DNA from: Symmachiella dynata
GTDB taxonomy: Bacteria > Planctomycetota > Planctomycetia > Planctomycetales > Planctomycetaceae
Assembly (NCBI RefSeq): GCF_007747995.1
Contig: NZ_CP036276.1
Span: 3,215,001 to 3,279,000 of the forward strand
Reading direction: 5' to 3'
DNA: 64,000 nucleotides
Made by a program: the position numbers and the translations under genes. Below the pieces are notes generated by a model. The model was not told the origin of the DNA and made no database searches. It saw nothing but the letters and a program-made list of their open reading frames with translations. Positions 1 through 64,000 of the stretch are shown piece by piece (positions within the stretch are counted from its first letter, which is position 1; every line of letters starts with the position of its first letter).

Positions 1-234
1 CCGGGCTACCATCGCCAACAAAAAGTAGGCGATCATGTCGTCATAGCTGTAGCCGTTTAGTTTCTGCTTGGGTTGGTCGGAGTGAACGGCGAAGATCGCG
101 CCCCACAAAAAGATCTGGGTCACAATCGGCAAAAATCGAACCAGCGTCGCAAACGCAAAGTCAGCGCGATAAACGAGTCGCTCCTCAATGCAGGTCCGCA
201 GAATGACCCAGTTAATACGAAGTCGCGCGATCAT
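1..234 (-). CDS. ABC-2 type transporter permease (N-terminal fragment)
   Basis: The first 78 codons of a membrane protein run off the left edge of the window. The ATG is at 234-232. The fragment starts [20 protein letters not shown], followed by a hydrophobic stretch around residues 29-50 ([20 protein letters not shown]) and the start of a second one near the edge ([13 protein letters not shown]-like). The short basic N-terminus, the 'YRADF' motif before the first membrane segment and the 'FLWGAIFA' segment resemble ABC-2 family export permeases of the DUF990-like kind. Its ATPase partner is not in the window, and the substrate cannot be inferred. It is on the same strand as the downstream carbohydrate genes but is separated from them by a repeat element. 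Confidence 0.6.
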
Positions 235-361
235 GGACGATGATGCCAAGTGAAGACGAAAAGAAACAACCACTGACCGGCCGACATCATAGGAAGCCCC
301 ACAACGATTGCAAAGCAAACGCAATCGTGTGCCCGTTACCGGGCAATGAATTGCGGTGTCA

Positions 362-477
362 CGGGAGGGCGAAGCTCCTGCTGAGCCGCGCTGGTCCCGA
401 CGACTGGGCTTGCAAATTCGTCGGGCCAAATGACACGTGCTGGTCGCGCGCGGCTCGGACGGAGCCTCGCCCTCCCG
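362..477. repeat. Long imperfect inverted repeat with nested inner hairpin
   Basis: The left arm 362-396 (beginning CGGGAGGGCGAAGCTCC) pairs with the right arm 442-477 (ending GGAGCCTCGCCCTCCCG) with only a few mismatches over about 35 bases. The spacer holds a second perfect 8-bp stem, CCCGACGA (396-403) with TCGTCGGG (418-425). The whole 116-nt unit can fold back on itself. It lies between two minus-strand genes with no reading frame of its own. It resembles the GC-rich interspersed palindromes common in planctomycete genomes. It could act as a REP-like or MITE-like element or as an RNA structure 3' of the upstream gene; copy number elsewhere is unknown. Confidence 0.7.
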
Positions 478-495
478 GAACACGAAATCGCGCGA

Positions 496-1611
496 TTATG
501 ACGCCTTGACCGCTTGGAGTAGACCTTGGATGTAACCGTAGCTGAAGGCGAATCCTTGGTGTCCGCCGGGATCTTCGGGGTGTTTCGGCACATGGTCGGG
601 CATGACCATGTATTCGTATCCCACATCGCGCAGCGCTTGCATCAGTGCGAGCATGTCCATGTCTCCCTCGTCGGGATAGACCTCTTGAAAATCTCCCCGC
701 TTGCCGCGGATATTGCGAAAGTGGATATTGAAGATTTTCTTCCGCTCTCCAAAATGATGAATCACATCCACGATTTCGCCGGCCGGATCTTGCAGCATCT
801 CCGCTGTGCTGCCTAAGCAAAGGTTCAGACCGTGGTAGTCGCTTTCATTGATCGTGACGAATTTCTTCAGCCCGTCGACGGTCCCCAACACGCGATTGAG
901 CCCTTGGAATCCGCCCGGGGGTGTGCCGGGGTCGTGAGGATGGCAGGCGGCGCGGATTTTGTATTCTTCGCAGACTGGGATAATGCGTTCTAGAAAATAG
1001 GTAATCCGCTCCCAGATCACGTCGTCGCTGACTTTTCCTGCCCGCGTTAACGGTGGATCGGCGACCGCTTCGGCGGCTTTCCAGGTGCTATACGTCGAAC
1101 CGCCGCGGCCGGGTGTCCGCTCGGTTCGCAAGACGCCCAGAAGACTCATGTTGTATTTGACCGCCGGAATACCGACAGCGGCGCAGTTGGCGATCATTTT
1201 TTGGATATGTTCGATATCCCGATCGCGCTCAGGACTTTGCCCGAGCATGATCGCTCCCCGTTTCTCACGGTCGATATGGCTGGAGGATAAAAACGGAAGC
1301 GCGACAATATCCAAACTAACGCCATGCTCTTCACAAACATCACGCGTCTTCTGCAGATCTTCGACGGACCAATATCCGCGTTCGCCCGGTTTGGGCGGGT
1401 GGCCGCAAATGTGATTCACGCCATTCCGCTTAAAATACTGCAACATGCTGGGCGAGGTCGGGCCCCGCTGGCAACCGACGTGCATTTTGACCGGCGGCGC
1501 CACTTTGGGGGCGGCGTTTTCTGGTTGTGCGGTCGAACCGGTTTGTTCGCAGCCGGTCAGGGCCAATGCTGACGCGGCGGTCGTGGCGGTGAGGAATTCG
1601 CGTCGTTGCAT
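496..1611 (-). CDS. Mannonate dehydratase-like TIM-barrel lipoprotein (Tat-exported)
   Basis: A 371-aa protein. I chose the ATG at 1611 because it opens a classic Tat lipoprotein signal: MQRREFL twin-arginine motif, a hydrophobic stretch, then the lipobox LTGC (Cys 20). The mature part looks like the UxuA/mannonate dehydratase branch of the xylose-isomerase-like TIM barrels. It has a 'VKYNMSLLGVLRTERTPGRGG' region like the UxuA 'YNFMP...RT' segment, an 'FNIHFRNIRG' segment near residue 270, and a terminal 'MPDHVPKHP' motif. UxuA dehydrates D-mannonate to 2-keto-3-deoxygluconate in the cytoplasm. Export and lipidation here suggest a different, extracytoplasmic substrate. It is the last gene of a minus-strand group with the Asp-box and DUF1080 proteins, and a hexuronate isomerase-like gene lies 16 kb away. 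The fold is sure; the reaction is not. Confidence 0.75.
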   Translation of the reverse strand: MQRREFLTATTAASALALTGCEQTGSTAQPENAAPKVAPPVKMHVGCQRGPTSPSMLQYFKRNGVNHICGHPPKPGERGYWSVEDLQKTRDVCEEHGVSLDIVALPFLSSSHIDREKRGAIMLGQSPERDRDIEHIQKMIANCAAVGIPAVKYNMSLLGVLRTERTPGRGGSTYSTWKAAEAVADPPLTRAGKVSDDVIWERITYFLERIIPVCEEYKIRAACHPHDPGTPPGGFQGLNRVLGTVDGLKKFVTINESDYHGLNLCLGSTAEMLQDPAGEIVDVIHHFGERKKIFNIHFRNIRGKRGDFQEVYPDEGDMDMLALMQALRDVGYEYMVMPDHVPKHPEDPGGHQGFAFSYGYIQGLLQAVKAS

Positions 1612-1721
1612 GATGCTGGTCTCCGTTCTGTTTACAAGTAGTTTCAAAACCCTCTGACGCGTTCCACTGACACTGGTCTGTAAGTTCCTGTTACAAGCGC
1701 AACCGGGTTTTGAAACTGGTT

Positions 1722-2816
1722 CTAGCGCTCGAATTGTGCGGGGTCCCAAATTGTGCAGCCAATAAAGCGTTGTGGTTGTTCGTCGTTGTGATAATAGTAA
1801 ATGGTGACCATCTTGCCATCGGCCCGTTGGATGCTCCGGGGATAGCCGATGTCCCAACTCGAGGCGTCGTCGCGCAGTATGAATTCGCGGCTCCAAGTTT
1901 GGCCATCGTCGTCAGAAATCCGGCCGCGAATTCCATAAGGAGCCCGTCGCCAACCGTAGGTCATCGCCAGCTTACCATTTTTCAACCGAGTGAGTGTGGC
2001 GGGATTGCCGGAGTTTTCGATCACAGGCTCTTTGAGCAAATACCATGACTTGCCATCGTCGGGTGAAACGAATGGTTCGATCCACCAACGTTTTTTGCCG
2101 TCGAAAATGCCGCCGCGACGAATCATGCTCAGGTAGCCAGTCTTTCCGATCCGCACCGTGGCAGGCATAATCGCGTAACCATATGCGGCCGGCGGTTGAT
2201 TCCCGATCCAGCCGACCAGATCCCAGGTCATCCCGCCGTCCAGCGTGCGAATGCATAACGGTTGCCCTTCACCGCCAGTCTCTTTGGCGGCGGCAATGAA
2301 AGCCGTCAGGCGGTTTTTGCCTTCGACGATGTAGTCGGTACGGCAGAGCAAATTCGGCCGACCGTAGACCGGCAATTCATAGGGACCGTTCCAGGTGAGG
2401 CAGCGGTCTAACGAATAATGAAATTGACTCTTTGTGAATCGGACTGCCAAATCGGGGTTTGAAAAGTCAATCGGCTTGTCGAGTTTTTGCAGCTTGTTCT
2501 GGTTGCCGTTTTTGTCGATGTAGGAGGGACGTTCAACCACCCACGTTTCCCCACCATCCATGCTGCGCGCCTGACGCGGAACCGAAGGTTGGTCGCGATC
2601 AATGTCATGACCGCCGGTGGGATTCTTCTTGTAGTACCCCAGCGTAAAGCCAACCACGATTTCATCGCCCCATGACCAAATGCCATTATTCGCCGGCCAT
2701 CCGGCAAAGCGTTCCGGCTCCTTGAACACCACTGTGTTTTTGACCTTGGCTGTCTGTGCAAAAACGTGAACTGGAGCCGCGCTCAAAATTGCGGCGATGA
2801 TTAGCACGAGTCTCAT
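1722..2816 (-). CDS. Secreted sialidase-like (Asp-box/BNR) six-bladed propeller protein
   Basis: A 364-aa protein with a clear signal peptide (MRLVLIIAAILSAAPVHVFA) followed by a propeller. Five Asp-box repeats of the form S-x-D-x-G-x-T/S-W are readable: SMDGGETW, SLDRCLTW, TLDGGMTW, SPDDGKSW and SDDDGQTW. This is the exo-alpha-sialidase/BNR superfamily fold, which hydrolyses or binds glycans outside the cytoplasm. The sialidase arginine triad cannot be assigned by eye, so a glycosidase role is unproven. A paralogue with the same 'GGWPANxGxWxWGDEIxVGF' opening lies at 36562-37716. The gene follows the small protein and DUF1080 genes and precedes the mannonate dehydratase-like gene, consistent with a secreted carbohydrate-processing operon. 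Confidence 0.8.
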   Translation of the reverse strand: MRLVLIIAAILSAAPVHVFAQTAKVKNTVVFKEPERFAGWPANNGIWSWGDEIVVGFTLGYYKKNPTGGHDIDRDQPSVPRQARSMDGGETWVVERPSYIDKNGNQNKLQKLDKPIDFSNPDLAVRFTKSQFHYSLDRCLTWNGPYELPVYGRPNLLCRTDYIVEGKNRLTAFIAAAKETGGEGQPLCIRTLDGGMTWDLVGWIGNQPPAAYGYAIMPATVRIGKTGYLSMIRRGGIFDGKKRWWIEPFVSPDDGKSWYLLKEPVIENSGNPATLTRLKNGKLAMTYGWRRAPYGIRGRISDDDGQTWSREFILRDDASSWDIGYPRSIQRADGKMVTIYYYHNDEQPQRFIGCTIWDPAQFER

Positions 2817-2835
2817 GTTTTACCTTTAAAAGTAG

Positions 2836-2867
2836 CCTCGTTCCCAAACAGAGTTTCGAAAACGAGG
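2836..2867. repeat. Imperfect copy of the CTCGTTCCCAAAC palindrome
   Basis: CCTCGTTCCCAAAC (2836-2849), loop AGA, then GTTTCGAAAACGAGG (2853-2867). The left arm is identical to the perfect palindrome at 3910-3938, while the right arm has decayed. The two copies are about 1.07 kb apart in intergenic DNA, which marks this as a dispersed palindromic repeat family. Confidence 0.7.
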
Positions 2868-2889
2868 AAAGTCAACGAGGTTAACAAAG

Positions 2890-3117
2890 TTAAATTTCGC
2901 TTCGAGTTGCCGCGTCAAGCTTTTGGGTGACTGATTGAAAGGTTCCCTCCACGACGAATTGTACGCCGTACGGCTGGTCGCGGACGCCGGGGAAAATGAT
3001 GGTGCAAGTTCCGGTTTCATCATCATCGCCATCGGACAAAACCGCATTGACTTGTCGTGGGTTGACTGCCACTTGTTGTCGTTGTCCGGCCAACGTGAAA
3101 ATCGCTTGTTGAAACAT
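2890..3117 (-). CDS. Small hypothetical protein, FlbD-like beta topology
   Basis: A 75-aa frame. The ATG at 3117 is forced because a TGA stop lies two codons upstream, and a GGAGAG ribosome-binding site sits nine bases before it. The product has an amphipathic pattern of short beta strands: IFTLAGQRQQVAVNPRQVNAV, then a DGDDDETG turn, CTIIFPG, VQFVVEG and SVTQKLDAA. This order (strand, 'xNP' turn, strand, 'V.E....V..KL') resembles the short FlbD-like family, but similarity is too weak for a functional name. It lies between the DUF1080 and Asp-box genes on the same strand. There is no signal peptide, so unlike its neighbours it should be cytoplasmic. It could be an unrelated insertion in the operon. 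Confidence 0.5.
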   Translation of the reverse strand: MFQQAIFTLAGQRQQVAVNPRQVNAVLSDGDDDETGTCTIIFPGVRDQPYGVQFVVEGTFQSVTQKLDAATRSEI

Positions 3118-3167
3118 CGGTCATGGCTCTCCACAAATTTATCTTGTTGGAAAATACTGCGGCCCGT

Positions 3168-3860
3168 TTATTTCAGTGGCTGTAGTTTAATGTTCTTGTA
3201 CCAACATTCGCCACCATGGTCTTGCAGTCCGATGTAACCACGACGGGGATGGTCCTTGTAGGCGAACTCAAATTTGTGCGGCGAGCCGTTGGGACGCTGG
3301 CCTGGTTCGGTCCACATGCCGAGGTCCATCATCGTCACTGTCCGATGGTTCAGTCGGACTTCCACGATGTTCTTGTTGCAGGTCAGCACCAAGTGATTCC
3401 ATCTCCCGGCCGGTCGCATGACGTTGGAATTCGCAGCAACAAGACCGTAAATCGCGCCCGTGTCGGTAAAGCCCTGACCGCGCGTGTCATCAATGGCCAC
3501 CTCTAACCCGTTGTAGCCGACATCCTTGCCCGGCAACGGTTTGAGCGGCGCGGTGCGAAAAAAGAGGCCGGTGTTGCAGCCGGGACTGATTTTGAAATCC
3601 AGAGTCAGGATAAAGTTTTCCCATTGCCGCTCATGAATCAGCATATACCCGCCGCAACGATGCGGATTGAGACTCCCCTGCTCCACCGGCCGCGCGCTGG
3701 GCTGCCCATCGTTGGTCGTCCAGCCGCTGAGCGTTTTGCCGTCAAACAACAAGATCCACCCATCCCGTTTTTCTTGTTCCGTGAGTTCATTGTCAGCGGC
3801 AAAGGCCGGATGGGCCAGTGCTGTGAAGACCAGCAATGCGAAAACGGTATAGCGATGCAA
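3168..3860 (-). CDS. Secreted DUF1080 (3-keto-disaccharide hydrolase-type) protein
   Basis: DUF1080 proteins adopt a concanavalin-A/LamG-like jelly roll and are abundant in planctomycetes. Some act on 3-keto-glycosides. Diagnostic features are 'GWILLFDGKTLSGWTTNDG', 'HERQWENFILTLDFKISPGCNTGLFFR', 'YNGLEVAIDD', 'RWNHLVLTCNKNIVEVRLN' and the closing 'YIGLQDHGGECWYKNIKL'. A TTG at 3860 gives a normal signal peptide (HRYTVFALLVFTALAHPAFA) and is preceded by a run of nine G that could serve as a ribosome-binding site. In-frame ATGs at 3905 and 3920 give longer products with an odd N-terminus that would place the G-run inside the coding region. It is the first gene of the minus-strand carbohydrate group. 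Confidence 0.85.
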   Translation of the reverse strand: MHRYTVFALLVFTALAHPAFAADNELTEQEKRDGWILLFDGKTLSGWTTNDGQPSARPVEQGSLNPHRCGGYMLIHERQWENFILTLDFKISPGCNTGLFFRTAPLKPLPGKDVGYNGLEVAIDDTRGQGFTDTGAIYGLVAANSNVMRPAGRWNHLVLTCNKNIVEVRLNHRTVTMMDLGMWTEPGQRPNGSPHKFEFAYKDHPRRGYIGLQDHGGECWYKNIKLQPLK

Positions 3861-3867
3861 CTTCGTA

Positions 3868-3876
3868 CCCCCCCCC
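3868..3876. repeat. Nine-base C/G homopolymer at the DUF1080 gene start
   Basis: Nine consecutive C on the plus strand (G on the coding strand) lie between the TTG start candidate at 3860 and the upstream in-frame ATG candidates at 3905/3920 of the DUF1080 gene. Tracts of this length are prone to slippage. Depending on which start is used, the tract is either a Shine-Dalgarno-like element or part of the reading frame. Confidence 0.8.
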
Positions 3877-3909
3877 GTTGAAAAAATAACGTCCCACGTC
3901 CTCATTCTA

Positions 3910-3938
3910 CTCGTTCCCAAACGGAGTTTGGGAACGAG
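3910..3938. repeat. Perfect 13-bp palindromic repeat (CTCGTTCCCAAAC family)
   Basis: CTCGTTCCCAAAC (3910-3922), a three-base loop GGA, and the exact reverse complement GTTTGGGAACGAG (3926-3938). There is no T-run on either side, so it is not a standard terminator. A degenerate copy is at 2836-2867. It sits between the divergent DUF1080 and inositol monophosphatase genes. Confidence 0.85.
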
Positions 3939-4070
3939 GGTATGGGAGCCTTAGGCTTATTCCACTGACTTTATCACACCTCACGGGTGGTTGAAACCGG
4001 CTGAAGGTGGCTTATGATGTGCGCGACGATCAACGTTTTTTGTTTCTCGAAACTGCAACAGGCGAATTCC

Positions 4071-4991
4071 ATGGATCTGAAAAAACTGACCGATGCTCTG
4101 GCAACGCACATGCCTCCGATAATGCGCTGGGCGGGGACGGTTGCGCGGCGGATTCGCAAATTTGATATCGCCGTCGATGCCAAATCGTCGGGCAGTGCGA
4201 ATACCGATGCTTTGACGATTGCCGACCTGAGCGTGCAAGAATTGATCGTTGCCTGTCTGCGCGATACCGATCCGATCTTTCGCCAATGTCGACTTCAGGG
4301 CGAAGAATCAACTGGGGACTTTGAACGCTTTGCAACCGAAGCGCCGTACTCCATCGTGATCGATCCGATCGACGGAACCAAAGGCTATCGTGATCGCGAG
4401 GGCTGCGCCTATTCGGTCATGCTCTCGTTGCAAACGCCCGATTCGGTGGAGTACTCATTGGTCTACATCCCCGAACAGGGTGAGAATGGATCGTGGGTAT
4501 TTGCTTGCGGTGATATCGTGGCAACGGGACCGGACGATCCGAGTCGCCCGGCGGCAGACGTTGTCCGTACGCTGGCCCCGATTGTCCCCTCCGAGCGTGG
4601 ATCCTCTAAGAAGATCTATTTGATCGGCTATCAAAAACAAGACGCCGAAAAGGCACAGTTGGTGACCGATGCGGGACTAGAAGGAGTGCTCGCCGCTGAT
4701 ATGGGAGGCTGTCACTATTGGACATTCGCTCGGGGAGAGTTCACCGGATCGCTCATCCATTCGCCGAACATCTATGACTTTCCTGTGGGCATGCACATCG
4801 CGCGGATTCTGGGAGGTGACGCGCTGTGGGTCCACAACGAACAGCCGGTCCATCTGCGTGAGACTTGGCTGGACGAGCGGGCCGACATGGAACGACTGCC
4901 GGGGATTGTCGCCTGCAGCGCTGACCGCACGGTGCTGAAAAAACTCTGTGAATTAGCCCGCGATTGGAATCCGGTGCGGTATCACGATTGA
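4071..4991 (+). CDS. Inositol monophosphatase-family phosphatase
   Basis: A 306-aa protein. I chose the ATG at 4071 (MDLKKLTDAL) over upstream in-frame ATGs because the family normally starts this close to the first helix. The metal-binding signature of the IMPase/FBPase/CysQ superfamily is present: 'GEES' near residue 81, 'DPIDGTKGY' near residue 101 (motif A) and 'NIYDFPVGMHIARILGG' near residue 236, which corresponds to the 'WDxAAG' motif with Tyr in place of Trp. These residues bind magnesium and catalyse hydrolysis of a sugar or nucleotide phosphate. The long 'GYRDREGCAYSVMLSL' segment fits 3'(2'),5'-bisphosphate nucleotidase-like members as well as inositol phosphatases, so the substrate is open. 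Its 3' end overlaps the convergent methyltransferase gene by 10 bases. Confidence 0.85.
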   Translation: MDLKKLTDALATHMPPIMRWAGTVARRIRKFDIAVDAKSSGSANTDALTIADLSVQELIVACLRDTDPIFRQCRLQGEESTGDFERFATEAPYSIVIDPIDGTKGYRDREGCAYSVMLSLQTPDSVEYSLVYIPEQGENGSWVFACGDIVATGPDDPSRPAADVVRTLAPIVPSERGSSKKIYLIGYQKQDAEKAQLVTDAGLEGVLAADMGGCHYWTFARGEFTGSLIHSPNIYDFPVGMHIARILGGDALWVHNEQPVHLRETWLDERADMERLPGIVACSADRTVLKKLCELARDWNPVRYHD

Positions 4992-5746
4992 CAAACATGC
5001 GGCGGAGCGAGTTCCACATGCGCCTGTTTTGTGGCTTCGACCAGAATACCGCCTAGTTTGAAGAAACGGTGCAATTTGGTGAAATACAGTTGTTCCTGCC
5101 ATGGCAAACCCACCTCTTCGCACATGCTGTTGAGTTCGCGACGATTGTAGGTCCGGCATTTCCAGGTCCGGCTGGTCAAGGCTCCGGCGACGGTATCTTC
5201 AGTCGCCAGCAGCAACATGCTTCCTCCAGGTTGCAACACGCGGACGAACTCACGTAGACCGGGCCGCGGGTCGTGCAAATGTTCGATCACCCAGCCACAG
5301 GTAATGCAATCGAACGAATCGTCCGCAAAGGGAAGTTGGGTGAGGTCGGCAGTCACGTAGTTGGGGCGGTCACTGTCCAGACGTGTCCGTGCGCGACGCA
5401 GCATTTGATGCGAGAGGTCGCAACCGATGAGTTCAGCGGTCGGATTGGTTCGTTTAACGAGATGGCCAAGAATCTGGCCGGCCCCCGCGCCAATGTCCAA
5501 AATTTTGTGAAATCGTGTGGCGTCGAACTTGCGCTCGCGGAACATCAACCCGACCAATGGTTCGTGCAGCGAAACCAGACTGGCCATAGCGAGCATTGCC
5601 CCTTTGGGGCCATCGTAGAGTTGTTTCACATCCTGGCGGTACTGATTCAGGCTCAGCCCGTGCATGCCTTTGAATTCCACCAGTTTTCGCAAAGCGCGCT
5701 TACGTTTTCGTCGTTGCGATGGGGATTCCGGCTGTTGCGTGGCCAT
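4982..5746 (-). CDS. Class I SAM-dependent methyltransferase
   Basis: A 254-aa protein with a basic N-terminus (SQRRKRKRALRK). The Rossmann-type methyltransferase core starts around residue 83: motif I 'ILDIGAGAGQILGHL', motif II 'ELIGCDLSHQML', 'ADLTQLPFADDSFDCI' (motif IV region) and 'EFVRVLQPGGSMLLL'. This is the Methyltransf_11/25 (UbiE/BioC-like) pattern. The acceptor cannot be told from sequence; small-molecule or lipid substrates are common in this group. The gene converges on the monophosphatase gene with a 10-base overlap, so the two could interfere transcriptionally. Confidence 0.85.
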   Translation of the reverse strand: MATQQPESPSQRRKRKRALRKLVEFKGMHGLSLNQYRQDVKQLYDGPKGAMLAMASLVSLHEPLVGLMFRERKFDATRFHKILDIGAGAGQILGHLVKRTNPTAELIGCDLSHQMLRRARTRLDSDRPNYVTADLTQLPFADDSFDCITCGWVIEHLHDPRPGLREFVRVLQPGGSMLLLATEDTVAGALTSRTWKCRTYNRRELNSMCEEVGLPWQEQLYFTKLHRFFKLGGILVEATKQAHVELAPPHVCQS

Positions 5747-6336
5747 TTATATATCTCGTCCTTAAATACTTCGGCTGAAAGTCCAGTGAACCGCGTTCTG
5801 GCATTGAGCATCCTGAGGCGTTCCAACCCCGGCGACTGGGGGTGGGACGGTTTGCGGTATCGTAAATACGAGTCCCGCAAATATCTATTTATAAATCCCT
5901 TCGGCGCAATTGCCCACCGAAACATGGCCTTCTTGCTGAAATACCGGGAAATCGTTTTTTGCACAATAATGCGAAAATGGGGCTATTCCGATGCGAAAAG
6001 GAGGCGGACCGGCAGGCGAATCGGCCCCTCAATCTGCTTGAAGAGTCACAGTCGGATCATTATAGTCCATAGTGGTGACACGGAGTAACGATTGACGAAC
6101 GCATTGGCAGAGCGAATGATTGTTGAAAGCCGATGCGGGGTGATGCATTGCCCCTAAATCTAAATCATTTCCCAGCCTACGTGATTGTCCTCACAGTCGT
6201 GATCGTTCCCCCACTTGAGGGACGGGCGTGTTTTCACTCGTCGGAGTTTGGCTGCTTCGAATTACGCAGAGTCCCATTCGAACGTGAATGGTGCTCCTCA
6301 ATCCCTTTTCGTTAAAGCTGCACGGATCTTGACCGT
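5747..6336. other. 590-bp gap between divergent genes, no gene seen
   Basis: This region separates the divergent methyltransferase and Sua5-phosphatase genes and must hold both promoters. Short frames here have no ribosome-binding site or protein-like composition. I see no tRNA, no strong hairpin and no repeat. An AT-rich stretch at about 5865-5905 is a plausible promoter area for the minus-strand gene, but no clear -35/-10 pair can be named. Confidence 0.5.
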
Positions 6337-7455
6337 ATGTCCAAAGTGGTCGAATTGAAAACCGCCGATGAACCTCGTGATGTCATTCACGAGGCGGTGC
6401 AGTTATTGAGTGAAGGAGGATTGGTTTGTTTCCCGACCGAAACCATCTATGTCGTGGCCTGCGATGCGTTAAATGAAGCCGGTTTACAGCGTTTGGCCGC
6501 TCTTCGCCAGCAACTTTCGGACGAAAAGTGCAGCTTGGCTGTCCGCGACGCCGATGCCGCAGTCGATTTTGTTCCCCAAATGAGTGAACTGGGGCAACGT
6601 TTGTGCCGTCGCTGTTGGCCGGGACCGGTCACATTGTCGTTCGATCAGTCCGCTACGGGAGGGGCTTTCGAGGCGCTTTCGTCGAATTGTCAGGCTGCTG
6701 TCATGCAAGCAGGCAAGTTGCGATTGTCAGTCCCCGCTGCCGAGGTCGTCCAGGCGGTGATGCGATTGATGCCCAATCCGCTGGTTCTGCTCGGAATTCA
6801 AAGGAGTGCTGACGTTCCAAAAACCGCAGGTGAGGCAGCGATGACGTACGGAGATGCGGTTGACCTGTTGATCGACGGGGGAGCGTGTCGTTACGGGGAA
6901 CCGGCCACAGAGGTCCATGTTTCAGGAGAAAACTGGGATGTCGTCTTCGAGTCGACTGTGACGGAACGAACGGTCCGACGACTGGCAAGCCACGTTTATC
7001 TGTTTGTTTGTACAGGGAACACCTGTCGCAGTCCCATGGCCGAAGCATTGTTTCGCAAAATGCTGACGGAACGATTAGAATGTACCGAAGACGAACTGTC
7101 CGATCGGGGACATATCGTCGCATCCGCAGGAATTGCGGCCTCCATGGGGGGGCGACCGAGTCCCGAATCGGTCGAAATTCTGCAGGCCAAGGGAATCGAC
7201 TTGCATCAACACGCCAGTCAGCCGTTGACAGGGAATTTGCTGCAGGCAGCCGACCATGTTTACACAATGACCAACGGCCATCGGGAAAGCATTTTGTATG
7301 AAGCCCCCCTGGCCGAGGAACGGGTTTCGGTGCTCTCTCGGGACGGTGGAGATATTTCCGACCCGATTGGTTGTGGTATGGATCAATATGTGGAATGCGC
7401 TGACCAAATTGAGCGGAATCTCAAGGCATTGATTGCGGAATTATTTGAGGATTGA
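6337..7455 (+). CDS. Degenerate YrdC/Sua5 domain fused to low-molecular-weight protein tyrosine phosphatase
   Basis: A 372-aa two-domain protein. Residues 10-215 follow the YrdC/Sua5 (threonylcarbamoyl-AMP synthase) fold: 'GGLVCFPTETIY', 'CWPGPVTLSF' and 'GKLRLSVPAAE' are in the right order. Several signature positions are changed: YGLG is YVVA, the K-x-R ATP-binding pair reads R-Q-Q, and the SAN motif reads SAD. Residues 225-372 are a complete low-molecular-weight phosphatase: P-loop VCTGNTCRSPMAEALF (Cys-x5-Arg-Ser) and the DP motif 'DISDPIG' with the general acid Asp. The phosphatase half should be active on phosphotyrosine or phosphoarginine; the Sua5 half may have lost catalysis. It appears monocistronic, with a hairpin just downstream. 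Confidence 0.85.
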   Translation: MSKVVELKTADEPRDVIHEAVQLLSEGGLVCFPTETIYVVACDALNEAGLQRLAALRQQLSDEKCSLAVRDADAAVDFVPQMSELGQRLCRRCWPGPVTLSFDQSATGGAFEALSSNCQAAVMQAGKLRLSVPAAEVVQAVMRLMPNPLVLLGIQRSADVPKTAGEAAMTYGDAVDLLIDGGACRYGEPATEVHVSGENWDVVFESTVTERTVRRLASHVYLFVCTGNTCRSPMAEALFRKMLTERLECTEDELSDRGHIVASAGIAASMGGRPSPESVEILQAKGIDLHQHASQPLTGNLLQAADHVYTMTNGHRESILYEAPLAEERVSVLSRDGGDISDPIGCGMDQYVECADQIERNLKALIAELFED

Positions 7456-7486
7456 TAAAGAAGTGTTCAATTCGACTCGGCTTGGG

Positions 7487-7526
7487 GCACAACCGGCTGC
7501 AGGAGCGGATGGTTGTGCTTGATTTT
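7487..7526 (+). terminator. Probable intrinsic terminator after the Sua5-phosphatase gene
   Basis: GCACAACC (7487-7494) pairs exactly with GGTTGTGC (7511-7518), followed by TTGATTTT. The 16-base loop is long and the T-run is interrupted, so termination efficiency is uncertain. It is placed 32 bases after the stop codon of the upstream gene. Confidence 0.5.
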
Positions 7527-7695
7527 CCCAAACCAAACCGTATCGAACCATTGTTTTAAAGTCATTTACGGGGATTCATGTCAGGTTGAGGAAATCGGAA
7601 AACGAGCGCGAATCCCAGCGGGTATTACGCGAGCGTGAGACGACTCGATCTGCCAATAACATAGATGGAAGCTGTAAGAGGTTAATGCAATCACC

Positions 7696-8160
7696 ATGAA
7701 AATCGCTGTTGCAAGTGATCACCGCGGATTCGCGATCAAGAGCAAAATTTTGCAAATGATTTCCGAAGCCGGCCATGAAGCGATTGATTTGGGAACGGAC
7801 TCAATCGAAAGCGTCGATTATCCTGATTTCGCTGGTCAGGTTGCCAAATCGGTTTCCCACGGCGAGATTGACCGTGGCATCCTGATTTGTGGAAGCGGAT
7901 TGGGAATGTGCATCGTGGCCAATAAATTCCCCAACGTCCGCGCGACGCAATGCCATGACGATTTGTCCGCTGAAATGAGCCGCTTGCACAACGACTCCAA
8001 CGTGCTTTGCCTGTCGGCCGACATGTTGGGAGACAAATTGATCAACCGCATGATCAATATTTGGCTCAAAACTGAGTTCGAGGGGGGCCGCCACGCCCGA
8101 CGCCTCGAAAAAATCGCCGAAATTGAACGCGAAGTCGCCGCGGAAGAGGATCGAGACTAA
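7696..8160 (+). CDS. rpiB: Ribose-5-phosphate isomerase B
   Basis: A 154-aa RpiB/LacA-LacB family protein, the usual length. It interconverts ribose 5-phosphate and ribulose 5-phosphate in the pentose phosphate pathway. Seen in sequence: MKIAVASDHRGF (phosphate-binding Asp-His), 'DLGTDSIESVDYPDFA', the catalytic-site segment 'ILICGSGLGMCIVANK' with the active-site Cys, and 'HNDSNVLCLSADMLG' with the conserved His-Asn-Asp. The C-terminal 'FEGGRHARRLEKIAEIE' is also typical. The last 15 residues form a charged helix. It stands alone between two unrelated plus-strand genes, and no neighbour suggests an allose- or galactose-specific role. Confidence 0.93.
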   Translation: MKIAVASDHRGFAIKSKILQMISEAGHEAIDLGTDSIESVDYPDFAGQVAKSVSHGEIDRGILICGSGLGMCIVANKFPNVRATQCHDDLSAEMSRLHNDSNVLCLSADMLGDKLINRMINIWLKTEFEGGRHARRLEKIAEIEREVAAEEDRD

Positions 8161-8553
8161 CGCTCCGCGCCAGCCCACAGCATCGTTCGGGACGGACTGT
8201 CGCACCGCCGATTAACGTGTTGTCGTGGTCAGCCTCCGTCTATTGGTCAGCTACGGGGGCTGGGGACGAGTGTTAGCTCGCTCGCTCGGTCGGTCTTTTG
8301 AACTTCCTGTGCCCATCTGACTTGGTCCGTGCCCAGCGACCTTGTCACTCAGTTCCTTTTCGACGTACACGGACCCTTAGGTCATGCTGTGCATGACGAA
8401 ACTCGCTGGCGAATGTGTCCGCAAATCGTGACGTCTGCAGACAAAACTCGCGCTGCCTCCTTTTCAAACTTGTTCAGTGCCGTTATTGTTTTTGTTGGCT
8501 CCGTGATTGTCAGCGGGGCGAATTGGCGGTCGGAGTGCGAGGAAACAACGGAC
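8161..8553. other. 393-bp leader region upstream of gcvH
   Basis: The gcvH frame stays open for 225 bases upstream of its ATG, but that extension has no homologous protein character. I searched for a glycine riboswitch because it commonly controls gcv genes and saw no convincing aptamer pattern. The region must hold the gcv promoter. A short tandem-like CTCGCTCGCTCGGTCGGTC stretch lies at about 8277-8295. Confidence 0.5.
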
Positions 8554-8940
8554 ATGGACGCAGCGAGCTTAAAATACCAAAAAACCCACGAATGGGCACA
8601 TGCAGATGGTGACGTAGTGACGGTCGGAATTACCGATTTCGCAGTTGCCCAACTGACCGACCTGGTCTATATCGAATTACCGGATGTAGGACGGACGGTC
8701 TCAGCCGGCGAGTCGTTCGGCGAGGTCGAAAGCGTCAAAGCGGTCAGTGACTTGTATAGCCCGATCTCGGGAGAGGTGGTCGAGGTGAACTCGGCACTCG
8801 AAAACGGACTGGAAGTCCTGTCTGAGGACGCATTTGGCGCCGGATGGATCGCCAAAATCAAAACCGACGACGTGGGTCAACTGGACTCCTTGATGGATAA
8901 AGCGGCATACGACAAGCATTGCGAAGCTGAAGCCCACTGA
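8554..8940 (+). CDS. gcvH: Glycine cleavage system H protein
   Basis: A 128-aa lipoyl carrier protein, normal family length from the ATG at 8554. The lipoylation site is Lys62 in 'GEVESVKAVSDLYSP', an exact match to the family signature. Other landmarks are 'YQKTHEWAHADGDVVTVGITDFA' at the N-terminus, the 'VEVNSALENGLEVLSEDAFGAGWIAKIK' hairpin and a C-terminal helix. H protein shuttles the aminomethyl group from the P protein to the T protein. It is the first gene of the cluster gcvH-gcvPA-gcvPB-lipoyl transferase; gcvT is absent from this window and must be encoded elsewhere. Confidence 0.97.
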   Translation: MDAASLKYQKTHEWAHADGDVVTVGITDFAVAQLTDLVYIELPDVGRTVSAGESFGEVESVKAVSDLYSPISGEVVEVNSALENGLEVLSEDAFGAGWIAKIKTDDVGQLDSLMDKAAYDKHCEAEAH

Positions 8941-9182
8941 GCTGAAACAGACAGTGCTGAATTGCCCAAAGACCGTTCTGTCGTTGGTCGCCCGGTCCGG
9001 CAACCGCAGGATGGATGACGACTGGTGCATTGAGACGACCGGTGCACGGAAGCGGTGCGATGGCACGGTCGTCGCTTTGCATGCTGATATTTCTTTGACA
9101 ACTTGCCGTTTTCGAATTTCGCAGGGGGCGGAGCATCCGCCGGTTGCGGCGGCGCGCGATGATACCTTGATGGAGAGAACTG

Positions 9183-10517
9183 GTGGCTTACCTCGACAAT
9201 ACGCCCGAACAACAACGCGAAATGCTGGCCACGATCGGCGCTGCGTCGATTGAGGAACTCTTCGCGCAGATTCCTGCCGAATTGCAGCTCAAACGGCCGT
9301 TGGATATGCCACCCGCACTGTCAGAAATGGAGCTGCAGACGGCGCTCGGGAACTTGGCCAAACAAAACAGCCAGCGGCAAGGCACCTGTTTCCTCGGAGG
9401 CGGTTGCTACGACCACTTCATTCCGGCCGCCGTCGATGCCATTGCCTCCCGCAGTGAATTCTACACCGCCTATACGCCCTATCAGGCCGAAGCGAGTCAA
9501 GGAAGCTTGCAGGCGTTTTACGAATTTCAAACGCTGGTCTGCCAATTGACCGGTATGGAGGTCTCCAACGCCAGCCTGTACGAAGGGGGCACCAGCGTTA
9601 GCGAAGCCGCCTTTATGGCGATGCGCGTGACCGGCCGCTACAAAAAAGTGGTCCTACTCGGATCGGTACACCCTGAGTACCGCGCGGTGGTCGACACCTA
9701 TTTTAGCGACCTGGATTCTGAAGCGGTTGTCGTCCCCACTCCCAACGGAACCGCTGACCTGGCCGCGGTACGGGACGCACTCGACGATCAGACCGCTTGT
9801 TTGGTCATTCAGCAACCCAACTTCTTCGGCTGCCTGGAAGATGCGCGCGAATTGGTGGAAGCCGCACATGAGGTCGGCGCGCTGGCGGTCGTCAGTTGCG
9901 ATCCGATTAGCTTAGGCATGTTGGTTCGTCCTGGCGAATACGGCGCGGACATCGTTGTTGCCGAAGGGCAAAGCTTGGGAACGCCATTGCAATATGGCGG
10001 GCCTTTTTTGGGCATCTTGGCCTGCCGCCAAAAATTCATGCGCAAGATGCCGGGCCGTTTGATCGGTGAAACAACCGACCGCGATGGTCGACCTTGTTTT
10101 GTGCTCAACCTACAAGCCCGCGAACAGCACATTCGTCGCGATAAAGCGACCAGCAATATCTGCACGAATCAAGGTTTGATTGCCCTGCGTGCGACGGCCT
10201 ATATGGCATTGCTTGGCAAACAGGGACTGGGCGAAGTCGCCGAGTTGTCTTGTCGCAAGGCGCACTATGTGGCGGAGCGGTTGACGGCAATTGACGGCTT
10301 CTCGTTGGCGTATGACCGACCTTATTTCAAAGAGTTCACATTGCGTTGCGAGAACGGTGCGGCCGAGGCCTTGGACAAAGCCGCCCAGGCCGGATTCGAC
10401 ATCGGTCCCCTGCTCTCCCAATTCGATGCCAGCAATCAAAGCGACCTGTTGGTCGCCACGACCGAATGCCGGACGCGGCAAGAGATCGATGCTCTGGCCG
10501 ATGCCCTCGCCCAATAA
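9183..10517 (+). CDS. gcvPA: Glycine dehydrogenase (decarboxylating) subunit 1
   Basis: A 444-aa alpha subunit of the split P protein. It starts with GTG at 9183, preceded by GGAGAG, giving MAYLDNTPEQQREML. Family landmarks: 'MLATIGAASIEELFAQIP', 'CFLGGGCYDHFIPAAVDAI', 'YTAYTPYQAEASQGSLQAFYEFQT', 'NASLYEGGTSVSEA', 'VAEGQSLGTPLQYGGP' and 'TSNICTNQGLIALRA'. In complex with GcvPB it decarboxylates glycine with PLP and transfers the aminomethyl group to the lipoyl arm of GcvH. The two-subunit P protein is usual in Gram-positives, archaea and many planctomycetes, unlike the single fused GcvP of Escherichia coli. It lies 242 bases after gcvH and 73 before gcvPB. Confidence 0.96.
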   Translation: MAYLDNTPEQQREMLATIGAASIEELFAQIPAELQLKRPLDMPPALSEMELQTALGNLAKQNSQRQGTCFLGGGCYDHFIPAAVDAIASRSEFYTAYTPYQAEASQGSLQAFYEFQTLVCQLTGMEVSNASLYEGGTSVSEAAFMAMRVTGRYKKVVLLGSVHPEYRAVVDTYFSDLDSEAVVVPTPNGTADLAAVRDALDDQTACLVIQQPNFFGCLEDARELVEAAHEVGALAVVSCDPISLGMLVRPGEYGADIVVAEGQSLGTPLQYGGPFLGILACRQKFMRKMPGRLIGETTDRDGRPCFVLNLQAREQHIRRDKATSNICTNQGLIALRATAYMALLGKQGLGEVAELSCRKAHYVAERLTAIDGFSLAYDRPYFKEFTLRCENGAAEALDKAAQAGFDIGPLLSQFDASNQSDLLVATTECRTRQEIDALADALAQ

Positions 10518-10590
10518 TCATCACACGCAGCTTCCCCTACCCTCGCGGCCCTAGTTTGCAGCACCACGATCACGCGGAAAAATCTCAATC

Positions 10591-12051
10591 ATGCGTAATA
10601 CACAAGCCACGCAATTGCTGTTCGACCAATCTCATCCGGGACGACGCGGAACCACGTTTCCCGCATCGGATGTTCCTGAACGTGCGCTGGACGAATTGAT
10701 CCCCGCCGCTCAGCGGGCCGAATCGTTACCCGAATTGCCGGAAGTGACCGAGCCGGCAGTGATTCGCCACTATGTGAATCTCTCGACGCTGAACATGTCG
10801 GTCGACACGCATTTTTATCCATTGGGAAGTTGTACGATGAAGTACAACCCCAAGCGGCACGAACGTTTGGCGGCACTGCCCGGGTTGGTCGACTTGCACC
10901 CTTATGCCACAGCAGAGTCGTCGCAAGGCATGTTGCAGATGCTGTTCGAAACCCAGGAAATGTTGGCCGAGATTGCCGGATTGCCAGCCGTCTCGCTGCA
11001 GCCGGCAGCCGGAGCGCAAGGGGAATTGACGGCGCTTTTGGTTGCGGCGGCGTATTTTCGTGATCGCGGTGAAAAACGTACGAAAGTGCTCTTCCCTGAT
11101 AGTGCCCACGGCACGAACCCGGCCAGTGCGAACATCGCCGGTTTCGAATGTGTGCAACTACCCAGCACAGACAATGGGTTTGTGGATCTCGATTTGCTCA
11201 AAGAGCAATTGGACGACCAGACCGCCGTGTTCATGATCACCAATCCCAACACGTTGGGGATGTTTGAACGTGAGATTGGAACCATTGCGGAAATGGTGCA
11301 TGCCGCGGGCGGCTTGGTGTACATCGACGGTGCAAACATGAACGCGATTTTGGGCATCACACGTCCCGGCGATTTTGGGGGCGACATGATGCACTACAAC
11401 GTGCACAAAACCTTCACCGGACCACACGGTGCAGGCGGCCCCGGTTCGGGACCGATTGCTGTTCGCGATTTTCTGGCGGAGTATTTGCCCGGTCCCGTTG
11501 TCGCCAAAAGCGACACTGGAGAATTTCAACTCGAGCAACCGGCCAAATCGATCGGTCGCGTGCGGAGCTTCTTCGGCAATGTCGGCATCTTGCTACGCGG
11601 ATATTGTTACCTACGCACGCTGGGTGCACAGGGACTGCGCGAAGTCTCCGAAAATGCCGTCCTGAATGCGAACTATCTGCTGGCAAAATTGAAGGGCGTC
11701 TTGCCGGTTCCGCAGGGGGATCGTTGCATGCACGAATTCGTCGCCACCGCCAAAACGTTGGCGACGGAAAAAGGAATCACGGCGATGGACATCGCCAAAC
11801 GGTTGCTGGATTACGGCTTCCATGCCCCAACGGTCTACTTTCCGATGGTGGTCCCCGAAGCGGTGATGGTGGAGCCGACGGAAACAGAATCGAAGGAAAC
11901 GCTCGATGCGTTCGCGGCGGCAATCTTGGCAATTTCCGAGGAAGACGCCGACTATGTGCATGCGGCTCCGCACACCACCCCGGTTCGCCGTCCCGACGAC
12001 GTCAAAGCCGCCCGCCAACCCAACCTGAGATGGACGCCCACTTGTGAATGA
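10591..12051 (+). CDS. gcvPB: Glycine dehydrogenase (decarboxylating) subunit 2
   Basis: A 486-aa beta subunit of the split P protein. The PLP-binding lysine lies in 'YNVHKTFTGPHGAGGPGSGP' (Lys near residue 273). Other landmarks are 'HYVNLSTLNMSVDTHFYPLGSCTMKYNP', 'LQPAAGAQGELTALL', 'HGTNPASANIAGF', 'NPNTLGMFE' and 'YIDGANMNAILGI'. It carries the active site of glycine decarboxylation and works with GcvPA and GcvH. The last codons overlap the next gene by 8 bases, implying translational coupling with the lipoyl-transfer enzyme. Confidence 0.97.
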   Translation: MRNTQATQLLFDQSHPGRRGTTFPASDVPERALDELIPAAQRAESLPELPEVTEPAVIRHYVNLSTLNMSVDTHFYPLGSCTMKYNPKRHERLAALPGLVDLHPYATAESSQGMLQMLFETQEMLAEIAGLPAVSLQPAAGAQGELTALLVAAAYFRDRGEKRTKVLFPDSAHGTNPASANIAGFECVQLPSTDNGFVDLDLLKEQLDDQTAVFMITNPNTLGMFEREIGTIAEMVHAAGGLVYIDGANMNAILGITRPGDFGGDMMHYNVHKTFTGPHGAGGPGSGPIAVRDFLAEYLPGPVVAKSDTGEFQLEQPAKSIGRVRSFFGNVGILLRGYCYLRTLGAQGLREVSENAVLNANYLLAKLKGVLPVPQGDRCMHEFVATAKTLATEKGITAMDIAKRLLDYGFHAPTVYFPMVVPEAVMVEPTETESKETLDAFAAAILAISEEDADYVHAAPHTTPVRRPDDVKAARQPNLRWTPTCE

Positions 12052-12796
12052 TCCTGAGGCATCCCCGACAGCCGTTTGCCAAGTGCTCGTAGAAAATGCG
12101 CCACAGACCGGCACGTGGAACATGGCGCTGGATGAGGCGTTGTTGGAGTCGGGGGCAAATGCGGGACAATGTTGGCTGCGTTGGTACCGTTGGTCTGAGC
12201 CGACTGTGTCATTGGGGTACTTCCAAGATCGCGAGATCCCGGACGAGCTCCGCAGTTTGCCGGTCGTGAAGCGTCTCTCCGGGGGTGGCGCGATTTTGCA
12301 TCACCACGAGTGGACTTACTCAGTCGTTGTTCCATCTCGACACCCCAGAGCGCGCAATCCCCCCGAGTTGTACGCGGCGGTCCATGACCGGATCATCGGC
12401 GTATTGGCCGAATTGGGGGTCATGTCTCAAATGCGAGGCTCGACGGCCGCCTTTCGTGACGATTCGTTTCTCTGCTTTCAGCGGGGAGATGCCAATGATG
12501 TGCTGATTGGTGCACATAAAGTCCTGGGCAGCGCGCAGCGTCGACGTCGCGGCGCCGTATTACAGCACGGCAGCCTGCTGATGGCATCCTCACCCCATGC
12601 CGGGGAGTTGCCGGGTCTCCATGATTTGGGTTTACAGCAGTCGTTGGGCGAAGGATTGGTCCAAAAGTTGGCCATTTCGGTCGCCGAGCTATTCGGCGAG
12701 GCACGGTATCTGGACAGTGCCCCAAAAAACACATTGGAGATGGCCGCAGAACTTCAACAAAACCGATACAAAACTGACGGAAGCTTCGCGCAATGA
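12044..12796 (+). CDS. Lipoate-protein ligase/octanoyltransferase family protein (LipM-like)
   Basis: A 250-aa BPL/LplA/LipB superfamily protein starting at a GTG that overlaps the end of gcvPB by 8 bases. Family marks: 'TWNMALDEALLE', 'WYRWSEPTVSLGYFQ', 'VVKRLSGGGAILHHHEWTYSV' and the lysine-containing 'IGAHKVLGSAQRRRRGAVLQHGSLL'. A Cys sits in 'FLCFQRGD' just before the lysine loop, the position of the acyl-carrying Cys in LipM-type octanoyltransferases; LplA ligases lack it. I therefore favour octanoyl (or lipoyl) transfer to GcvH over ATP-dependent ligation. Position directly after the P-protein genes supports a role in lipoylating the glycine cleavage system. Confidence 0.8.
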   Translation: MNDPEASPTAVCQVLVENAPQTGTWNMALDEALLESGANAGQCWLRWYRWSEPTVSLGYFQDREIPDELRSLPVVKRLSGGGAILHHHEWTYSVVVPSRHPRARNPPELYAAVHDRIIGVLAELGVMSQMRGSTAAFRDDSFLCFQRGDANDVLIGAHKVLGSAQRRRRGAVLQHGSLLMASSPHAGELPGLHDLGLQQSLGEGLVQKLAISVAELFGEARYLDSAPKNTLEMAAELQQNRYKTDGSFAQ

Positions 12797-13023
12797 TAAC
12801 TTTTTGCAATTATTTTAGAATTTGGTTGGGTGGCGCGAATTTCTTAGTATTTTCCCGTAATTTCTAGTGTGAGCGATTATTGAAAACGTCGGACGTGTCT
12901 CAAAGTTTTACGTGGTTTTGAGATGTTTTGTTTGACAATTTGTATTGGTACTGGTACTTTGGCGATATACCTGATTTTATTGCATTTCATTTTCGTATTG
13001 TTCGTCACTTCTAGTTGGTTTTA

Positions 13024-13140
13024 CTTAGTAACGCAGTTGAGCGACGTTCGCTCAGCGAACCGTGAACGAGGGTTATCCCCCAGGAGGAAAAGGGGAAGTC
13101 ACCGAGGGCGACAATCGCCCATTTCGCAGTCGTTGCTAAG
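13024..13140 (+). ncRNA. Candidate structured RNA or terminal-repeat element (multibranch foldback)
   Basis: CTTAGTAACG (13024-13033) pairs with CGTTGCTAAG (13131-13140), a 10-bp closing stem with a single G-U wobble. Inside are a perfect 7-bp hairpin (13038-13054), a 5-bp stem GCGAA (13055-13059) with TTCGC (13123-13127), and within that hairpins at 13076-13096 (TCCCC/GGGGA) and 13106-13120 (GGGCGA/TCGCCC). The strand is assumed from the downstream FHA gene, 119 bases away. The remaining gap (12797-13258) is AT-rich on its left side and has no convincing gene; one hydrophobic 85-codon frame lacks a ribosome-binding site. The unit could be a cis-regulatory RNA, a small RNA, or a short mobile element with inverted ends. 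Confidence 0.45.
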
Positions 13141-13258
13141 GGTGCACAAACCTGATATCGGTCGCGTCTTTGTGACGTGAGCCGTCATCGATCTCTTAAG
13201 CGCATCGCCCGATTCCTTTGGCTTTACCAATCAATCTATTGGCGGAGTGATTCCACAC

Positions 13259-14269
13259 ATGCAAGCGGAAATGAAAGTCATTGGCGGTAAGCAACAAGGC
13301 AAAGTGATTCCGTTGACGATGAAGAAGTTTCTCATCGGACGGGAAAAGGATTGCCATTTGCGACCCAACAATGACCTGATCAGTCGGCACCATTGTGTGC
13401 TAACTGTGGACGAATACACGGTGCGAATTCGTGATCTTGGCAGCACGAATGGGACATACGTGAATTCAGAACGGATTCAAGGGCAGGTTGTTCTCAAAGA
13501 CGGCGACAAATTGGCGATCGGGAAACTGTTGTTTGAAGTTTCCGTACGCGATGTCGACGCTCCCGCGGTTAGCAATGAGGACGTGCTGGAAGACGCTGCT
13601 TTGCTGGAAACGGACGCGTTCACTTCTGGTGACACCCCGCCTCCTGCTTCGCGACCCGCAGAAACGCCCGCACAAGACGATAGCGTTTTGGCCCAGGAAA
13701 CAATCACGTTACCGGCCATGAATGAGGACACCGCTTACGAGACGCCCTCAGCCGTTTATGGCGACGATACTGTCTCAATCCCCCCCAGTGGTGGCGGTGG
13801 TGGAAGCGAAAACGCGCCACCCCCAGAGGCGCCCCCTGCCCCGGCCCCGGCCCCGCAGTATCAACAGCCAATGATGATGCCGCAGTATCAACAGCCGATG
13901 ATGCCACAGCAGTATCCGATGCAGTACCCGCAGCAGATGCCAATGATGCCGCAGCAATACGGGCAGCAAATGCCGATGATGCCGCAGCAGTATCCGCCGC
14001 AATATCCGCAACCGGTACAGATGGCGCCACAACAATTTCCGCCACAGGAAACGGCGCCGCCCCCTGCTGCTGAACCGCCAGCCGCGGAAAACCAGCCGAC
14101 ACTTGACGAAATGGACGTGCGGTTGCCTAACCCCGAAGAAACGGGAGCCGTCGAGCCGGCTAGTGCAAAACCCGAGGCAAAACCAGGGGAAGCTTCCACG
14201 GAAATTGACCCTCGGACTGCCGCTGCGGATATTATCCGTCAGTACACGCATCGACCGCTGGGGCAATAA
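13259..14269 (+). CDS. FHA-domain protein with proline/glutamine/methionine-rich tail
   Basis: A 336-aa protein. I chose ATG 13259 because a GGCGGAG ribosome-binding site lies at a usable distance; a GTG at 13247 is in frame but overlaps that site. Residues 5-95 are an FHA domain with the phosphothreonine-binding marks 'FLIGREKDCHLRP', 'ISRHHCVL' and 'DLGSTNGTYVN'. A poly-Gly linker and then a low-complexity P/Q/M/Y-rich segment (about residues 170-285, with repeats such as MPQQYP and MMPQ) follow. It ends in a short charged tail ('RTAAADIIRQYTHRPLG'). It probably binds a phosphorylated partner; a second FHA protein, with a phosphatase domain, lies 1.4 kb downstream on the other strand. Confidence 0.85.
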   Translation: MQAEMKVIGGKQQGKVIPLTMKKFLIGREKDCHLRPNNDLISRHHCVLTVDEYTVRIRDLGSTNGTYVNSERIQGQVVLKDGDKLAIGKLLFEVSVRDVDAPAVSNEDVLEDAALLETDAFTSGDTPPPASRPAETPAQDDSVLAQETITLPAMNEDTAYETPSAVYGDDTVSIPPSGGGGGSENAPPPEAPPAPAPAPQYQQPMMMPQYQQPMMPQQYPMQYPQQMPMMPQQYGQQMPMMPQQYPPQYPQPVQMAPQQFPPQETAPPPAAEPPAAENQPTLDEMDVRLPNPEETGAVEPASAKPEAKPGEASTEIDPRTAAADIIRQYTHRPLGQ

Positions 14270-14331
14270 CCTCGCCTCAGCGAGGACGCGGATAGAAGAA
14301 TGGGCGAGACCCGCTCTGGCACGGGTCGCCC
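14270..14331. repeat. Two hairpins directly after the FHA gene, in a 391-bp gap
   Basis: CCTCGC/GCGAGG (14270-14285) starts one base after the stop codon. GGGC-GA-GACCCG pairs with CGGGTCGCCC (14302-14331) through 10 base pairs and a two-base bulge. No T-run follows, so these are not textbook terminators, but they could stabilise the 3' end or belong to a dispersed repeat. The rest of the gap to 14660 shows no firm gene. A minus-strand frame at 14402-14629, opening MDERERALSAIRDS after GGGGAG, is possible but its later part is not protein-like. Confidence 0.5.
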
Positions 14332-14660
14332 TTGCTGGGGACTGCTAGGATTATCCCGAGTATGGCTACCGATTCTCGGGGGCCAAATTCGCTCACGATC
14401 CTTAGCAGTCGTTTCTTTCGCATGGAGTCTGCGACACGTTCGGCGTATAATGCCGATTCGTTGCGATCCACTGTAGTGCGGTATCGCGATCACTCGTCGG
14501 GCGCGTCGGACGATGCGATATCCCGACCAATCGGCTTTGTTGCTCGGTGATCGCGCGCTGCTGGATTCCCAGACTTGTCTGCTTGTTGGAATCACGGATC
14601 GCCGATAGCGCCCGTTCGCGTTCATCCATTTTGGCTCCCCAGTCGTAAGGAGATCATCGC

Positions 14661-14858
14661 ATGCCCAATACTTCTGATTCACAACACAAGTACCAAGAGT
14701 TTCTCGACCTATTGCCGCTCACCCTCGCATTAGCCGGTTTACCGACCAGTGAGCATGGCAAGTATTACGGTGAGGAACAGATCGAAGCCCGGATTTTCAC
14801 GGTTCGCCACGCCTACCGCGCAGCACGTGCCATCGCCAAGGAATCGACGAGGTCTTAG
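14661..14858 (+). CDS. Small conserved-looking hypothetical protein
   Basis: A 65-aa product with a strong AAGGAG ribosome-binding site eight bases before the ATG. The sequence (MPNTSDSQHKYQEFLDLLPL, then 'TLALAGLPTSEHGKYYGEEQIEARIFTVRHAYRAARAIAKE') is mainly helical, soluble and rich in charged residues. It has no signal peptide, no Cys and no recognised motif. It lies on the plus strand between the FHA gene and another small gene. I cannot assign a function. Composition and the good initiation site favour a real gene. Confidence 0.65.
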   Translation: MPNTSDSQHKYQEFLDLLPLTLALAGLPTSEHGKYYGEEQIEARIFTVRHAYRAARAIAKESTRS

Positions 14859-15216
14859 CGAATTGTGGCGGCGCGGTGGGGTATAGTCCGTTAGTGCGCA
14901 GTCGCTTATGCACAGTTTGCTAACGCACACTCTGCCGCAGCCATCATTTCGCGAGAATCTGATTCGCAATAACCGTTACATTCGGCCCACCAGAATTATC
15001 CGGCAACTTTATCGGATCGCGAAAGTTCCCCCGATTCGATCCGATAACGTAGCCGGAAATCTACATCGCGTCGCTTTTTGGCAACATCATCGATTTGAGG
15101 GTGTATAGTTCTGTAGCACAAAGGCTCGGGACGAGCTGTGAAAGTCGACGCGAGGCGAACGCGCGTTATTCAAGGACGATTCTCGTGAACATTCCCTAAG
15201 ACAAGAGGCGGTGCCG
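14859..15216. other. 358-bp gap between two small genes, nothing recognised
   Basis: No reading frame with protein-like content, no tRNA and no strong foldback. The base composition is near that of the flanking DNA. It presumably holds the promoter of the following small gene. Confidence 0.4.
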
Positions 15217-15525
15217 ATGGTGGCTTACAGCAAAATGGATGCGGATTCTAAAGTGGACCGACGAGTGAGCAGCGTGCTCAACGCCGATAAAACTGGCGGG
15301 GAAAATGACGGAACAGGAACTTCTGTCGCCTCGGCTAAAACGTCGCGTCCCAAAGTGGAACGCCGCCGTCAAATCGATCCGACCACTTGCGAACGGGACT
15401 ACACGGATGACGAAATCGAATTCATGAAGGCCATGGATAAATACAAACGGACGAGCGGCCGTCAATTCCCCACGTGGAGCGAAGTTCTCGAGGTCGTCCG
15501 AGACTTGGGCTACAGCCGCGACTAA
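15217..15525 (+). CDS. Small hypothetical protein with C-terminal helical domain
   Basis: A 102-aa product. ATG 15217 is preferred over GTG 15211 because the AGAGG ribosome-binding site is eight bases before it. The N-terminal half is disordered and polar (S/T/D/K-rich, '[20 protein letters not shown]'). The C-terminal half, '[47 protein letters not shown]', reads as a compact helical domain of a kind I recognise from planctomycete genomes as a conserved unnamed small protein. The '[14 protein letters not shown]' end suggests a winged-helix-like or protein-binding helix, but this is not enough for a function. Confidence 0.7.
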
Positions 15526-15682
15526 TGCTTGAACACAGATCCGCCCCGCCGGCGATCGGGCCATGACAATGGATTCGCGCGGCGGGAGTTGTGGTCGACT
15601 AGAACAAGATTCAACAGCCGGTTGCGCCTGTTTTCGAAACTGGCAGATTCGTGTCGGTGCAACGCGTTTGAGGCTTTTGAAA

Positions 15683-17356
15683 CTACTTGTCGTTACTTAA
15701 GCGACCGAAGCTCATCAGTGTGATGTCGTCGTTCTGCGGACGTCCATTCGCATGCCGCTTCACATCAGCGAGGATCATCTGTCCCAATTCCGCCGGATCA
15801 GCGGGCCCTTGGCAGACAAATTCTCGCAGGTGATCGAGTCCGTAAAGCGTGCTGTCGTGGTCCATCGCCTCGCTCACGCCGTCGGTATAGATCACCACGG
15901 TTTCTCCCGGCGCAATCGTCCGATTGGTGGCTGTGAATTGAAAATCTTCGAGCACACCGATGGGCACGCCGATGGCCTCTTCGGGGAATTCCTCGTAACT
16001 GCCATCAGTCTTGCGAATGATGGGAGACATGTGCCCGGCATTGACGACCTGCATTTTGTTGGTCTTTAAGTCAATGATTGTGAGCACAAACGTGACGAAT
16101 CGCCCTTCGCAGGCGCGGTTACACATGTGATTGTTGATGCGGTTTACGGCATCCACTCCGTCGGAGACAAACTGCATCGTGCTTTGCACCGCGCTGGAGA
16201 GACGCGACATCACCAACGATGCCGGCACGCCCTTGCCTGCGACATCGCCAAATGCCAAACAGATTTTGCGGTCACTGAGGCGAATCACGTCGAAGTAATC
16301 ACCGCCCACTGCTTGAGCCGCCTCGTAAGATGCATAGAACTGATAGCCGGGGATATCGGGCATCTGTTCGGGCAACAACGATTTTTGCACGTTGCGGGCG
16401 ATCGACATTTCGCCGTCTTGCTTTTCCTTCTCCATATGGGAAACCAGCAAACGCGCGTTGTCGTAGGAAAGCGCTGCTTGGCCGGCGACCGCCATCAGCA
16501 ATTCCAGGTCTTCGTTTTTGAATTGGTTGAAAGGGTTTTGCGTATCGATATTGATCACGCCCATCGGCTCACCATCCAACGCCAATAGCGGCACGCACAT
16601 CATTGAGCGAATCGTCAGGTTCGAAATCGATTCACTCGCCTCGAAACGCACATCGGTGGCCGCATCGGCGGAGAGAATCCCCGTCTTTTCGGCGAGAACT
16701 TTGTTCAAAATTGTGCGGCTAATCTTCACCGACTCGTCTTGTTCGTCCAGACGATGTTTGATTGCCTTGGGGATCATGTTGCCGCGGACGGGATCCTTGA
16801 GCATGACCACGCCCCGATCGGCGTGGGGGAAAACCGTGAACAACGTGTCGAGGATCTTCGGCAACAGCGAATCCAAGTCGACCGTGCCTGCCAAACTGCG
16901 GCTGATTTGCAGAATGGCATCCAGCTTGGCTTCGGGGCGTACCTCCAATTGCCCGAACAGACCTTTGGAGGTAATGGTCCCCATGATTGTTCCCGGATCA
17001 TCGTCGTCATCCCCTTCGCCGGTGATGTCCAGGTCGAATGCAGGGACCGGCTCGCCGGTACGTGGGGAGGCTGTGTCCTGGAACCGCAACAGGAGCGGAC
17101 CGAGTTTGATGCGGTCATCGTCGCAAAGGGCAACCGGTTCTAGTACGCGTTTGCCGTTGATGAGCGTACCGTTGCCGCTGCCCAAATCTTCAAGGAAAAA
17201 GGCGTCATCCCGTGGGACGATTCGCGCATGATGTCTCGAGACCATGTTGGAATCGAGTTGGATCGTGCAGTCGGGGTGCCGTCCGAGCGTGCATTCACCG
17301 TCGGACAGTTGATATTCGAGGGCTTCTCCACCCTTGAGCAAAACCAGGGACGCCAT
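15683..17356 (-). CDS. FHA-GAF-SpoIIE/RsbU-type PP2C serine phosphatase
   Basis: A 557-aa signalling protein without membrane segments; ATG 17356 ([15 protein letters not shown]) fits an FHA N-terminus. FHA: residues 1-92, with '[13 protein letters not shown]', 'VSRHHARI' and '[12 protein letters not shown]'. GAF: about 125-295 ('[27 protein letters not shown]', '[22 protein letters not shown]'). PP2C of the SpoIIE type: about 320-550, starting '[23 protein letters not shown]' with the metal ligands in '[10 protein letters not shown]', '[18 protein letters not shown]' and '[12 protein letters not shown]'. Such proteins dephosphorylate anti-sigma-factor antagonists or similar partners in partner-switching. 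The GAF domain may sense a ligand and the FHA domain docks to a phosphothreonine. No antagonist or kinase gene is adjacent. Confidence 0.92.
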
Positions 17357-17620
17357 GGCGGATATGATCGTAATTGAGGAGGGCAAAACAGAAACGATGG
17401 AATCAAAGCCAGCGGGAACGACACAGAACGTAATTTTCTATAGAATTCCCGGCCAAGATCTCGGTTTTTCACGGGCCTCGGCGCAAGTCGCAACTGCCCT
17501 GCACCGAGGCTTCCCGATTCTAAGCTCCGGCGCAGCCGCATGCAACAGGCAGTTGACCGGCCCGTAAAAAGATCGCTGCATGCAAGCGGTTTCCGAATCC
17601 TCTTGAGAAGCAAACCAGCG

Positions 17621-18904
17621 TCAGCCGACGTTGAAAATGCTTTCGACGTTGCCCCGCAGGACCAATTGGCCCAATTCCACGGCGCGGGATTCGGACCAGC
17701 CGCGGCCGATGACGAAATCACTCGCCAAAGCGGAGGCCAAAATCCGGCGGTACATGGCGAACTTCGGCAACCCAAATTCCAACTTGTACATATCGCTGTA
17801 GTAGCCGATCTGTTTGGTCTTGGGGACCGCCTGCAGACGACTACGGCAATCGTGCTCGATGTAGACCGGAATGTTGGAGTACCACCAGTGTCCGTTGGTG
17901 ACGACATTGGGGAAGATCCAGCTGTAACTTACCAGTTCCTGGTTGCTGGTGTGGGCCAGCACCGAGACGGGAAAGGTCACTTGGGGAAAGGCATTGAACA
18001 GCGCGCGGTAATTGATCAACGACGTCCGTTTGTCGTACAAGTCTTGCCCCTGAAATACACCATCGGCATAAACGCCGCGGTTTACCCCGATCATCAAATC
18101 GAATGGCAATTTGAATTCCGCACATTTTTCCGCCAACGTCCAAAACACAAAGCAACTCAGCGATGCGGACTGGTCAGCTGGTAATTCATCGCCGGAGAGT
18201 AATGCGGCAATGGCTCCATCGGCGTCGGTGTTGGAGACCTGACGTGGTGAGAAATCGGGCGGCAATGAAATCGCACAGGCCCGCGCACCATTTTTCGTGA
18301 AGTGCTCAAAGAGTTTGCCAATCCCGTCGACGACACTTGCGGCATCGGAGATTTCGACTCCCGTTGCTTTTTGAAACCGTTCCCGCGTTTGCGGTTTGGC
18401 AAGATGAAACACCAAATCATCGGTCCGCAGGCAGGGGACGTAGCGGTGCGTATCGAAGCCTTCCAACGGATCGTCGAAATCGTTGGTGAGGAACACCTGC
18501 TCTAGGCCGCTTTTCTTGAGGACTTGGTCTTCCCAATCCGGTTCGGCCATTTTGGCAGCGGCGGTGTCGTAAAGAGCTTCCCAGTTATCGACCGTCACGT
18601 TTTCGTCTTGGAAGTCGAAAAAGGATTGGCACATCTCCACCAGCCAACTGTACTGCGCGGTGTTGTCCAACTCGGCAAGTTTTGGAACGAGCCGGGCGAC
18701 TTTTTCCTTGGGGGCCAGATTGGGCTCCTCGATACGGTCTTTAGGAAGACCGGCGGAGTGGGCCAATTCGGTGTAATAGTGATACCCCATGATGTCCGCG
18801 AGCGTCGTCGAGGCGGCGGCGTGGGGGTTGATGTGGGAATGGGGATCGATCAGTGGAATCGTTTCCAATTCCGCGGTCAGCCGTTGAATGAGTTCTTGAG
18901 ACAT
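17621..18904 (-). CDS. Uronate isomerase-like amidohydrolase (UxaC family)
   Basis: A 427-aa protein of the amidohydrolase/uronate isomerase superfamily; UxaC converts glucuronate or galacturonate to the ketose. Marks: 'IPLIDPHSHINPH' (His-x-His metal site near residue 22), 'LVEMCQSFFDFQDENV', 'VFLTNDFDDPL', 'FPVSVLAHTSNQELVSYSWIFPNVVTNGHWWYSN' and 'IGYYSDMYKLEFGLPKFAMYRRILASAL', the last two typical of UxaC. ATG 18904 was chosen; an in-frame GTG at 18925 is possible. The family is about 450-480 residues, so this is slightly short. With the mannonate dehydratase-like gene at 496-1611 it hints at hexuronate metabolism, but the two are 16 kb apart. It is separated from the upstream WD40 gene by a terminator. 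Confidence 0.8.
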   Translation of the reverse strand: MSQELIQRLTAELETIPLIDPHSHINPHAAASTTLADIMGYHYYTELAHSAGLPKDRIEEPNLAPKEKVARLVPKLAELDNTAQYSWLVEMCQSFFDFQDENVTVDNWEALYDTAAAKMAEPDWEDQVLKKSGLEQVFLTNDFDDPLEGFDTHRYVPCLRTDDLVFHLAKPQTRERFQKATGVEISDAASVVDGIGKLFEHFTKNGARACAISLPPDFSPRQVSNTDADGAIAALLSGDELPADQSASLSCFVFWTLAEKCAEFKLPFDLMIGVNRGVYADGVFQGQDLYDKRTSLINYRALFNAFPQVTFPVSVLAHTSNQELVSYSWIFPNVVTNGHWWYSNIPVYIEHDCRSRLQAVPKTKQIGYYSDMYKLEFGLPKFAMYRRILASALASDFVIGRGWSESRAVELGQLVLRGNVESIFNVG

Positions 18905-19022
18905 CGTCGAGGTCGTACTTTCCACAGGGGGCTATAAAAACAGTTTCCAATCTCGCGTGCGGTTGCGTCGGACACGCATGCAAGAATGTCGCCACATCGC
19001 ATCAGCGGGTTTTGAAACGTCT

Positions 19023-19071
19023 TAAAAAAACGAAACCGCCACACTGCGCGTCGGTGCAGTGTGGCGGTTTC
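19023..19071 (-). terminator. Strong intrinsic terminator of the WD40/cytochrome gene
   Basis: A perfect 16-bp stem, 19032-19047 with 19056-19071 (GAAACCGCCACACTGC and its exact complement), with an 8-base loop. On the minus strand it is followed by a run of seven T (seen as AAAAAAA at 19024-19030). It lies about 50 bases past the stop codon of the WD40 gene and isolates the downstream uronate isomerase-like gene. Confidence 0.93.
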
Positions 19072-19119
19072 AAGTTGTCGGTTCAAGGGAAACGCGAGTT
19101 GCCGTGGTGGCATATCTCG

Positions 19120-22083
19120 CTATTTTTTGGCCTGAGAATTGTCCGCAGGCGGTTTGGGGGGATCGAAATTGATGATCACCTTGCCGTCGGCACCATTCCA
19201 AATCCGCAGCACACCATCTTCACCCCCGGCAACGACAACAGTTTCGTCGGCGGTGGCGTCAGCGCTGTACATGTAGTCGGTCCCTCCGGAGAAACTGCGG
19301 AAGTTTTGACCGTTGTCCGTCTTGTGATAACGGACCGTTTTGTCGCCACCACTACTGACGATGTTGGATCCCAGCCCAATAAAGTGCAGCGACGTCACCT
19401 GTTTGGAATACCCACCGATCGTCCGTTTTTGTTCCCCGGATGTCACGTCCCAGACTTTGATGGCGTTATCGGCTCCTGCGCTGGCGAAGATTAATCCATC
19501 GGCACGCCAGGCGACGCCCAAGACGTGATGCGTATGCCCTTCGAATGATTTGAACGGCTTGCCGGATTCGACGTCAAAAATTTTGGCGAACTTGTCAGCC
19601 GCCCCGGAGAGCAGATAACGACCATCGCGTGAAAACTCGACGCCGAACACGGTGTCACTATGGGCATCGACGAATGTTTTCAGCGGTGTTTGCTTGGCGA
19701 CATCCCAGATCATCAACTCGCCACTCCGAGAGGGTTCGCCGCCACCGGTAGCAAGTTTTGAGCCATCGGAACTAAAGTCCAACGCCAGAATACGATCGGC
19801 GAAGGGGGATTGACTGACATTCAGCGGCTCATCAGCCGAGGCGCCGAGCCGTCCTACGATTTTCCAACTGGGATTGCGGTCCCAGACTTTGATTGTGTTA
19901 TCGGCTGAGGCCGAGAGGATGTCGCCGGTAGCGGTCAGAGCGACCGCAGTGACGGGGCCTTGATGTCCATGGAACGATTCCAGTGCGGTTCCGGATTCTG
20001 CATTCCATGTTTGCACTGTGTTGTTGTCACTGACGGTGATCAACGTTTTGTTGTCGGCAGAAAAGACAGCTCCGCGAACGCCTTTGACCAAAGCGGCTCC
20101 GGCTGCGGTCGCCTCGGCTAAGGTTTTCTCAGCCGCTTTATGCGCTACGTCCAAGTCAGCATGGGCAGCCTTGGCTTCTTCAAGTTTTTTAACGGCGCGT
20201 TGCGAAGCACGCTCCGCGGAGGCAAACGCCTTTTTGGCAGCGGCGTCTGCATCGACCACTTTTTTGGCAGCGGCTGCAGTATCTTTGGCAGCTTTGTCGG
20301 TTTTTTTCTGTTCGGCTTGTGCGGCTTTCAGCGCGGCCGTTGCATCGGCAATCGCTTTGTCGGCAGCCGCTTTATCTTCGGCGGTTTTCTTTGCTTCCTC
20401 AGCAGCTTTCACCGCCGCTTGGGCGTCGGCCACTTTCTTGTCGTTGGCGGCTTTGGCGTCGGCGGCTTTCTTGGCGGCGGCTTGGGCATCGGGGATTTTC
20501 TTGGCCGCTTCTTCTTGGGCCGTCTTCGCCTTGGTTTGAGCTTCGGCTGTTTTGGTCACTGTTTTCTCGCGAGCTTCAATCTCCTTTTTCGCTCCGGCAA
20601 GCAACGATTTGGCGATCGATTCGTCTGCGGTCCGTTGAGCAACGACCCGGGCGGAGCGGTATTCGCCTTTTAGTTCCGCAACCAATTTGGCATCGGCGGG
20701 ATTCCACAGTTTTGCCGAGTTGCCCCCGGTCGAGACAAATCGCCCGCCATCGGGCCGCACGGCAACTTCAGTGACTGGAGCGGCATGGGCCATTGATTGG
20801 AGCTGTTTTCCATCGGCCAGATTCCAAACCCGCACGGTTCCGTCGTCGCTACCGGAAAGGAGTTTCTCGCCGGCGGGAGTGATCAGCGCGACAGCGGTGA
20901 CCGGTTTCTCATGACCTTTGATCTCCTTTGCAGCTGCCGTGACAGCAGCGCTCGCATCGGCGGGAACTGGCCAGACGCGGATCATGTTGTCCGCATCGGC
21001 GGAGATGATCTGCGTGCCGTCCTTGTTGAGTGCGATGTCGTTCACGGCTGCGGGGGAAGTGACCTGCCCCGCTGCTGCGGCGTCGGCGACGTTCCAGAGG
21101 CGAATGGTTTTGTCTACAGATGACGCAATGACTTTGGAAGAGTCGGCAGAGAACAGTACGCTGGTGATGCGATCCCCTGCTCCGTTGAGAACAGCACCGG
21201 GCGAGCCATCGGCCAGGTTGAAGAGTTTGACTGATTTGTCGGCGGCGCCGGTGGCCAACCATTTTCCATCGGGGCTGACGGCAACCGCGTCGGGAGCTGC
21301 GGTTTCGATGTTTAGTTTCACCACGTCGCGGGGCCGTTGCCAAAGTTTGACCGTACGATATCCGCCCGAGGCCAGCAGGGTCCCGTCGTCATTGAACGCC
21401 AATGAGCGAACAAAATCGCGATGCGAAGCACCAGGTTGATACATCGGTTTGCCGTCGAACTGAATATCCAACAACGCGGGGTCGGTCAGTTCGGCGATTT
21501 GTTGTTGAGATGGCAGGTGATAAACGACGATTCGGTTTGCGCGTCCGCAAGCGGCGAATTGGCCGTCAGCGGATAGTGTGACGCTGTAAATCGGGTTCAA
21601 ACCCGAGGGAAGTGGCCGCCATTGGATTTCCTCCATCGTCCCACCTCCGCCGGCTTGGGCCCCTTCGGTAATCCACAACCGCAATAAACCCAGTTCCTCG
21701 GGCGTGAACACTTCGGCGCCGATGCTGTTGGGAAGAGGTGGCATGGCGGGTTTGCCGGTGCGTGCGATGACGTTGTACAGCAGACTTTTTTCAGGATCCT
21801 TGGCGACAACCGCGGGGCCTGCTTTTCCCCCTTTGAGAATGCTGGGCACGTCTTCTAAGCTGAGATCGTTTTCAGCATCAGCCAAGTTGTGGCAGGCGAT
21901 GCACTTCTCTTCGAGGATCGGAAGGATATCCTCGTCGAAGTCGACGGGCCGGTCGAGTTTGACCTCGGCCGGTTTGATCGTTTGCCCTTTCTCCGGCTTC
22001 TCGTCTTCGGCGAATACGAGCGAAGAAGAGAGAAACACAAATCCGCAGGCAATCAGCGTCGAACGACAAAACTGTTTTCGCAT
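19120..22083 (-). CDS. Secreted c-type cytochrome/WD40 propeller protein with internal coiled coil
   Basis: A 987-aa protein; ATG 22083 gives a signal peptide (MRKQFCRSTLIACGFVFLSS...FA). Residues about 45-135 are a planctomycete-type cytochrome domain with one heme motif, Cys61-Ile-Ala-Cys-His65, and a distal 'TGKPAMPPLPNS' Met region. WD40 repeats follow (about 150-480), an alanine/lysine-rich helical stretch of roughly 190 residues interrupts the propeller (about 485-675), and more WD40 repeats run to the end ('LITVSDNNTVQTWNAESG' through 'VVAGGEDGVLRIWNGADG'). Blades show the usual GH/WD-like 'GTVRVWNLADG' ends. It would sit in the periplasm. It follows the PPC gene by 99 bases on the same strand, so both are probably co-transcribed. 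Function unknown; electron transfer plus protein binding is plausible. Confidence 0.9.
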   Translation of the reverse strand: MRKQFCRSTLIACGFVFLSSSLVFAEDEKPEKGQTIKPAEVKLDRPVDFDEDILPILEEKCIACHNLADAENDLSLEDVPSILKGGKAGPAVVAKDPEKSLLYNVIARTGKPAMPPLPNSIGAEVFTPEELGLLRLWITEGAQAGGGGTMEEIQWRPLPSGLNPIYSVTLSADGQFAACGRANRIVVYHLPSQQQIAELTDPALLDIQFDGKPMYQPGASHRDFVRSLAFNDDGTLLASGGYRTVKLWQRPRDVVKLNIETAAPDAVAVSPDGKWLATGAADKSVKLFNLADGSPGAVLNGAGDRITSVLFSADSSKVIASSVDKTIRLWNVADAAAAGQVTSPAAVNDIALNKDGTQIISADADNMIRVWPVPADASAAVTAAAKEIKGHEKPVTAVALITPAGEKLLSGSDDGTVRVWNLADGKQLQSMAHAAPVTEVAVRPDGGRFVSTGGNSAKLWNPADAKLVAELKGEYRSARVVAQRTADESIAKSLLAGAKKEIEAREKTVTKTAEAQTKAKTAQEEAAKKIPDAQAAAKKAADAKAANDKKVADAQAAVKAAEEAKKTAEDKAAADKAIADATAALKAAQAEQKKTDKAAKDTAAAAKKVVDADAAAKKAFASAERASQRAVKKLEEAKAAHADLDVAHKAAEKTLAEATAAGAALVKGVRGAVFSADNKTLITVSDNNTVQTWNAESGTALESFHGHQGPVTAVALTATGDILSASADNTIKVWDRNPSWKIVGRLGASADEPLNVSQSPFADRILALDFSSDGSKLATGGGEPSRSGELMIWDVAKQTPLKTFVDAHSDTVFGVEFSRDGRYLLSGAADKFAKIFDVESGKPFKSFEGHTHHVLGVAWRADGLIFASAGADNAIKVWDVTSGEQKRTIGGYSKQVTSLHFIGLGSNIVSSGGDKTVRYHKTDNGQNFRSFSGGTDYMYSADATADETVVVAGGEDGVLRIWNGADGKVIINFDPPKPPADNSQAKK

Positions 22084-22182
22084 CGAATGCACTCCACATT
22101 TTCTGTGCAAGGTTGGGCCGAGAGAATCGTCCCAGTCATTCACAATGTATTATTGAATCCACTCCCCGGTGTTTGCCAGGGA

Positions 22183-25100
22183 TCATTTGCTGACGGTCAG
22201 TTCCAGTGGGCTGTCGACGAACGAGTCGCCGTCGAAAATCACACTGGCTCGAATAACGATATTGGCAAGTTTGCCTTCCGTGGTGTCGGCCGTCGTTTTG
22301 ATCACGAACTCCCCGTCGTTCTTGTCTGCTGGAATGGTCACTGACGGGGCTGTCAGTCCGGTCACGCCGGGCGGTAACGTGAGGCTCAATGTCACCGGGC
22401 CGGTGAACCCGTTTTTACGGGCGATGGTGACTGGGATTTTCACCTCGCCTCCCCGTTTGACAGCACCCTTGTTTGGAGCGGGAGCTTTAATCGTCAGCGG
22501 AGCCGGCTTGACGGTCACAGTGATCGAATTCGAAGGGGTAAACACGTTGAGCTTGGCCGCTTTTGCTGTTTTGACTGCGGCGGCGGCAGCAGCTTCGGCC
22601 GCCTTTTTGACCGCTTCGGCTGTCTTGGCTGTGGCAGCTGCTTCGGCGGCGGCGCGATCGGCGTTGTTTTTGACGGCTTGCGCTTGGGTGAAGGCGTCGC
22701 TGGCGGCCGTCGCTTTTTGATCGGCGGTGGCTCGGTCGGCTTCGGCTTTCGCAAGTGCGGCTTGTGCTTCGGCCAATTTCTTAGCGGCAGCCTCTTGAGC
22801 GGCTGCATCGGATTCCGACTTGTCGGCGTTCGCCTTTTCGGCGGCGGCCGCTTCGACGGCTTGTTTGGCGGCCACGATGGCGACATCAGCGGCAACCAAT
22901 GCTTCCCCCGCTTTGGTTGCGGCGGCTTGTGCTTCGGTAGCCTGTTTGTCAGCTGCGGCTTTCTCTTCACCCGTTTTTTTGACTAAAGCTGCGGCCTCAG
23001 TGGCTGCTTTGATGGCGGCTTGTTTTTCCTCTTCAGTCCGTTTGACCGCATCGGGATTGCGGCTGTAGGAGATCTGGCCCTGACCACGCAAGTGCAAGGT
23101 ATATTTCCCCGGGGCCACATTGTCCTTCACAAACACCCGCAGAAGTTGCTCAGCTTTGCCCTTCTCGATCGCTTTTTTATCGACGTCGACGTTTTTGGGC
23201 ATCCCTTCAAACGTTAAATCGACTTTGTTGTCAAACCCGGTCCGTTTTGCCAGTTTGACGGGAATCAATAGCTGCGCACCTTGGCTGACCGTGGCATCGG
23301 TGATGTCGGTGTTGATTTCAAACGGTGCCGATTCCTTCAAGACGGCCAGCGTGGTGTTCCGGGCGACGCGTGCGGCGGCGGTTAACGTTTGGTTTCCGCT
23401 CCACACAATCGTCCCACCGCGAGCAACGCGGGCAATTTGTTGGGCTTTGGCGTCGAGATTTTGCTTGGCCGTTGTCCAGGCGGTTTCGGCGGCGGCCATT
23501 TGTTTTTTCGTTTCAGCCAAGGCGGCCGTCGCTTTTTGTGCTTTCTCGTTCGCTTGAGCGACGGCTTGTTCGGCGGCGGTTTTCGCGGCAGTTTCTTTCG
23601 CGGCGACAGCGGCAGCATCCGTGGCGGCTTTCATGGCGACAGCATAGGCTTCGGTCGCTTTTTTGTGTGCTTCACTACCGGCGGTCAGGGCCGTTTGGGC
23701 GGCAGCCTTTTCGGCAACGGCTTTGTTCTTTGCTGTGATCGCGGTTTCAAATGCGGCTGTCGCGGCGACCTGCGCATCGGCGGCCAATTTGGCGGCGACG
23801 GCGGCATCGATGATCCGCTTGTCCGCGGCGGCCTCAGCGGCTGCATCTTTGGCCTGTTGTGCGGCTAATTTATCCACGACCGCTTGGGAAGACATTTTCA
23901 CAGTCTCGGCGGCTTGCCGGTCAGCCGTGGCTTTGGCGACGGCCGCATCAACGAATGTCTTTGAGGTCGCTTCGACGGCAGCGGTGGTTGCAGCGAGGGC
24001 TTGTTGTGCTGTTGCCACCTTCGCAGCAGCCGTATCGAGTGCCGTTTTCGAAGCGGCGGCCGCATCAGCGGTTTGTTTGGCGAGGGCGTCGGCGGCTTTA
24101 CTCTTTTTGAGTTGTTCGGCGAGCGTTTTTTGTACTGTGGTTAAAGCAGCGGTCGCAGCGTCTGCCGTTTGCTGCGTTGCTGGAAGCGAATTGGCCAACT
24201 TATCGAGCGCCGTCCGTGCATCCCGTTCCGCTTTCAATGCAGCAGGATCATCCTTGCGAACTTTGCCGACGATTTGAATCGGTCCCATCCATTCCGGGGC
24301 ATCTTCAGTCGATGTGAACATCAACCGCGTCGAGTTCTGCCCCGGTCCGATCGTGGCAACGGGACAGGTGACACCCGCCGGCAATCCGGCAACGGTGACT
24401 TCGATCGTGCCGTTAAAACCATCCTGACGAAAGGCCAGGACTTCCAGTTCGGTGTGGTCCCCTTTTCGCAATGCCAAATCCCAAGTTGCCGGCAGTCCGG
24501 CGGCATTGGCGGCTAAAACTGGGGGACGCGGCAACGCGACCAAACGAAAATCGGGATCTTCGTTGCGGACTTCAATGCGATAGACGAACCGCGGATTGCC
24601 ACGGCTTTCGAAGTAACGGTCGCGGACCTGAATGCGATAGATCCCATCGGCCGGAGCCACAAAGCGGAAGGCGGGATCGTCGGTGCGGGTGTCAAACCCT
24701 TGCGCGCCCAGGTTCGTTCCGACGTCATCCTGCGCGGTCAGCCGCTTGACGGTTTCTTTGCCATCCTTGCCGATGGTGACCTGCTCGATAATCAACATCG
24801 GATCCACCGTGGAACCGATGCGTTGTCCGAAGACTTCGATCCAATAGACCGCTTTGGCTTTGGCCTCGAACTGATAGTAGTCCACGTCGTTGCGGGCTTG
24901 AAACTGCCCTGCTGCCTCACCGGGGACGGTGATTTTTGTGGCCTGTGCCGCTTCGTTGTTTGGCTCGGCTTCGAGTTGTGCGGCTGTGCGTGCGAAATGA
25001 ATCAATACCGGGTTCGTCGGGCCTTGCGGTGTGTCAAGACGGTAGCTGAAACCATCGACGGAAGCTTCATAAGGTTGCAGATAGGTCCCTGGTTGCAGCT

Positions 25101-26037
25101 CAGTGGGATCGGCTGGGACCGGGATTTTGACAGCCAGTTTCTCCAGCTCACTGCCGTTTACGATCATTCCCGAAGGTTGTCCGCCGGGCAAGTTTTGGCC
25201 GTACAGCGTAAACTCGCCGGTCGTATTCGGGACGCCCGCGGGGGGCAACACGAACTCGATGTGTGGACCCGCATGCACGAGCAAACGATAAATGTAGTCG
25301 TTGTTTCCCTGATACAAGAAATCATAGGCACGGAGCAGATATTCGCCATCGGCGGGGATCGTATAATCGATCAGCGGGTCCCCGCGCATTTCATTGCGGC
25401 TAAAAGCGACGCGGCGGCCGTTGGGGTCGTAGAGTTCCAACGTTGCATCCATACGAGAATCGATCCGCTTAGCGCGGCATTCGATGATGAGCCGTTGTCC
25501 CTTGGTGGCGGGGAATTTGAAAAAGTCGATGTCGCCGGCGGCATTGCTGCGGGCATTGACGACGGCGCCTTGCTCGATGGCTGTGGCGGTTTCGGGCGTA
25601 TTGTTGGCTTCGGCTTCTTGAACTTCGCTGTGGGTGCCCACCACAAACGTCCGGGGATTACTCATGCCGAACAGACCGGACGAGCGGACGTCGTAAACTC
25701 CCGGCGGAACTTTTTCGTCGATGCGAATCTGAAATTGATTGGCGACAGGAACTTCGCGACCATTGACGACCTTGGTCTTTTGTTCAGCTGTGATTCCGGG
25801 ATGCGAGAAGTACAACCTGCTGACTTCGTCTCCGTCGGCGGAGTTGGTGATCGTGAGATCGACTTTCGCGCCGGCTTGTCCGCCGGGGGGAAAGATGGCA
25901 TACATCCGGTTTTGCGGCAATTGCGCGTGTGACGTATTGGTCAGCATGACCAACGTGCAGCCCGCCAATAACAGTGACGCGAAGCGAGGCGATCGAAATC
26001 GCGGCGAAACCAGGAGGAGGCTACGATTATTTCGCAT
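22183..26037 (-). CDS. Giant secreted PPC-domain protein with two alanine-rich coiled coils
   Basis: A 1284-aa protein starting at ATG 26037 with an extended signal sequence ('SLLLAGCTLVMLTNTSHAQ'). An N-terminal domain ('AIFPPGGQAGAKVDLTIT') leads into two PPC-like beta-sandwiches: one with 'EAEANNTPETATAIEQG...DIDFFKFPATKGQRL' and one with 'EAEPNNEAAQATKITVPG...DVDYYQFEAKA', then 'YRIQVRDRYFESRGNPRFVYRIEV'. A helical Ala/Lys-rich block of about 260 residues splits the following Ig-like region. Ig-like segments return ('FDNKVDLTFEGMPKNVDV'), a second Ala-rich block of about 150 residues follows, and the protein ends in another Ig-like domain ('NGFTGPVTLSLTLPPGVTG'). The helical blocks sit where neighbouring beta domains would be expected to run on. 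Probably a periplasmic or surface scaffold partner of the two cytochrome-like neighbours. Confidence 0.88.
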   Translation of the reverse strand: MRNNRSLLLVSPRFRSPRFASLLLAGCTLVMLTNTSHAQLPQNRMYAIFPPGGQAGAKVDLTITNSADGDEVSRLYFSHPGITAEQKTKVVNGREVPVANQFQIRIDEKVPPGVYDVRSSGLFGMSNPRTFVVGTHSEVQEAEANNTPETATAIEQGAVVNARSNAAGDIDFFKFPATKGQRLIIECRAKRIDSRMDATLELYDPNGRRVAFSRNEMRGDPLIDYTIPADGEYLLRAYDFLYQGNNDYIYRLLVHAGPHIEFVLPPAGVPNTTGEFTLYGQNLPGGQPSGMIVNGSELEKLAVKIPVPADPTELQPGTYLQPYEASVDGFSYRLDTPQGPTNPVLIHFARTAAQLEAEPNNEAAQATKITVPGEAAGQFQARNDVDYYQFEAKAKAVYWIEVFGQRIGSTVDPMLIIEQVTIGKDGKETVKRLTAQDDVGTNLGAQGFDTRTDDPAFRFVAPADGIYRIQVRDRYFESRGNPRFVYRIEVRNEDPDFRLVALPRPPVLAANAAGLPATWDLALRKGDHTELEVLAFRQDGFNGTIEVTVAGLPAGVTCPVATIGPGQNSTRLMFTSTEDAPEWMGPIQIVGKVRKDDPAALKAERDARTALDKLANSLPATQQTADAATAALTTVQKTLAEQLKKSKAADALAKQTADAAAASKTALDTAAAKVATAQQALAATTAAVEATSKTFVDAAVAKATADRQAAETVKMSSQAVVDKLAAQQAKDAAAEAAADKRIIDAAVAAKLAADAQVAATAAFETAITAKNKAVAEKAAAQTALTAGSEAHKKATEAYAVAMKAATDAAAVAAKETAAKTAAEQAVAQANEKAQKATAALAETKKQMAAAETAWTTAKQNLDAKAQQIARVARGGTIVWSGNQTLTAAARVARNTTLAVLKESAPFEINTDITDATVSQGAQLLIPVKLAKRTGFDNKVDLTFEGMPKNVDVDKKAIEKGKAEQLLRVFVKDNVAPGKYTLHLRGQGQISYSRNPDAVKRTEEEKQAAIKAATEAAALVKKTGEEKAAADKQATEAQAAATKAGEALVAADVAIVAAKQAVEAAAAEKANADKSESDAAAQEAAAKKLAEAQAALAKAEADRATADQKATAASDAFTQAQAVKNNADRAAAEAAATAKTAEAVKKAAEAAAAAAVKTAKAAKLNVFTPSNSITVTVKPAPLTIKAPAPNKGAVKRGGEVKIPVTIARKNGFTGPVTLSLTLPPGVTGLTAPSVTIPADKNDGEFVIKTTADTTEGKLANIVIRASVIFDGDSFVDSPLELTVSK

Positions 26038-26486
26038 GGTCGGATGTCCTTCACACTCGTTGGCAAGGTGGGGCAGCATGGCCAACTTACGGTTGCGGAT
26101 GGTCGTGATGAAAACGTCGTGCTCAAATCGTTATGGCGACATGAGTAGCGAGGTCGATGCGGCCCTCATGTCGAGATTTCAATTCTCACATGAAACCGCC
26201 GGTAGGAGTCGAAGGCGGGAACAGGCGGCATCAAACATGTGATGCATCGCCTGCGATCGTGGTGTGTTTTGTAAGTCGTCAATGCTGGAGTGTCGCCGCT
26301 TGGCCGAAACCGGCGAACCAAGGAGTTCGCCTCCGTCCAAGAACGGCTCATTCTATTCATAAATTTTAACGGATAAGCGGGTCGAATGAAAAGGAAAACG
26401 ACCGGGATTTACTCCGTTTGCGCAAAGTTTCGGGGGCCGTCTCGGCGTAATCCGTCCAGGCGTCGAACCTCGCATTTCAAGGTCAA
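26038..26486. other. Gap between the PPC and DUF1549 genes
   Basis: The full gap is 515 bases (to 26552); its last part is the terminator annotated separately. The rest has no credible gene. It should contain the promoter of the PPC-WD40 pair, since the terminator isolates it from the DUF1549 gene upstream. No tRNA or strong repeat seen. Confidence 0.5.
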
Positions 26487-26522
26487 TAAAAAACGGCCGG
26501 ACACAGAGGTGTGACCGGCCGT
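26487..26522 (-). terminator. Intrinsic terminator of the DUF1549/DUF1553 gene
   Basis: ACGGCCGGACACA (26493-26505) pairs with TGTGACCGGCCGT (26510-26522) with one mismatch and a four-base loop. On the minus strand a T-run follows (AATAAAAAA at about 26486-26493 on the plus strand). It is about 30 bases beyond the stop codon of the DUF1549/DUF1553 gene. Confidence 0.85.
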
Positions 26523-26552
26523 GAGGCTAATTGGGGGATTGTCAAATCGACA

Positions 26553-29063
26553 TTAGTGATTGAACAAGAATTCCTTGGTGTTCACCAACGCCCAAATGAT
26601 GTCCTCGTAAGCGATTTGCTTCTCTTTTTCGTGCTTTGCAATATGCGCCAGGGCGATTTTCAACTCATCATCCTGGGGAGCCCGCGAATAGACCGATAGG
26701 TACAATTCTTGGATCTTCTGCTCGTCGCTCGTTTCCGTATCCTTGGCCAAAATGGCTGCACGACCGGACGCATTGGAGATTTTTCCCTGGACTTCGCTGC
26801 TATTGAGCAAATGCAGGCTTTGCGCCAAGTTGGCTTCCTGCGAACGTTCGCATTCGCAGGCCGTTTCGCCCTGTGGTTGGCCAAAGACTTTCAGGAAATA
26901 GGTGCCGACCGACGGATCGGGCAACTGTAACGCCGATGTTCCTGCGGGCAGTCCCTTGTAAGCTTGCGAGGTGGAGGTCACCTGGTGCAGAGCATCGTAT
27001 AGGACTTCGGCTTTCAGTCGGCGGGGGTAATACCGCGAGAAGTTTTGCTTGTCTTTGAGGTTGTAATCATTGGGGATCGCACTGAGTTGGTAGGTGTTGG
27101 ACTTGCAAATCGTCCGGACCAGCCATTTCAGGTCGAAGTTATTCTCAATGAATTGCTGCGCCAGATTGTCCAGCAATTCGGGATTCGACGGCGGATTGGT
27201 TTCCCGCATGTCGTCTTCGGGCTCGACAATGCCGCGGTCGAAGAAATGCTTCCAATAACGATTGACGATGGCCTTGGCGAAGAAGGGGTTATCTTTGGCG
27301 GCCATCCAGTCCACGAGATAGTGACGTGGATCGCGGTCGGCGGGGATGTCAAACGCTTCAACACCCAGTCCGGCCGGTTTCAGTTTTGTGCCGTTGCGGG
27401 GATTCTTTGCCGTGGCGACCCCTTCATTGTGGAAGATACGGCGGTCGCGGGCGGCACTTGCATCGTTTGCCAGTTTTTTGTTGCCCACGCGTGAGAAAAA
27501 TGCGGACAAGCTGTAGTAGTCGTTTTGGCTCCAGCGTTCGAATGGGTGGTGGTGGCAGCGTGCACATTGAATCCGTAAACCGAGGAACAATTGTGCCGTG
27601 TCTTCAACCTGTTCGTTGTTCTTACTGACTTCGCGGTACCAGACGACGGGCGGATTTTGGTCCATGTCGCCCGAAGCGGTCAAGATTTCACGGGCAAATT
27701 GATCGTAGGGTTTGTTTTCGTACAGGCTGTTCCAAATCCAGCGATAAAAGGCATACGTCCCTTTTTGGTCCGTGGCTCCGCGACGTTTGTTACGCAGCAC
27801 CATGTTCCATTTGTTGGCGAACAAATCGGCGTAGCCGGGACTGTCGACCAAGCGGTCGATCAACTTATCGCGTTTTTCCGGATCGCTGTCAGCCAGAAAT
27901 TGGCGGACTTCTTCAGCGGTCGGGATTTCTCCGGTGATGTCGACATAGGCACGGCGGATAAACGTTGCGTCGTTGGCGGGGCCTGACGGCGGGATGCCCA
28001 GCAACTTCAGTTTGTTCATCACCGCTTCGTCAACGAAATTGTTCGGTTCTGGGATATCGGCGAGATCGGCTCCCAATGGAATCGTCGCGCGAAACGTGGA
28101 GACTTGTCCTTGATAACGGGCCATGATGGCGACTTCGCCACTCAAATCGAGTGAGCGGACCAAGCCGGTTTTTCCGGATTCGGCCATCTCTGTGTCGTTG
28201 GGCTCAAACAGCGCCATGCGGGTGACGTCTTCGGTGCTGCCGTCACTATAAGTAGCGACGACGGTGATTTGTTGTTCGGCGCCGCGATCCATGACCCGAC
28301 CGGTGGGCAGGCATTGGATGCTGGTGACGACCGGGTCTTCAGGGTTTCCATACGGCATGCCTTGCTCAATCCAGTGAGCGATCAGCCGGTATTCGTGGCT
28401 GTCCTCTTCCATCCGTTTTCCACCACCGTGCGGCGATTTGCCGACCGGTTTGGTGAGGAACAAGCTTTCATCGGGTGAGGCCGGATTCAGCCGTCGGCCA
28501 CGTCCTTCTTTGACCAAGAACTCGTAATCGTCATCGGGATAGAAACCCAAGAGCGAAAGTTTGAAGCCGTTTTGTCCACTGGCTTTGCCGTGGCAACCCC
28601 CGCTGTTGCAACCGAGTTTGGTGAAAATCGGTACGATCTGATTCTTGAAGTTCATCGGCGGGTCGTTGGCAATGCCCGCGACAGTTCCACTGAGCGACGC
28701 TGATTTTCCTGCTTCGATCGAGGCAGTAATGGTCACCGTTCCGTCGGCTAGCGGTGTGACATACCCATCGTCGCTGATGGAAACAATGCCTTCCGGCTCA
28801 GCCTTGTAGGTGACTTTACGGGTGAAGTCGTGTTGTTGCCCGCTGGCGAACAGACCGGTCACAAAGAGTTGTTGACTTCGATCACGGCCATTGATGACAA
28901 ACCCTTTGCCATCGATATTCGGTTCGACGCGGAGTTCAGTCAACGGGCCGGGATCCCCCAAACCAGATGACTTGGTTTCCTCGACAGCCGATGCGCTTCC
29001 CGCGATAGCTGTCCAAAGACAAATGCTCCACGCAGCCGGTGCAATGCGCCAGAAACGGTCCAT
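26553..29063 (-). CDS. Planctomycete DUF1549/DUF1553 cytochrome-type protein with Ig-like domain
   Basis: An 836-aa protein from ATG 29063, preceded by GGGAG. A signal peptide (MDRFWRIAPAAWSICLWTAIAGSASA) leads into a Big_2-like Ig domain ('DGYVTPLADGTVTITASIEAG'). A planctomycete cytochrome region has a Cys-x4-Cys-His motif ('GCNSGGCHGKASGQNGFKLSL'). DUF1549 follows with 'RRAYVDITGEIPTAEEVRQFLAD', 'KWNMVLRNKR' and a canonical CxxCH, 'QCARCHHHPFERWSQ'. DUF1553 ends the protein ('NPFFAKAIVNRYWKHFFDRGIV', 'RRLKAEVLYDALHQVT', 'SQEANLAQSLHLLNS', 'LYLSVYSRAP'). These proteins are signature paralogues of the phylum and are thought to be periplasmic; no reaction is established. Separated from the PPC gene by a terminator. 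Confidence 0.93.
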   Translation of the reverse strand: MDRFWRIAPAAWSICLWTAIAGSASAVEETKSSGLGDPGPLTELRVEPNIDGKGFVINGRDRSQQLFVTGLFASGQQHDFTRKVTYKAEPEGIVSISDDGYVTPLADGTVTITASIEAGKSASLSGTVAGIANDPPMNFKNQIVPIFTKLGCNSGGCHGKASGQNGFKLSLLGFYPDDDYEFLVKEGRGRRLNPASPDESLFLTKPVGKSPHGGGKRMEEDSHEYRLIAHWIEQGMPYGNPEDPVVTSIQCLPTGRVMDRGAEQQITVVATYSDGSTEDVTRMALFEPNDTEMAESGKTGLVRSLDLSGEVAIMARYQGQVSTFRATIPLGADLADIPEPNNFVDEAVMNKLKLLGIPPSGPANDATFIRRAYVDITGEIPTAEEVRQFLADSDPEKRDKLIDRLVDSPGYADLFANKWNMVLRNKRRGATDQKGTYAFYRWIWNSLYENKPYDQFAREILTASGDMDQNPPVVWYREVSKNNEQVEDTAQLFLGLRIQCARCHHHPFERWSQNDYYSLSAFFSRVGNKKLANDASAARDRRIFHNEGVATAKNPRNGTKLKPAGLGVEAFDIPADRDPRHYLVDWMAAKDNPFFAKAIVNRYWKHFFDRGIVEPEDDMRETNPPSNPELLDNLAQQFIENNFDLKWLVRTICKSNTYQLSAIPNDYNLKDKQNFSRYYPRRLKAEVLYDALHQVTSTSQAYKGLPAGTSALQLPDPSVGTYFLKVFGQPQGETACECERSQEANLAQSLHLLNSSEVQGKISNASGRAAILAKDTETSDEQKIQELYLSVYSRAPQDDELKIALAHIAKHEKEKQIAYEDIIWALVNTKEFLFNH

Positions 29064-29804
29064 TCTCTGCTCTCCCTGTCGGTTTGAATCGGAACCCACC
29101 GCTTGAATCCGTTGCAATCGGTAGTGGCACAGCCACTCTAAATGGTTACGTTGTCATTGATAATTTCCGCACAAACCCCTGCAGGATTCGTGCAGGCTGG
29201 AAAATGCTCAACGCATCAAAATAGGTGGGACGGTGCAGTAAGGTCAAGAATACCAATCAAAATATGCTGATGCAAGCACTGATGCTGTCTCAGACGAAGT
29301 GTCGTCCTCGCTACAGATCATCGGGAACTTGGCAAACAGGTCGCTTCGTGACGATAATTCGGGTGGTACGAGATCGAAGGTCTTGGGTAGGTCTCGGGAA
29401 GGAACGGCGTGTTGCCGCAAATTACTTTGGAGTGTCAGGTTCAATGATCATGGGTAGGATCAATTCCCTGAATGTGGGGGTCGGTGAGGAATGTTCTCTT
29501 CAGAATACGATATTTCTGAGTGACTTTGCAACGACACTTTGCAGAATGGGGGTATGGAATTTTTTATTGCATTGTCGGTTGTTGCTGATGGTTTACAATA
29601 CAAGTGCAACCTCAGCGTTGTCGATGTGAGGTTAAAGGACCCTTGGTGAGCGCGATTCCCGCAGGGTTTCCTGCCGAATCGGCAAATGGCCGCGAGCACA
29701 ATTGCCGCATGGCGATGACGAGTGGTTCATCCAATTGAGCAAACCATCCCCAACTGGTAAGCGGACAGCGGTGTCCGATGCCGAATTAGACCGACTGAGT
29801 AAAC
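29064..29804. other. 741-bp gap between divergent genes, no gene seen
   Basis: This region lies between the minus-strand DUF1549 gene and ribBA. Frames of 62-134 codons exist, but their products are not protein-like and lack ribosome-binding sites. I looked for an FMN riboswitch ahead of ribBA and did not find its conserved aptamer blocks. The part near 29500-29610 is AT-rich and may hold promoters. Confidence 0.5.
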
Positions 29805-31076
29805 ATGCCGACGACCCATTCCAAGAATATCGACGACGCCATTGCCGCCATCCAAGCAGGGCGACCGGTGATCGTCATCGACGATGCTGACCGCGAAAAT
29901 GAAGGAGACTTCATTTGCGCCGCCGAATCGATCACCCCCGAAACGGTGCGATTGATGTTGCGGCATGGCATGGGGTTGCTGTGTACACCGGTCAGTGCGG
30001 CAATCGCACAGCGGCTCAATTTCAGCCCCATGGTCGATAGCCGCCGCAGTTCGACGCCGATGCAAACGCCGTTTCAAATTCCAGTCGATCACCGCAGTGC
30101 CGGGACGGGAGTGAGCGTCGAGAACCGTCTACGGACGATCCGCGCCATCGGCGACCCGAATTCCCGTCCCGACGACTTTTTTGGTCCCGGACACATTCAC
30201 CCACTGGTCGCCAAAGAAGGAGGCGTGCTCCGTCGCGCTGGACATACCGAGGCGGCCATCGATCTGATGCATTTGGCCGGCATGCAACCGGCAGCCGCGT
30301 TGATCGAGATTTGCAGCCAGGAAACCGACGGCATGTCGGACCATCAGGAATTGAAACAGCTCTCGGAGCAATTCGATCTGCCGCTGCTGACGATAGAGGA
30401 ATTGATCCGTTACCGCAGCGAACGCGAACAGTTAATCCATCGCGAGGTAGACGCTCACATGCCGTCACGTTATGGCGACCTGCGGGTGATTGCTTACCGC
30501 GTCGAACATGAGGATCAAGTGCCGATCGCGATTGTGATGGGCGACCTTGCCTCGGTCGATGCCCCGCTGGTGCGGATGCATTCGTCTTGTTTTACGGGCG
30601 ATTTATTAGCTTCGCTGCGGTGCGACTGCGGCGATCAATTGCATATGGCACTCGACATGATCCGCCGCGAAGGCGTAGGCGCTGTCGTGTATTTGCCCCA
30701 AGAAGGACGCGGCATCGGACTGATCCCCAAGCTGAAAGCTTATGTCCTGCAGGACGAAGGCTACGATACGGTCGAAGCCAATCATAAGCTGGGCTTCAAA
30801 GCAGACCCCCGCGATTATGGGATCGGCTTGCAGGTGCTGAAGGATTTGGATTTGCGACGGGTGCGGCTGCTGACCAACAATCCCAAAAAGACCGACGCAT
30901 TTGCGCAGCGGTTTGATCTGGAAGTGGTTGAGCAAATCCCCATTGTCGCTTCACCGGAAAAGCACCGGCAACATTACTTGGAAACTAAGCGGACCAAGAT
31001 GGGGCACATATTACCGGCGGCGGCAGAGATCGATCCAGTACAGCCGGCGAGCGGACAAGAGATTGCCGAGAATTGA
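29805..31076 (+). CDS. ribBA: Bifunctional 3,4-dihydroxy-2-butanone-4-phosphate synthase/GTP cyclohydrolase II
   Basis: A 423-aa riboflavin-pathway enzyme that catalyses both entry reactions. RibB domain: residues 1-205, with 'VIVIDDADRENEGDFICAAE', 'GLLCTPV', 'DHRSAGTGVSVENR' and 'HIHPLVAKEGGVLRRAGHTEAAIDL'. RibA domain: about 210-400, with the zinc site 'HSSCFTGDLLASLRCDCGDQL', 'LPQEGRGIGL', 'LGFKADPRDYGIGLQVL' and 'LLTNNPKKTDAF'. All core motifs look intact. The C-terminal tail ('AEIDPVQPASGQEIAEN') is extra and likely disordered. The last pathway step but one, ribH, is in the same window at 45071-45541, not adjacent. Confidence 0.97.
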   Translation: MPTTHSKNIDDAIAAIQAGRPVIVIDDADRENEGDFICAAESITPETVRLMLRHGMGLLCTPVSAAIAQRLNFSPMVDSRRSSTPMQTPFQIPVDHRSAGTGVSVENRLRTIRAIGDPNSRPDDFFGPGHIHPLVAKEGGVLRRAGHTEAAIDLMHLAGMQPAAALIEICSQETDGMSDHQELKQLSEQFDLPLLTIEELIRYRSEREQLIHREVDAHMPSRYGDLRVIAYRVEHEDQVPIAIVMGDLASVDAPLVRMHSSCFTGDLLASLRCDCGDQLHMALDMIRREGVGAVVYLPQEGRGIGLIPKLKAYVLQDEGYDTVEANHKLGFKADPRDYGIGLQVLKDLDLRRVRLLTNNPKKTDAFAQRFDLEVVEQIPIVASPEKHRQHYLETKRTKMGHILPAAAEIDPVQPASGQEIAEN

Positions 31077-31224
31077 GCAATCGCTCGTAACCGGCATGAC
31101 TTCGAAGCAGGGTCTATTCTTCTGAGGCAAAACTCAGGCTAGTGCAAAACCCGTAGTGATTCGCCGCGGCGGATCTTTTCGTCAGCCTGAACAGCTCAGG
31201 CGGCGACGGCGGCTGAATATTGAA

Positions 31225-31434
31225 TCAGTCGCAGCTTTGCCACTCTTCGATCATTTCCATCAGCATTTCCGTTTCCACGCTTTTGGCCCACACAGTCTCG
31301 CCACCTTCCAGCGCGACCTCGTGCAGTCCTTCGCATTGGCAATCGACTTCACCGCAAAAGTGCGGCGTCGCCGAAATCCAAATCACCCGGTACAACGGAA
31401 TCTGCTTGTCATCCACGCGGCAAAATATGCTCAC
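31225..31434 (-). CDS. Small Cys-containing hypothetical protein
   Basis: A 69-aa product if translation starts at the GTG at 31434; a GTG at 31443 and a TTG at 31479 are also in frame. An AGGGTGAG stretch lies upstream of the chosen start. The sequence, 'IFCRVDDKQIPLYRVIWISATPHFCGEVDCQCEG' followed by 'VALEGGETVWAKSVETEMLMEMIEEWQ', is protein-like, with a beta-rich first half, a C-x4-D-C-x-C cluster that could bind metal, and a final acidic helix. It converges on ribBA. No family recognised. Confidence 0.5.
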   Translation of the reverse strand: MSIFCRVDDKQIPLYRVIWISATPHFCGEVDCQCEGLHEVALEGGETVWAKSVETEMLMEMIEEWQSCD

Positions 31435-31849
31435 GATGCTCACCCTGAAATCCAGTCCGCAGGCAGCCGCCGAACACAAGGGCCACTCACAACGGAGTCA
31501 AAATAATAAAGCACCAGTCTGAAACAACGCTGAACGATCAGTCCAACGCGATCGCTAACGAAACTCGAAAACGCTCTGGTGCTTTGTTCTTACTCTATGT
31601 CAATCAAGCCAAACCGCGATAATGCGAGTTTGCCACCCGAATTATTCGTTTTAACTACATGCATTGACAAGGACAATCCCAAATGAAAATCGGTTTTGGG
31701 ATGACTCCAACGTGTATCAATATGCCTCTGTTTTCGATTTGTGCACCAAACTCAGTGGTTCGGGGAGTCCTATTGAGCTAGGGAAATTGACAGTCATGTC
31801 CAGTATATCGCCCGCGTCGCTTTCCCTTTCTGTCTGATTTCAACTCATC
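31435..31849. other. 415-bp gap, nothing recognised
   Basis: An AT-richer stretch between two minus-strand genes. No credible reading frame, tRNA, terminator-like hairpin or repeat copy is visible. It could hold the promoter of the small Cys-containing gene. Confidence 0.4.
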
Positions 31850-32662
31850 TCACCGCCACGGATCGTAATCGGTCTCATGACGATCCAGTGCGCGAATCAT
31901 CGCCTGCCATTGAAACGGCCAACGTCCCGCTTGGGTGAGGACGGCTCGACTTTGCAAGGCGACCTCGCCGGGGACCGGCAGCACCGGACGACCGGTCGAC
32001 ATAGCCGCCATATTCACGTTGCAGGTCCGCTCCATATCAATCATGTCGATCAAAGCCTGTTCCACCGTCGTCGCACAGGTCAGCAGTCCATGGTTCGCCA
32101 GTATTAAAGCGCGCTTAGAGCCCAGTGACTCGACAATGCCTTTGGTCTGCTCCCCATCGATGACGATTCCCGTGTACTCGGCATAGAGAGCATGGTCGTC
32201 GTAGAATGAACAGCCGGTTTGATCCAATGGTTCCAAGAGCATGCCTAACGCGCTAAACGCGCTGCCGCCGGGGGGATGCGTATGGACGGCACAATTCACA
32301 TCGGGCCGCGCGGTGTGGATGGCCGAGTGAATACAAAATCCGGCAAGGTTGATCATTTCGCCGCCGGTCACAATCTCACCCGCTGAGTTCACCAATACCA
32401 AATTGTCAGCGCGGATTTCGCTAAACAGCAGGCCGAACGGATTGACCCAAAAATACTCCGGAGCCTGCGGCACTCGCAGTGAGATGTGTCCGGCAATTCC
32501 GTCGTCTAAACCCAAACGGGCCAGCATACGGTACGCGGCCGCGAGTTTGATTTTTTCCTCACGCGCTTCGGGCGTATCGGCCAGCGCAATGACGCGGTCC
32601 CGTTCTTCGCTGTGGGCAGCAGTCTGCTCGTGCAGGATGGATTCCGGATCTTTGTTGACCAT
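31850..32662 (-). CDS. Class II aldolase/adducin family protein
   Basis: A 270-aa protein from ATG 32662 (MVNKDPESILHEQTAAHSEE). The class II aldolase fold is marked by 'LAAAYRMLARLGLDDGIAGHISLRVPQ', 'YFWVNPFGLLFSEIRADNLVLVNSAGEIV', the zinc ligands in 'NCAVHTHPPGGSAFSALG' (His-x-His) and 'ILANHGLLTCATTVEQAL' (third His). Bacterial homologues are fuculose- or ribulose-phosphate aldolases/epimerases and many uncharacterised proteins; the substrate is unknown. It is divergently transcribed from an aldehyde dehydrogenase 197 bases away. Aldolase plus aldehyde dehydrogenase could form a degradation pair sharing a regulatory region. Confidence 0.88.
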   Translation of the reverse strand: MVNKDPESILHEQTAAHSEERDRVIALADTPEAREEKIKLAAAYRMLARLGLDDGIAGHISLRVPQAPEYFWVNPFGLLFSEIRADNLVLVNSAGEIVTGGEMINLAGFCIHSAIHTARPDVNCAVHTHPPGGSAFSALGMLLEPLDQTGCSFYDDHALYAEYTGIVIDGEQTKGIVESLGSKRALILANHGLLTCATTVEQALIDMIDMERTCNVNMAAMSTGRPVLPVPGEVALQSRAVLTQAGRWPFQWQAMIRALDRHETDYDPWR

Positions 32663-32859
32663 AGCAGCAGCCTCAGTGAAGGGATGTGAAGAAATGGAGA
32701 TAGACAATCGTAAACCGGCAGGCTGTCGGCGGCAACTCTCTCCCCCGATACCACTCACCACTCAGCGGCAGCGCGTGCAACTGTTTCTCGGAACGTCTAT
32801 ATTGGAGATCGCTTCGCCGTTGGAAATTGTTACCCCGTCTCTACAACTAACATCTCTGT

Positions 32860-34251
32860 TTGGACTCAACCGCCGTGACACTCACCGTCGTCAACCCCTA
32901 CGATCAAAGCACTGTTGCCGAGTTGCCTTTTGATACCGAGACTCAAATCGCCGAGAAACTAGACCGCGCCACGACCGCATTTTCGACATGGCGTCGTTTA
33001 AGTCTCGACCAGCGTGCGGCGATCGTTCAAAGCGGATTGGCGAAATTGCGAGACAACAGCGAACAAATTGTCCGCGACGTTACCTTGCAGATGGGCAAAC
33101 CGTTCAAGCAGGCCCAAGGTGAACTGGAGACGTTGTTTGACCGGGCGGAAACCTGTTTGGAACTGGCTGCCGATGCGCTCAGCCCCGATATTCTGCCCCC
33201 GCAGCCGGGGTTGGTGCGACGGATCGAACATGTGCCGCTGGGCGTTGTGTTCGACATTGCCGCCTGGAACTATCCGCTGATCATCCCCATCAATGTCATC
33301 GTCCCCGCCCTGCTCTGCGGCAATACAGTGCTGTTAAAGCACAGTGCGAAGACGCCGCTCTGCGGACGGCATTTGGCCGAGGCGTTTGGAAAACTGGCCG
33401 TTCCCGATTTGGTCACCGATGTGGTGCTCAACCACGCCCAGACCGAGCAGCTGATTGCCGACCGGCGTGTGCATCACGTTTCGTTTACCGGCTCCGTCGC
33501 CGGTGGCCGCAAGATTGCGCGGTACGCAGCCGAGCAGTTGATTGATACCGGATTAGAACTCGGTGGAAATGACCCCGCCTATGTCGCTGCCGATGCCGAT
33601 CTGGATTTTGCCGTGGCCAACCTCGTCGATGGGGCGTGCTACAACGCCGGTCAATCCTGCTGTGGTGTGGAACGCGCGTATGTGCATGAAACACTGTACG
33701 ACGAATTCCTGTGCAAAGCCGAGGCAGCGCTGCGGGACTATCGACTCGGAGATCCGCTCGACGAACAAACCACGCTCGGCCCCTTAGCGAGCCGCACAGC
33801 GCTGGGTGAATTGGAACAGCAAGTGCGTGATGCCGTCGACCGCGGCGCACGGTTACTGTGCGGAGGCAGCCGGGTGCCGGATCAAAGCGGGAACTTTTTT
33901 GCGCCCACCTTGTTAGCCGATGTTCCGCAAGATTCGGTCGTGATGCAGGAAGAAAGTTTCGGGCCCATACTGCCGGTCGCCTCGGTGGCGGATGACGCGC
34001 AGGCGTTGGCATTGATGAACGACTCACGCTTCGGTTTAACCGCTTCGGTCTGGACTCGCGATCAGGAGCGTGCCGAACGGTTCGCCGGTGAACTCAAGGC
34101 GGGCACGGTCTTTCAAAATCGCTGCGACTACCTCGACCCCGCACTCCCCTGGACCGGGGTGGGCGAAAGCGGCAAAGGTTCGACGTTATCGCAATACGGT
34201 TTCTGGCACCTGACGCGGCGCAAGAGCATCAATTTTCGGACTGAGACTTAA
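32860..34251 (+). CDS. Aldehyde dehydrogenase family protein
   Basis: A 463-aa NAD(P)-dependent aldehyde dehydrogenase, the size of the shorter succinate-semialdehyde-like members. The start is TTG 32860 or GTG 32875; neither has a clear ribosome-binding site. Catalytic residues are seen: Glu233 in 'LELGGNDPAYV' and Cys267 in 'NAGQSCCGVERAYVH'. Other landmarks are 'AAWNYPLIIPINVIVPALLCGNTVLLKHS', 'VSFTGSVAGG', 'QEESFGPILPV' and the closing 'GVGESGKGSTLSQYGFWHLTRRK'. It oxidises an aldehyde to the acid; the substrate is unknown. It is followed after 44 bases by the ceramidase-like gene on the same strand. Confidence 0.92.
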   Translation: MDSTAVTLTVVNPYDQSTVAELPFDTETQIAEKLDRATTAFSTWRRLSLDQRAAIVQSGLAKLRDNSEQIVRDVTLQMGKPFKQAQGELETLFDRAETCLELAADALSPDILPPQPGLVRRIEHVPLGVVFDIAAWNYPLIIPINVIVPALLCGNTVLLKHSAKTPLCGRHLAEAFGKLAVPDLVTDVVLNHAQTEQLIADRRVHHVSFTGSVAGGRKIARYAAEQLIDTGLELGGNDPAYVAADADLDFAVANLVDGACYNAGQSCCGVERAYVHETLYDEFLCKAEAALRDYRLGDPLDEQTTLGPLASRTALGELEQQVRDAVDRGARLLCGGSRVPDQSGNFFAPTLLADVPQDSVVMQEESFGPILPVASVADDAQALALMNDSRFGLTASVWTRDQERAERFAGELKAGTVFQNRCDYLDPALPWTGVGESGKGSTLSQYGFWHLTRRKSINFRTET

Positions 34252-34295
34252 GAAAACATTTCCTATTCAACTGCTCCCAATGGAGAGGCCTTTCC

Positions 34296-35624
34296 ATGTT
34301 CGCGAGAATTCGCATCGTCGGTGCCTTGCTGGTACTGATTCCACTTTGTTGCGACCGGCAATCCGCCTGGGCTGACGACGACAAACCGCTACGAGTCGGG
34401 TTTGGCAAGCAGGATATTACCCCCCAGGCACCGACGCCGATGTGGGGTTACGGCGCACGTCACGCGCTGCTCTCTCAGGGGACCTTGACCCCCCTCTATG
34501 CCAAGGCAATCGTGGTCCAGAGTGAAGAAGGCAAGGTGGCGATGGTCGGACTGGATATCGGCCGTGGCCCTACGCGGCAGATGATGGAGAAAATCCGTGC
34601 GGAGATATTAGAGAAAGCCGGCATAGAAAACGTGCTGATCAGTGGATCGCATTCGCACCACGGCCCGGTGATTGAATTGATCGACCGTGACGGCTTCGGC
34701 AAAGGGACGTATGACGATGCGGTCGCCTACGCGGAAAAATTGCCGGACCTGATCATCGAAGCCATCCTAGAAGCGGACAAAACCGCCCAGCCGGCGACGA
34801 TTGGTGTGGGGACGCGGGAAGTAACGCTCAATCGCAATCGTCACACCAAACGCAAACCCAAGGCCCGCGATCCGCTGTTGTCCGTCGTTCGATTTGACGA
34901 TGCCCAGTCGGGCAAGCCGCTAGTGGTGCTTGTCAATTTCTCCGCCCATCCCGTAATGACCAAGGGAGAGGTGCTCAAATTCTCAGCCGACTATCCCGGA
35001 TTCATGCAGGACAAAGTCGAGGCGGAGATGGAGACCAACTGCGTGTTTATCCAAGGGGCAGCGGGCGATCTGAGCCCCAACCCCACGGACGATTTTCGTG
35101 AGCCGAAACTCTTCGGCGAAGAACTTGCCCGGAATGTGATTGAGGTGGCCGGCGAGATTGAATCCAAACCACTGAAGCGAAACACGATTGTCGGCCGCGT
35201 CGACCAGTTTCGCTTCAAATCACGGATCGATTTTTCTGATCCGTTAGTTCTCGTCGGCTACAGTGCCGCCTTTTTCCCTGAATTGATCGTCAACTTCATC
35301 GAGGAGGCTAAAGAGGGGCATCAAGCGGAGTTGAATACCGTACTGCTGGGCCGCCAGATTGCTCTGGTGGGTGGCTCGGGGGAATTCTTCTGCAATCACG
35401 CAGTCCGACTCCGCGAACGGTCCTACGTCGATCACACGCTGTTCTTTGGATACTGCAACGGCCACAATTTGTATTTCCCCACCATCGAAGCAGTCTCCGA
35501 AGGGGGCTACGGCGCCGATGCAGCCGTCTCACCAGTGGAAATCGGCGCGGGAGAACGGATGATGAATCGGGCACTGATCAACATCTACGAGATGGCTGGT
35601 CGGATGAATGCTCAAGCGAAGTGA
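34296..35624 (+). CDS. Secreted neutral/alkaline ceramidase N-terminal-domain protein
   Basis: A 442-aa protein with a GGAGAGG ribosome-binding site and a signal peptide (MFARIRIVGALLVLIPLCC...AWA). The neutral/alkaline non-lysosomal ceramidase fold shows as 'RVGFGKQDITPQAPTPMWGYG', 'AIVVQSEEGKVAMVGLDIG', 'VLISGSHSHHGP', 'NFSAHPVMT', 'DYPGFMQDKVEAEM' and 'FIQGAAGDLSPNP'. The 'SxSHSHHGP' loop matches the zinc-ligand and nucleophile region of ceramidase ('SHTHSGP'-like), with His where Ser is expected in part of it. The family in planctomycetes is large and mostly uncharacterised; amide hydrolysis of a lipid or cell-wall compound is an inference. Confidence 0.85.
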   Translation: MFARIRIVGALLVLIPLCCDRQSAWADDDKPLRVGFGKQDITPQAPTPMWGYGARHALLSQGTLTPLYAKAIVVQSEEGKVAMVGLDIGRGPTRQMMEKIRAEILEKAGIENVLISGSHSHHGPVIELIDRDGFGKGTYDDAVAYAEKLPDLIIEAILEADKTAQPATIGVGTREVTLNRNRHTKRKPKARDPLLSVVRFDDAQSGKPLVVLVNFSAHPVMTKGEVLKFSADYPGFMQDKVEAEMETNCVFIQGAAGDLSPNPTDDFREPKLFGEELARNVIEVAGEIESKPLKRNTIVGRVDQFRFKSRIDFSDPLVLVGYSAAFFPELIVNFIEEAKEGHQAELNTVLLGRQIALVGGSGEFFCNHAVRLRERSYVDHTLFFGYCNGHNLYFPTIEAVSEGGYGADAAVSPVEIGAGERMMNRALINIYEMAGRMNAQAK

Positions 35625-35750
35625 ATGCCGACTCGCTTGGCCGCCGACAGATCTAGGGGCGATTTTGACGTCAATTGATTTCCAACGTAAAATAAATCAA
35701 GGAAACCACAGGGATCGCGCAGTGCGTAAAAACTCGCTGGGAGATTTGTC

Positions 35751-35969
35751 ATGGTCCACATCGTCGTTAACGAAGAGCAAGCGAAAATCATTCACAAGAC
35801 CTCCGGGAGGGTCGAAGTTCGCGATAGCCAAGGGAACCTTCTCGGATTCATTTCAGCGAACTCTGCAACTGAAGAAATCGCTATCGCTAAGGGCCGTATG
35901 GAATCGGATGAGCCAAGGCATACGACACAAGAGGTCCTGGAGCATCTTCAGTCCTGCACAATAGACTGA
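35751..35969 (+). CDS. Small hypothetical protein with antitoxin-like character
   Basis: A 72-aa protein with a GGGAGA ribosome-binding site six bases before the ATG. The sequence has two parts: 'MVHIVVNEEQAKIIHKTSG' with 'VEVRDSQGNLLGFIS' (a beta-rich SpoVT/Phd-like opening), then 'EEIAIAKGRMESDEPRHTTQEVLEHLQS', a helical tail. I recognise the pattern 'VRDxxGNxLG...EEIAIAKxRxxSDEPRxTTxEVLxHL' as a small family of planctomycetes that looks like antitoxins. No toxin gene is beside it, so a toxin-antitoxin role is only a suggestion. Confidence 0.75.
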   Translation: MVHIVVNEEQAKIIHKTSGRVEVRDSQGNLLGFISANSATEEIAIAKGRMESDEPRHTTQEVLEHLQSCTID

Positions 35970-36006
35970 AGTTAACTCGACCGTACGGCCAACCTTCGCA
36001 AATCGA

Positions 36007-36543
36007 CTAATTGCCAGGATTTGGATACGTTCTTGATTCAAGCGAGTTAGCGCGCTGGGTTTCTCCACTCAAAATCCGAGGCGAGATGATTCCCACAAAC
36101 ACCATGACAATTCCCAGGGCCACCATTCCGCAGACATGAATGATTCCAAGTACATTGTAATACTCGGCGTGGAGTTTCAATTGTCCGGAGCCGGCCGGCA
36201 ATTGAGCATCTAGCCAATTGTGAAAGGCCAACAACACGGTGTCTGGATACGGCCATGGCCTTGGCCAATCGGGGTTGTCCCGCGCGATTATCCAGCGATA
36301 TCGAATCCAAAGTAACCCCGCGAATGCGAACCACGACGTTAATGCAGCAACGCGTATAGCTGACGAACGATGCAGTTCCGGTTTGCGGCTGCGCGCAGAA
36401 TACCCCAGAAGAAAGCCTATGAGGCAAACACCAATGCAAACGGGCCAGAAGACGGTCATTATCACGTAGACGACGTGAACAACTTGAGTCAAGCCAGACC
36501 AGGCGACTTTAGATTGATGGAAATCTCCCACGAAGAACACCAT
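36007..36543 (-). CDS. Integral membrane protein of unknown function
   Basis: A 178-aa protein; ATG 36543 follows GGAGGG by four bases, and a GTG at 36558 is also in frame. Three hydrophobic segments are clear: around residues 20-48 ('VVHVVYVIMTVFWPVCIGVCLIGFLLG'), 62-80 ('IRVAALTSWFAFAGLLWI') and 133-155 ('GIIHVCGMVALGIVMVFVGII'), with a soluble loop containing 'RPWPYPDTVLLAFHNWLDAQLP' between the last two. No motif recognised. It begins 19 bases beyond the stop codon of the Asp-box gene and is probably co-transcribed with it. Confidence 0.7.
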   Translation of the reverse strand: MVFFVGDFHQSKVAWSGLTQVVHVVYVIMTVFWPVCIGVCLIGFLLGYSARSRKPELHRSSAIRVAALTSWFAFAGLLWIRYRWIIARDNPDWPRPWPYPDTVLLAFHNWLDAQLPAGSGQLKLHAEYYNVLGIIHVCGMVALGIVMVFVGIISPRILSGETQRANSLESRTYPNPGN

Positions 36544-36561
36544 AGTCCCTCCGTCCACGCA

Positions 36562-37716
36562 TCACATCCCGCAGTCCCAAATGTTCGCTACGATCTTGCG
36601 GTACGGACTGTCCTGATAGTAGATGTAATACGTCGTTACTAATTTGCCGTCGGGACGCTGCACTGTGCGAGGATAGCCTAGGTCGCGGCCGCCGGCGTTG
36701 GTATCTAGCACAAACGGTGCGCTCCAGGTTTTTCCCTCGTCGCTGCTGAACTTGGCGCAAACTTGAAACGGGGCCTTGCGGTCGCCGTAGGTCACGCACA
36801 GCCGTCCGTCTTGCAGCCGGAGCATTGCTGGCGGGTTGCCTTCGCCGACATCTTCGACGGCGTTGTTCAGGTACGTCCAACTGGCGCCATTGTCGTTTGA
36901 CTCCCAGGTGTCAATCCAACGGTGCTTGTCTTCGCCCAGCCCTTCACGGCGGCGAGTGGTCATCACCAATTTGTTCGGCGATAACCGCACGGTCGAAGGC
37001 ATGATCGAAAATCCGTTGGGTTCGGGGCCGACGTAGGACAAGAACTTCCAGGTCAATCCGCCATCGGTCGTGCGGCCGCAAAAGACGCGGCCTTCTTCGT
37101 TGTTGGATTTCGAACCGGTCAGAAAGACATGACAGTCCTTGGGGCCGTTGACGATGTAGTCCGAGCGGGCCATCACGCCCGGTTGCCCGAAGTCGGGGAC
37201 TTTGAACGGGCCTTTCCAAGTGTGCCCACGGTCGTAGGAATAGTACAGCCGCGAAACCCCGCCATGCACATTCTGGAACCGCATTGTCATGCAGAAATCG
37301 GGATGTGTGAAATCGATCGGTTCTGTGATGTCGGCCGGAGTCGGTTCGGTATGCTTCGGATCGGTCGTGCCGTGTCGCATGCCGCCTTGGTTGATAAGCA
37401 TCCCCTTGTCGTTGGGGAACTCCATCTTCCAAGTCTCACCGCCATCCAGACTGCGCGCTAAGACATGATACTCTGGTTTTTGACGATCGATGTTGTGACG
37501 TTCTTTGCCCAAGTCTTTGTGCGAACCGGTGCTGAATCCAACGAGAATTTCGTCTCCCCAAATCCACATGCCATGATTGGCCGGCCAGCCGCCGAACTTG
37601 CCCTCCTCACCGAACACGACGATTTTTTTCTCGACCTGGGGTTCGTCGGCACGGGTGAAAACCGGATTGGCACAAAGCAGGCTCAGACTGAGCAGACAAA
37701 ACAAGCCGCGACCCAT
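36562..37716 (-). CDS. Secreted sialidase-like (Asp-box/BNR) propeller protein, paralogue of the 1722-2816 gene
   Basis: A 384-aa protein; ATG 37716 opens a signal peptide (MGRGLFCLLSLSLLCANPVFTRA), so upstream in-frame codons are not used. Five Asp boxes are readable: SLDGGETW, SYDRGHTW, TTDGGLTW, SNDNGASW and SSDEGKTW. The N-terminal 'GKFGGWPANHGMWIWGDEILVGF' and C-terminal 'DLGYPRTVQRPDGKLVTTYYI' match the other Asp-box protein closely, so the two are paralogues. Compared with it there is an extra loop ('NQGGMRHGTTDPKHTEPTPAD'). Likely periplasmic or extracellular glycan hydrolysis or binding. Confidence 0.82.
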   Translation of the reverse strand: MGRGLFCLLSLSLLCANPVFTRADEPQVEKKIVVFGEEGKFGGWPANHGMWIWGDEILVGFSTGSHKDLGKERHNIDRQKPEYHVLARSLDGGETWKMEFPNDKGMLINQGGMRHGTTDPKHTEPTPADITEPIDFTHPDFCMTMRFQNVHGGVSRLYYSYDRGHTWKGPFKVPDFGQPGVMARSDYIVNGPKDCHVFLTGSKSNNEEGRVFCGRTTDGGLTWKFLSYVGPEPNGFSIMPSTVRLSPNKLVMTTRRREGLGEDKHRWIDTWESNDNGASWTYLNNAVEDVGEGNPPAMLRLQDGRLCVTYGDRKAPFQVCAKFSSDEGKTWSAPFVLDTNAGGRDLGYPRTVQRPDGKLVTTYYIYYQDSPYRKIVANIWDCGM

Positions 37717-37923
37717 GGGAATTCGCTCCGTAAATGCGTGGGGGAGGTTGAGATCGTTGGTCAATTCCAATGTACCCGCTCGCTCTGAAAAACGCACGTC
37801 CGTGCCAGCCCGTCCACCCCCAGATCAATGAGGGTGTGGGGCTGCACTGCAGACATCCCATGCACACATCGTGCGGATTACGACGGCGAAGCCATCGGTT
37901 TGGGATGGGGGAGGGAGCGTTTT

Positions 37924-38418
37924 TTAAACCGGCAATTCGGCTGCCATCACTTTTTCGGCCTGCTTGGCGTTGAAAGCGTGGATTTTTTTCCGCAACTCCG
38001 GCCGGCTGCAGGCCATGATGCGGATCGCCAACAATGCGGCGTTCTTGGCGCCGGCGCTGCCGATGGCCAATGTGCCGACCGGGATACCACCGGGCATTTG
38101 TACAGTCGACAGCAGCGAGTCCAGGCCGTTGAGTTTGCTTTCGATCGGTACACCCAATACCGGCAAGACCGTGTGGGCGGCGACGACACCAGCCAAGTGC
38201 GCGGCTCCCCCTGCCCCGGCGATGAGGACTTCGACACCCCGCTCTTCGGCAGTGGAAGAAAACTCGGTCACGACCGCCGGTGTGCGGTGCGCCGACATCA
38301 CGCGGCATTCAAAGGGGATGTCGAATTCTTTAAACATGTCGACAGCCGGGTTCATCGTGTCCCAGTCCGACGAGCTGCCCATGATGATTCCCACGAGGGG
38401 TTTATCGCTATTGCTCAT
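37924..38418 (-). CDS. purE: 5-(carboxyamino)imidazole ribonucleotide mutase
   Basis: A 164-aa class I PurE of standard length from ATG 38418. It moves the carboxylate of N5-CAIR to form CAIR in purine synthesis. Marks: 'GIIMGSSSDWDTM' (phosphate-binding), 'CRVMSAHRTP' with the catalytic His, 'LIAGAGGAAHLAGVVAAHT', 'PVLGVPI' and 'MPGGIPVGTLAIGSAGAKNAALLAIRIM'. No purK is beside it. It lies 141 bases downstream of pgk on the same strand, with a hairpin between. Confidence 0.97.
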   Translation of the reverse strand: MSNSDKPLVGIIMGSSSDWDTMNPAVDMFKEFDIPFECRVMSAHRTPAVVTEFSSTAEERGVEVLIAGAGGAAHLAGVVAAHTVLPVLGVPIESKLNGLDSLLSTVQMPGGIPVGTLAIGSAGAKNAALLAIRIMACSRPELRKKIHAFNAKQAEKVMAAELPV

Positions 38419-38478
38419 AACCGTTGCTCCTTTATTTATGTGGAACAGTCCTGTCCAGGAATGACCACTATGGGGTTC

Positions 38479-38501
38479 CACAGGTGGCTCGTCCGCCTGT
38501 G
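38479..38501. repeat. Inverted repeat between pgk and purE
   Basis: CACAGGTGG (38479-38487), loop CTCGT, CCGCCTGTG (38493-38501): a 9-bp stem with one G-U wobble. No T-run follows on the minus strand, so read-through from pgk to purE is possible. It may be another dispersed palindrome or a partial attenuator. Confidence 0.6.
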
Positions 38502-38559
38502 TGGTTGCTTAAATCTGCTGAGCGGGAAAAAACTGGCCCTACTGTTGTTTCACGTGGGG

Positions 38560-39747
38560 CTATTTGTCGTCGAGCAGGTTGACGGCGGCGAACTCTTGGC
38601 CTTCGAGCATCGCCAAACTGGCGCCACCACCGGTGCTGACGTGCGACACCTGTTCAGCAAAGCCAAGTTGCTGAACCGCGGCTGCGCTGTCCCCGCCGCC
38701 GATGATGCTGGTTCCGTCTCCATCGGCAATCGCCTGAGCGACCGCTTTGGTGCCGGCATCGAAGGGGGGCATTTCGAAGACGCCCATCGGACCGTTCCAG
38801 ACGATCGTTTTGGCGGCTTTGACCGTTTCGGCGTAAATCGCGGCCGTCTTCGGTCCGATGTCGAGGCCTTCGTAACCGTCGGGGATTTTACCAGCATCGA
38901 CCACAACCTTGTTGCAGTCACTGCTGAACGCGTCGCCGCAATGCGTGTCGACCGGCAGCATCAATTTGTCGCCGCCGCGCTCGATCAATTGTTTGGCCAG
39001 ATCGACTTTATCCTTTTCGACCAGACTGCCGCCAACTTGGCCCCCTTGGGCGAGTGAGAACGTATACGCCATCGCTCCGCCGATGAGGACTTTGTCACAG
39101 ATGCCGAGCAGGTTTTCGATGACGGTGATTTTGTCAGAAACCTTAGCTCCGCCTAAAATCGCTACAAACGGACGTTCCGGTTTGGCGATGGCGTCGCTGA
39201 GGTATTGAATCTCTTTAGCGACCAGAAAACCAGAAACCTTGGGCTTGTCTCCCATGGCTTGCGGGACGGCGACCATCGAGGCATCGGTGCGATGGCAAGT
39301 GCCGAACGCGTCGTTGCAATAAATGTCGGCCCCGTCGGCCAAGGCGGCGGCGAAATCGGCATCACCGGACTTTTCACCAGCATTGAACCGCAGATTTTCC
39401 AGCACCAGAACTCCACCATCGGCCAGCGCAGCCCGTTTGGCCCCTGCATCGTCGCCGATCGTGTCGGTGGCAAAGGCGACTTCTTGTCCGAGCAGTTCGG
39501 CCAGTTTGGCAGCGGCTGGCTTGAGGCTGTATTTGGCGTCGCCGCCGTCACCTTTGGGCCGCCCCGAATGGCTCATCAGGATTACGCGCCCGCCACGCTC
39601 AATCACCGATTTGATCGAGGGGAGTGCCATATTGATGCGGCGGTCATCAGTCACATTTTGATTATCATCGAGCGGAACGTTGAAATCGACCCGCATCAAA
39701 ACAGTTTTTCCGGAGGGATCGATGTCAGCGATTGTCTTTTTTGCCAT
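38560..39747 (-). CDS. pgk: Phosphoglycerate kinase
   Basis: A 395-aa glycolytic enzyme, typical length from ATG 39747. It transfers phosphate between 1,3-bisphosphoglycerate and ADP. Marks: '[14 protein letters not shown]' (N-terminal signature), '[11 protein letters not shown]' (one Ser for Leu change in the SHLGRP motif), '[14 protein letters not shown]', '[13 protein letters not shown]', '[16 protein letters not shown]', 'WNGPMGVFE' and '[16 protein letters not shown]'. No other glycolysis gene is adjacent; purE follows. Confidence 0.97.
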
Positions 39748-40296
39748 AGTCTCTGTTGCCCTTCTGTCAACTAGGTCGCCGGCCCGTGCGATGCAGAAGA
39801 ATGGCCGACGTGTGGAGTGGACAATCCTAGACACCCTCACTGGGATTGCAAGTGATCGGTGACCTCTGTTGAGGAATGCGTTGTATAGCGGACCTAACGA
39901 ACGATTGGAATGTACGAGCGGCGCTCCAGCCGGCCGAATTTGCAAAAGGCTGTGAAGGTATAGCGGTCATGCGCGTTGTTGAATCGTCCCAGAACGACGC
40001 TACGGGTAATTCCCGGTTTGGACTTGCGGGACAGCTTGTGGAAGATCGATAGGAGTATATAGCCCCAGCTGATACTCCCCTGCCCGCCAACTGCGCGGCA
40101 CGGCCCCTGAAATACAAATATACGTGTTATGACTGTGTCGTCGTCTCGGGGATCTTTACGCCCCAGACACGATCTGTTTACTGAGAGAACGACTGACCGT
40201 CCGTCCAGCTTCCTGCGGCTCGAACTTGGCTGCGGTTACGCCGGTAAACAGCTCGTACACGGTAACGATACAGCGATTAACAACAACTGAGAGGAC
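39748..40296. other. 549-bp gap between divergent pgk and transporter genes
   Basis: It must contain promoters for pgk (minus) and the MMPL-type transporter (plus). No credible gene, tRNA or strong hairpin. A minus-strand 96-codon frame at 39827-40117 has a basic, Ser-rich, non-protein-like composition and I do not accept it. Confidence 0.5.
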
Positions 40297-42492
40297 GTGG
40301 CTTTGTCGACCCTTTCCGAGTTTTATCAAAAACACAGCGGCAAGTTGCTCCTCCTCACGCTGTTGTCATTTCCATTGCTGTTTGTCAAAGCACAAACATT
40401 GCCGGCCAACAACGACATCGAGACCTGGCTGCCTCGCGATTCCGAAGTCCGCTCCAACTATGAGGAATTCAAACGCGACTTTGGTGTGGAAGAACTCATC
40501 GTCGTCGGTATTGAAAACACATCGAAAGATGACGTGCTGGTCGAAGCGGTTTGCGAACGGCTGGAACGTCTCGACAGTGTGCGGAAATGTTGGTCTCCCG
40601 GACGGATGCAAGCCATTATGACCAGCTTCGGCGTTGACGACGTCGAAGCGGAATCGCGGCTGAAGGGATTGACCCTTTCCCAAGACGGCCGTTTGGTGGG
40701 ATTGATTTGCTTGTTGTCCCCCGAAGGATACGGCGATCGTGCAAAGACGGTCGATGCCGTGACCGGTGTGTTGGAGTATTGCCAACTCCGCGGCGATCAG
40801 GTCCGTCTGGCCGGCGCGCCGGTCATCGTGACTGAATTGGACCGCTTGGGGAGTGAAGAAGAAAACCAGAAATTCTTTTTCATCACCTTGTTGGTCTGTT
40901 GGGGTTTATTGGCTTACACCACGCGGCAATGGCAATTGTCACTCGCGCTGCTTGGACTGACCATTTGGGCCATTCAATTGACGTTAGCGGGGATCCACGT
41001 TGCCGGTGGGGAAATGAACTTCATCCTCAGCGCGTTGTCGGTGATGGTGATGATTTTTACGTTGGCGGTTTCGATTCACTTCATGCATTACTACACCGCC
41101 GCTTTAGAGGACGACGACCCATTGGGGCAGGCATTAAAAACTGCCTGGAAGCCCTGCTGCTTGGCGACGTTGACCACGACAATCGGTCTGGTTTCGTTGG
41201 CGGTCAGCGACATCCTCCCCGTCAATCAATTCGGTTATGCTGCTGCATGGGGCTCGGTGGTGGCATTGATTACCGGGTTGGGTTTAACGCCCGCTTTGAT
41301 GACGATCTGGCCACCGCAGGCTCAATCTGAAGAGCAAGGCGCAGCGATCATTTCTCGACTGGGAGATTGGATCTCGACACACAGCAAAGTCGTCTCAGCA
41401 GCTACGGTGACCATGATCATGGCGACCTGTGTGGGATTGATGTCGATCGAAACGAAGATCGATCCGCTCGACTTTCTTCCCAAAAACAGCAAAGTCCTGA
41501 CCGACGCACAGCGTGTGGAAGCTCAGCTCACAAACATCGACTCGATCGAAGCGGTCGTTGAATTTCGTAATAACGACCTGCCATTTACCCAGCGGTTGGA
41601 AAAGGTACGTGAAATCGAAGCGGTGATCGCCGGTCATCCCGCCGTACGGCACACGATTTCCTCGGCGTCGTTCTTCCCCTCCGAGATGCCGCAAAACCCG
41701 TTTACGCTGGGACGGCTTTTGAAACGCGCCGAATCGCAGCGGGAGCACAACGAATATATCGCCGATGGCGAACGGCTGTGGCGGATCTCCGCGCGAATTA
41801 GCACCAGTGAAGGATTGTCGCAGCACGAAATCTTCGAGCAACTGCAAGCACGGGCCGAAGGGTTGCCTGTCCGCTTTACCGGCATCGCCCCCATGCTGAA
41901 CCATGCTCAGCAGGAGATCTTTCGAGGGTTTCACGAGAGCTTTTTGATGGCGTTTTTGATCATCACCGGCGTAATGGTCGTTTCGTTGCGGTCTTGGAAA
42001 ACGGCCATGGTGGCGATGATTCCTAATCTGACGCCGATTTGTATTGTGTATGGAATTCTGGGTTGGGTCGGAATGCCGGTCGACATCGGTATGATGATGT
42101 CCGGTAGCATCGCTTTGGGAATTGCAGTGGACGGCACCTTCCATTTTCTCGTGCACTATCAAACGCAGTTCAACCGAGGAGTCTCCTCCTCTCAGGCGTC
42201 GTGTGAGGCACTACGGCAAACCGGGGTCCCGATCTTTAAGGCGGCCCTGATCTCCAGCATCGGCATGCTGGCGTTGACTCTGAGTAGCTTTGCACCGACA
42301 GCCCGGTTTGGCCTGTTGATGTGCTCGCTGTTGATTGCGGCCTTGGTTGGCGATTTGGTATTATTGCCAGCACTGTTGTGCCTCCGCCCGAGTCGTCTCC
42401 GTCAACAAGAGTCGGAGAAAGCGGAATTAGCGGGTCCACACAGGCTGCCAACAACGCCTGAACCGGCTGTATTGGCCGATAGGGTCGCATGA
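40297..42492 (+). CDS. MMPL/RND-superfamily transporter (SSD-type)
   Basis: A 731-aa polytopic protein with the two-fold RND layout: one N-terminal membrane segment (about residues 15-32), a periplasmic domain with 'NNDIETWLPRDSEVRSNYEEFKRDFG', a five-segment bundle (about 190-340), a second single segment (about 365-385), a second periplasmic domain with 'IDPLDFLPKNSKVLTDAQRVE', and a final bundle (about 550-700) with 'SIALGIAVDGTFHFLVHYQ'. The acidic residue in 'AVDGTFH' is the usual proton-relay position. Such proteins move lipids or hopanoid-like compounds in other bacteria. GTG 40297 or TTG 40303 are possible starts after GAGAGG. No membrane-fusion partner is adjacent. Confidence 0.85.
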   Translation: MALSTLSEFYQKHSGKLLLLTLLSFPLLFVKAQTLPANNDIETWLPRDSEVRSNYEEFKRDFGVEELIVVGIENTSKDDVLVEAVCERLERLDSVRKCWSPGRMQAIMTSFGVDDVEAESRLKGLTLSQDGRLVGLICLLSPEGYGDRAKTVDAVTGVLEYCQLRGDQVRLAGAPVIVTELDRLGSEEENQKFFFITLLVCWGLLAYTTRQWQLSLALLGLTIWAIQLTLAGIHVAGGEMNFILSALSVMVMIFTLAVSIHFMHYYTAALEDDDPLGQALKTAWKPCCLATLTTTIGLVSLAVSDILPVNQFGYAAAWGSVVALITGLGLTPALMTIWPPQAQSEEQGAAIISRLGDWISTHSKVVSAATVTMIMATCVGLMSIETKIDPLDFLPKNSKVLTDAQRVEAQLTNIDSIEAVVEFRNNDLPFTQRLEKVREIEAVIAGHPAVRHTISSASFFPSEMPQNPFTLGRLLKRAESQREHNEYIADGERLWRISARISTSEGLSQHEIFEQLQARAEGLPVRFTGIAPMLNHAQQEIFRGFHESFLMAFLIITGVMVVSLRSWKTAMVAMIPNLTPICIVYGILGWVGMPVDIGMMMSGSIALGIAVDGTFHFLVHYQTQFNRGVSSSQASCEALRQTGVPIFKAALISSIGMLALTLSSFAPTARFGLLMCSLLIAALVGDLVLLPALLCLRPSRLRQQESEKAELAGPHRLPTTPEPAVLADRVA

Positions 42493-42816
42493 CCGCCGAG
42501 AGTTTCGCTCTGAATCAACACTCTGCACGTCGATACTTTTCGTTGAGAGCTTGCCTTTCGCAAATTTAAGATACGTCTTGAAATCGTTCCCGCAACCGAG
42601 ACAATTGTCTTTCTCGCAAACGAGAGGACGCCAGGTGTTGGACCTCTTTCTCTGTTGAGAGGTTTCAAATCTCGCGGATGCGTATCCTGACCCTTAGTTT
42701 TTCGCGGTAATCTACAACCACAACCTGGTTTCGTCATACTGCACAAATTCGACAGCACGCGCGACTCGTCCCTTTGGAACGCTTGATCTCTTCTCACTGA
42801 TTTCGGAAGCCCTTGT
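42493..42816. other. 324-bp gap, nothing recognised
   Basis: Between two plus-strand genes. No credible reading frame or terminator is visible. It presumably carries the promoter of the reductase-SCP2 gene. Confidence 0.4.
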
Positions 42817-44292
42817 ATGTCCTACCAGTTACTGACCGGTGCCACTGGCCTATTGGGCCGTTATTTGATTCGTGACTTGATGCAAGCCGATGTCCCGTTG
42901 GCGGTGCTCGTCCGCCCAACGCGGAAGGCTTCGGTGCGTCAACGTGTTGAGCAAATGATGGCTTTCTGGGAAGAGCGTCTGGGGCATGCCATGCCCCGGC
43001 CGGTGGTCTTGGAGGGGGACATCAGCCAGGAAAACCTGGGGCTGGATGACCGCTCGGTTAAGTGGGTCGAAGAGCACTGCACCGGCATGATTCACAATGC
43101 CGCCAGTTTGACCTTCCACAGTACAGGACCCGAAAGCGAACCTTGGCGTTCAAACATCCAAGGGGTGCGGCACGTTTTGGATCTGTGTGAAAAGACAGGC
43201 ATCCGCCAGTTCTTGCACATGTCGACCGCTTATGTGTGCGGGCTCCGTGAAGGCCGCGTGCTTGAAACGGAATTGGATGTGGGGCAGGAACGGGGCAACG
43301 ATTATGAAATGAGCAAAATCGACGCCGAAAAAATGGTGCATGCGGCGTCATTCATTGATGACCTCACTATCTGTCGCCCAGCGATTATTGTCGGCGATTC
43401 CCAAACCGGCTACACAAGCACCTACCACGGGTTTTACGCCGCTTTGCAATTGGCCTACACCCTGGTCCGCTCGATGGAGCCGGACGACACCGGTCGCGTG
43501 CGTTCCATTGCGCGGTTCGAACTTTCCGGCAACGAATCCAAGAATCTAGTCCCTGTGGATTGGGTCAGTGCGGCAACGACCCATATCGTCACGCACCCGG
43601 AACTGCACGGTCAAACCTACCATCTCACGCCGCGGCATCCGGCGACGATTCGTCTGGTGAGCGATATTTTAGAAGACGCGACGCGGTTTTATAGTGCGAA
43701 GTTCGTGGGCGAAGATGCGGAAATCGACGATTGGGGCGAGGCCGAGCAAATCTTCAACGACAACATTCACGTCTACAACTCGTATTGGCGGGATGACCCG
43801 ACGTTTGATTGCACAAACACCTTAACCGCCATGCCGCACCTGCCCTGCCCCGACGTGGACCGCGAAATGTTGTTGCGGATGTCTAAGGTGGCGATCGACA
43901 GTAACTTCGGCGGTGGTCGTGACAAACGGGTTGACCTCGATTTCGACCCGCATCAACACCTCAAACCGTTGGTGGATGCCGGCGAAAAACAAACAAACGG
44001 CCAAGCCGACGCGCATCTCCTGGGACTGGAAGTTACCGGAGGTGGCGGGGGCGCTTGGCACCTGATGCTGCAAGATGGCAAGCTGGTGGGGGCTGATGTC
44101 GGCCGCGACCAAAAATGCACCGCCGTCTACCGACTGGATTCCGACACCTTCGCCACTTTGGCAACCGGCCAAGAATCAGCCAGCTCCGCCCTGGATAAAG
44201 GGCAATTGGTGATCGACGGCAACGGGCTGTCCCGCTCGGAACTGGTGGACATTTTCGACGAAATTGTCCGTGGCTCGGGTGTGGGGAAATAA
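42817..44292 (+). CDS. NAD(P)-dependent thioester-reductase-like SDR fused to a C-terminal SCP2-like domain
   Basis: A 491-aa protein. Residues 1-330 form an extended SDR of the NAD_binding_4 (thioester reductase/fatty acyl reductase) type: 'LLTGATGLLGRYLIRDLM' dinucleotide loop, 'HNAASLTFHS', 'FLHMSTAYVCGLREG', and a 'YEMSKIDAEKMV' active site with the Tyr-x3-Lys pair. Residues about 395-490 read as a sterol-carrier-protein-2-like domain ('GGGGGAWHLMLQDGKLVGADVGRD', 'CTAVYRLDSDTFATLATGQES', 'LVIDGNGLSRSELVDIF'). This suggests reduction of an acyl or carrier-bound lipid presented by the lipid-binding domain. It lies directly after the MMPL-type lipid transporter, which supports a lipid role. 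Convergent with nusB across a repeat-rich spacer. Confidence 0.8.
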   Translation: MSYQLLTGATGLLGRYLIRDLMQADVPLAVLVRPTRKASVRQRVEQMMAFWEERLGHAMPRPVVLEGDISQENLGLDDRSVKWVEEHCTGMIHNAASLTFHSTGPESEPWRSNIQGVRHVLDLCEKTGIRQFLHMSTAYVCGLREGRVLETELDVGQERGNDYEMSKIDAEKMVHAASFIDDLTICRPAIIVGDSQTGYTSTYHGFYAALQLAYTLVRSMEPDDTGRVRSIARFELSGNESKNLVPVDWVSAATTHIVTHPELHGQTYHLTPRHPATIRLVSDILEDATRFYSAKFVGEDAEIDDWGEAEQIFNDNIHVYNSYWRDDPTFDCTNTLTAMPHLPCPDVDREMLLRMSKVAIDSNFGGGRDKRVDLDFDPHQHLKPLVDAGEKQTNGQADAHLLGLEVTGGGGGAWHLMLQDGKLVGADVGRDQKCTAVYRLDSDTFATLATGQESASSALDKGQLVIDGNGLSRSELVDIFDEIVRGSGVGK

Positions 44293-44367
44293 CCCCTCCC
44301 TTGGACATTGTCACTACCCTCTTACTGCTGCAGCGCTCAGTTGAGTATAGCGTCGCTCCGATTCAGG

Positions 44368-44504
44368 GTGCCACTGACGACACGTCCGTCGTTGGCACGT
44401 GAACCGACGTCCCTGAGTAGGGGGAAGCTCAGCTTTACACGGCACTGGCGGGCAAGCCGCCAGTGGCACCCGTACTGAAGTCTAAGAGGCACCCGAACTG
44501 AAGT
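44368..44504. repeat. Cluster of hairpins and direct repeats between convergent genes
   Basis: A compound hairpin at 44368-44398 (GTGCCA/TGGCAC outer, ACGAC/GTCGT inner). A perfect 9-bp hairpin, CACTGGCGG-GCAAG-CCGCCAGTG (44443-44465). Then a 17-base direct repeat, GGCACCCGTACTGAAGT (44465-44481) and GGCACCCGAACTGAAGT (44488-44504), differing at one base. This resembles REP-type clusters common in planctomycete intergenic DNA; bidirectional termination between the convergent genes is also possible. Confidence 0.65.
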
Positions 44505-44529
44505 TTTATTAGCCGCTGGCGGATTCTTG

Positions 44530-44964
44530 TTACATCGCTTGCGTTGGAGCGTCGGGGGATTCGTCGGTCAGGGTGGGCATCAATTGGTCCAGGATCCCGT
44601 TAACGAATTGCGACGACTGTGCATTGCCGAATTTCTTAGCCAGCTCTAAGGATTCGTCGATCACCACCCGATTGGGCGTATCGGTATAGAGCAACTCGTA
44701 GGCGCCGAGACGCAACACGTTGCGATCGGTCGGCGCCATTCGCCGCAGCGACCAGTTGGCGGCCACTTCTTCGATGCGCGTATCGATGACGTTGCGCCAT
44801 TCCAGCGCACCGGTGAATAGTTTCCAGCAAAAATCGCGCAAGGCTTGGTCTTCAAGCCGTTCCTCGATGAATTCACCGGCAGACTCTAAATTGCCGGCGG
44901 GATTGAGATCCTGTCGGTAGAGCAGTTGGAGGGCCGTTTCTCGTGCCCGGCTGCGACGCGCCAT
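44530..44964 (-). CDS. nusB: Transcription antitermination factor NusB
   Basis: A 144-aa NusB of usual length from ATG 44964 (MARRSRARETALQLLYRQDL, the family's signature opening). The C-terminal part has 'RMAPTDRNVLRLGAYELLYTDTPNRVVIDESLELAKKFGNAQSSQFVNGILDQL'. NusB with NusE (S10) binds boxA RNA for rRNA antitermination. It follows ribH and rho on the same strand; ribH-nusB is one of the most conserved bacterial gene pairs, and the presence of rho upstream puts a terminator factor and an antitermination factor in one putative operon. Confidence 0.95.
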   Translation of the reverse strand: MARRSRARETALQLLYRQDLNPAGNLESAGEFIEERLEDQALRDFCWKLFTGALEWRNVIDTRIEEVAANWSLRRMAPTDRNVLRLGAYELLYTDTPNRVVIDESLELAKKFGNAQSSQFVNGILDQLMPTLTDESPDAPTQAM

Positions 44965-45070
44965 GAAAAGCCTTAGCCTCAAGCTGGAAGGAATTGCCGC
45001 TTGCGGCAATTAGGGGGGAGGGACTGGAAGAATGCAAGTCTGTTTTTCAATGTTGCCGAATCATCTCCGG

Positions 45071-45541
45071 CTAACCTCTTAGCTTAGCCATCAAATTGGC
45101 CATTTCAATAGCAGCCAGCGCGGCGTCGCGGCCTTTGTTGCCCGCCTTGCCACCAGCGCGGTCCTGAGCCTGTTCCATGTTCTGGCAAGTCAACACGCCA
45201 AACGTCACCGGGACCCCGGTTTCGCGGCCCGCTTGCATGATGCCTGCGGCCACTTGTTGGTTAATATATTGATCATGAGTTGTTTCCCCTTGGATCACCG
45301 CTCCGAGGCAACAAACGCCGGCGTAGTTTCCACTGCGGGCGAGATTGTCAGCGACAATAGGGATTTCAAAGGATCCCGGGACCCAGACGACGGTGATTTG
45401 GTCGTCGGCGACGCCATGCCGGTGCAGTGTGTCGATGGCCCCGTCCAACATCAGGCGGGTCACCAGTTCATTCCAGCGGGCAACGACAATGGCAAACCGG
45501 CCAGCGGCGGACAGCAAATCACCTTGGATTTCTTCAGGCAT
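45071..45541 (-). CDS. ribH: 6,7-dimethyl-8-ribityllumazine synthase
   Basis: A 156-aa lumazine synthase, family length from ATG 45541; an upstream TTG would add seven residues. It condenses the RibA-branch pyrimidine with 3,4-dihydroxybutanone phosphate in riboflavin synthesis. Marks: '[13 protein letters not shown]', '[11 protein letters not shown]', '[14 protein letters not shown]' with the catalytic His, '[28 protein letters not shown]'. It lies 106 bases before nusB and 107 bases after rho; ribBA is separate at 29805-31076. Confidence 0.97.
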
Positions 45542-45648
45542 GGGGTGGTCTTTATGAAACAATCATTCTTCGGAGAGAGAGCCGCCGCCATTTCGCAGTT
45601 CAGCGATCACGGTCAACTCAATGAATTCAAAGCGGTCAGGCTCAGGTT

Positions 45649-47139
45649 CTAGCTGAGGTTCATGCTCAGCAGGAATTCCTGGTTGGTCTTGGTGCGTTGC
45701 ATGCGGTTGACCAACAGTTCCATGGCGTCGACCGGATTCATGTCGTTGAGGACGCGTCGCAAAATCCAAATGCGTCGCAGTTCGTCTTCGTCGATCAACA
45801 ATTCTTCGCGGCGGGTGCCGGAGCGGTTGACGTCGATCGCCGGCCAAATCCGTTTTTCGACCATACGGCGATCTAAGTGCAACTCGGTGTTACCGGTTCC
45901 CTTAAATTCTTCGAAGATGACTTCGTCCATGCGGCTGCCGGTGTCGACCAGAGCGGTCGCCACGATCGTCAGGCTGCCCCCTTCTTCGACATTCCGAGCG
46001 GCCCCGAAGAAACGTTTGGGATGCTGCAGGGCATTGGCATCGACACCACCGGAGAGGATTTTTCCGGAGTGGGGAACTTCGGTGTTCCAAGCACGGGCCA
46101 ACCGTGTGATGGAATCCAGAAAGATCACCACGTTCTGGCCATATTCAACCATCCGCTTGGCCTTTTCGATGACCATTTCAGAGACCTGAATGTGCCGACT
46201 GGGCGGCTCATCGAATGTACTGCTGATGACCTCGCAATTGTGTCCTTTGACGTGTCGTTCCATCTCCGTGACTTCTTCGGGCCGCTCGTCAATCAGCAGC
46301 ATAATCACGTAGGCATCCGGATGTGCGGCAAGCACGGCTTGGGCCAATTGTTGCAGTAAGATCGTTTTACCCGCCCGCGGTGGCGAAACGATCAGTCCGC
46401 GTTGTCCCATACCAATCGGAGCGATCATGTCGACAACACGCGTGCTGAGCACGCTGGCTTCGGCGGCCAGTCGCAAGCGTGTCTCGGGGTGTAGCGGCGT
46501 TAGGTCGTCGAAGAAGACCTTCTCAGTGAGCAAGTTGGGGTCTTGGCCGTTGATGGCTTCGACGCGTAACAGCGCGAAGTAACGCTCGTTTTCCTTCGGA
46601 GGACGAATCTGGCCGGCGACGATGGCACCGTTGCGCAGTCCGAACCGCCGAATCTGACTGGGGGAGACGTAAATATCGTCTGGGCAAGGCAGGTAATGGT
46701 AATCCGGACTGCGAAGAAAGCCAAAACCATCGGGAAGCACTTCCAGGGTTCCCTCGCCGAACATTAAGCCGTTGAGTTTGGTGCGTTCTTTGAGGATCTT
46801 GAAAATCAGATCCTGCTTTTTGAGTCCGGAATATTCGGTGACCTGCTCCAGCCGGGCTTGGGTGAGCAATTCCTTCATCGTCATCCGCTGTAATTCAGCG
46901 ATGTGGATGTCACCCCGTTTGATCTCTTCGTAGCGTTCATCGGCTGAGTTGGCGCGAATGCGGTCGGCGCGGCTGACGTTCTCGTCAGAGCGATTGTCGC
47001 TTCCGACTGTCGAGGATTGCGAACCGCTCGAATCGCGCCGCATGGCGGCACTCAAAGGCCCTGCTCCCTCAACAGTGGAGGTGGAGCCGGAGCCGGTTTG
47101 CTCGCTTTTGGGGCTGCGAGGCTTAGTGGACTTGGCCAT
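45649..47139 (-). CDS. rho: Transcription termination factor Rho
   Basis: A 496-aa hexameric RNA helicase. Residues 1-70 are a Ser/Asp-rich low-complexity extension that standard 419-aa Rho lacks. Then comes the Rho N-terminal helical bundle ('[31 protein letters not shown]'), the cold-shock RNA-binding domain ('[38 protein letters not shown]'), and the ATPase with P-loop 'PPRAGKT', Walker B-like '[13 protein letters not shown]', and 'RPEEVTEM'. The Q/R-loop region '[29 protein letters not shown]' is intact. It lies between coaE and ribH-nusB. Confidence 0.97.
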
Positions 47140-47441
47140 TGTTCAAGACTTTCTGGTTGGTGGTCGAATGACCGAATGGATGGAATCCATTGAGGGTGGG
47201 CGAAATAAGCGACTTGGATTGTTGCCGCCGGTTTGTGGCAGCAACACCATGGAATAAACGGTTTGGTGGATTTGTAGGTTGGAATTCCGCGCTAGGCAGG
47301 TGAAACGTGCTGGTTTCACGTAAGGCATGATTTTTGGTCGCGAGCTTCCGTGCCGGATGTGGTGGACATTCTGAAAGGAGAGATACTCCGATTTTGGCTC
47401 GCATCATTTCCGCCAAGTCTCTGGAACACCCGTGTTTCATA
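47140..47441. other. 302-bp gap upstream of rho
   Basis: Between coaE and rho on the same strand. It could carry a rho promoter or leader; Rho is autoregulated through its leader in several bacteria. I see no reading frame with protein-like content and no clear hairpin. Confidence 0.4.
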
Positions 47442-48098
47442 TTAGCTCTTCGCTGAACTCCCGACAATCTTCGCGACGATTTGCCGCAGTTGTTGGGCAG
47501 CGACTTCAACGGTCATTGAATTGTCGACGATGTGGTTTGATAATTGTTTTTTAGTCTCTAATGGAAGTTGATTGGCCTCTCGGGCCGCGAATTCCTCCGC
47601 AGTCCAATTCCGATTCTGTATTACGCGGTTGCGGCGGATATCCTCCGGGACGTCGATGAACACGACAGTGTCGCAAAATTCCTTCCAACCGGTTTCTAAC
47701 AGCACCGCCGCATCGAGGATGACCGCCATGATTCCCGGCTGGGCCTGGGCTGCGGCGATTTGTTCTCGCAATATCTCACCGATCCGCGGATGCACGATCG
47801 ATTCGAGGTCTGTTTTCGCGGTTTTGGACTCCGGATCTGTTCCAAACACGAGCCGCCCCAATGCGGGACGATTGATGTCTCCTTGTTCGTGAAAAATTTC
47901 GTCGCCGAAACGCGCCCTGAGGGCCTGTTTCGTTGTTTGTTCGGTGAGGACTTGATGGCCGGCCTTGTCGGCGTCGACAACAGCAACTGGCATTGTTTCG
48001 TGCAATTGACGGGCGACCGAACTCTTACCGGATCCGATTCCACCGACAATGCCGATGATGGGAACTGTCCCACGGTTGGTCCTGGAAGGGTTTGACAA
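47442..48098 (-). CDS. coaE: Dephospho-CoA kinase
   Basis: A 218-aa protein for the last step of coenzyme A synthesis. P-loop 'GIVGGIGSGKSSVA' near residue 18, 'VVDADKAGHQVL', 'INRPALGRLVF', 'IVHPRIGEILREQI', 'ILDAAVLLETGWKEFCDTVVFIDVP' and the C-terminal 'NQLPLETKKQLSNHIVDNS' are all as in CoaE. The start must be the TTG at 48098, because a TAG stop lies three codons upstream in frame and no ATG or GTG precedes the P-loop. It follows polA (gap 227 bases) and precedes rho. Confidence 0.95.
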   Translation of the reverse strand: MSNPSRTNRGTVPIIGIVGGIGSGKSSVARQLHETMPVAVVDADKAGHQVLTEQTTKQALRARFGDEIFHEQGDINRPALGRLVFGTDPESKTAKTDLESIVHPRIGEILREQIAAAQAQPGIMAVILDAAVLLETGWKEFCDTVVFIDVPEDIRRNRVIQNRNWTAEEFAAREANQLPLETKKQLSNHIVDNSMTVEVAAQQLRQIVAKIVGSSAKS

Positions 48099-48325
48099 GT
48101 GATCGAACTAAACTAGGGAGTTTGAATGGTGATCGTCGAAAAGCGGAGATCTGTTTGCTGTTACAGATCTGTCTGCCGTTGTTAGTTGGCGTTCGCCCGT
48201 AAAACATCCTTGGGGCAGTGGCTGAATGGAAGGCGAAATGTCGTGCGCTGATCCGCCGTATGTTGGAGGGGCTTCAAAAATATCGACTGAGGTTTTCGGC
48301 TCGGTTTTAGTGGCCCTTGAGGCTA

Positions 48326-51034
48326 TCAATCTAGTTTCTCGACATCCAACCATGTGTTTCCAACACTGAGGTCGACTTTCAAGGGGACATCCAGATTGAG
48401 GGCCGATTCCATTTCTTCTCGAACAAGTTCGCTCAAACTCCCTAAGTCTGTTTCGGGAACTTCGAAAACCAGTTCATCGTGGATTTGCAGGAGCATCACA
48501 CCGCTGTGCTGTTCCTGTTGGATACGTTGGTGGGTTTGAATCATGGCCTGTTTGATGAGATCCGCCGCGGATCCCTGAATCACCGTGTTGATTGCGGTTC
48601 GCTCAGGAAGATTTCGTTGGCGGCCCAGGCCGGAGCGGATACCGCGTATTTCACGACGGCGTCCACGTATAGTCGTAGCATATCCGTTTTGAGAACAACG
48701 TTCCAGTAATTTCCGCAGAAATTTGTCGACTCCTTCGTAACGGCTAAAATAGCCCTCGATAAAATCGGAAGCTTCTGCCTGGCTGATGCCTAGGTTAACA
48801 GCCAGTCCGTAGGGACTCTGGCCGTAAATCACGCCAAAGTTGACCGCTTTGGCAATCCGCCGCATGTCCGAATCGACCGCTTCGGGGGCGACGTGGAACA
48901 CTTCAGCTGCGACAGCCGTGTGAATGTCGTCGCCGCGCTCAAATGCCGCCAATAATGCCGGGTCCTGGCTGAAATGTGCCAACATCCGCAATTCCACCTG
49001 AGAATAGTCCGCACACAACAACTTCCAACCCGGTTCGCCCGGAATGAACGCCTGACGAATCCGTCGGCCCGCATCGGTGCGAATCGGTATATTCTGCAAA
49101 TTCGGATCGCTGGAACTAAGCCGCCCCGTGGCCGCTACCACCTGGTTAAACGACGCGTGAATGCGGCCGGTGTCGGGATTGACCATTTCGGGCAGTGCAT
49201 CGACGTAGGTGCTTTTCAGCTTGCTGAGTTGGCGAAACTCCGTCAGTTTGGCGGGCAAGGAATGCTGTAGCGCCAGCTTTTCCAACACCTCCTGATCGGT
49301 ACTCGCCCCGGTTTTCGTTTTTTTGATAACCGGCAGTCCGAGTTCTTCGAACAGCACGACCGCCAACTGTTTGGTCGAGGCGATGTTGAATTCGTGCCCC
49401 GCTTCTTCGTAGATCTCTGCTTCGATCGTCTGCAAGCGTTCAGTGAATTCGACACTCAGGGACTTCAGGAGTTCGACGTCGATGCGGATCCCGCGAAACT
49501 CCATGTCGGTCAAAATACTGATCAGCGGCCGCTCCAGGTCCCAATACAGATCCCATAGCTCCTCTCTCTTCAATTCCGCTGTAATACGCTGCGTGAGTTG
49601 CCAGGCGATTTGCGCATCCTCTGCCGCGTATTCACCGACCTTGTCGACATCGACTTCGGAGATTTTGATTTGCGATTTGCCTTTGCCGATCAACTCGCTG
49701 ATGGGGATCATCTCGTGTTGCAGATACCGCCGAGCAAGTTCATCCAAGCCGTGACTCCGCGCCCCCGCATCGAGCAGGTAACTCCCGACCATCGAATCGA
49801 CACCCACGCCTCGCAACTCAATCCCCGCCCGCCGCAACACCAGCATGTCGTATTTGATGTTTTGATTGCAGACTTCGATTTCGGGATTTTCCAAAATCGG
49901 ACGCAGGGCATCGCGAACCTCATCCGCATCCAAAGTTGCCTGTCCGTCAGGAGCTTGCACGGGCAGATAGAAACCCTCCGCACCGTCCCAACTGAATGCC
50001 CAGCCGACGATGTCCGCGCGGACGGCATCGAGTCCGGTCGTTTCTAGATCGACGCAGAACTGTGTTTGTTGCTCAAGCTGTGCGAGGAATTCGCTGAACT
50101 TGTCGGCATCGTCGATCAATTTCCAAGAACGCTCGACCGCTGGCGGGGGGGCTGGTGCTGCGGCTTCTGGGGCGAGCGTTTTGATCTCATCGATGAAGCG
50201 GCGAAATCCGCATTGTTGGAAGAATTCTTGTAGCACCGGCAGTTGCAACTGCCCTGCCCTGGCGGCATCCCAATCGACCTCGAGCGGCAAATCTCGCCGC
50301 AAAGTCACGAGCGTTTTACTAACGCGGGCCTGATCGGCAAATGTCTTGAGGTTTTCCCGCAGTTTTGCCCCCGGCGCTTCGTCGGCGTGGGCGAGGATAT
50401 CTTCCAGTGTCCCGAATTTTTCGATCAGAGCACTCGCCTTTTTCGGGCCTACCAGCGGGACGCCCGGTACGTTGTCGATGGAGTCCCCTACTAAAGCTTG
50501 GAAATCAACCACCTGCTCCGGCCTGACGCCCCAATCCTTCATCAGGTCCGCTTCGTCGAGATATTGATTCTTGCGGAAGTTGTACAGCCTCACCTTGGGG
50601 CTGAGCAGTTGCCGGATATCCTTGTCGCTGGTAATCACCGTGACTTCGACATCCTGGTCGGCGACCATCTCGACCAGCGTGGCAATCACGTCGTCCGCCT
50701 CCCAGCCGGGAATCCCCAACGCCGGCACGCCGAACCCGGCCAACAACTCTTCGATCATCGCGATTTGCGGCACCAATTCTTCGGGCATCGCCGAGCGGTT
50801 GGTTTTGTACTCGGTATAAATCTCGTTGCGTTTGTTCTCCCCCCGTACATCCATCGCAGCAATCAGCCAATCGGGCTTGCGGTCACGAAGAATCGTGATC
50901 AAATCCCGCGTCACGCCATAGACCGCATTGGTCGGCTGCCCCTGTGGACTGGTCATCTCCGGCAAGGCGTGAAAGACTTGAAAGATTAACGAAAAGGTAT
51001 CGATGATATAAAAAGATCGCGGCTGAGACGTCAT
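48326..51034 (-). CDS. polA: DNA polymerase I
   Basis: A 902-aa protein from ATG 51034. Domains: 5'-3' exonuclease/FEN (residues 1-290, 'WLIAAMDVRGENKRNEIYTEYKTNR', 'VTVITSDKDIRQLL', 'VGDSIDNVPGVPLVGPKKASALI'); 3'-5' exonuclease (about 325-500) with the active DEDD opening 'QFCVDLETTGLD'; family A polymerase (about 530-902) with motif A 'LLCADYSQVELRMLAHFSQD', motif B 'RRIAKAVNFGVIYGQSPYGL' and motif C 'LLQIHDELVFEVP'. Both exonuclease centres look intact, so proofreading is expected. It functions in repair and Okazaki fragment maturation. Followed by coaE and rho on the same strand. Confidence 0.97.
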   Translation of the reverse strand: MTSQPRSFYIIDTFSLIFQVFHALPEMTSPQGQPTNAVYGVTRDLITILRDRKPDWLIAAMDVRGENKRNEIYTEYKTNRSAMPEELVPQIAMIEELLAGFGVPALGIPGWEADDVIATLVEMVADQDVEVTVITSDKDIRQLLSPKVRLYNFRKNQYLDEADLMKDWGVRPEQVVDFQALVGDSIDNVPGVPLVGPKKASALIEKFGTLEDILAHADEAPGAKLRENLKTFADQARVSKTLVTLRRDLPLEVDWDAARAGQLQLPVLQEFFQQCGFRRFIDEIKTLAPEAAAPAPPPAVERSWKLIDDADKFSEFLAQLEQQTQFCVDLETTGLDAVRADIVGWAFSWDGAEGFYLPVQAPDGQATLDADEVRDALRPILENPEIEVCNQNIKYDMLVLRRAGIELRGVGVDSMVGSYLLDAGARSHGLDELARRYLQHEMIPISELIGKGKSQIKISEVDVDKVGEYAAEDAQIAWQLTQRITAELKREELWDLYWDLERPLISILTDMEFRGIRIDVELLKSLSVEFTERLQTIEAEIYEEAGHEFNIASTKQLAVVLFEELGLPVIKKTKTGASTDQEVLEKLALQHSLPAKLTEFRQLSKLKSTYVDALPEMVNPDTGRIHASFNQVVAATGRLSSSDPNLQNIPIRTDAGRRIRQAFIPGEPGWKLLCADYSQVELRMLAHFSQDPALLAAFERGDDIHTAVAAEVFHVAPEAVDSDMRRIAKAVNFGVIYGQSPYGLAVNLGISQAEASDFIEGYFSRYEGVDKFLRKLLERCSQNGYATTIRGRRREIRGIRSGLGRQRNLPERTAINTVIQGSAADLIKQAMIQTHQRIQQEQHSGVMLLQIHDELVFEVPETDLGSLSELVREEMESALNLDVPLKVDLSVGNTWLDVEKLD

Positions 51035-51229
51035 AGATGGCTCACGAGGCAGGGACGGCTGGTGGATAACGAGGGCGAAAAACAAAGCCCCTCAGCCGGT
51101 ATTAAACCAGTTGCCCAGCGGCATGTACACGCAACGGGAATTCATGGCGCCGTCGCAGCAGGTGAGTGTGTGTGGTCAAGCCGACGCTCCTGCACGTCAA
51201 TGGTGTCGTTATGTACTCCCAAAAGATTC

Positions 51230-51898
51230 CTAAAAGCTCTGCCAGAGGAATTTTCCTTCATCACCATCTGCGGAAATAAATCCGTAGCCAATTCCCGAAT
51301 CGCCAAAGTGCAAATCAAATGGGACATTGTCCGAATAGAGTTGAAAGAGTAATTGCCAATCGTCGCCGGGGAATTCGTCGCTCTGAATGAAAATAGGAGT
51401 TCCGCCAATTTTGCTTTCTTCGAGTTTTCCGAACTTCGTTTCTTTTTCAGCTTGTGACAGATCACTTTGCTCATGTGCGGGGAGAAAATCTGCATCATAT
51501 CCCTCGACGCACGTGACTCGATACTCCCGTGGGCTCGTCGATGACGGCCCTCTTAGGTTCAATGTTGGCCCCTCACTCAGCGGCTCGGTCTCCACCCAAA
51601 CCTCTCCACCGGGCTGAATGACAATCGCATTCTCCCCGCCGTCAGGATCCCAGGTTGGCGTGTTGCTGCCATGTTCTTCACTGTCCGTCATGAAGAGATA
51701 GGCCATTTTCCCTTGGGCATCAGGAAAGAGTTCCGGTTCGATCGCGATTTGACCAATAAACATCATTGGTTCATCCTGTGACTCGCTGAGCGGCCACTCG
51801 GGTTCGTCAATCCAAACTGGCTGCCCACCGAATTTTGTAACGGCCTCTGTGATTGGTTGCTCGACTGCGTGAAACTGAATAATTTTCTTTGCTGGCAT
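51230..51898 (-). CDS. YwqG/DUF1963-family protein
   Basis: A 222-aa protein matching the YwqG (DUF1963) pattern: 'VTKFGGQPVWIDEPEWPLSESQDEPMMFIGQIAIEPELF' near residues 20-58, 'AYLFMTDSEE', an 'AIVIQPGG' strand, 'KIGGTPIFIQSDEFPGDDWQLLFQL' as the second copy of the core, and the terminal 'GIGYGFISADGDEGKFLWQSF' that the family uses for its last strands. The function is not established; family members occur near toxin-immunity loci. It sits 62 bases after an Imm11-like gene on the same strand. No secretion signal; cytoplasmic. Confidence 0.78.
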   Translation of the reverse strand: MPAKKIIQFHAVEQPITEAVTKFGGQPVWIDEPEWPLSESQDEPMMFIGQIAIEPELFPDAQGKMAYLFMTDSEEHGSNTPTWDPDGGENAIVIQPGGEVWVETEPLSEGPTLNLRGPSSTSPREYRVTCVEGYDADFLPAHEQSDLSQAEKETKFGKLEESKIGGTPIFIQSDEFPGDDWQLLFQLYSDNVPFDLHFGDSGIGYGFISADGDEGKFLWQSF

Positions 51899-51960
51899 CG
51901 TCTGCCCTAAAGTTGTGCTGTGATCATTCAGGAGTGGTGGGGGAAACTGTGAGTCTCAAG

Positions 51961-52548
51961 CTATTTTTGGGGCCGCGCAATCCAAGTTGTCTCCGCTAAG
52001 GGCGAAAACACCAGCCCGCGAATGTTATTTTCATCGAGAAGGTTTTTGACACGCGCGGTTGCGAATTTATAAGTATTGTTTCCTTCAGGGCAGAAAAAAT
52101 CAGAGCCGTCCCATGTGGATTCATCGAAAAAGAGCCCAATGCGTCGGATAAACTTTTTCCCCTCCTTCTGTCCTGGCACAACTTCTCCGCCCTGCTCATT
52201 GATTGGACCACAGCGGCCTGTAATGCTGAGTCCGGCGTATCCCGGGTAGACTTCGCCGGACTTGTTGTGCAATTCGATAGGATAGGTTGACCATCCTGTG
52301 ATGCCGTGCTGTTTAAACAATTGCAGCACCTTGGGGCTTATATAGTACCAAGCGGTATGGCGTCCCCAGGCGATGTCTAGCGGTTCGGCTTTGCCCATCG
52401 CCCAGTGGGCCGGCAGGGTTGTCTTCGGAACCCACTCTCCGCGTAACAGTGCTTCACCAGTGGTTTCATCGCCGATCAGATCCGCGTGGAAACTTCTATT
52501 AGAGTGATTTTGCGAAAAGCGGAAAACATTGTCGAATCCCTGAAACAT
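51961..52548 (-). CDS. Imm11/DUF1629-like protein
   Basis: A 195-aa protein from ATG 52548 with GGAG nine bases before it. Its end, 'FFDESTWDGSDFFCPEGNNTYKFATARVKNLLDENNIRGLVFSPLAETTW', follows the Imm11/DUF1629 pattern of 'WDGSDxF' then 'xxxTxxVxxxLxxxxxxGxxFxPL'. The middle ('YYISPKVLQLFKQHGITGWSTYPIELHNKSGE') is also typical. Imm11 proteins are predicted immunity proteins of polymorphic toxins; here no toxin is adjacent, so the role is inferred from family only. Upstream and 62 bases from the YwqG-like gene, on the same strand. Confidence 0.65.
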   Translation of the reverse strand: MFQGFDNVFRFSQNHSNRSFHADLIGDETTGEALLRGEWVPKTTLPAHWAMGKAEPLDIAWGRHTAWYYISPKVLQLFKQHGITGWSTYPIELHNKSGEVYPGYAGLSITGRCGPINEQGGEVVPGQKEGKKFIRRIGLFFDESTWDGSDFFCPEGNNTYKFATARVKNLLDENNIRGLVFSPLAETTWIARPQK

Positions 52549-52721
52549 GTTAGGAGCTCCAGCTTGGACGTGCGGCAATCCTCAATCCTGCACGCTGGTC
52601 GCATAGACCAACGACCGCAAACGCCTCGGAATACGAATGCACAAACACCCGGCATCAAATCTGTGTTTGATCCGTGTTCAATCCGTGGCTAAGAAACCCG
52701 CCACTACACAGCCGCCCTGCC

Positions 52722-54032
52722 CTAGTTCGCTTGGATGACCGCTGCGCTGGCTTGGCCTTGGCGAGTGACGTCGATGTTTAGGAACGTGCGGTTTTCCGTT
52801 TTCAGCGGTTCGCCGGAGATGACGTTGATTGGGCATTCGGGGTCGGGGGTGTCGTAGTTCAGCGTGGGGGGGACGACACCGGATTGCAGGCCCATGAGTG
52901 AACCGGCGATTTCCAGCATGCCGCAGCTGGCGCCGGAGTTTCCGAAGTAGCTCTTCAGCGATGTGACCGGGACCGGGTTTTTGCAGCCACCGAAGACTTC
53001 GTTGATTGCGGCCGCTTCGTCGCGGTCGGTTTCGATCACGCCCAGGCCGTGTGCATTGATGTGGCCGATGTCGTCGGGAGTTAGGCCGGCGCTCTTGAGT
53101 GCCTTTTGCATGGCGATCACCAACGATTTTTTCGTGTCGCCAATCAAGTTGGGGCTTGTTACGCAGGCGGTGCCGGTTCCCAGGATGCGGCCGAGGATGT
53201 TCGCGCCGCGTGCGTTGGCATGCTCTTCGGATTCGAGGATCAGCGAGCAGGCTCCTTCGGCAATGACCTGGCCGCTGCGGTTTTTCTCAAACGGGCGGCA
53301 GGCTTCGGCCGGGTTGTCGGCTTTGGCGACCGTATCCCACATCACCGCGTGAACGGTCTTTACGGGATGCAGTCGCGTTCCTGTCGCAGCAGCGACCATC
53401 GCATCGGCGGCGCCGCGTTCGATGATCCGCACTGCTTCTCCCAGCACAATATTGCCGGAAGCTTCGTCCATAGTTTGTGAGTTGCTGGGGCCGCGGAGAT
53501 CGTAGAAAATTCCGATGTGGCAGGCCGGCATGTTGGGCAAGTATTGCAATAGCCACAGCGGTTCCATTTTGCTGAGGCCGGTCGTGCCCCATTCTTCGAA
53601 GTGGAAATTGTTCTCATCGAGATCCCAGCAACTGAGGCAGGCATCCTTCAGGACGGTGGGCGGGCTGAACATCAAGTTGGCGCCGAATTCCACACCGAAG
53701 CGTTCCGAGGCGATTTCGCCATTGCTAACGCCGGCATTTTCGATCGCTTGGTGTGACGCGACGACACCGAGTTGGATTTCGCGGCACATGACTTTGAGGC
53801 TTCGGCGCCCCTTTTTGGGGAGGAAGTTCCGCACCGTCTCGTTGTTAAAGTCGGAGACTTCGCCGCCGATGTGCGACGGTAGGATTCCCTCTTCAAAGAG
53901 TTGGAACTCGCTAATGCCGCTTTTGCCGTTTAATAGGCTGTCGGTGAACGCTTCCAGACCGATCCCGATAGGGCTGACGACGCCGGCGCCGGTGATGACG
54001 ACGTTGGTTCGGGATTCGTGACCGTCACTCAT
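52722..54032 (-). CDS. Beta-ketoacyl synthase homologue lacking catalytic Cys and second His (chain-length-factor-like)
   Basis: A 436-aa thiolase-fold protein related to FabF. Compared by position with the FabF at 58194-59432: the catalytic Cys163 is replaced by Glu190 ('NSQTMDEASG', spacing to the flanking 'GP' and 'GEA' identical), the first His is kept (His328 in 'INAHGLG'), the conserved Lys is kept (Lys360 in 'TSLKSYFGN'), and the second His is Asn365. The protein therefore cannot perform normal Claisen condensation. Chain-length factors of type II polyketide synthases similarly lack Cys, usually with Gln. It is monocistronic, with no partner synthase beside it, and lies about 1.6 kb from plsX-fabD-acpP-fabF on the opposite strand. 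Confidence 0.85.
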   Translation of the reverse strand: MSDGHESRTNVVITGAGVVSPIGIGLEAFTDSLLNGKSGISEFQLFEEGILPSHIGGEVSDFNNETVRNFLPKKGRRSLKVMCREIQLGVVASHQAIENAGVSNGEIASERFGVEFGANLMFSPPTVLKDACLSCWDLDENNFHFEEWGTTGLSKMEPLWLLQYLPNMPACHIGIFYDLRGPSNSQTMDEASGNIVLGEAVRIIERGAADAMVAAATGTRLHPVKTVHAVMWDTVAKADNPAEACRPFEKNRSGQVIAEGACSLILESEEHANARGANILGRILGTGTACVTSPNLIGDTKKSLVIAMQKALKSAGLTPDDIGHINAHGLGVIETDRDEAAAINEVFGGCKNPVPVTSLKSYFGNSGASCGMLEIAGSLMGLQSGVVPPTLNYDTPDPECPINVISGEPLKTENRTFLNIDVTRQGQASAAVIQAN

Positions 54033-55019
54033 GGGTGTGTTCTCGCTCGCAAGCGTAAATGCTTTTCTTACAGGGAGTTAAGCAGAATTGCACTGCCCGG
54101 GTGATGGTTGCGCAGCGGTCGTGAGCGAGTGAAATGCAATGAACAGCACTTCAATCCAGCATTTCGATTTCGATATCCCGACCCAGGTTCCCACCGATAT
54201 TTTGTCCAAAGTATATCGGAATTAGGGGTTTGGAAGCAACCGGCGTCTGCGCGAATTGGTCGCACCGAATTTTGAAACGCGATACCGGTGCAACTCGGTG
54301 CCCCCACAGGAATTGAGATACGTGTGGTGGGAGTTCTTCAGGATGGTCTTTTGAGGCTTAAAGCCTGTTCGGCCACCCCCCCTTTACCAGAATGGGGGGA
54401 ATCAGCTTGGACATTTAGGAAACCTTCCCTGTGGCATGAACGTTTCAAAGTCTTGCATCCGGCACAATTTTTTTATGCGGCGAGGCTTATTGTGGTTCAA
54501 ATGCACGGCAGGCATTGGAAATTTCGATACTGAATGTACCTGCAGATTGTATGACGTTGGAAATCATTGGGTCACACTGCTCAACAAACAGCGCCGTCCG
54601 CGACGGCAAGCCGTCGGTTTGGGGTGTTGTGGTTTTTCGCCTGGGAATTCAGTGTTTTCTCCCTAGTTAGTCGGTGGCTATATTGTGTGGCTGAATGGTG
54701 AACATCGCTTTTGGTTGCGGTTCCGCCTCGCTGTATTCTACGGTGGTGCGGGTTGCTTGACATGTAGCCATGATGGGGCCTAAGATACTGGCCTGATATG
54801 GATTAGGGCTTGGTCTGGGGCAAGATCTTAGTTTGCGAGGCCAAGTTTTCGTGCGAGTTCCGCAAAATGCGCGCTTGCAGACAGCTAATTCTACTGAATG
54901 TCTTTCGATGTTGCATTGGGACCGTTGCGGTCTTGGTGTCGTTCCCCAAGGTGAGCCGGCGAAGCGTTTGGGTTTCGTTTGCAACCCGCTTAACCACAAT
55001 GTTTTACGGCAGTTGATTC
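54033..55019. other. 987-bp gap between the degenerate KS gene and rpmF
   Basis: The largest gene-free region in the window. Several frames of 60-110 codons occur on both strands, but none has a ribosome-binding site with protein-like sequence; the DUF177/YceD gene that usually precedes rpmF is not here. A short perfect hairpin CGACGGC-AA-GCCGTCG lies at 54601-54616, followed by a T-rich stretch. Promoters for the ketosynthase homologue (minus) and for rpmF (plus) must be in this region. Confidence 0.5.
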
Positions 55020-55196
55020 ATGGCAGTTCCTAAGAGAAAACAGTCACATTCGCGTTCGGCAAAACGCCGCAGTCACAATGCGATTAAACCGGCTCAGATC
55101 AACTACTGCGCTCAGTGCGGTACGGCGACGAAGAGCCACGCCGTCTGTCCGAATTGCGGGTATTATCATGGTCGGACTTTGGTCGACGATGAATAA
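55020..55196 (+). CDS. rpmF: 50S ribosomal protein L32
   Basis: A 58-aa ribosomal protein starting MAVPKRKQSHSRSAKRRSHN, the invariant L32 opening. Its two zinc-binding CxxC pairs ('YCAQCGTATK' and 'VCPNCGYYHG') are both complete, so this is the Cys-plus form rather than the zinc-independent variant. It lies 440 bases ahead of plsX, the classic rpmF-plsX order. The gene is easy to miss because of its size. Confidence 0.97.
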   Translation: MAVPKRKQSHSRSAKRRSHNAIKPAQINYCAQCGTATKSHAVCPNCGYYHGRTLVDDE

Positions 55197-55636
55197 CGTC
55201 CCTAGGTAAAGTCGTTGATCGTATCACAGTAGTGGGGTTCATCCTGGTGCGGAACGGCACGCTCTTTCGCGTGTGGGAATAGTGCTTGGGGGGCTTGATT
55301 GCTAACAGCTTTGCGTTGATGGGGCTCCTGAAGAGTGGCCAGAGATCGTGGAGTTGTGATCGGAGGCGACGAGGTGTTGGTCGCTCGATCCGGCAAAAAA
55401 GATTGTTGTCGCGAAACGACAATTGGCCGTCTGTTGAAACATTGGAACGGCGCGTTGCCGGCCAGATTTCAGCATGCTTAAAGCTGCGTGGTGCTTGTTT
55501 GGCCCTTCAATGTAACGAACAGCCCCAACGGCGCCTCACACGGTTTGGAAACCAGTTAGTCGATCAGTTCTTAGAACGTCCAGGCGTCATGATTTGGCGC
55601 GTGGGCTTGGCAGTGTCAGCCCGATAAGGCAGCAGC
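55197..55636. other. 440-bp gap between rpmF and plsX
   Basis: No credible gene; a 113-codon plus-strand frame (55286-55627) is Arg-rich and without a plausible start site. Normally rpmF and plsX lie much closer. The distance suggests a separate plsX promoter in this region. No terminator-like hairpin was found. Confidence 0.45.
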
Positions 55637-56638
55637 ATGCGTACGGCATTGGACGCGATGGGCGGCGATCACGCCCCACAGCCGAATATTGATGGTGCAA
55701 TCGCAGCTCTTCAAGGTGACCCGAATCTGGAGGTCGTCTTGGTGGGTGAAGAGGGATTGCTGGAAGATCTCGTCGGAAAGTCGGGGTATTCCGGAGAGCG
55801 GTTGGAAATCCGACACGCGGACGGTGTCGTCGAGATGTGCGAAAAGCCGACCGACGCGCTCCGCAGCAAACCCAATTGTTCGATTGCCGTCTGTTGGCAA
55901 ATGATGGCCAGTCGCGATGTCGACGCTGTGGTCAGTGCCGGCCATACCGGCGCGGTCGTGGCAGCAGGCCTGAGGACGCGTTTGTTTCTCAAAGGGGTGA
56001 AGCGCCCCGGCATCGCGGTCGCGGTGCCGACGATTGCCGGCCAATCGGTGCTGATGGATGTGGGGGCCAATCCGGCGGCGCGGCCTGAACACCTTTACCA
56101 ATACGGGATTATGGGCGAGATTTACGCCCGCGAAGTGTTGGAGGTCCAAGACGTCCGTGTCGGGTTGATGAACATCGGCAGCGAGGACGGAAAAGGGACC
56201 GAGCTTGTGCAGGAAGCGCACGCGTTGTTGTCCACTCGACCATTGAAAGATCGATATATCGGCAATGTCGAGGGCCGCGGTGTTTACCAAGGTGAAGCGG
56301 ACGTGATTATTTGCGAGGGATTCGTGGGGAACGTCGTGCTGAAAGTCAGCGAAGGTGTGGCCCAAATGATGTTGGGGACCGTGGCGAAAACCGTGGTCGA
56401 GAATCTTTCCTCCGAGCGCGAACATGCGGGCAATTTGTTACGGAAGATGAGTCAGCGTTTTGTGCACAATGAGTCAGGTGGTGCTCCGTTGTTGGGGATC
56501 GACGGAATTTGTATTATCGGTCATGGCTCAAGCAACGCACAGTCGATCACCAATGCATTGCGCGTGGCAACGACGTTCCGCGACCGCCGCATCAATTCAC
56601 AGATCGTCGAAGCGATTGCCGCACACAAAGTCTCTTAG
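55637..56638 (+). CDS. plsX: Phosphate acyltransferase PlsX
   Basis: A 333-aa protein of standard length. It converts acyl-ACP to acyl-phosphate for phosphatidic acid synthesis. Marks: 'TALDAMGGDHAPQPNIDGAIAAL' at the N-terminus, 'HADGVVEMCEKPTDALRSKPN', 'SAGHTGAVVAAG', 'LMDVGANPAARPEHLYQYGIMG', 'VGLMNIGSEDGKGTELVQEA', 'NVEGRGVYQGEADVIICEGFVGNVVLK' and the terminal 'GIDGICIIGHGSSNAQSITNALR'. It starts the lipid gene run plsX-fabD-acpP-fabF. Confidence 0.97.
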   Translation: MRTALDAMGGDHAPQPNIDGAIAALQGDPNLEVVLVGEEGLLEDLVGKSGYSGERLEIRHADGVVEMCEKPTDALRSKPNCSIAVCWQMMASRDVDAVVSAGHTGAVVAAGLRTRLFLKGVKRPGIAVAVPTIAGQSVLMDVGANPAARPEHLYQYGIMGEIYAREVLEVQDVRVGLMNIGSEDGKGTELVQEAHALLSTRPLKDRYIGNVEGRGVYQGEADVIICEGFVGNVVLKVSEGVAQMMLGTVAKTVVENLSSEREHAGNLLRKMSQRFVHNESGGAPLLGIDGICIIGHGSSNAQSITNALRVATTFRDRRINSQIVEAIAAHKVS

Positions 56639-56796
56639 TCGCGCGTCGGTCGCCAAGAGCAAGGAGGCCCGCTGAGTGGTTTTCTATTGCGATTGGCTTG
56701 CCGTGGGGATAACGCTTTCGGTCCGGTGCAATTGCCTTTTGGGCATTTACAGTTTGGGCCATTGCATTTCAGTCAGATCACAACAGGGATGAATCT

Positions 56797-57702
56797 GTGA
56801 GCAAAACTGCATTTTTATTTCCCGGCCAAGGCGCTCAGCACGTCGGCATGGGCAAAACGATATCGGAAAAATATCCCGCCGCACGCGCACTCTACGAGCA
56901 GGCGGGAGAAATCCTGGGATTCGATCTGGCACAGCTCTGCTTCGAAGGTCCGCAAGAGAAGCTGAATGCCACCGACATTAGCCAACCTGCGATTTTTGTC
57001 AGCAGTTTGGCCGCTGTGGAAATGCTCCGTGCGGAGTCGCCCGAAGTCGTTGACGAATGTGCGGTGACCGCTGGGTTGAGTTTGGGAGAATACACCGCAT
57101 TGGTTTTTGCCGGCGCCATGTCCTTTGAGGATGGGCTGAAAGTGGTCCAACGTCGCGGCCAAGCCATGCAGGCGGCTGCTGAAGCGACTCCCTCGGGAAT
57201 GGTGAGCTTGTTGTTGCTGCAGCGCGAACAAGTCGAGGAATTGGTTCAAGAGGCTTCGTCGGCGGGAGCGATCCAGATCGCTAACTATTTATGTCCGGGA
57301 AATATCGTCGTGTCGGGCGAGCAAGCGGCCTGTGCGCGGATCGCCGAACTTGCCGAAGCGGCCGGAGGCAAGCCGGCACCGTTGGCCGTGGCGGGGGCAT
57401 TCCACACTGATTTAATGAAGCCGGCCGATACGTTGCTGGCGGAAGCGTTGGCAGGAGTGACGATTTCTACGCCGCGGATCCCCGTGGTCTCTAACGTCGA
57501 TGCGGCAGCGCATGAAAGCGGTGAAATTGCTGATTTATTGGTTCGGCAAGTGATCAGCCCGGTCTTGTGGGAAGATTCGATTCGTGGTTTACTGCAAGAC
57601 GGTGTTGACCAATTTTACGAGGTCGGACCGGGGAAAGTTCTACGTGGTTTGTTGAAGCGGATCGCGCGGAAGGTTCCCTGCGAGACGGTCAATGATTCTT
57701 GA
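56797..57702 (+). CDS. fabD: Malonyl-CoA:ACP transacylase
   Basis: A 301-aa FabD starting at GTG 56797 (AGGG upstream). The nucleophile is Ser95 in 'GLSLGEY' and the catalytic His is His203 in 'GAFHTDLM'. 'FLFPGQGAQHVGMGK' opens the protein, 'ISQPAIFVSSLA' follows, and 'CPGNIVVSG' precedes the His loop. It loads malonate on ACP for chain elongation. In most bacteria fabH precedes it and fabG follows it; neither is present here. Confidence 0.97.
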   Translation: MSKTAFLFPGQGAQHVGMGKTISEKYPAARALYEQAGEILGFDLAQLCFEGPQEKLNATDISQPAIFVSSLAAVEMLRAESPEVVDECAVTAGLSLGEYTALVFAGAMSFEDGLKVVQRRGQAMQAAAEATPSGMVSLLLLQREQVEELVQEASSAGAIQIANYLCPGNIVVSGEQAACARIAELAEAAGGKPAPLAVAGAFHTDLMKPADTLLAEALAGVTISTPRIPVVSNVDAAAHESGEIADLLVRQVISPVLWEDSIRGLLQDGVDQFYEVGPGKVLRGLLKRIARKVPCETVNDS

Positions 57703-57959
57703 GGCTGGAAATTGACGGCGCGGCTCGTCATTTCTGATAAGAAATCGGCTGTGCGATAAGTCCAGTCCTGACCGACCAGACGGTTCGGTCATAGCGAAGA
57801 TTTGTTTACGGTTTACAAGAAAGTACAAGCGCGGTATATCTTCGCACGTATGTATTTGCGACGCACATTTTGCGTCCAGCGTGCGCCAGGCGATTCGAGA
57901 ATCCGCAGCCGGATTCGAACATCGAAATCAATCCGGTTTTTTTCTTAGAGGAGTTTTGC

Positions 57960-58190
57960 GTGTCAGTCGAAGAAAAGGTGTTTGAAATTGTCAGCGAGCA
58001 CTTGGGGACTCCCCGCGAGGAAGTTGCCCGTGAGAGCGCGTTTATCGAGGATTTGAAAGCGGACTCGTTGGACATCGTGGAATTGGTCATGGAATTCGAA
58101 GAAGAATTCGATGTTACGATTCCGGATGAAGATTACGAGAAGATCCGCACTGTGGGCGATGCGATCGACTACATTGAGGAGCACAAGTAG
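57960..58190 (+). CDS. acpP: Acyl carrier protein
   Basis: A 76-aa acidic carrier protein from GTG 57960, preceded by AGAGGAG. Phosphopantetheine is attached to Ser36 in '[20 protein letters not shown]'. The remaining sequence, '[23 protein letters not shown]', is typical. It is 3 bases before fabF, which starts immediately downstream, so the two are certainly co-transcribed. Confidence 0.97.
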
Positions 58191-58193
58191 CCG

Positions 58194-59432
58194 ATGCGCA
58201 GGCGTGTTGTCGTCACGGGAATGTCAGTCGTTACGGCTCTGGGAAATGATATCCCAGAGTTTTGGGATAATATCTGCGCCGGTAAAAGCGGCGTAGGCCC
58301 CTTGCGGCGATTTGATGTTTCCAATTTCAAAGTGCGTTTCGGCGGAGAGATCGCCGAATTTGATCCGTCTGAGACCATCTCGAGTCGAGATGTCAAACGG
58401 ATTGACCGCTTTGCGCAGTTTGCTCTCGTCGGTGCTCACAAGGCGCTTGAGACATCGGGGATCGACCTGACTGATGGCGATCCTTATCGTCATGGTGTGT
58501 TGATCGGTAGCGGTATCGGAGGATTGCAAGAGATTGAACAGCAACATGTGAAGCTGTTTTATCGCGGTCCTGATCGTGTCTCTCCGTTCATGATTCCCAA
58601 GTTGATCGTCAATGCGGCGAGCGGAAATATCTCCGTTCGTTTTGGCTTGCGTGGTCCCAATAGTGCGATCGCGACAGCTTGTGCTTCAGCGACGAACGCC
58701 ATCGGCGATGCCTTTAAGCTGATTCAAGACGACCGCGCCGACATCATGGTGACCGGTGGGAGTGAATCAGCGATCACGCCGATGGGCCTTTCTGGTTTCG
58801 CCCGGATGAATGCCTTGTCTCGGCGAAACGAGAATCCTCAGACGGCCAGTCGTCCGTTTGATAAGGACCGTGACGGCTTCGTGCTTTCCGAAGGTGCCGG
58901 CATTGTCGTGCTTGAGGAATATGAGCGAGCCCGGAAACGGGGCGCGACGATTTACGGCGAAGTTTTAGGTTACGGCATGAGTGCCGATGCGTCGCACATG
59001 ACGGCACCTGACCCTGAAGGTGCGGGAGCTTCGCGGGCGATGAGCGGCGCGCTGCGGGATGCCCGTCTTGAACTTGATCAGATCGATTACATCAACGCTC
59101 ACGGAACGAGTACCCCCTTGGGGGACGTGGCTGAAACCACGGCGATCAAGTCGGTATTCAACTCGCACTCCAAAAAACTCTGCGTCTCAAGTACGAAGAG
59201 CCAACTGGGGCATCTGCTAGGTGCCTCGGGGGGAGTGGAATTTGTGGTCGGAGCGTTGGCCCTGCATCATCAGACCGTGCCACCGACCATCAATCTGGAC
59301 AATCCCGATCCAGAGTGCGATCTGGACTATGTGCCCAATGAGGCGCGAACCACAAAGGTGAGAGCTGTTCTGTCGAATAGTTTTGGCTTTGGTGGGCATA
59401 ACGCGTGTTTAGTCATTGGGAAAATGGACTGA
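58194..59432 (+). CDS. fabF: 3-oxoacyl-ACP synthase II
   Basis: A 412-aa ketosynthase with the full catalytic set: Cys163 in 'ATACASATNAIG', His303 in 'INAHGTSTPLGD', Lys335 and His340 in 'STKSQLGHLLGASGG'. It elongates acyl-ACP with malonyl-ACP. Marks include 'VVVTGMSVVTALGND' and the closing 'VLSNSFGFGGHNACLV'. It ends the plsX-fabD-acpP-fabF run and is followed by an intrinsic terminator. It serves as the positional reference for the degenerate homologue at 52722-54032. Confidence 0.97.
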   Translation: MRRRVVVTGMSVVTALGNDIPEFWDNICAGKSGVGPLRRFDVSNFKVRFGGEIAEFDPSETISSRDVKRIDRFAQFALVGAHKALETSGIDLTDGDPYRHGVLIGSGIGGLQEIEQQHVKLFYRGPDRVSPFMIPKLIVNAASGNISVRFGLRGPNSAIATACASATNAIGDAFKLIQDDRADIMVTGGSESAITPMGLSGFARMNALSRRNENPQTASRPFDKDRDGFVLSEGAGIVVLEEYERARKRGATIYGEVLGYGMSADASHMTAPDPEGAGASRAMSGALRDARLELDQIDYINAHGTSTPLGDVAETTAIKSVFNSHSKKLCVSSTKSQLGHLLGASGGVEFVVGALALHHQTVPPTINLDNPDPECDLDYVPNEARTTKVRAVLSNSFGFGGHNACLVIGKMD

Positions 59433-59465
59433 TTTTCCAAAGTCGCCCATAGTGATTTTCCCTAA

Positions 59466-59493
59466 GTCGCCGGCTCTCGCCGTCGGCTTTTTT
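59466..59493 (+). terminator. Intrinsic terminator of the fab operon
   Basis: GTCGCCGGC (59466-59474) pairs with GCCGTCGGC (59479-59487) across a 4-base loop, with one mismatch and one wobble, followed by six T (59488-59493). It lies 33 bases after the fabF stop codon. Confidence 0.85.
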
Positions 59494-59838
59494 CATGCGC
59501 CCAGCCACATAATTGCGTTCATTCCCTGACAACTGCATGCGACAGTCGTACGGTTGTGATGCCTGTGCGGATGGTGCCGACAGGGCGCGCGTCGACCGGA
59601 TATGCTTATCCGCAAATATGGGCTATGGTTTGATTGAAACATCGCTTGGTTTCCATCTCTATTTTCAGAGTTATCTACGATTTTAAAGCGACCACCATCA
59701 TTTGCGTACGAGTAGAAACCAGCGTCTTTGAATGGTTTTTTCCTTCTGCGAAGTGAGAAATCCGCGAAGTGAGACTCCAGTCTGGATGCGGTCGATGCAT
59801 CCGAGTCATCACCTGTTCTTGGGATTGAGAGAAGAGTC
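59494..59838. other. Gap between the fab terminator and the HD-GYP gene
   Basis: 345 bases without a credible gene. A minus-strand frame of 140 codons covers it but has no protein-like pattern. It should contain the promoter of the HD-GYP/PilZ pair. Confidence 0.4.
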
Positions 59839-60834
59839 GTGACGAGCGCTGTTTGCCTCACATCTGTTAAATCGCCGAAGCCCGAGCGGCGATACGTCTC
59901 GATTCCGATTGCCACATTGGATCCGTCGAGTTGCTACAAACTCGATCTCTATGAACAGCATGGCTCAGAGGATCAATACCGGCTATTTCGCGGCCGCGAT
60001 TTTCCGCTGACCGCAGACGACTTGGAGAAGCTTCGCGCACGGGGCGTTAAGCGGTTGTATATCCGTACCGGGGAGCAACAGGCCTATCAGAGTTATTTGC
60101 GGGATAATCTGTCGAATTTTATTGAAAACGAGAGTCTTCCCGCCACGCAACGCTTTCAAATCCTCAATCAGGTCACGCAGGATTGTCTGCAAGAGACCTT
60201 TGAGCGTGGAGATGTGTCAGAGACCGTTGAGGCGTCTCGCGATATGGGGCGACATACGGTCAATCTGATGAGTCGGGCCGACTTGGTGGCTCACGATGTG
60301 TTCTCCATGATCAAACACGATTTCCATACGTTCACGCATTCGGCCAATGTCTGCAGTTACAGCGTTCTGTTGGCCAAAGGCATCGGGATTGTCGCTCCGG
60401 AGCAACTAGAAGAAATCGCGACGGGAGCTTTGTTGCACGATGTGGGCAAGATCGGCATCCCTTATGAGCTGCTGACCAAACCGGATGCACTCAGCGACGA
60501 AGAGCGCGAACTTATTCAAAGTCACCCCACGGTAGGATTTGCCCGGCTTTGTCGCCGGGAGAAATTGACGTGGGGGCAATTGATGATGGTGTATCAGCAC
60601 CACGAACGAATGGATGGAAAAGGTTATCCGGTCGGGGTGAAAGGTGATGAGATTCACCCTTGGGGGCAGTTGTGCGCCATCGTAGATGTCTTCGATGCGC
60701 TCACCAGCGACCGGCCGTATCATCGGGGGCAACATATCACGGAAGTCCTGGCGTATCTCGAAAGAGAGTCGGGCCGTGGTCTAGATTCGGGGATGGTCAA
60801 ATGTTGGACGTCAATCATGTCCCGGAATTGCTAA
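59839..60834 (+). CDS. HD-GYP-domain cyclic-di-GMP phosphodiesterase-like protein
   Basis: A 331-aa protein starting at GTG 59839. The N-terminal 110 residues are a DUF3391-like or sensor-like segment ('SIPIATLDPSSCYKLDLYEQ', 'GVKRLYIRTGE'). The HD-GYP domain follows (about 130-310): His167 in 'FTHSANVCSYSVLLA', His200-Asp201 in 'ALLHDVGKIGIPYELLTKPDALSD', 'HHERMDGKGYP' (the GYP motif with its metal-binding His pair, 254-255) and 'CAIVDVFDALTSDRPYH'. All signature residues are present, so it should hydrolyse cyclic di-GMP. Its end overlaps the PilZ gene by 34 bases. Confidence 0.92.
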   Translation: MTSAVCLTSVKSPKPERRYVSIPIATLDPSSCYKLDLYEQHGSEDQYRLFRGRDFPLTADDLEKLRARGVKRLYIRTGEQQAYQSYLRDNLSNFIENESLPATQRFQILNQVTQDCLQETFERGDVSETVEASRDMGRHTVNLMSRADLVAHDVFSMIKHDFHTFTHSANVCSYSVLLAKGIGIVAPEQLEEIATGALLHDVGKIGIPYELLTKPDALSDEERELIQSHPTVGFARLCRREKLTWGQLMMVYQHHERMDGKGYPVGVKGDEIHPWGQLCAIVDVFDALTSDRPYHRGQHITEVLAYLERESGRGLDSGMVKCWTSIMSRNC

Positions 60835-61187
60835 ATACAATTCCCAGGCAGCTAGAACTCCCGCCACCATTGCGGACGTTCCTCAATAAACGGGGGCCCA
60901 TGATGCCGGTCGCAAACGACCTGCGCCGATTCCCTCGGTTTTTTTATCCCGCCTCTGCGCTGTTGAGTAGCGAGCAGACGCTCCCCGCCCTGCCCCGCGC
61001 GATTGGCCGCTCTGTGGTGCTGACGAAGGACTTGTCCCGCACCGGTATTGCGCTGTTGCACACCGACCAGTTCTACCCGGGCGAGGTGTTGAAATTGTGG
61101 CTGCCTTGCGGTGAAAAGCAATTGCTGGTCGTTCGGTGTAAGCAAACGGCCGAAGCCTGCTTTGAAGCGGCCGGGTTTTTCGTCTAA
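60801..61187 (+). CDS. PilZ-domain protein, probable cyclic-di-GMP sensor
   Basis: A 128-aa protein from ATG 60801, overlapping the HD-GYP gene by 34 bases in another frame (GGGGATGG upstream). The cyclic di-GMP signature is complete: Arg42-x3-Arg46 in 'LRRFPRFFYP' and Asp77-x-Ser-x-x-Gly82 in 'KDLSRTGIALLH'. A short N-terminal helix ('HVPELLNTIPRQLELPPPLRTFL') precedes the beta-barrel, which ends 'EVLKLWLPCGEKQLLVVRCKQ'. It lacks any output domain, so it likely works through a partner. The overlap makes co-translation with its own degrading enzyme likely. Confidence 0.9.
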   Translation: MLDVNHVPELLNTIPRQLELPPPLRTFLNKRGPMMPVANDLRRFPRFFYPASALLSSEQTLPALPRAIGRSVVLTKDLSRTGIALLHTDQFYPGEVLKLWLPCGEKQLLVVRCKQTAEACFEAAGFFV

Positions 61188-61341
61188 TTCGCTGGGACTG
61201 TTGTCGACCACGCTGTTCTTTTGACGTTTCGCGACCAAGTCGTAATCATGGGACTGCATTGCTTACCGATGCAGCGGCCTTATTGAGCGTTTTCCGTTTC
61301 GCTCACCCATTGCCTTTTCCCTTGGTTTCGAGGAACGTCTG

Positions 61342-63039
61342 ATGAATCGTTTTTTAACGGGCTCGCTGGTGCTCTTGTTTGTGTGCGGCACCGGGAGCAA
61401 CGTTCGTGGCGACGACAAACTGATCGGTGATTGGCCATTAGCCGGCGACACGCTCGACCATTCCTCAAACAAACTCAAATCCAGGGCGCGCGATATCGAT
61501 TTGAAGGTCGTAGGGCCCAGCGGTCAGGCAAATACCGCGGGTGGATTTGATGGCCGCACCAGTGTCATCGAAGTCGACGACAATCCCGCCCTGCACTTGG
61601 GGGCGGGAGAGTTTTCCATCTCCCTGTGGGCGAATACCCAAGAAAAGTTGGACGATGTGCTGGGCGACCTTGTTGCCAAATATGACCCGCAGACCCGCAC
61701 GGGATTTAATTTGGGAATCCTCAACTTATCCGGTGTGACCTCCACGCAGTCCAATCATCGGCATCTCTATTTTGGAATTGATGCGGACAAAATCGATCCC
61801 CAGTGGACCGACTGTGGACGTCCCGGAGATAATTTGTATGTCTGCGCGCTGTGTGTTTACAAAGGGGAGTTGTACGCTGGGACTTTTGAGCATGGTGCGG
61901 ATCAGGCGGGGCATGTCTATCGTTTTGAGGGTGGACAACAGTGGGTCGATTGCGGAAGTCCCGATAGTAGCAACGCGGTGCAGACGCTCGCGGTTTTTGA
62001 GGGGCATCTGTATGCGGGAACCGGTCGTTATCTCTCCGCTGGATCGGCGCTTCCTGAATCGCCGAATGAAACGCCGGGGGGGAAAGTGTATCGCTATGAA
62101 GGTCCGGGGCAGTGGGTTGATTGCGGCAAATTGCAAAATCCAAAGACCGGCGAATCATTCACAACCGGTGGTTTGGTTGTTTATCAAGGCGCGTTGTACG
62201 CCGGACCTTCCAAGCATCCCGGGCGGGGGTTGTATCGCTACGAAGGGGGCAAGAATTGGGAATTTCTGGGAGAGCCGGGGCATCGCGTGACCTTTCCCGT
62301 GGTCCATAACGGATCGATGTATTTCGCATCGCTGGATGGCGGGGGCATTGAACGTTACGACGGCGAGGGAAAGTTCGCCGATGTCGGAAAACCCGAGGGA
62401 ATCACCCAGTCGTATGGGTTTGCGATTTACCGCGGTGACTTGTACTGCTCGACATGGCCCAATGGTGAAGTGTTTCGTTATGGCGGCGGGCAGGATTGGA
62501 TCAATGTCGGTCGACTCGGCGACGAAAAAGAAGTGATGGGGATGGCGGTCTACAACGGCGGGTTCTTTGCGGGCACACTGCCGTTGGCTGAAGTGTATCG
62601 CTACGACGGCGGTAGCAATTGGTCGCGGACCGGGCAATTGGATACCACGCCGAACGTCAAATATCGCCGCGCATGGTCGATGGCTGTGCATGACGGCCGG
62701 TTGTATTGCGGGACCTTGCCTTCGGGACATGTCTATTCGTTGGAGGCGGGCAAAAGCGCGACGTATGGTCACGCGCTGCCTGCGGGTTGGGTCCATCTGG
62801 CAGCGGTGCGGGGGCGTGATCATTTGCGGCTGTACGTCAATGGAAAACTCGTCGCCCGTTCGTCGCAGTTTGCTGCCAAGGACTATGACGTCTCCACCAC
62901 CAAACCGCTGACGATTGGCTTCGGTCCACAGGATCATTTCAACGGCAAGCTTGCAGAGGTGCGTCTGTATGGCCGCGCGTTGACGGATGCCGACATCGCG
63001 CAGTTGGCGAAGGTGAAAAAGAGTGCTGCAGGTCAATAA
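61342..63039 (+). CDS. Secreted LamG-like domain protein with an inserted beta-propeller
   Basis: A 565-aa protein with a signal peptide (MNRFLTGSLVLLFVCGTGS...RG). Residues 27-150 are the first half of a LamG/concanavalin jelly roll ('IGDWPLAGDTLDHSSN', 'VIEVDDNPALHLGAGEFSISLWAN', 'DLVAKYDPQTRTGFNLGI'). Residues about 152-470 hold seven kelch-like repeats with the frame 'LYAGT...GxVYRYEGGxxWxxxG'. Residues 475-555 then complete the LamG fold ('GWVHLAAVRGRDHLRLYVNGKLVARS', 'LTIGFGPQDHFNGKLAEVRLYGRALTDADIAQL'). The two LamG halves are incomplete alone, so the propeller looks nested. Probably a surface carbohydrate-binding protein. It stands alone. Confidence 0.85.
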   Translation: MNRFLTGSLVLLFVCGTGSNVRGDDKLIGDWPLAGDTLDHSSNKLKSRARDIDLKVVGPSGQANTAGGFDGRTSVIEVDDNPALHLGAGEFSISLWANTQEKLDDVLGDLVAKYDPQTRTGFNLGILNLSGVTSTQSNHRHLYFGIDADKIDPQWTDCGRPGDNLYVCALCVYKGELYAGTFEHGADQAGHVYRFEGGQQWVDCGSPDSSNAVQTLAVFEGHLYAGTGRYLSAGSALPESPNETPGGKVYRYEGPGQWVDCGKLQNPKTGESFTTGGLVVYQGALYAGPSKHPGRGLYRYEGGKNWEFLGEPGHRVTFPVVHNGSMYFASLDGGGIERYDGEGKFADVGKPEGITQSYGFAIYRGDLYCSTWPNGEVFRYGGGQDWINVGRLGDEKEVMGMAVYNGGFFAGTLPLAEVYRYDGGSNWSRTGQLDTTPNVKYRRAWSMAVHDGRLYCGTLPSGHVYSLEAGKSATYGHALPAGWVHLAAVRGRDHLRLYVNGKLVARSSQFAAKDYDVSTTKPLTIGFGPQDHFNGKLAEVRLYGRALTDADIAQLAKVKKSAAGQ

Positions 63040-63522
63040 ACGATAAAAGGCGGATGGGAAAAATGCGCCGAGGTTAGTGAATACGCGCGTCGTATTTACG
63101 TTGTATTTATCAGAGGCATGTTCATCGGCACGAAACCACAAATGATTGCGGCGTGCTTGGCAGCTTTCCGGAAATGACTTTTCATACAGACCTTTTTTTC
63201 ATCTATCGCATCCCTCAGTGAGCCGATTAGGATGAAAGAAGAACATCGAATTGAACGGTCATGTCTTTCGGGGTTTGCTGAGTACATTAGCACTGAATTT
63301 TGTTGTTGAAATGGTGGTTACCGTCGTGTCGAAACGTAAACACTACACTGCTTGGCAGATCCTTGCCGGGCATATCTTTCACGTCCCTTTTTCTTTCCGG
63401 TTGGTGTCTTAGCCACCCGGGAGGAGCAACGCGACAAGCCTGTCGTACTCATTGTTGAACGACGCCTCATCGTCTTGTCTCACTCCCCATCCCTAGACCT
63501 TTCCCCACAAATGGAGTCATCC
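63040..63522. other. 483-bp gap upstream of the heme peroxidase gene
   Basis: No credible gene, tRNA or strong hairpin. The part from 63300 on should carry the promoter and leader of the peroxidase gene. Confidence 0.4.
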
Positions 63523-64000
63523 ATGCGTTCCAAGATCCACACCAAGACACGCTCATCCCACGCTGGTAAAGTCAACAAACGCCGACGCCCCTTGTCGTTG
63601 GAGTCACTCGAAGAGCGCGTCGTGATGTCCGCTAGCTTCGCGGAGTTTGATGGGACCGGCAATAACCTCGACAATCCCGAATGGGGCAGTACCTACGAAC
63701 AATTGTTGCGGATCAGTACTGTTGAGTACGCAGACGGGATTTCAGATCCCGCGGGGGCCGATCGGCCCAGTGCACGGGAGGTCAGTAATGCGATCGTGGA
63801 CCAGGACTCGGATATCATCAATGACCGGCAACTGTCCGACTTTGTCTGGTTATGGGGACAGTTTATCGATCACGATATCGACCTGACGGAAAACGGTGAA
63901 CCCCACGAGTCGTTGCCGATTGAAGTCCCCACGGGTGACGAATACTTTGATCCCTTTTCAACGGGGACACAGGTCATCGATTTCAACCGCTCCTTGTACG
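63523..64000 (+). CDS. Animal-type heme peroxidase, N-terminal part (runs off the window)
   Basis: 159 complete codons of a protein that continues past the right edge. I chose ATG 63523 because GGAG lies six bases before it; an in-frame ATG at 63511 would add four residues. Residues 20-35 (basic, then 'RRRPLSLESLEERVVMSAS') match the LEPR-XLL-type N-terminal motif of planctomycete secreted proteins. Then 'LDNPEWGSTYEQLLRI', 'SAREVSNAIVDQD' and 'DFVWLWGQFIDHDIDLTENGEPHE' match the animal (peroxidasin-like) heme peroxidase family, whose distal His lies in the 'WGQFIDHD' motif. It likely oxidises halides or phenols outside the cell. Confidence 0.85.
   Translation, partial: MRSKIHTKTRSSHAGKVNKRRRPLSLESLEERVVMSASFAEFDGTGNNLDNPEWGSTYEQLLRISTVEYADGISDPAGADRPSAREVSNAIVDQDSDIINDRQLSDFVWLWGQFIDHDIDLTENGEPHESLPIEVPTGDEYFDPFSTGTQVIDFNRSLY

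Follow-up and report, generated by a model that had tools for sequence, protein, structure and literature searches.

The DNA analysed here (the window) is a stretch of 64,000 nucleotides of Symmachiella dynata, which lies in a single-contig genome of 7,767,809 bases. The G+C content of the window is 54-57%, and a published report gives 55.3% for S. dynata Mal52 (PMC7716862). Between a lipoate-ligase-like gene and a gene for an FHA-domain protein we examined an element of 117 bases predicted to fold into a multibranch structure. The features of the locus are the following:

12044-12796, + strand: lipoate-ligase-like gene (lplA), 5′ of the element.
12932-12960, + strand: promoter-like site, TTGACA - 17 nt - TACTTT, with a putative transcription start near 12967.
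13005-13011, + strand: TCACTTC, the same in all three genus members; predicted partner GGAGTGA at 13244-13250.
13024-13033, + strand: 5′ arm of the closing stem P1, partner of 13131-13140; 10 of 10 pairs are kept in 3 of 3 sequences.
13036-13056, + strand: hairpin A of the MFE structure, 13036-13044 with 13048-13056, 9 bp and a 3-nt loop.
13076-13096, + strand: hairpin B of the MFE structure, 13076-13080 with 13092-13096, of the CCCCC/GGGG type, with an 11-nt loop.
13103-13126, + strand: hairpin C of the MFE structure, 13106-13111 with 13115-13120, GGGCGA/UCGCCC.
13131-13140, + strand: 3′ arm of P1, partner of 13024-13033.
13141-13148, + strand: GGTGCACA, directly 3′ of P1 and the same in all three genus genomes.
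13244-13250, + strand: GGAGTGA, containing the ribosome-binding site GGAG, the same in all three genus members.
13259-14269, + strand: FHA-domain gene, starting at ATG 13259 (PF00498, E 5.6e-20).

The listed open reading frame of the FHA gene begins at GTG 13247; many homologues begin at the position aligned with ATG 13259, and the distance of this ATG from the GGAG resembles that in several of them, where GGAG stands about 10 nt before the ATG. NCBIfam gave only below-cut-off matches for the FHA protein. Some 1.4 kb downstream of this gene, the - strand encodes another FHA protein (15683-17386), which also has GAF and SpoIIE phosphatase domains. Three genomes of the genus were compared, that of the window and two others, G001 and G002, and each contains the element once. 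The order lplA, element, FHA gene, all on the same strand, is common to the three, so that the position upstream of an FHA gene given by the initial annotation holds throughout the genus members compared. lplA-like sequence was detected by tblastn in 16 of 30 FHA loci, so this gene order predates the genus. An open reading frame running across the element (12923-13180) was considered and rejected: in G002 it has an in-frame stop (seen by eye), and its frame also crosses the promoter-like site.

The element occupies positions 13024 to 13140 of the + strand. Its MFE structure has the form that the initial annotation had described, a closing stem of 10 bp with one wobble around three hairpins. 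P1 pairs 13024-13033 with 13131-13140 through a single U-G (13029 with 13135), hairpin C continues outwards into a 3-bp stem (13103-13105 with 13124-13126), and a weak fourth hairpin is also present. The MFE is -47.0 kcal/mol (z -4.21), and none of 200 dinucleotide shuffles of the + strand was equally stable; for the - strand the corresponding values are -43.3 and z -3.41. There are two U-G pairs, that of P1 and one in hairpin A (13037 with 13055), which can pair on the + strand only. Since they would be A-C mismatches on the - strand, the + strand is favoured as the one that folds. When the whole leaders of the window, G001 and G002 were folded, P1 had a probability of 0.95-0.98.

In a single sequence, a stem like P1 is not rare, and the fold energy is unusual without being unique. 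With the criteria of ten pairs, at most one wobble and a span of 90-130, the + strand of the window contains 22 P1-like stems, P1 itself counted among them, or 17 once nested neighbours are merged. When 1,278 segments of 117 bases were scanned with 30 shuffles each, 8 had a z as low as that of the element or lower, in a comparison in which the ends of the element had been picked to fit it; in 46 of the 1,278 the fold energy was as low. The eight low-z segments lie at seven places (28701, 35151, 3901, 19001 and 18951, 44001, 42851, and 14951). Taken by itself, the single-sequence evidence is therefore suggestive only. What rises above chance is the pairing kept in a diverged relative.

The intergenic region of G001 is 93% identical to that of the window, with 37 differing columns of 464 (3 of them gaps), and that of G002 can be aligned in short blocks only. 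Between the window and G001, 2 of the 117 columns inside the element differ versus 35 of 347 outside it (Fisher p 0.0025, or p 0.004 without the gap columns). This contrast is largely due to the 50 flank bases beside lplA: when these are left out, the comparison is of 2/117 with 19 of 297 flank columns (p 0.08), and against the putative leader alone it is of 2/117 with 13/181 (p 0.05). The low divergence of the element relative to the nearby leader is hence marginal. Both changes inside the element are compatible with the fold: a G to A at 13055 turns the U-G of hairpin A into U-A, and an A to G at 13114 falls within the loop of hairpin C.

In G002, P1 is formed by CTCAGCGACG with CGTCGCTGAG, and 3 of its 10 pairs are altered relative to the window, through changes in five letters, with none broken. 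Two of these are double changes and the third is one-sided (U-G to C-G), so the compensatory changes that the initial annotation had proposed to look for in relatives are present in P1, at the one independent split that three sequences hold. When five changes were placed at random in the stem in a simulation, all ten pairs survived in 5,676 of 2,000,000 trials (0.28%); for P1 alone, the observed score was reached by 54 of 500 shuffles. Furthermore, the G002 slice folded on its own adopts the same P1 with three hairpins (z -4.52; 1 of 200 shuffles equally stable). Its inner hairpins are in other registers than those of the window. Hairpin A cannot be aligned pair by pair, a G002 hairpin lying at about the same place in a different register; hairpin B shows one double change, one one-sided change and one broken pair, and the MFE structure of G002 has a nearby AGGGG/CCCCU hairpin in its place; hairpin C loses 5 of its 6 pairs column by column, a different hairpin being found there. 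When the four-helix structure of the window was applied to the column alignment, 89.7% of cells were paired, a value as high in 1 of 500 shuffles, and its covariation score was matched by 3 of 500, in a test where the structure had been drawn from one of the aligned sequences. Short stretches apart, the interior of the element is poorly conserved between the two lineages, and P1 is kept. The best conserved letters are those of P1 and of the outer flanks, TTTACT and GGTGCACA, conservation extending past P1 on both sides. Further along the leader, a 12-base block at 13198-13209, AAGCGCATCGCC, is the same in the three genus members and has no proposed conserved partner. From these comparisons, a predicted multibranch fold closed by P1 is found at the same place in three genus members, its pairing having been kept through sequence change.

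A covariance model built from P1 and the element sequence was used to search more widely. Among 170 genomes of the family it recovered the three genus members, each with an E of at most 9e-27; three matches outside the genus, at E 0.38-0.99, were treated as noise. Among 392 genomes of the phylum, the window's own included, only the latter passed E 0.01. These searches, run with stricter filters under which weak matches are lost, scored 19 (family) and 8 (phylum) candidates per genome, among the matches listed. No further copy was detected in the genome of the window beyond its single match at E up to 10, nor in the other two genus genomes at E up to 1, with one match each. A pattern search of the same 170 genomes with one mismatch found the three genus members only. 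Candidate relatives at three mismatches were discarded, as 16 of 167 non-genus genomes matched but the reversed control matched 49 of 170. The core pattern occurred in one record among the GTDB contigs, a MAG contig taken to be the same genome as G002, and was not found in viral contigs. Rfam gave no match at gathering score anywhere in the window, and within 12750-13300 its best weak match had E 2.7 and was not a riboswitch; this agrees with the initial annotation, which could match the architecture to no known class. The structured leader is probably real but very lineage-restricted, being confined to the genus in these searches.

Upstream of the element, the promoter-like site is kept in G001 and reads TTGACA-17-TAATTT in G002, with equal spacing. 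Its -10 matches the consensus at 3 of 6 positions, and the site is missing from the list of a promoter scanner. A loose, putatively promoter-like pattern of this kind lies upstream in 22 of 30 FHA loci, the three of the genus included; the other 8 were dropped because the site was absent or the leader short. TTGACA-17-TAGCGT or a similar sequence stands upstream of the FHA start codon in several other genera (loci L011-L036). The leaders predicted from these sites measure 184-354 nt across the 22 loci: 291-296 nt in the genus, 184-213 nt in 14 of the 19 loci of other genera and 239-354 nt in the remaining 5. Together these observations suggest that a promoter and a long leader of the FHA gene are conserved across genera. 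A search of 12780-13300 for terminator-like sites gave none. From the upstream promoter-like site and this result we infer a place for the element within the leader of the FHA mRNA, and the arrangement suggests that it is co-transcribed with the gene. A structured leader common to the whole family was also considered, and was set aside because fold energies among the 22 folded loci were mixed (z -3.3 to +1.6); in the same 22 loci, no consistent long-range pairing of the ribosome site was found.

Within the genus, a second helix, P0, is predicted between 13005-13011 and the ribosome-site segment 13244-13250, which are complementary with one U-G. P0 is present in the MFE structures of all three leaders folded up to the ATG, with a mean probability of 0.83-0.89. 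Extending the folded sequence into the coding region by 60 and 120 nt gave probabilities of 0.83 and 0.83 for the window, 0.58 and 0.71 for G001, and 0.36 and 0.67 for G002. Of 200 shuffles each, 1 for the window leader and 35 for the G002 leader had long-range pairing of the site at least as strong, and the ribosome site was as closed in 8 and 41 of 200, respectively. A wider site region (-15 to -5) did not differ from shuffles in being less open (13, 20 and 6 of 30 lay at or below the observed value), and 1, 6 and 12 of 30 equalled or exceeded its long-range pairing, for the window, G001 and G002. There is no covariation in P0 across the three genus members. Holding the 5′ arm of P1 single-stranded lowered P0 in the window and in G001, and not in G002. 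The conserved 5′ segment and its predicted pairing with the ribosome site make translational control through P0 the leading guess at a mechanism; the evidence points to it weakly, and we hold it tentatively. Given the shuffles of P0, the uneven coupling between P1 and P0 and the inconsistent picture in other genera, occlusion of the ribosome site is best described as a lead with partial support.

Our best reading, to which we give an even chance, is that the element belongs to a genus-specific structured 5′ leader of the FHA gene. It would then be a structured domain in an untranslated leader of about 290 nt, with transcription of the + strand driven by a promoter near 12932-12960. Segment 13005-13011 would pair with the ribosome-binding site at 13244-13250 and so close P0, a long-range helix, around the multibranch domain, so that translation of the FHA gene would be set by whether P0 is open. 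The bolder form of this model, in which the P1 domain and P0 make up a new genus-specific RNA switch controlling the FHA protein in response to some signal, we consider rather unlikely; an ordinary lineage-specific leader is the likely outcome.

Several other readings of the same data have to be weighed. A structured leader may serve another role, in mRNA stability, in processing or as a protein-binding site, without occluding the ribosome site. This overlaps with our best reading and is a possible, if minority, alternative: the strongest conservation, in P1 and the outer flanks TTTACT and GGTGCACA, is of the kind expected of a binding or processing site, and coupling between P1 and P0 is inconsistent, but the identity of TCACTTC and of its ribosome-site partner in three genus members counts against it. 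The element may also be a chance fold with no function, considering the 22 similar stems, the 8 segments with as low a z, the single independent split with 54 of 500 shuffles reaching the score of P1, and a divergence only marginally below that of the near flanks. We regard this as unlikely in view of the double changes, which kept a pairing that few random trials keep. The element could instead be a small RNA transcribed independently from a promoter of its own, as its compact, stable fold and the promoter-like site about 65 nt upstream would allow. This too seems improbable, since 12780-13300 yielded no terminator-like site, a gene follows on the same strand, and many loci of other genera have the promoter-like site well upstream of that gene.

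The interpretation given by the initial annotation is supported in part. Its structured RNA is backed by the compensatory changes in P1 (one split), and its riboswitch is not supported, the interior being poorly conserved and clues to a ligand lacking. Riboswitch classes retain a ligand-binding core of conserved letters, and no such core is seen between the two lineages; the fold is moreover found in one genus only, and the adjacent genes point to no ligand. Even with a multibranch fold and closing stem in a long leader, and with Rfam families that do not match, as an undescribed class would have it, a metabolite-sensing riboswitch is therefore very improbable. Hardly more credible is its main alternative, a MITE, here in the form of a relic inserted in the ancestor of the genus. 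P1 would be its inverted terminal repeat, and template-switch correction of a quasi-palindrome, not selection, would have kept the two arms paired. Inverted ends around a diverged interior would be accounted for, as would the shorter leaders of 14 loci in other genera, which fall short of those of the genus by close to the size of the element; against this, leaders of 239-354 nt are predicted in the remaining 5 of the 19 loci. The copy search gave one match per genome, in a position common to the three genus members, no target-site duplication was seen (the flanks are TTTTA before and GGTGC after), and conserved letters go on beyond the repeat on both sides, all of which disfavours a mobile element.

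The structured 5′ leader that we prefer lies in a cultured type strain and is therefore directly testable, and it illustrates, on a modest scale, how a leader can retain the pairing of its closing stem as the interior changes. Among the literature matches listed, judged by their titles, none concerned RNAs of Planctomycetota, and none, by titles and the starts of abstracts, concerned the element. Compared with known systems, it shares with MITEs an inverted terminal repeat around some 100 bp, but is single-copy, stands at the same place in three genomes and shows no target-site duplication. With riboswitch aptamers it shares a closing stem and a multi-way junction upstream of a gene, and it differs from them in lacking a ligand core conserved between the two lineages and any ligand clue. 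A third group consists of leaders in which structure blocks the ribosome-binding site, such as those of ribosomal-protein genes and RNA thermometers; although the element has no known regulator or trigger, no Rfam match and a distribution of one genus, it resembles them in its long leader, as inferred here, in its stable multibranch fold and in having a ribosome site that is predicted to pair with sequence further upstream.
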